Shown piece after piece: positions 1 through 11,013 of a stretch of DNA of 11,013 nt (its first letter is position 1; each line of letters begins with the position of its first letter). This DNA is from an uncultured Desulfobacterium sp. (GTDB lineage Bacteria > Desulfobacterota > Desulfobacteria > Desulfobacterales > Desulfobacteraceae). The translations under genes and the position numbers were made by a program. The notes beneath the pieces were generated by a model. That model did not search any database. It had not been told where the DNA came from and worked only from the letters and a program-made list of their open reading frames with translations. The stretch spans positions 1 through 11,013 of the forward strand of contig CAKZLA010000007.1 of assembly GCA_937124525.1 (NCBI GenBank), read 5' to 3'.

Positions 1-2
1 TG

Positions 3-767
3 CTTTTTGATGAACCCACCACAGGCCAAGATCTCATCCGCCGAAATGTCATCTTAAGTATGATTGCGGACAACAAAACAAGATTTAATTTCACCGCAGT
101 CATTATCAGTCATGATATTCCCGATGTGCTGTTTATTTCAAATCGGGTTCTGGTTCTCCATGAGGGCAAAATTGTATTCCAGGGGTCCCCCGATGCCTTT
201 GAAGAATTTGAGCATCCCTATGTGGATGAATTTGTCCACAGCCTTGAGGGGTTTCAAAAGCACATGCCGGGTATCTACTCCAAGCGTAATTTTAAGATGC
301 GTTATAAAAATGCACTGCGGTTAAAACCGGCAGAAACCTCCTATGTGGTGGCCATTTTCAGTATTGCTGACTTTGGAGTATTGTGTAAAACCGTGGGGTA
401 TAGCACTGCTCACTCCCTGGTGAAGGAGCTTGGAATCATCATCAGCAGGCATTTCGATGCCGTGGGCGGATTTTCCACACGACAGCGGCGGAGCAGATTC
501 ATGACGGTTCTTCCCTTTTCCAATTACAGGGAATCCCGTGAAATGATTGATGACTTTGCCGCTGATTTAATGGAAAATGGATTTGAGTATGTAAAATTCA
601 AGAACAATGATTTATTGGATACTCCGGTGTATAAAATAAGAGTTATGACCGGGATTGCCCAAGGTATAGCAGTAAAGGATGATATTAACGATGTGTTTGA
701 AAAGGCACGTAAAAACCAGTTTGAGATCGGTGACTTTCAATGTGTTGCCGGGAGGTGCAGTCTGTGA
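3..767 (+). CDS. mlaF: MlaF/Ttg2A-like ABC transporter ATPase, 3' part, with degenerate GGDEF-like C-terminal domain
   Basis: This is the C-terminal 254 residues of an ABC ATPase; the 5' end lies outside the window. It opens in the Walker B region (LFDEPTTGQD), and the H-loop histidine follows in VIISHD (about residue 37 of the visible part). The segment up to about residue 90 fits MlaF/MkL ATPases of MCE lipid transporters, which energise phospholipid traffic between inner and outer membrane. Adjacent mlaD- and mlaC-like genes support this. Family members usually end soon after the ATPase fold, but this one continues for about 150 residues. From about residue 113 (base 339) the tail resembles a GGDEF fold: SIADFGVLCKTVGY matches the first nucleotide-binding strand and helix, and FSTRQRRSRFMTVLP lies where the GGDEF hairpin would be. 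The catalytic signature is absent, so cyclase activity is unlikely. The ATPase call is firm; the tail call is inference from pattern. Confidence 0.88.
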   Translation, partial: LFDEPTTGQDLIRRNVILSMIADNKTRFNFTAVIISHDIPDVLFISNRVLVLHEGKIVFQGSPDAFEEFEHPYVDEFVHSLEGFQKHMPGIYSKRNFKMRYKNALRLKPAETSYVVAIFSIADFGVLCKTVGYSTAHSLVKELGIIISRHFDAVGGFSTRQRRSRFMTVLPFSNYRESREMIDDFAADLMENGFEYVKFKNNDLLDTPVYKIRVMTGIAQGIAVKDDINDVFEKARKNQFEIGDFQCVAGRCSL

Positions 768-1249
768 AAAAGAACGTATATGAATCCATTGCGGGCATGT
801 TTGTTTTTGTGGGCCTGATTGTCCTGGTCTATATGACAGTAAGCCTTGGAAATATTTCCTTGTTTGATGATAATTTCATGACATTAAAGGCCCGGTTTAA
901 CACTGTAACAGGTCTTAGGGCCGGAAATCCCATTGAAATGTATGGCATTGAGATTGGCCATGTGGGTGAACTGACCATTGATGATGGGGTTCAGATGGCC
1001 GTGGCAACCCTGAATATCCAAAAGAGTGCCCAGATTTATTCAGATGCCATTGCCTCCATTAAAACAGCGGGCTTGATTGGGGATAAATTTATCAGTATTG
1101 ATCCCGGCGGTTCCGGTAATATCCTGGGGCACCAGGATATTATTATCAATACGGAGTCCCCTGTGGATATCAGCGATCTCATTGGCAAATATGCCTTTGG
1201 GTCCGTTGATGAAGACGAGGAGATGGATTTGGGGGAGGAGATTCAATGA
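764..1249 (+). CDS. mlaD: MlaD-like MCE-domain lipid transport protein
   Basis: This 161-residue protein has one N-terminal membrane anchor (about residues 9-30, from ESIAGMFVFVGL) followed by a single MCE domain. MCE features include ARFNTVTGLRAGNPIEMYG, then IGHVGEL and TAGLIGDKFISIDPGG. MlaD proteins form hexameric rings in the inner-membrane complex that bind phospholipid in the periplasm. I chose the GTG start at 764 because GGAGG lies at 751-755, 8 bases upstream, and the protein then starts KKNVYESIAGMF as in the family. An ATG at 740 is in frame but lies before that ribosome site. The gene overlaps the end of the ATPase gene by 4 bases and the mlaC-like gene by 4 bases (ATGA), so the three are one operon. 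The C-terminal tail is short and acidic (DEDEEMDLGEE). Confidence 0.9.
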   Translation: MKKNVYESIAGMFVFVGLIVLVYMTVSLGNISLFDDNFMTLKARFNTVTGLRAGNPIEMYGIEIGHVGELTIDDGVQMAVATLNIQKSAQIYSDAIASIKTAGLIGDKFISIDPGGSGNILGHQDIIINTESPVDISDLIGKYAFGSVDEDEEMDLGEEIQ

Positions 1250-1863
1250 AATTTTTTACCATTATATGTCTGGGGATGATGCTGTTACTGCCCATGACGG
1301 TGAAGACCGTTTATGGGGCAACTGCCGTGGAGACCATGTCGCGCATAACCGATGATGTGTTAACGGTGCTCAAAGATCCTGGGCTTAAGGAAGATACATT
1401 TCTGGAAACCAAAAAAGAGAAGCTCTGGGAAATTATGGACGCTGTTTTTGATTACCAATTATTATCCCAATACTCCCTTGGACGGAAATGGCGCCAGATC
1501 ACTGTGGAACAGCAGGCTGATTTTTTAAGGGTCTATGGCCTGTTGTTAGGCAAAACTTATATGAATCGGATTCTCTCCTATGGGGATGAAAAAATCCTCA
1601 TTGGAAGGGGAATCCCCCTGGCAGATGATATTGCCGAGGTCCAAACCACATTGATTTCAAAAGAAAATGATATTCCCATTCATTATCGCCTGAGCTTTAA
1701 AGACGGGGCGTGGAAAATTTTTGATGTTGTCATTGAGGGGGTCAGTCTGACAAAGAATTACCGCAGTCAGTTTAAGAAATTTTTATCCAAAAAATCCATG
1801 GCACAGCTGCTGGAAGTGCTGGAGAAAAAAACCAAAGGGGCCAGACCCGGAAAGTCTAAATAA
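1246..1863 (+). CDS. mlaC: MlaC-like periplasmic phospholipid-binding protein
   Basis: This 205-residue protein belongs to the MlaC/Ttg2D (Tol_Tol_Ttg2) family, soluble carriers that shuttle phospholipid across the periplasm between outer- and inner-membrane Mla complexes. A signal peptide is visible: MKFF, a hydrophobic core IICLGMMLLLP, and a likely cleavage near VYGA-T (about residue 25). The mature part has the usual pattern: an N-terminal helical region with LWEIMDAVFDYQLLSQYSLGRKW and QADFLRVYGLLL, then a beta region with IPIHYRLSF and GAWKIFDVVIEGVSL, and a basic C-terminal helix. The start ATG overlaps the mlaD stop as ATGA, with GGGGGAGGAG just upstream. It is the last gene of the Mla cluster here; no mlaB or mlaA follows. 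Confidence 0.9.
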   Translation: MKFFTIICLGMMLLLPMTVKTVYGATAVETMSRITDDVLTVLKDPGLKEDTFLETKKEKLWEIMDAVFDYQLLSQYSLGRKWRQITVEQQADFLRVYGLLLGKTYMNRILSYGDEKILIGRGIPLADDIAEVQTTLISKENDIPIHYRLSFKDGAWKIFDVVIEGVSLTKNYRSQFKKFLSKKSMAQLLEVLEKKTKGARPGKSK

Positions 1864-1991
1864 TGCACCTTTTAAAAGCCTGTTAAATTCAGGATCTAAA
1901 AGGAGGCCTCCCTGGCAAAACCGTCTTGCAATTCCGGCGGGATCATGTTGGGAGCCAGGGGAAATAGACTAAAACCTGGCCCAGGACATTA

Positions 1992-2031
1992 TGTTAGGGT
2001 TATGTTAGGAATTTGTTCTGATATTGTTATG
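1992..2031 (+). promoter_or_regulatory. Pho-box-like array: four TGTT repeats at exact 11-base period
   Basis: TGTTAGG occurs at 1992 and 2003, TGTTCTG at 2014 and TGTTATG at 2025, each start exactly 11 bases after the last. PhoB of E. coli and PhoP of Bacillus are known to bind tandem direct repeats with this one-turn spacing (E. coli half-site TGTCA; Bacillus TTAACA, whose complement is TGTTAA). The next gene is a phosphate transporter, so a phosphate-starvation regulator site is a strong inference. A possible -10 box, TATGGT, lies at 2040-2045, about 9 bases past the last repeat, similar to the gap in E. coli Pho promoters. No good -35 is seen, as expected for an activator-dependent promoter. 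Confidence 0.6.
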
Positions 2032-2088
2032 TGTATCAATATGGTTTATTAAATGCCCGGAAAGACGATTTGAGATCATTTTGCATTA

Positions 2089-2120
2089 AAACGCTGGTAA
2101 ATAACCAGCGTTTGTTTTCT
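2089..2120 (+). terminator. Rho-independent terminator-type hairpin
   Basis: A perfect 10-base stem (AAACGCTGGT 2089-2098 with ACCAGCGTTT 2104-2113) has a 5-base loop and is followed by GTTTTCT. An A-rich 5' flank makes it potentially active on both strands. It may end the Mla operon, but it lies downstream of the Pho-box-like array, so it could also act as an attenuator in the leader of the transporter gene. Confidence 0.7.
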
Positions 2121-2134
2121 ATCTTTGTTGTGGC

Positions 2135-2161
2135 CAGACCCGGGTGCAAAATCCGGGTCTG
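2135..2161 (+). other. Strong GC-rich hairpin in transporter leader
   Basis: CAGACCCGG (2135-2143) pairs perfectly with CCGGGTCTG (2153-2161) around a 9-base loop. No T-run follows, so it is not a plain terminator. It lies 44 bases before the transporter start and could be a leader structure or part of an attenuation switch. Function is unknown. Confidence 0.5.
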
Positions 2162-2205
2162 TCCATGGCCGTCATTTGAATTAATCGATTATCAGGTATA
2201 AAAAA

Positions 2206-4461
2206 ATGAGTATAGAGTTTTATTTCTTTGCCGTGGGCATTCTTTTACTGTTTGCCTCCTTTGACCTTGTGGTGGGCGTCACCAATGATGCTGTTAATTT
2301 TCTAAATTCGGCCATTGGATCCAAAGCAGCGCCTTTTAGAACCATTATGATCATTGCAAGCCTTGGCATCCTTGCGGGAGTGACCTTTTCCGGCGGTATG
2401 ATGGAGGTGGCCAGAAAAGGCATTTTTCACCCCCAGTTTTTTACCATGCCCAACCTCATGACCATTTTTCTGGCGGTGATGTTAACCGATATTTTACTTC
2501 TTGATCTTTTTAACACCCATGGGCTGCCCACCTCCACAACGGTATCCATTGTGTTTGAGCTGTTGGGTGCTGCCGTTGCCGTCTCCCTTATCAAGATCAT
2601 GAGCACCGTGGACAGCACCATGGCCATCTGGGATTACATTAATACAGCCAAGGCCATGATAATTGTCTTTGGTATTTTACTTTCCATTATTGTGGCCTTT
2701 TTTTCAGGTGCCGTGGTTCAGTTTTTTTCCCGGCTTCTCTTTACCTTTGATTATGAACCCCGGTTAAAAAAATATGGTGCTGTGTGGGGCGGGATGGCCA
2801 TGACAGCCATCACCTTTTTTATTTTAATCAAGGGGGCAAAGGGGGCCACCTTTATGACCCCTGGGATGGTTGTGTGGATTAAGGGACACTCTCTGTTAAT
2901 AATGTGCACCATTTTCCTGGGCTCTGCTGCCATCTTCCAGGCGCTGTTAAGGGTTTTTAAAGTAAACATCTTAAAACCCATCATTCTTGTGGGTACCTTT
3001 GCCCTGGCCATGGCTTTTGCTGCCAATGATCTGGTGAATTTCATCGGTGTGCCCCTGGCCGGTTTAAATGCCTATCAAACGGCCGTTGCCTCAACTGATC
3101 CCCTGGGTATAACCATGATGGCGTTGAGTAAAAAAGTGCAATCCCATACCCTTCTTCTGCTCCTGGCAGGCTTTATCATGGTTTTGACCCTCTGGTTTTC
3201 AAAAAAAGCCAAAACAGTAACGGAGACGGAGATCAGTCTGGGACAGCAGGACGAGGGCACCGAACGCTTTGAATCCATTTGGCTTTCCCGGAAAATTGTT
3301 AACATGGTGGATTCATTATTTGGCTCCATCAAAAAAATAATTCCCGGAAGTGTCCAGGATGCCGTGGCCAAACGACTTCTTCCTGCCACAAATTCTGTTT
3401 TGTTAGGCCATAAAGATAAACCCTCCTTTGATTTAATCCGGGCATCGGTGAACCTCATGGTGGCCAGTGCCGTGGTTTCCCTGGCAACCTCTTTTAAGCT
3501 GCCGCTTTCCACCACCTATGTCACCTTTATGGTGGCCATGGGATCTTCTTTTTCCGACCAGGCCTGGGGCAGAGAAAGTGCGGTTTACCGGGTCACCGGG
3601 GTTTTGACGGTGGTTGGGGGCTGGTTCATGACCGCCTTTATCGCCTTTGTTGTCTCCTTTGTTTTTGCCGGGGTTCTTTTTTATTTTCAAATCCTGGGGG
3701 TGATTGGGCTCGTGGGTGTGGCAGGCTTTCTCATCTGGAAAAACCAGGTTAAGCATAAAGACAGGGAAAAGGAAAAGGATGAGATTAATATTTTCACCAT
3801 GGACAAGGTGGATAATTTTCAGGATGCTGTATCCGATACCTTTGACCATCTGGCTTATCTGTTTAAGTCCATCAGAAAATCTCTGGATACAGGGTTTGAC
3901 GCCCTGTTTGAAGACGATCTATATCGATTAAAACTGGAACGAAAGAGGGTGAAGCAGTTCCAGATGTGGACCAATGTCATCATTGCCAATATTTTTAAGG
4001 TCCTTCGATTGCAGCAGCAGGAGGATATAAAAACATCCTATAACTATTACCAGATTATCAGACGTCTTCAAAAGGTGTCCGATACCCACAGGGATATCAT
4101 CATCCGCTCCACCCGCCATGTGAGCAATAGGCATAAGGGCTTGCTCCCGGTGCAGATTGAGGAATTGAAACAGGTCCGGGCCTGTGTGATGAAAATTTTG
4201 ACCATGATGGAAGATAACTTCAACAAAAAGGAACTCGTCCACCATGACACAATCACATCGGAATTTAACAACATGAGACGTCTTATCAATGCCATCAATG
4301 AAAATCAGATTGAGCGAATCAGAGATGACTCTTCAAAAACCCGTTTGAGCATTCTTTTTTATGCCACCGGTGGTAATTGTCTCACAATGATGCGGCAGAA
4401 TGTCCGGCTTCTTGAGATTTTTAATGACTCTTTTTCCCTGGAGGATTCGCCCAAATCATAA
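2206..4461 (+). CDS. PiT-family inorganic phosphate transporter with C-terminal PhoU-like domain
   Basis: This 751-residue inner-membrane protein imports phosphate by the PiT (SLC20) mechanism. The two inverted PiT signatures are clear: GVTNDAVNFLN at 24-34 with GLPTSTTVS at 106-114, and FAANDLVNF at 271-279 with KLPLSTTYVT at 431-440. About ten to twelve hydrophobic segments lie between residues 5 and 330 and between 410 and 512. A soluble linker (about 335-405) splits the second half. Residues about 530-751 are a helical cytoplasmic domain of the PhoU-like (DUF47) kind, with FQDAVSDTFDHLAYLFKSIRKSL at its start. E. coli PitA is about 500 residues, so the extra length is this tail, which probably gates or senses uptake. 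The ribosome site before ATG 2206 is weak (AGGT at about 2193). The Pho-box-like array upstream suggests induction by low phosphate. Confidence 0.93.
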   Translation: MSIEFYFFAVGILLLFASFDLVVGVTNDAVNFLNSAIGSKAAPFRTIMIIASLGILAGVTFSGGMMEVARKGIFHPQFFTMPNLMTIFLAVMLTDILLLDLFNTHGLPTSTTVSIVFELLGAAVAVSLIKIMSTVDSTMAIWDYINTAKAMIIVFGILLSIIVAFFSGAVVQFFSRLLFTFDYEPRLKKYGAVWGGMAMTAITFFILIKGAKGATFMTPGMVVWIKGHSLLIMCTIFLGSAAIFQALLRVFKVNILKPIILVGTFALAMAFAANDLVNFIGVPLAGLNAYQTAVASTDPLGITMMALSKKVQSHTLLLLLAGFIMVLTLWFSKKAKTVTETEISLGQQDEGTERFESIWLSRKIVNMVDSLFGSIKKIIPGSVQDAVAKRLLPATNSVLLGHKDKPSFDLIRASVNLMVASAVVSLATSFKLPLSTTYVTFMVAMGSSFSDQAWGRESAVYRVTGVLTVVGGWFMTAFIAFVVSFVFAGVLFYFQILGVIGLVGVAGFLIWKNQVKHKDREKEKDEINIFTMDKVDNFQDAVSDTFDHLAYLFKSIRKSLDTGFDALFEDDLYRLKLERKRVKQFQMWTNVIIANIFKVLRLQQQEDIKTSYNYYQIIRRLQKVSDTHRDIIIRSTRHVSNRHKGLLPVQIEELKQVRACVMKILTMMEDNFNKKELVHHDTITSEFNNMRRLINAINENQIERIRDDSSKTRLSILFYATGGNCLTMMRQNVRLLEIFNDSFSLEDSPKS

Positions 4462-4534
4462 CTCTTGGGGCATTGAAATTCGATGATCAAGTTTTTCAAG
4501 CTGATTTTGGGAGAAAAGGGCCGGAAAATTTGAT

Positions 4535-4552
4535 CTTCCATCAAAATGGAAG
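4535..4552 (+). other. Small hairpin downstream of the transporter
   Basis: CTTCCAT (4535-4541) pairs with ATGGAAG (4546-4552) around loop CAAA. No T-run follows, so termination is doubtful. Its right arm overlaps the left target-site duplication of the adjacent hairpin element. Confidence 0.35.
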
Positions 4553-4682
4553 TAAATATTCGGTTTGCTTATGTAAATGTTTGGACAGTGCCCCATATTC
4601 GCCTGTTTGGGGCTGCGTAGCATACTAATGCTATGTGAGCAGACCAAAACAGGTGAAGATGGGGTGCTGACCGAATATTTAC
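4552..4682. mobile_element. 131-base MITE-like hairpin element, IS66-like ends
   Basis: The ends are perfect 13-base inverted repeats: GTAAATATTCGGT (4552-4564) and ACCGAATATTTAC (4670-4682). The near-direct repeats AAATGGAA (4544-4551) and AAATGGAG (4683-4690) abut the element, matching at 7 of 8 bases like a target-site duplication. Almost the whole element folds on itself: 4586-4610 pairs imperfectly with 4644-4669, and the apex is TAGCAT (4618-4623) / ATGCTA (4628-4633) with a 4-base loop. A 21-base stretch (4565-4585) on the left arm is unpaired. It encodes no transposase. Ends beginning GTAA with an 8-base duplication are, as I recall, typical of the IS66 family, so this is probably a non-autonomous derivative. 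Family assignment is inference. Confidence 0.65.
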
Positions 4683-4684
4683 AA

Positions 4685-5851
4685 ATGGAGAAGGCATTGC
4701 AAGGTAACTTTAAAAAGGATTCTGGAAAAGTGGTACCCAGAAAGATTTCCCGGGATATTACCCAGGAGGACCATGATATTTTTTCCAGTGTGGTCTCCTT
4801 TGATCTCAACCCGGAACAGAAAAAAAGGATTGCCTGTCCAGACAGGCAATTTTTACGGCAAACATCTATTCTGGCGGTTCACTGGCATCCGGAATTCATT
4901 CCCATGGATTTGATTTCCCAGCGTATTGACAGGCTCTTTCCCCATCGGAAAAATGAATTAATTATCCCCACCCAGCACAATGAAATCATGGGATATAAGG
5001 GGTTTGCCGGGGTTGAAGTGGATTGTTACGCCAAGGGCTTTAATCAAAAAGTACAGATATTGCTTCATTTCAAGGAAAGCAATGTCCAAAAAGCCCATAC
5101 CTTGAGAAAAATGCTGGAACATACCTTTAAATACCGTTCATCCCAGCTTTTTGATTTTATGGATACCATTGTCCGGCCCCGGCCCCACCGCATTGAAGCC
5201 GCGGCCGGGCAGACCGGGGCGGACTCTGACCTCATTGAGTTTGTGAGGATATATGTCAAAAAGATTGAAACCCTGATTGATCAAAATAGTGCAAGCTTAC
5301 CCCCCCAGGCCATGAAAAATAAGGTGTTGAGAAATTTTTTTGATTATTTGCGTCCCCAATATGGTGACCCCTTTATCGATAGGGTCCAGACCTATCTGAC
5401 CGCAGTGAAAAAAATTGTTAAGGCTGGTTTTTCTTTGAAATATTTTTTTAGAACCTCTGAAATCATTGAAGAGGCCCGATCCCTTAATGCCGGCATTGTG
5501 ATTCCCCACCCGGAGCAGTTCTGGCCGGTACTCCTGGCAGGTTATGATGTGGATGGGGTTGAAGTCTGGAATCCCCAGTCCCATCGTTACACCGATTTCC
5601 TCATATCTGTTATCCAGGATATGAATGCAAAAAATGAAAAGCATCAGCGCAAACTTTTGATATTCATGGGGGATGACACCCATTTTGGAGAAAAAATCAA
5701 AGCTCCGTGCTCCCGGAACGGGGGCAAACCCCAGCGGGAAATCGGGGTCCAGCCATCCTGGGATGATCTGGAAATCGGAAAAAAACTGATCAAGGGGAAC
5801 GTGAGTCGAGAGCGGGTTATCCAGGAGTATAAATATCGTCTTTCGGTATAA
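4685..5851 (+). CDS. PHP-superfamily metal-dependent hydrolase-like protein
   Basis: This 388-residue protein has no signal peptide. The motif order fits the PHP fold, which binds metals through scattered His, Asp and Glu residues: HWHPE (residues 66-70, the HxH motif), GVEVD (about 109-113), IPHPEQF (about 273-279), GVEVWN (about 291-296) and GDDTHFGE (about 329-336). PHP proteins are mostly phosphoesterases, for example histidinol-phosphatase; the substrate here is unknown. The frame is open back to about 4577, but that upstream part is a mobile hairpin element. Without the insertion the frame meets a TGA at 4531-4533, so ATG 4685, inside the target duplication, is the likely original start. 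A GTG at 4664 with AGGTGA at 4651-4656 is an alternative made by the element. The middle region (about 130-250) is helical and less typical of the family. The gene sits between two phosphate genes. Confidence 0.75.
   Translation: MEKALQGNFKKDSGKVVPRKISRDITQEDHDIFSSVVSFDLNPEQKKRIACPDRQFLRQTSILAVHWHPEFIPMDLISQRIDRLFPHRKNELIIPTQHNEIMGYKGFAGVEVDCYAKGFNQKVQILLHFKESNVQKAHTLRKMLEHTFKYRSSQLFDFMDTIVRPRPHRIEAAAGQTGADSDLIEFVRIYVKKIETLIDQNSASLPPQAMKNKVLRNFFDYLRPQYGDPFIDRVQTYLTAVKKIVKAGFSLKYFFRTSEIIEEARSLNAGIVIPHPEQFWPVLLAGYDVDGVEVWNPQSHRYTDFLISVIQDMNAKNEKHQRKLLIFMGDDTHFGEKIKAPCSRNGGKPQREIGVQPSWDDLEIGKKLIKGNVSRERVIQEYKYRLSV
4829..4854 (+). terminator. Terminator-like hairpin inside the PHP-like coding sequence
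   Basis: ATTGCCTGTC (4829-4838) and GACAGGCAAT (4841-4850) are perfect inverted repeats, giving at least an 8-base stem with loop CCAG. They are followed by TTTTT (4850-4854), and seven A residues (4820-4826) precede them. This is the form of an intrinsic terminator in either direction. It lies 144 bases after ATG 4685 and is translated as part of the protein (IACPDRQ region). It could cause attenuation when translation is poor. Confidence 0.5.
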
Positions 5852-5972
5852 CTGCCACGGGCAGACCGTATTGGGAATCTGGCCTGCCCACAACAAATAT
5901 CGAAACTCCAGTTATTACAATCATTGGACGGAGTTTTATATAAAAATACAACACAAAAGGTATTGATGTGTA
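5852..5972 (+). other. 121-base gap with two weak inverted repeats
   Basis: GGGCAG (about 5861-5866) can pair with CTGCCC (about 5884-5889), and AAACTCC (5903-5909) with GGAGTTT (5930-5936), the latter followed by one extra T and TATA. No convincing promoter or terminator was identified. Co-transcription of the flanking genes is possible but not shown. Confidence 0.3.
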
Positions 5973-7637
5973 ATGAAGGCAATCATCGGAAATTTTAAGC
6001 TGCTGGCCATTGAAACAGAGAATCAAATTAAATTGACCCATGGATTGCTTTCCGACTTTAACATTGATGTTCTGGAGAAGATAACGGCCCAGGACGACTA
6101 TATTGATAATCTTAAAACCATTGTTGAAAATGCTTGTTTTTCCGATATTTATAATATGAAAAGATCCCCGGATATGGCCCCCTTGAATCGAATCCGGGCC
6201 CTTCATATTATGTGCGTGAACCTGGAAAGAATTGCCGATTTCTGTGTTAATATTGCCCGCCAGACCCAATATCTCACCAGCAAGGATTTTATCCAGAAAT
6301 ACGATTATCAGTCCATGTTTCTGGAAATTCAAAAAAGTGTCAGCCAGATTACCCGGGTGTTTGACCATGGGGATCTCTCCCAGGCCCTGGATATCTGTCG
6401 TGCTGAGTTTAAGCTCGACGACCTGTGGGAACAGACCTTTAATATTCTTTTAAAGGATCTTAAAAAAGGGGATGAGGTGACCAATCTTGTCACCACTATT
6501 TTTATTTTCCGATATCTGGAGCGCATCGGTGATTCCATTTTAAACATTGGAGAGGCCCTTATTTTTGCCATCATGGGGGATCGCATCAAGATTCGCCAGG
6601 TGGAGGCCCTGGAGAAGACCTTAACAGAGTCCGGATTTAAGGGAAGCCTTGGGGATATTGATTTTGCATCCATCTGGGGATCCCGTTCCGGGTGCCGTAT
6701 CAGCAAGGTAAGTCGGATGAAACCTTCCGGTTTCCAGGCCCAGGGAATTTTCAAGGAAGGTGAAATTCTTAAGATCCAAAAAGAACGGGCCAACATCAAT
6801 CAATGGGAAAAAATTTATCCCGGGCTGGCACCAAAGGTATTTGGATATTATGAAAAATATCGTACGGCTTCCCTTTTGGTGGAGTTTCTTTCAGGATGTA
6901 CCCTGGATCAAGTTTTTTTAACGGAAAACAGGGCCGTCATGGAGAATACCATCTTTGTTTTTGAGCAAACCATGACGGAGATATGGCATAAAACCCTTAT
7001 TCCGACACCTTGTCCCACCGATTATATGGCCCAGCTCATGCAACGCCTTTCCGCCATTTCCCGGGTGCATCCTGAATTTTTAACCTCCATTGAACCCCGG
7101 GGGGAGGGCCCAACACCCATGGATACCCGGGATCTTATTCAAGTCTGCCAGCAGATTGAGAAGGAGCTGCCCGCCCCTTTTAGCGTATTTATTCATGGTG
7201 ATTTTAATACCAATAATATTGTTTACAACCACGATGATCAAAAGATTCGCTACATTGATCTCCATCGATCTCGAAAGGGGGACTATGTCCAGGATGCAGC
7301 AGTGTTTTTAATTTCCAATTTCAGGATGCCGGTGTTTGATGTTGATCTACGGACCCGTTTAACCAAAGTTTCTCACCATTTTTATAATGTGTTTCGTAAC
7401 TTTGCCCTTGAACAGGGGGACATTACCTTTGATGTCAGGCTGTGCCTGTCCCTTGCCAGATCTTTTTTAACCTCCACACGGTTTGAGTTAAATAAAGATT
7501 TTTCCGGGGTGATGTTCCAGAATGCCCGTATTCTTATGCAAAGAGTGATTGCCCATCATGGGCAGCCCTGGGAGTCTTTTGTTTTTCCCAGGGAGATATT
7601 GCATTACGACAATGACTCATGGAGACAGGAATCATGA
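5973..7637 (+). CDS. PhoU domain fused to APH/choline-kinase-type phosphotransferase
   Basis: This 554-residue cytoplasmic protein has two parts. Residues about 1-215 are PhoU-like, with both repeats carrying the metal-binding ExxxD helix motif: LERIADFCVNIARQ (84-97) and LERIGDSILNIGEAL (182-196). PhoU proteins link phosphate transport to signalling. Residues about 240-540 resemble the APH/choline kinase fold: an N-lobe containing SLLVEFLSGCTLDQ (300-313), the catalytic-loop motif HGDFNTNN (408-415), and YIDLHRSRKGD with the presumed Mg-binding Asp429. Both lobes look intact, so kinase activity toward a small molecule is plausible; the substrate is unknown. Fusion of these two domains is uncommon in my knowledge. 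ATG 5973 is the only sensible start, as the nearby ATG 5966 is out of frame and closes quickly; AAAGG at 5956-5960 is rather distant. Its stop overlaps the ATP-grasp start as ATGA, implying translational coupling. Confidence 0.83.
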   Translation: MKAIIGNFKLLAIETENQIKLTHGLLSDFNIDVLEKITAQDDYIDNLKTIVENACFSDIYNMKRSPDMAPLNRIRALHIMCVNLERIADFCVNIARQTQYLTSKDFIQKYDYQSMFLEIQKSVSQITRVFDHGDLSQALDICRAEFKLDDLWEQTFNILLKDLKKGDEVTNLVTTIFIFRYLERIGDSILNIGEALIFAIMGDRIKIRQVEALEKTLTESGFKGSLGDIDFASIWGSRSGCRISKVSRMKPSGFQAQGIFKEGEILKIQKERANINQWEKIYPGLAPKVFGYYEKYRTASLLVEFLSGCTLDQVFLTENRAVMENTIFVFEQTMTEIWHKTLIPTPCPTDYMAQLMQRLSAISRVHPEFLTSIEPRGEGPTPMDTRDLIQVCQQIEKELPAPFSVFIHGDFNTNNIVYNHDDQKIRYIDLHRSRKGDYVQDAAVFLISNFRMPVFDVDLRTRLTKVSHHFYNVFRNFALEQGDITFDVRLCLSLARSFLTSTRFELNKDFSGVMFQNARILMQRVIAHHGQPWESFVFPREILHYDNDSWRQES

Positions 7638-8509
7638 AAATCGGTGTGGTTGGCATCCCCGGGGGCTGGTCTTCGGAACGATTGGCAGATGCCGTTGAAA
7701 AGAGAACGGGGTTTCGTATTATCATTGATTTTGAAAAGCTCTCCCTTGACCTTGATACTGGAAAGGTCTGGTATGAAAGCCTTGATATCTCCAGCCTGGA
7801 TGCCCTGATAGTGAAAAAAGTGGGGGCACAATACTCCCCGGCCCTGCTGGATCGCCTTGAAATTTTACGGTTTTTGCAGGGCACAGGGATGGCAATTTTT
7901 TCAGACCCCCATCGTATAATGGGGGTTTTGAATCGCCTCTCCTGCACCATTACCCTTAGAAATGGTAAAATCCCCATGCCCCCCACCACCATTACAGAAA
8001 ACATTGATCTGGGCCTAAAGGCTGTGGAGACTTACAAAGAGGCTGTTTTTAAACCCATGTTCTCCTCCAAGGCCAGGGGGATGGCAGTGATCACCAAGGA
8101 TGGTGACATCCGGAAAAAAGTTGAAACTTTTGCCGGAAAACACGGCATGATGTATATCCAGAAAAAAATTGATTTTGGACGACAGGATCTGGGAATTGCC
8201 TTTCTGGGGGGGAAATATCTCACCACCTATGCCAGGTGCGGCCAGGGTGATTCGTGGAATACCACCATTCGTTCCGGTGGAAAATACAAACCCTTTGATC
8301 CGTCACCGGAAATCATTGCCCTGGCACAAAAAGCCCAGTCATTGTTTGGCCTTGATTTCACCTGTGTGGATGTGGCCCAAACCCCTGATGGACCTGTTGT
8401 GTTTGAGGTCTCCGCCTTTGGTGGATTCCGGGGAATTCATAGGGCCAGGGGAATGGATGCTGCTGACCTTTATGTGGCATATGTCTTGGACCAGCTCAAA
8501 AAAAGATGA
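7634..8509 (+). CDS. RimK-like ATP-grasp enzyme (possible GAK-system type)
   Basis: This 291-residue protein has the ATP-grasp pattern: AVFKPMFSSKARGM (137-150, ATP-binding Lys and glycine-rich loop), YIQKKIDFGRQDLGIAFLGG (174-193), TIRSGGKYKP (211-220) and VVFEVSAFGGFRG (255-267, metal site). Such enzymes make an acyl-phosphate and join it to an amine or thiol, as in RimK glutamylation. In RimK relatives the last metal site is usually E-x-N; here it is E258-V-S260, so the Asn is replaced by Ser. The start ATG 7634 overlaps the previous stop (ATGA) and has GGAG at 7621-7624; an in-frame ATG at 7619 lies before that site. From memory, ATP-grasp proteins of this size occur in the TIGRFAM-defined GAK system, but its other partners are not in view. 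The substrate is unknown, and coupling to the PhoU-kinase suggests a joint role. Confidence 0.78.
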   Translation: MKIGVVGIPGGWSSERLADAVEKRTGFRIIIDFEKLSLDLDTGKVWYESLDISSLDALIVKKVGAQYSPALLDRLEILRFLQGTGMAIFSDPHRIMGVLNRLSCTITLRNGKIPMPPTTITENIDLGLKAVETYKEAVFKPMFSSKARGMAVITKDGDIRKKVETFAGKHGMMYIQKKIDFGRQDLGIAFLGGKYLTTYARCGQGDSWNTTIRSGGKYKPFDPSPEIIALAQKAQSLFGLDFTCVDVAQTPDGPVVFEVSAFGGFRGIHRARGMDAADLYVAYVLDQLKKR

Positions 8510-8532
8510 AAAGAACAGGTATCCTTATATTT

Positions 8533-8744
8533 ACTGGTTGACACTTTCTCAAAATATTCCGGCATCCTTCATCCACTGGTTGACACTTTTTCAAAGCATT
8601 CCCTTATTTTTGGGGAATCTCCTCAGAAAAGTGTCAACTACTTTTGAGGTAATTTGAGGGATGCCAATATTCCCTTAGATTCTGGGAATCTCATTAAAAA
8701 AGTGTCAGCTCTTTTTCAGGGAATATGAAAGATGCCAATTTTTT
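8533..8744. repeat. Cluster of four related repeats, two per orientation
   Basis: The core AAAGTGTCAAC occurs four times. Two copies are on the minus strand, read on plus as CTGGTTGACACTTT at 8534-8547 and 8576-8589, 42 bases apart. Two are on the plus strand at about 8627-8638 and 8696-8708 (the last with GTGTCAGC), 71 bases apart. The two plus copies belong to a longer direct repeat (about 8612-8673 and 8683-8744) that shares GGGAATCTC, the core and GATGCCAAT. The minus copies also carry a GGATGCC or GGATACC box after the core. This inward-facing pair layout resembles the multiple terminal repeats of IS21-family elements with the inside lost, but it could equally be a REP/MITE cluster or an operator array. 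No transposase is encoded. Confidence 0.6.
8579..8638 (+). terminator. Long hairpin after the ATP-grasp gene
   Basis: GTTGACACTTTT (8579-8590) pairs perfectly with AAAAGTGTCAAC (8627-8638), and within it ATTCCC (8598-8603) pairs with GGGAAT (8613-8618). It forms from the two inner repeat copies, about 70 bases after the ATP-grasp stop. The T-run after it is poor (TACTTTTGAGG), so it may act as an inefficient terminator or RNA-stabilising structure. Confidence 0.4.
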
Positions 8745-10207
8745 TCCGATGGTGTGGTATAAATCCAGGTATGCAGTTATCAGATGAAAATTTAAATATT
8801 CCTGTCAGACTTTTTCTGCCAGCGATTTTTATACTGTTTGTGGTGGTGGTGATGAGCGCATTCATTGCCTGGTCCACCTGGCAGAATCTTGACCGGGATC
8901 GAAATAACGCCGTTAAATGGCTTTTACGTGAAGCCGATGCCCTTACCCATGTTATGGAGACCGATGCCGGTGCCCAGGTAAGAGGAGGCAAAGAGATCAC
9001 AACGGCACTGGAACAACTCATGATAACAATGGGGACAGCGGAAAATATGGCCTATATTTATTGCCTCGATTCCCGGACTGGGAAGGTTTATTCTCCCCCT
9101 GCCCATCAAAACAGGCCCCATGTGACCGCCCATGCCATGAAATCATTGGGGGACACACATAAAATAATAGATATCCATGGACGCATACCGGTGCTGGAGT
9201 TGACACGACAACTGGTCTTATCAAACAATAAAGCTCCTTTAAAAATACAAAATATGGAGAATCGTCACACCCGGACCTTGCCAACCATTTCAAGTCAGGG
9301 AAACGGGGGGGGCAATCCCAGTGATATCCATGTGGTCATGGGGTTGACCATGGATCTTTACGGGGAGGCCAGGCGGGCGGATCTTCACCATGCAGCCATC
9401 ATGATCTCCATTCTATTGGCCCTTGGCGCCGGTGCTGTGTTTTTTGTCTTTGTGATAAGAAAATATCTTGAAGATTTAAGCCGTATGCAGCGACTGCAAA
9501 GCCAGGTTCAGAAAAATGAAAAATTTGCCGCCATTGGACAACTCAGTGCCAGTGTGGCCCATGAGATCCGAAATCCCTTAAGCTCCATCCGGGGGTTTGC
9601 CCAGTTTTTTGTTCATCTGTTCAAAGACCATGAAGAACACCGGGAATATGCCATGATAATGGTAAAAGAGATAGACCGGATCAATGGGGTCATTACGGAT
9701 CTGATCACCTTTGCAAGACCCTTGGAACTCCGTCGAAAAAGAGTGGATGCCAAAGCCCTTGTCCGCCATATATTGCGCCTCATCGAAGGTGACTCCAGAT
9801 CCAGGGGGGTTGTGATCTCCATGGAGATTGATGACACCATGGCGCCCTTGTTCGTGGATGAGGATCAGATGAAGCAGGTGCTGCTCAATCTGGTCATCAA
9901 TGCCCTTAACGCCCTTGAACCCGGGCAGCGCATCACCGTGGGCGGGGCAGGTAAACCAGGTGATCCATGGGGATGTTTATGGATTGAAGATGAAGGACCG
10001 GGTATTCCCCCCGGGGATCAGCAACGTATTTTTAATCCATTTTTCAGTGGTGGTAACAAAGGAACGGGACTGGGGCTTGCCATTGCCGGTAAAATTGTTG
10101 AGAACCACGGCGGCAGATTGGCGTTGGAAAGCCCGGCCCCGGGCAAAACAAAGGGGAGCCGGTTCACAATTTCTCTTCCCATGACAAAAAAAGGGGAGGC
10201 GTGCTGA
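8732..10207 (+). CDS. ZraS/NtrB-like membrane sensor histidine kinase
   Basis: This is a 491-residue protein. One membrane helix (about 27-47, [15 protein letters not shown]) and a second (about 222-243, [20 protein letters not shown]) enclose a roughly 170-residue periplasmic sensor rich in histidines (for example H73, H125, H130, H134, H143, H149). The cytoplasmic part has an H-box [14 protein letters not shown] with H277, an N-box [10 protein letters not shown] (N390), a G1 box DEGPGIP (420-426), an F-box FNPFFSGG and a G2 box GTGLGLAI (444-451), so all catalytic elements are present. It autophosphorylates and signals to the overlapping sigma-54 regulator. ATG 8732 has AGGGA at 8718-8722, but both lie inside the repeat cluster. 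ATG 8771 gives a shorter, more usual N-terminus without a good ribosome site, so the start is uncertain. A metal or envelope-stress ligand is possible by analogy with ZraS; the ligand is unknown. Confidence 0.9.
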
Positions 10208-11013
10208 TGTCAATGAAATTGCTGATTGTGGATGATGACGCGTCCCACCTAAGGATGCTCTGTGCGGTATTGGGCAGTCGGGGGTTTGGGGTGGATACGG
10301 CAGACTCCGGGGAGAGGGCTGTGGAAAAGGTCGCCCATGCCACCTATGATCTGGTCCTCATGGATGTGAAAATGGAGAACATGGATGGCATTGAGGCTAT
10401 GAACCGTATGATTGCCCTGAGACCGGGTATTCCCATTATACTCATGACAGCCTTTGGTTCCATTGATGCGGCGGTGGATGCCATGAAAACCGGTGCAAGG
10501 GATTACATCACAAAACCCATTGATATTGATTCATTGATATCTCTACTGGACAACATTTTTTCTCCCGGGGAACCCCTTGCGTCCGGGGATTCCAAAACTG
10601 TTTTGCATGGAAAAGATCTACAGCTTCCTGGCATAATTGGAGAAAGCGACGCCATGCAGGCCGTTTTTGAGATGGTGGCACGGGTGGCACCCTCGGATGC
10701 CTCTGTATTGATTGTGGGGGAAAGTGGAACGGGTAAGGAGCTCATTGCCAATGCCATACATGCCACCAGCCATAGAAAGCAAGAGCCCTTTATAAAGGTC
10801 AATTGTGCATCCATACCGGAAGCGCTTCTTGAAAGTGAGCTTTTTGGTCATACAAGGGGAGCCTTTACGGGTGCCACAAAAGCCCGCCAGGGCCGTTTTT
10901 ATATGGCACACAAGGGCAGCATTTTTCTGGACGAAATTGCAGAGATGTCCATGGCTGTCCAGGCCAAGATGCTCCGGGTGCTCCAGGAAAAGACCTTTGA
11001 ACCCCTGGGTTCT
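10207..11013 (+). CDS. NtrC-family sigma-54 response regulator, 3' end cut by window
   Basis: The visible 269 residues hold a complete receiver domain (1 to about 120) and the first half of a sigma-54-interacting AAA+ domain. In the receiver, D9-D11 are the acidic pocket, D53 in LVLMDVKM is the phospho-acceptor, and T81 and K103 are the conserved switch residues. In AAA+, Walker A is GESGTGKE (171-178), the sigma-54 contact loop is GAFTGA (218-223) and Walker B is IFLDEI (239-244). The DNA-binding Fis-type domain expected at the C-terminus is beyond the window. ATG 10207 overlaps the kinase stop (TGATG), with GGGGAGG at 10193-10199, 7 bases upstream; the alternative ATG 10213 is less well spaced. 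Its targets should be -24/-12 promoters; none was found in this window. It forms a ZraSR/AtoSC-like pair with the upstream kinase. Confidence 0.93.

Follow-up and report, generated by a model that had tools for sequence, protein, structure and literature searches.

Gene content of the locus

The window analysed here, an 11,013-nt stretch of a contig from an uncultured Desulfobacterium sp., contains the following genes and features:

2206..4461, + strand: PiT/PHO4 phosphate transporter (PF01384, 90.1 bits), a lineage-specific neighbour outside the core
4664..5851, + strand: PHP-type phosphoesterase-like protein, 395 aa, with the public-record start (P0121); the frame can be opened from 4577
5852..5972, + strand: 121-nt gap at the usual position of the amphi-Trp gene in relatives; amphi-Trp is absent in the window
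5973..7637, + strand: PhoU-kinase fusion, 554 aa (PhoU, residues 1-213; APH/EcKL-type kinase, residues ~256-545)
7634..7637, + strand: ATGA start/stop overlap of the PhoU-kinase and ligase genes, read directly from the sequence
7634..8509, + strand: ATP-grasp ligase of the GAK system type (TIGR04356), whose frame opens from 7619

The open reading frame list of the window gives 554 aa at 5973-7637 and 296 aa at 7619-8509. Within the latter frame, the inner ATG at 7634 is most likely the ligase start, because the ATGA lies at 7634-7637 and the TIGR04356 match begins at residue 7. This overlap with an ATP-grasp gene had been described, at the correct place, in an earlier note made from the sequence alone, which had also remarked that the kinase and amphi-Trp partners of the GAK system are not in the window. 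Consistent with that remark, tblastn searches with one relative's proteins did not find the HprK-like kinase, amphi-Trp or CofD partners in the window (best E 0.17, 1.3 and 0.32 respectively). No Rfam family matched the window at gathering cutoffs, and a scan of it for sigma-70 promoters and terminators gave values close to the shuffle means.

Several other features of the window are recorded here for completeness. MlaD and MlaC lipid-transport genes lie upstream at 740-1863; they are also present in Desulfocicer, the window's nearest relative, and were unmatched in the other loci searched. The PiT/PHO4 transporter has a long C-terminal tail (approximately residues 520-751) that matched no Pfam family over cutoff. 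Finally, the interval between the ligase and a histidine kinase gene (8533-8739) contains two 71-nt direct repeats (79% alike) and a 28-nt repeat pair, with inverted arms flanking a short GTTGACAC-type motif; it has no Rfam match and is possibly a small repeat element.

The PhoU-kinase fusion

The protein encoded at 5973-7637 joins a PhoU half to a kinase half. The PhoU half matched Pfam PF01895 over cutoff in two stretches (81.3 bits), with two PhoU repeats bearing E/DxxxD metal motifs, and fold comparison placed it near PhoU. The kinase half matched both EcKL (PF02958, 34.1 bits) and APH (PF01636, 31.4 bits) above their Pfam cutoffs. The same protein scored below cutoff against the phoU_full equivalog TIGR02135 (86.8 bits, cutoff 130.25) and the aminoglycoside APH(3') model APH_3p (NF033068; 31.4 bits, cutoff 205).

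A database search returned 1509 homologues of the fusion at E <= 0.001, from which the best 120, the window's own protein included, were aligned. Among these best 120 of 1509, the four E/DxxxD motifs (D41-D45, E85-D89, E145-D149 and E183-D187) were identical in 120/120, the kinase residues K261, E271, D410, N412, N414, N415 and D429 were likewise invariant, and H408 was present in 119/120. The Lys/Glu pair, HGDxxxxN loop and second Asp that we take to be the marks of the APH/EcKL superfamily are all included in this set (K261, E271, D410, N415 and D429, with H408). The earlier note had reported intact PhoU ExxxD motifs together with an intact HGDFNTNN loop and kinase core, and had named loss of catalytic residues among kinase homologues as an outcome that would speak against its reading; across the aligned proteins these residues are retained.

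A canonical PhoU over cutoff is also encoded separately in 20/20 of the searched cassette-related genomes, and the fusion is therefore an extra, specialised copy and not the housekeeping PhoU. A second search, started from a divergent member, returned 116 proteins; because Candidatus Adiutrix, Desulfolutivibrio, candidate division GN15 and Phycisphaerae are among their source names, the fusion is probably not limited to a single phylum.

The ATP-grasp ligase and the upstream PHP-like protein

The ligase matched the GAK system ATP-grasp model TIGR04356 at 446.6 bits (cutoff 300) over the entire profile (1-287 of 287), so that the resemblance which the earlier note had pointed out, and had proposed to check against TIGR04356 and RimK profiles, is confirmed as family membership. 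Against the RimK family model TIGR00768 it fell short (93.1 bits, cutoff 143.4), and it matched the Pfam RimK domain PF08443 above cutoff (39.1 bits, cutoff 21). The runner-up model was that of MptN, tetrahydromethanopterin:alpha-L-glutamate ligase (NF040720; 146.8 bits, cutoff 350), and there was a weak match to CofF (20.2 bits). All 17 of 17 aligned ligase members share K145, D251 and E263, as well as an EVS motif that stands at the place of EVN in the aligned RimK-type enzyme.

No Pfam or NCBIfam family matched the PHP-like gene product above cutoff, and a sequence comparison of its family with the PDB gave nothing at E <= 10. The product of 4664-5851 was assigned to the PHP fold, a placement by fold comparison alone, which bears out the PHP-like reading of the earlier note and suggests that the gene likely encodes a PHP-type phosphoesterase. 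In an alignment of 120 PHP-like proteins, a series of H, H, H, E, H, H, D and H positions, which we take to be metal ligands, is conserved. Position 80, presumably the site of the early Asp metal ligand of the RNase AM / 2yb1 group, is occupied by Pro or Ser in 118/120 and by Pro in 113/120.

Conservation of the neighbourhood across genomes

We surveyed 247 genomes from the phylum of Desulfocicer (G001; G and L numbers denote genomes and loci). The ligase was found over cutoff in 16 of them (17 with a contig-end fragment in G079, under cutoff and excluded from the 16), the PhoU-kinase in 18 (E <= 1e-60; G194, where it is cut by a contig end, is retained), the PHP-like protein in 17 (E <= 1e-20), HprK-like kinase B (HprK-B) in 15, the CofD-like GAK protein in 19 (18 over cutoff) and amphi-Trp in 48 (E <= 1e-5; 45 over cutoff). 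One genome, G047, has in-frame stops in its PHP, PhoU-kinase and CofD matches, with the ligase and HprK-B frames open (L045); the stops reflect either decay or assembly error, and G047 was counted as positive for all three, its CofD, which is under cutoff, being kept in the 19.

Ligase and PhoU-kinase occurred together in 16 genomes, the ligase alone in none, the PhoU-kinase alone in two and neither in 229. PhoU-kinase and PHP likewise occurred together in 16, with PhoU-kinase alone in two and PHP alone in one. Among the 16 ligase genomes, PhoU-kinase was present in 16, amphi-Trp in 15, PHP and HprK-B in 14 each and CofD in 12. Fisher p-values of these co-occurrences ignore relatedness and serve only to rank the pairs. 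The ligase adjoins the PhoU-kinase on the same strand in 14/16 genomes, with 21-67 nt between HMM extents. The earlier note had made a conserved neighbourhood in related genomes the test of its proposal, and for this pair the neighbourhood is conserved; co-occurrence and gene order rule out chance adjacency of the two genes.

Gene order within loci was determined by tblastn with known members (naive clustering of open reading frames was dropped, given spurious frames in GC-rich genomes). The one-contig order PHP, amphi-Trp, PhoU-kinase, ligase, HprK-B, CofD was found in 10/18 PhoU-kinase genomes. An amphi-Trp match lies between PHP and PhoU-kinase in 14 of the 15 loci of the phylum that have these two genes on one contig, the exception being that of Desulfocicer (L040), and in the same gap in 6/7 loci of the family, the exception being L060. 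Within the family of G001, 7/86 genomes contain the PhoU-kinase; in the six other than G001, the ligase lies downstream on the same strand in five, and the sixth (G253) has its PhoU-kinase gene truncated by the contig end.

Departures from this pattern were of several kinds. G043 carries ligase and PhoU-kinase on separate contigs, and its ligase contig starts in the last part of a PhoU-kinase gene, which indicates two copies or a split assembly. G043 and G194 are the ligase genomes without PHP, an absence that is uninformative because their PhoU-kinase contigs are only 3.4 and 3.1 kb long. G214 looks like a true exception to adjacency, as ligase and PhoU-kinase lie on different contigs with HprK-B after each. 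G220 and G242 contain PhoU-kinase and PHP and lack the ligase, G219 contains PHP and amphi-Trp and lacks the PhoU-kinase, and the CofD-like GAK protein occurs with neither ligase nor PhoU-kinase in seven genomes (G077, G110, G139, G162, G166, G191 and G236). As separate observations, the PhoU-kinases of G220 and G242 (L057 and L058) are divergent and lie beside amphi-Trp, with PHP present in the genome and no ligase, HprK-B or CofD, and that of G242 is annotated from Candidatus Adiutrix. In G079 (L056), the ligase fragment and HprK-B matches share one open frame of 545 aa, a possible fusion or assembly error.

Minimal and full cassettes

In the window and in Desulfocicer the cassette consists of just PHP, PhoU-kinase and ligase, and a search of the Desulfocicer genome found no HprK-B, CofD or amphi-Trp at E <= 1e-5. 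Two genomes (G119 and G324) are intermediate, having amphi-Trp with the three core genes and neither HprK-B nor CofD anywhere in the genome, and another (G249, apparently Desulfamplus magnetovallimortis) carries the cassette twice, in full form at L059 and in minimal form at L060. In a PhoU-kinase tree of 23 rows (excluding G047 for its stops, G194 and G253 as cut, and the fragment of L042), the two G249 copies pair as sisters (99/96), and the window forms a clade with Desulfocicer (100/100). This topology is compatible with the minimal form having arisen by reduction more than once. When the window was compared with Desulfocicer, dN/dS by a simple counting method was 0.13 for PHP, 0.13 for the PhoU-kinase and 0.20 for the ligase; the three genes are under purifying selection.

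Judged from these sequences, the three-gene unit is strongly conserved in sulfate-reducing and related bacteria, and the window is best explained as a minimal GAK cassette made of a putative PHP phosphoesterase, a PhoU-kinase and an ATP-grasp ligase. We are highly confident of this anatomy and of the core membership of the three genes. The constant core of GAK differs from the trio implied by its name, because PHP, PhoU-kinase and ligase are the most constant and co-directional members, and the window and Desulfocicer keep only these.

A possible link to phosphate

The idea of phosphate control arises because the PhoU domain is intact and one lineage has a PiT transporter as neighbour. Adjacency of the PiT gene to the cassette is confined to the window and Desulfocicer (L040); no PHO4 match at E <= 1e-10 lay near the cassette in the 19 other searched genomes, and none was found in the family loci. 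The earlier note had included PiT in the neighbourhood that it proposed to survey for conservation, a placement that found no support, and we reject PiT as a member of the system in favour of a lineage-specific neighbour. A Pho-box scan of the window gave three matches with <= 3 mismatches (1.16 expected; 25/200 shuffles reach three), a count that does not rise above chance. Every match is on the - strand, and the gap preceding the PHP gene has none. On balance we lean slightly towards phosphate gating of the kinase.

Clues to chemistry and a proposed mechanism

Additional genes in related loci offer hints of the chemistry. In one locus (L063), a 307-aa NUDIX gene (PF00293, 27.2 bits, cutoff 21.1) is inserted between PhoU-kinase and ligase at 11049-11972, its ends overlapping both neighbours (11049/11052 and 11969/11972); L064 has a 67% homologue at the corresponding position, and L062 retains a C-terminal remnant of 41 residues. 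This insertion and the CofD-like partner point to phosphoanhydride or nucleotide-like small molecules. In L042, a phosphohexomutase-like gene, below the cutoffs of all models that it matched, follows ligase, HprK-B and amphi-Trp, and a relative of it occurs in the same setting in L056. Taken as clues only, the CofD-like, NUDIX and PHP partners would suggest that the cassette handles phosphorylated small molecules, and we consider it fairly probable that its substrate is a small molecule and not a protein.

A mechanism of the following kind can be envisaged. The kinase domain would phosphorylate a small hydroxylated molecule, and the fused PhoU domain would gate this reaction, with either its metal sites or the Pst/PhoR machinery informing it of phosphate status. 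The ligase would form an amide on a carboxylate of the substrate, probably with glutamate, the residue that MptN and RimK also add, and the PHP enzyme would strip the phosphate or cut a phosphodiester, such that the amount of one phosphorylated metabolite might be determined by kinase and phosphatase together. Where the cassette is full, optional extra steps would come from HprK-like kinase B, amphi-Trp and the CofD-like protein. The entire chain of predicted activities, a PhoU-gated small-molecule kinase, a PHP phosphatase and an amino-acid ligase, is offered tentatively, and we judge it somewhat more likely to fail in some part than to hold throughout.

Alternative explanations

The cassette could instead modify a protein, with the PhoU-kinase (and HprK-like kinase B where present) phosphorylating a target that is perhaps amphi-Trp, the ligase glutamylating a protein and PHP acting as eraser. 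RimK, which modifies ribosomal protein S6, is a precedent, the kinase half has a fold match in LxmK of a lanthipeptide-type dehydratase complex, and amphi-Trp sits inside the operon in nearly all phylum loci with PHP and PhoU-kinase on one contig (the 14 of 15 given above). Against this, amphi-Trp is missing from both the window and the Desulfocicer genome and is therefore unlikely to be a required substrate, the C-terminal tails of five amphi-Trp proteins have no common motif by eye, and the substrates of PHP, CofD-like and NUDIX families are mostly small molecules or nucleotides. We regard protein modification as improbable, and place at about the same low level a pathway resembling that of F420, in which CofD-like phospho-transfer and an MptN/CofF-like ligase would yield a glutamylated cofactor with a phosphodiester link; the minimal cassette would then supply a simpler version or serve in salvage. 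Such a pathway would suit the full cassettes, where the CofD-like GAK protein lies downstream, and the ranking of MptN, and weakly CofF, after the ligase's own family; yet CofD is absent from 6/18 PhoU-kinase genomes, among them that of the window's nearest relative (another of the six, G043, has broken contigs), it is present without the ligase in the seven genomes listed above, and a Pfam scan of the eight window proteins found no deazaflavin or pterin enzyme.

Less likely again is that the fusion is purely a regulatory PhoU paralogue, tuning phosphate uptake in the manner of PhoU with a kinase half that merely binds nucleotide. While its PhoU half is intact and close to PhoU in fold, and a PiT transporter adjoins it in the window, the catalytic positions checked in the kinase vary little or not at all among the best 120 of 1509 homologues, the constant partners are enzymes and not transporters, and the protein does not reach the phoU_full cutoff. 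That the gene encodes a drug-inactivating APH phosphotransferase with neighbours gathered by chance, as its APH fold and HGDFNTNN motif might suggest, is scarcely credible given its operon-linked distribution and the PhoU motifs in 120/120 of the best 120 of 1509 homologues; a role in drug resistance is rejected on scores, APH_3p reaching 31.4 against a cutoff of 205.

Returning to the small-molecule reading, its broadest version would be a widespread and as yet undescribed phosphate-status pathway of sulfate reducers and their kin, in which PhoU directly switches a covalently attached small-molecule kinase that, with PHP and the ligase, controls the amount of a new metabolite, phosphorylated and amino-acylated, which would serve as signal, store or cofactor, with the HprK-like, CofD-like and amphi-Trp proteins optional. 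So complete a picture is speculative, and we think it rather unlikely in full. If it were true, this would be the first enzyme known to us that has PhoU built in as its regulator. With PhoU-kinase and PHP among the most constant members, and a three-gene form in hand, the problem shrinks to three expressible, assayable proteins. The tie between an orphan ligase and a phosphate-signalling domain makes the product of GAK a directly testable question, and a kinase with a built-in PhoU domain could show what PhoU senses.

Comparison with known systems

Each of the three proteins has recognizable relatives from which it departs. PhoU itself (4q25, 2i0m and 1t72) differs from the window protein, which is kinase-fused and lies under the phoU_full cutoff. 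Members of the methylthioribose kinase / maltokinase / APH family show ~10-16% identity to the kinase half in structural alignments and are without the PhoU fusion. MptN is the best-scoring named relative of the ligase outside its own family, at a score far under the MptN cutoff. As for PHP phosphoesterases like RNase AM and 2yb1, their presumed early Asp ligand has no counterpart in 118/120 of the aligned PHP-like proteins, and the window protein is unmatched to them at the sequence level (Pfam cutoffs; PDB at E <= 10).

The closest known system is GAK, for which NCBIfam holds models of the ligase (TIGR04356), HprK-like kinase B (TIGR04355), amphi-Trp (TIGR04354) and a CofD-like protein (TIGR04357). 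The window ligase is over its family cutoff, and all four GAK members stand in a fixed one-contig order in 10/18 genomes of the phylum survey that have the PhoU-kinase. In contrast, the window itself is without amphi-Trp, HprK-B and CofD, and has instead PHP and PhoU-kinase genes for which no dedicated NCBIfam model scored over cutoff. The literature searched contained no mention of 'GAK system', its four model accessions, 'amphi-Trp' or 'HprK-related', and, among the matches listed, the titles and opening parts of abstracts mentioned neither PhoU-kinase or PHP as GAK core nor a minimal form. The earlier note had called the system possibly undescribed, which does not stand for the four components that NCBIfam already names; what seems to be new, as far as those titles and abstract openings go, is the place of PhoU-kinase and PHP as core parts of GAK, and a minimal form that does without the other three.
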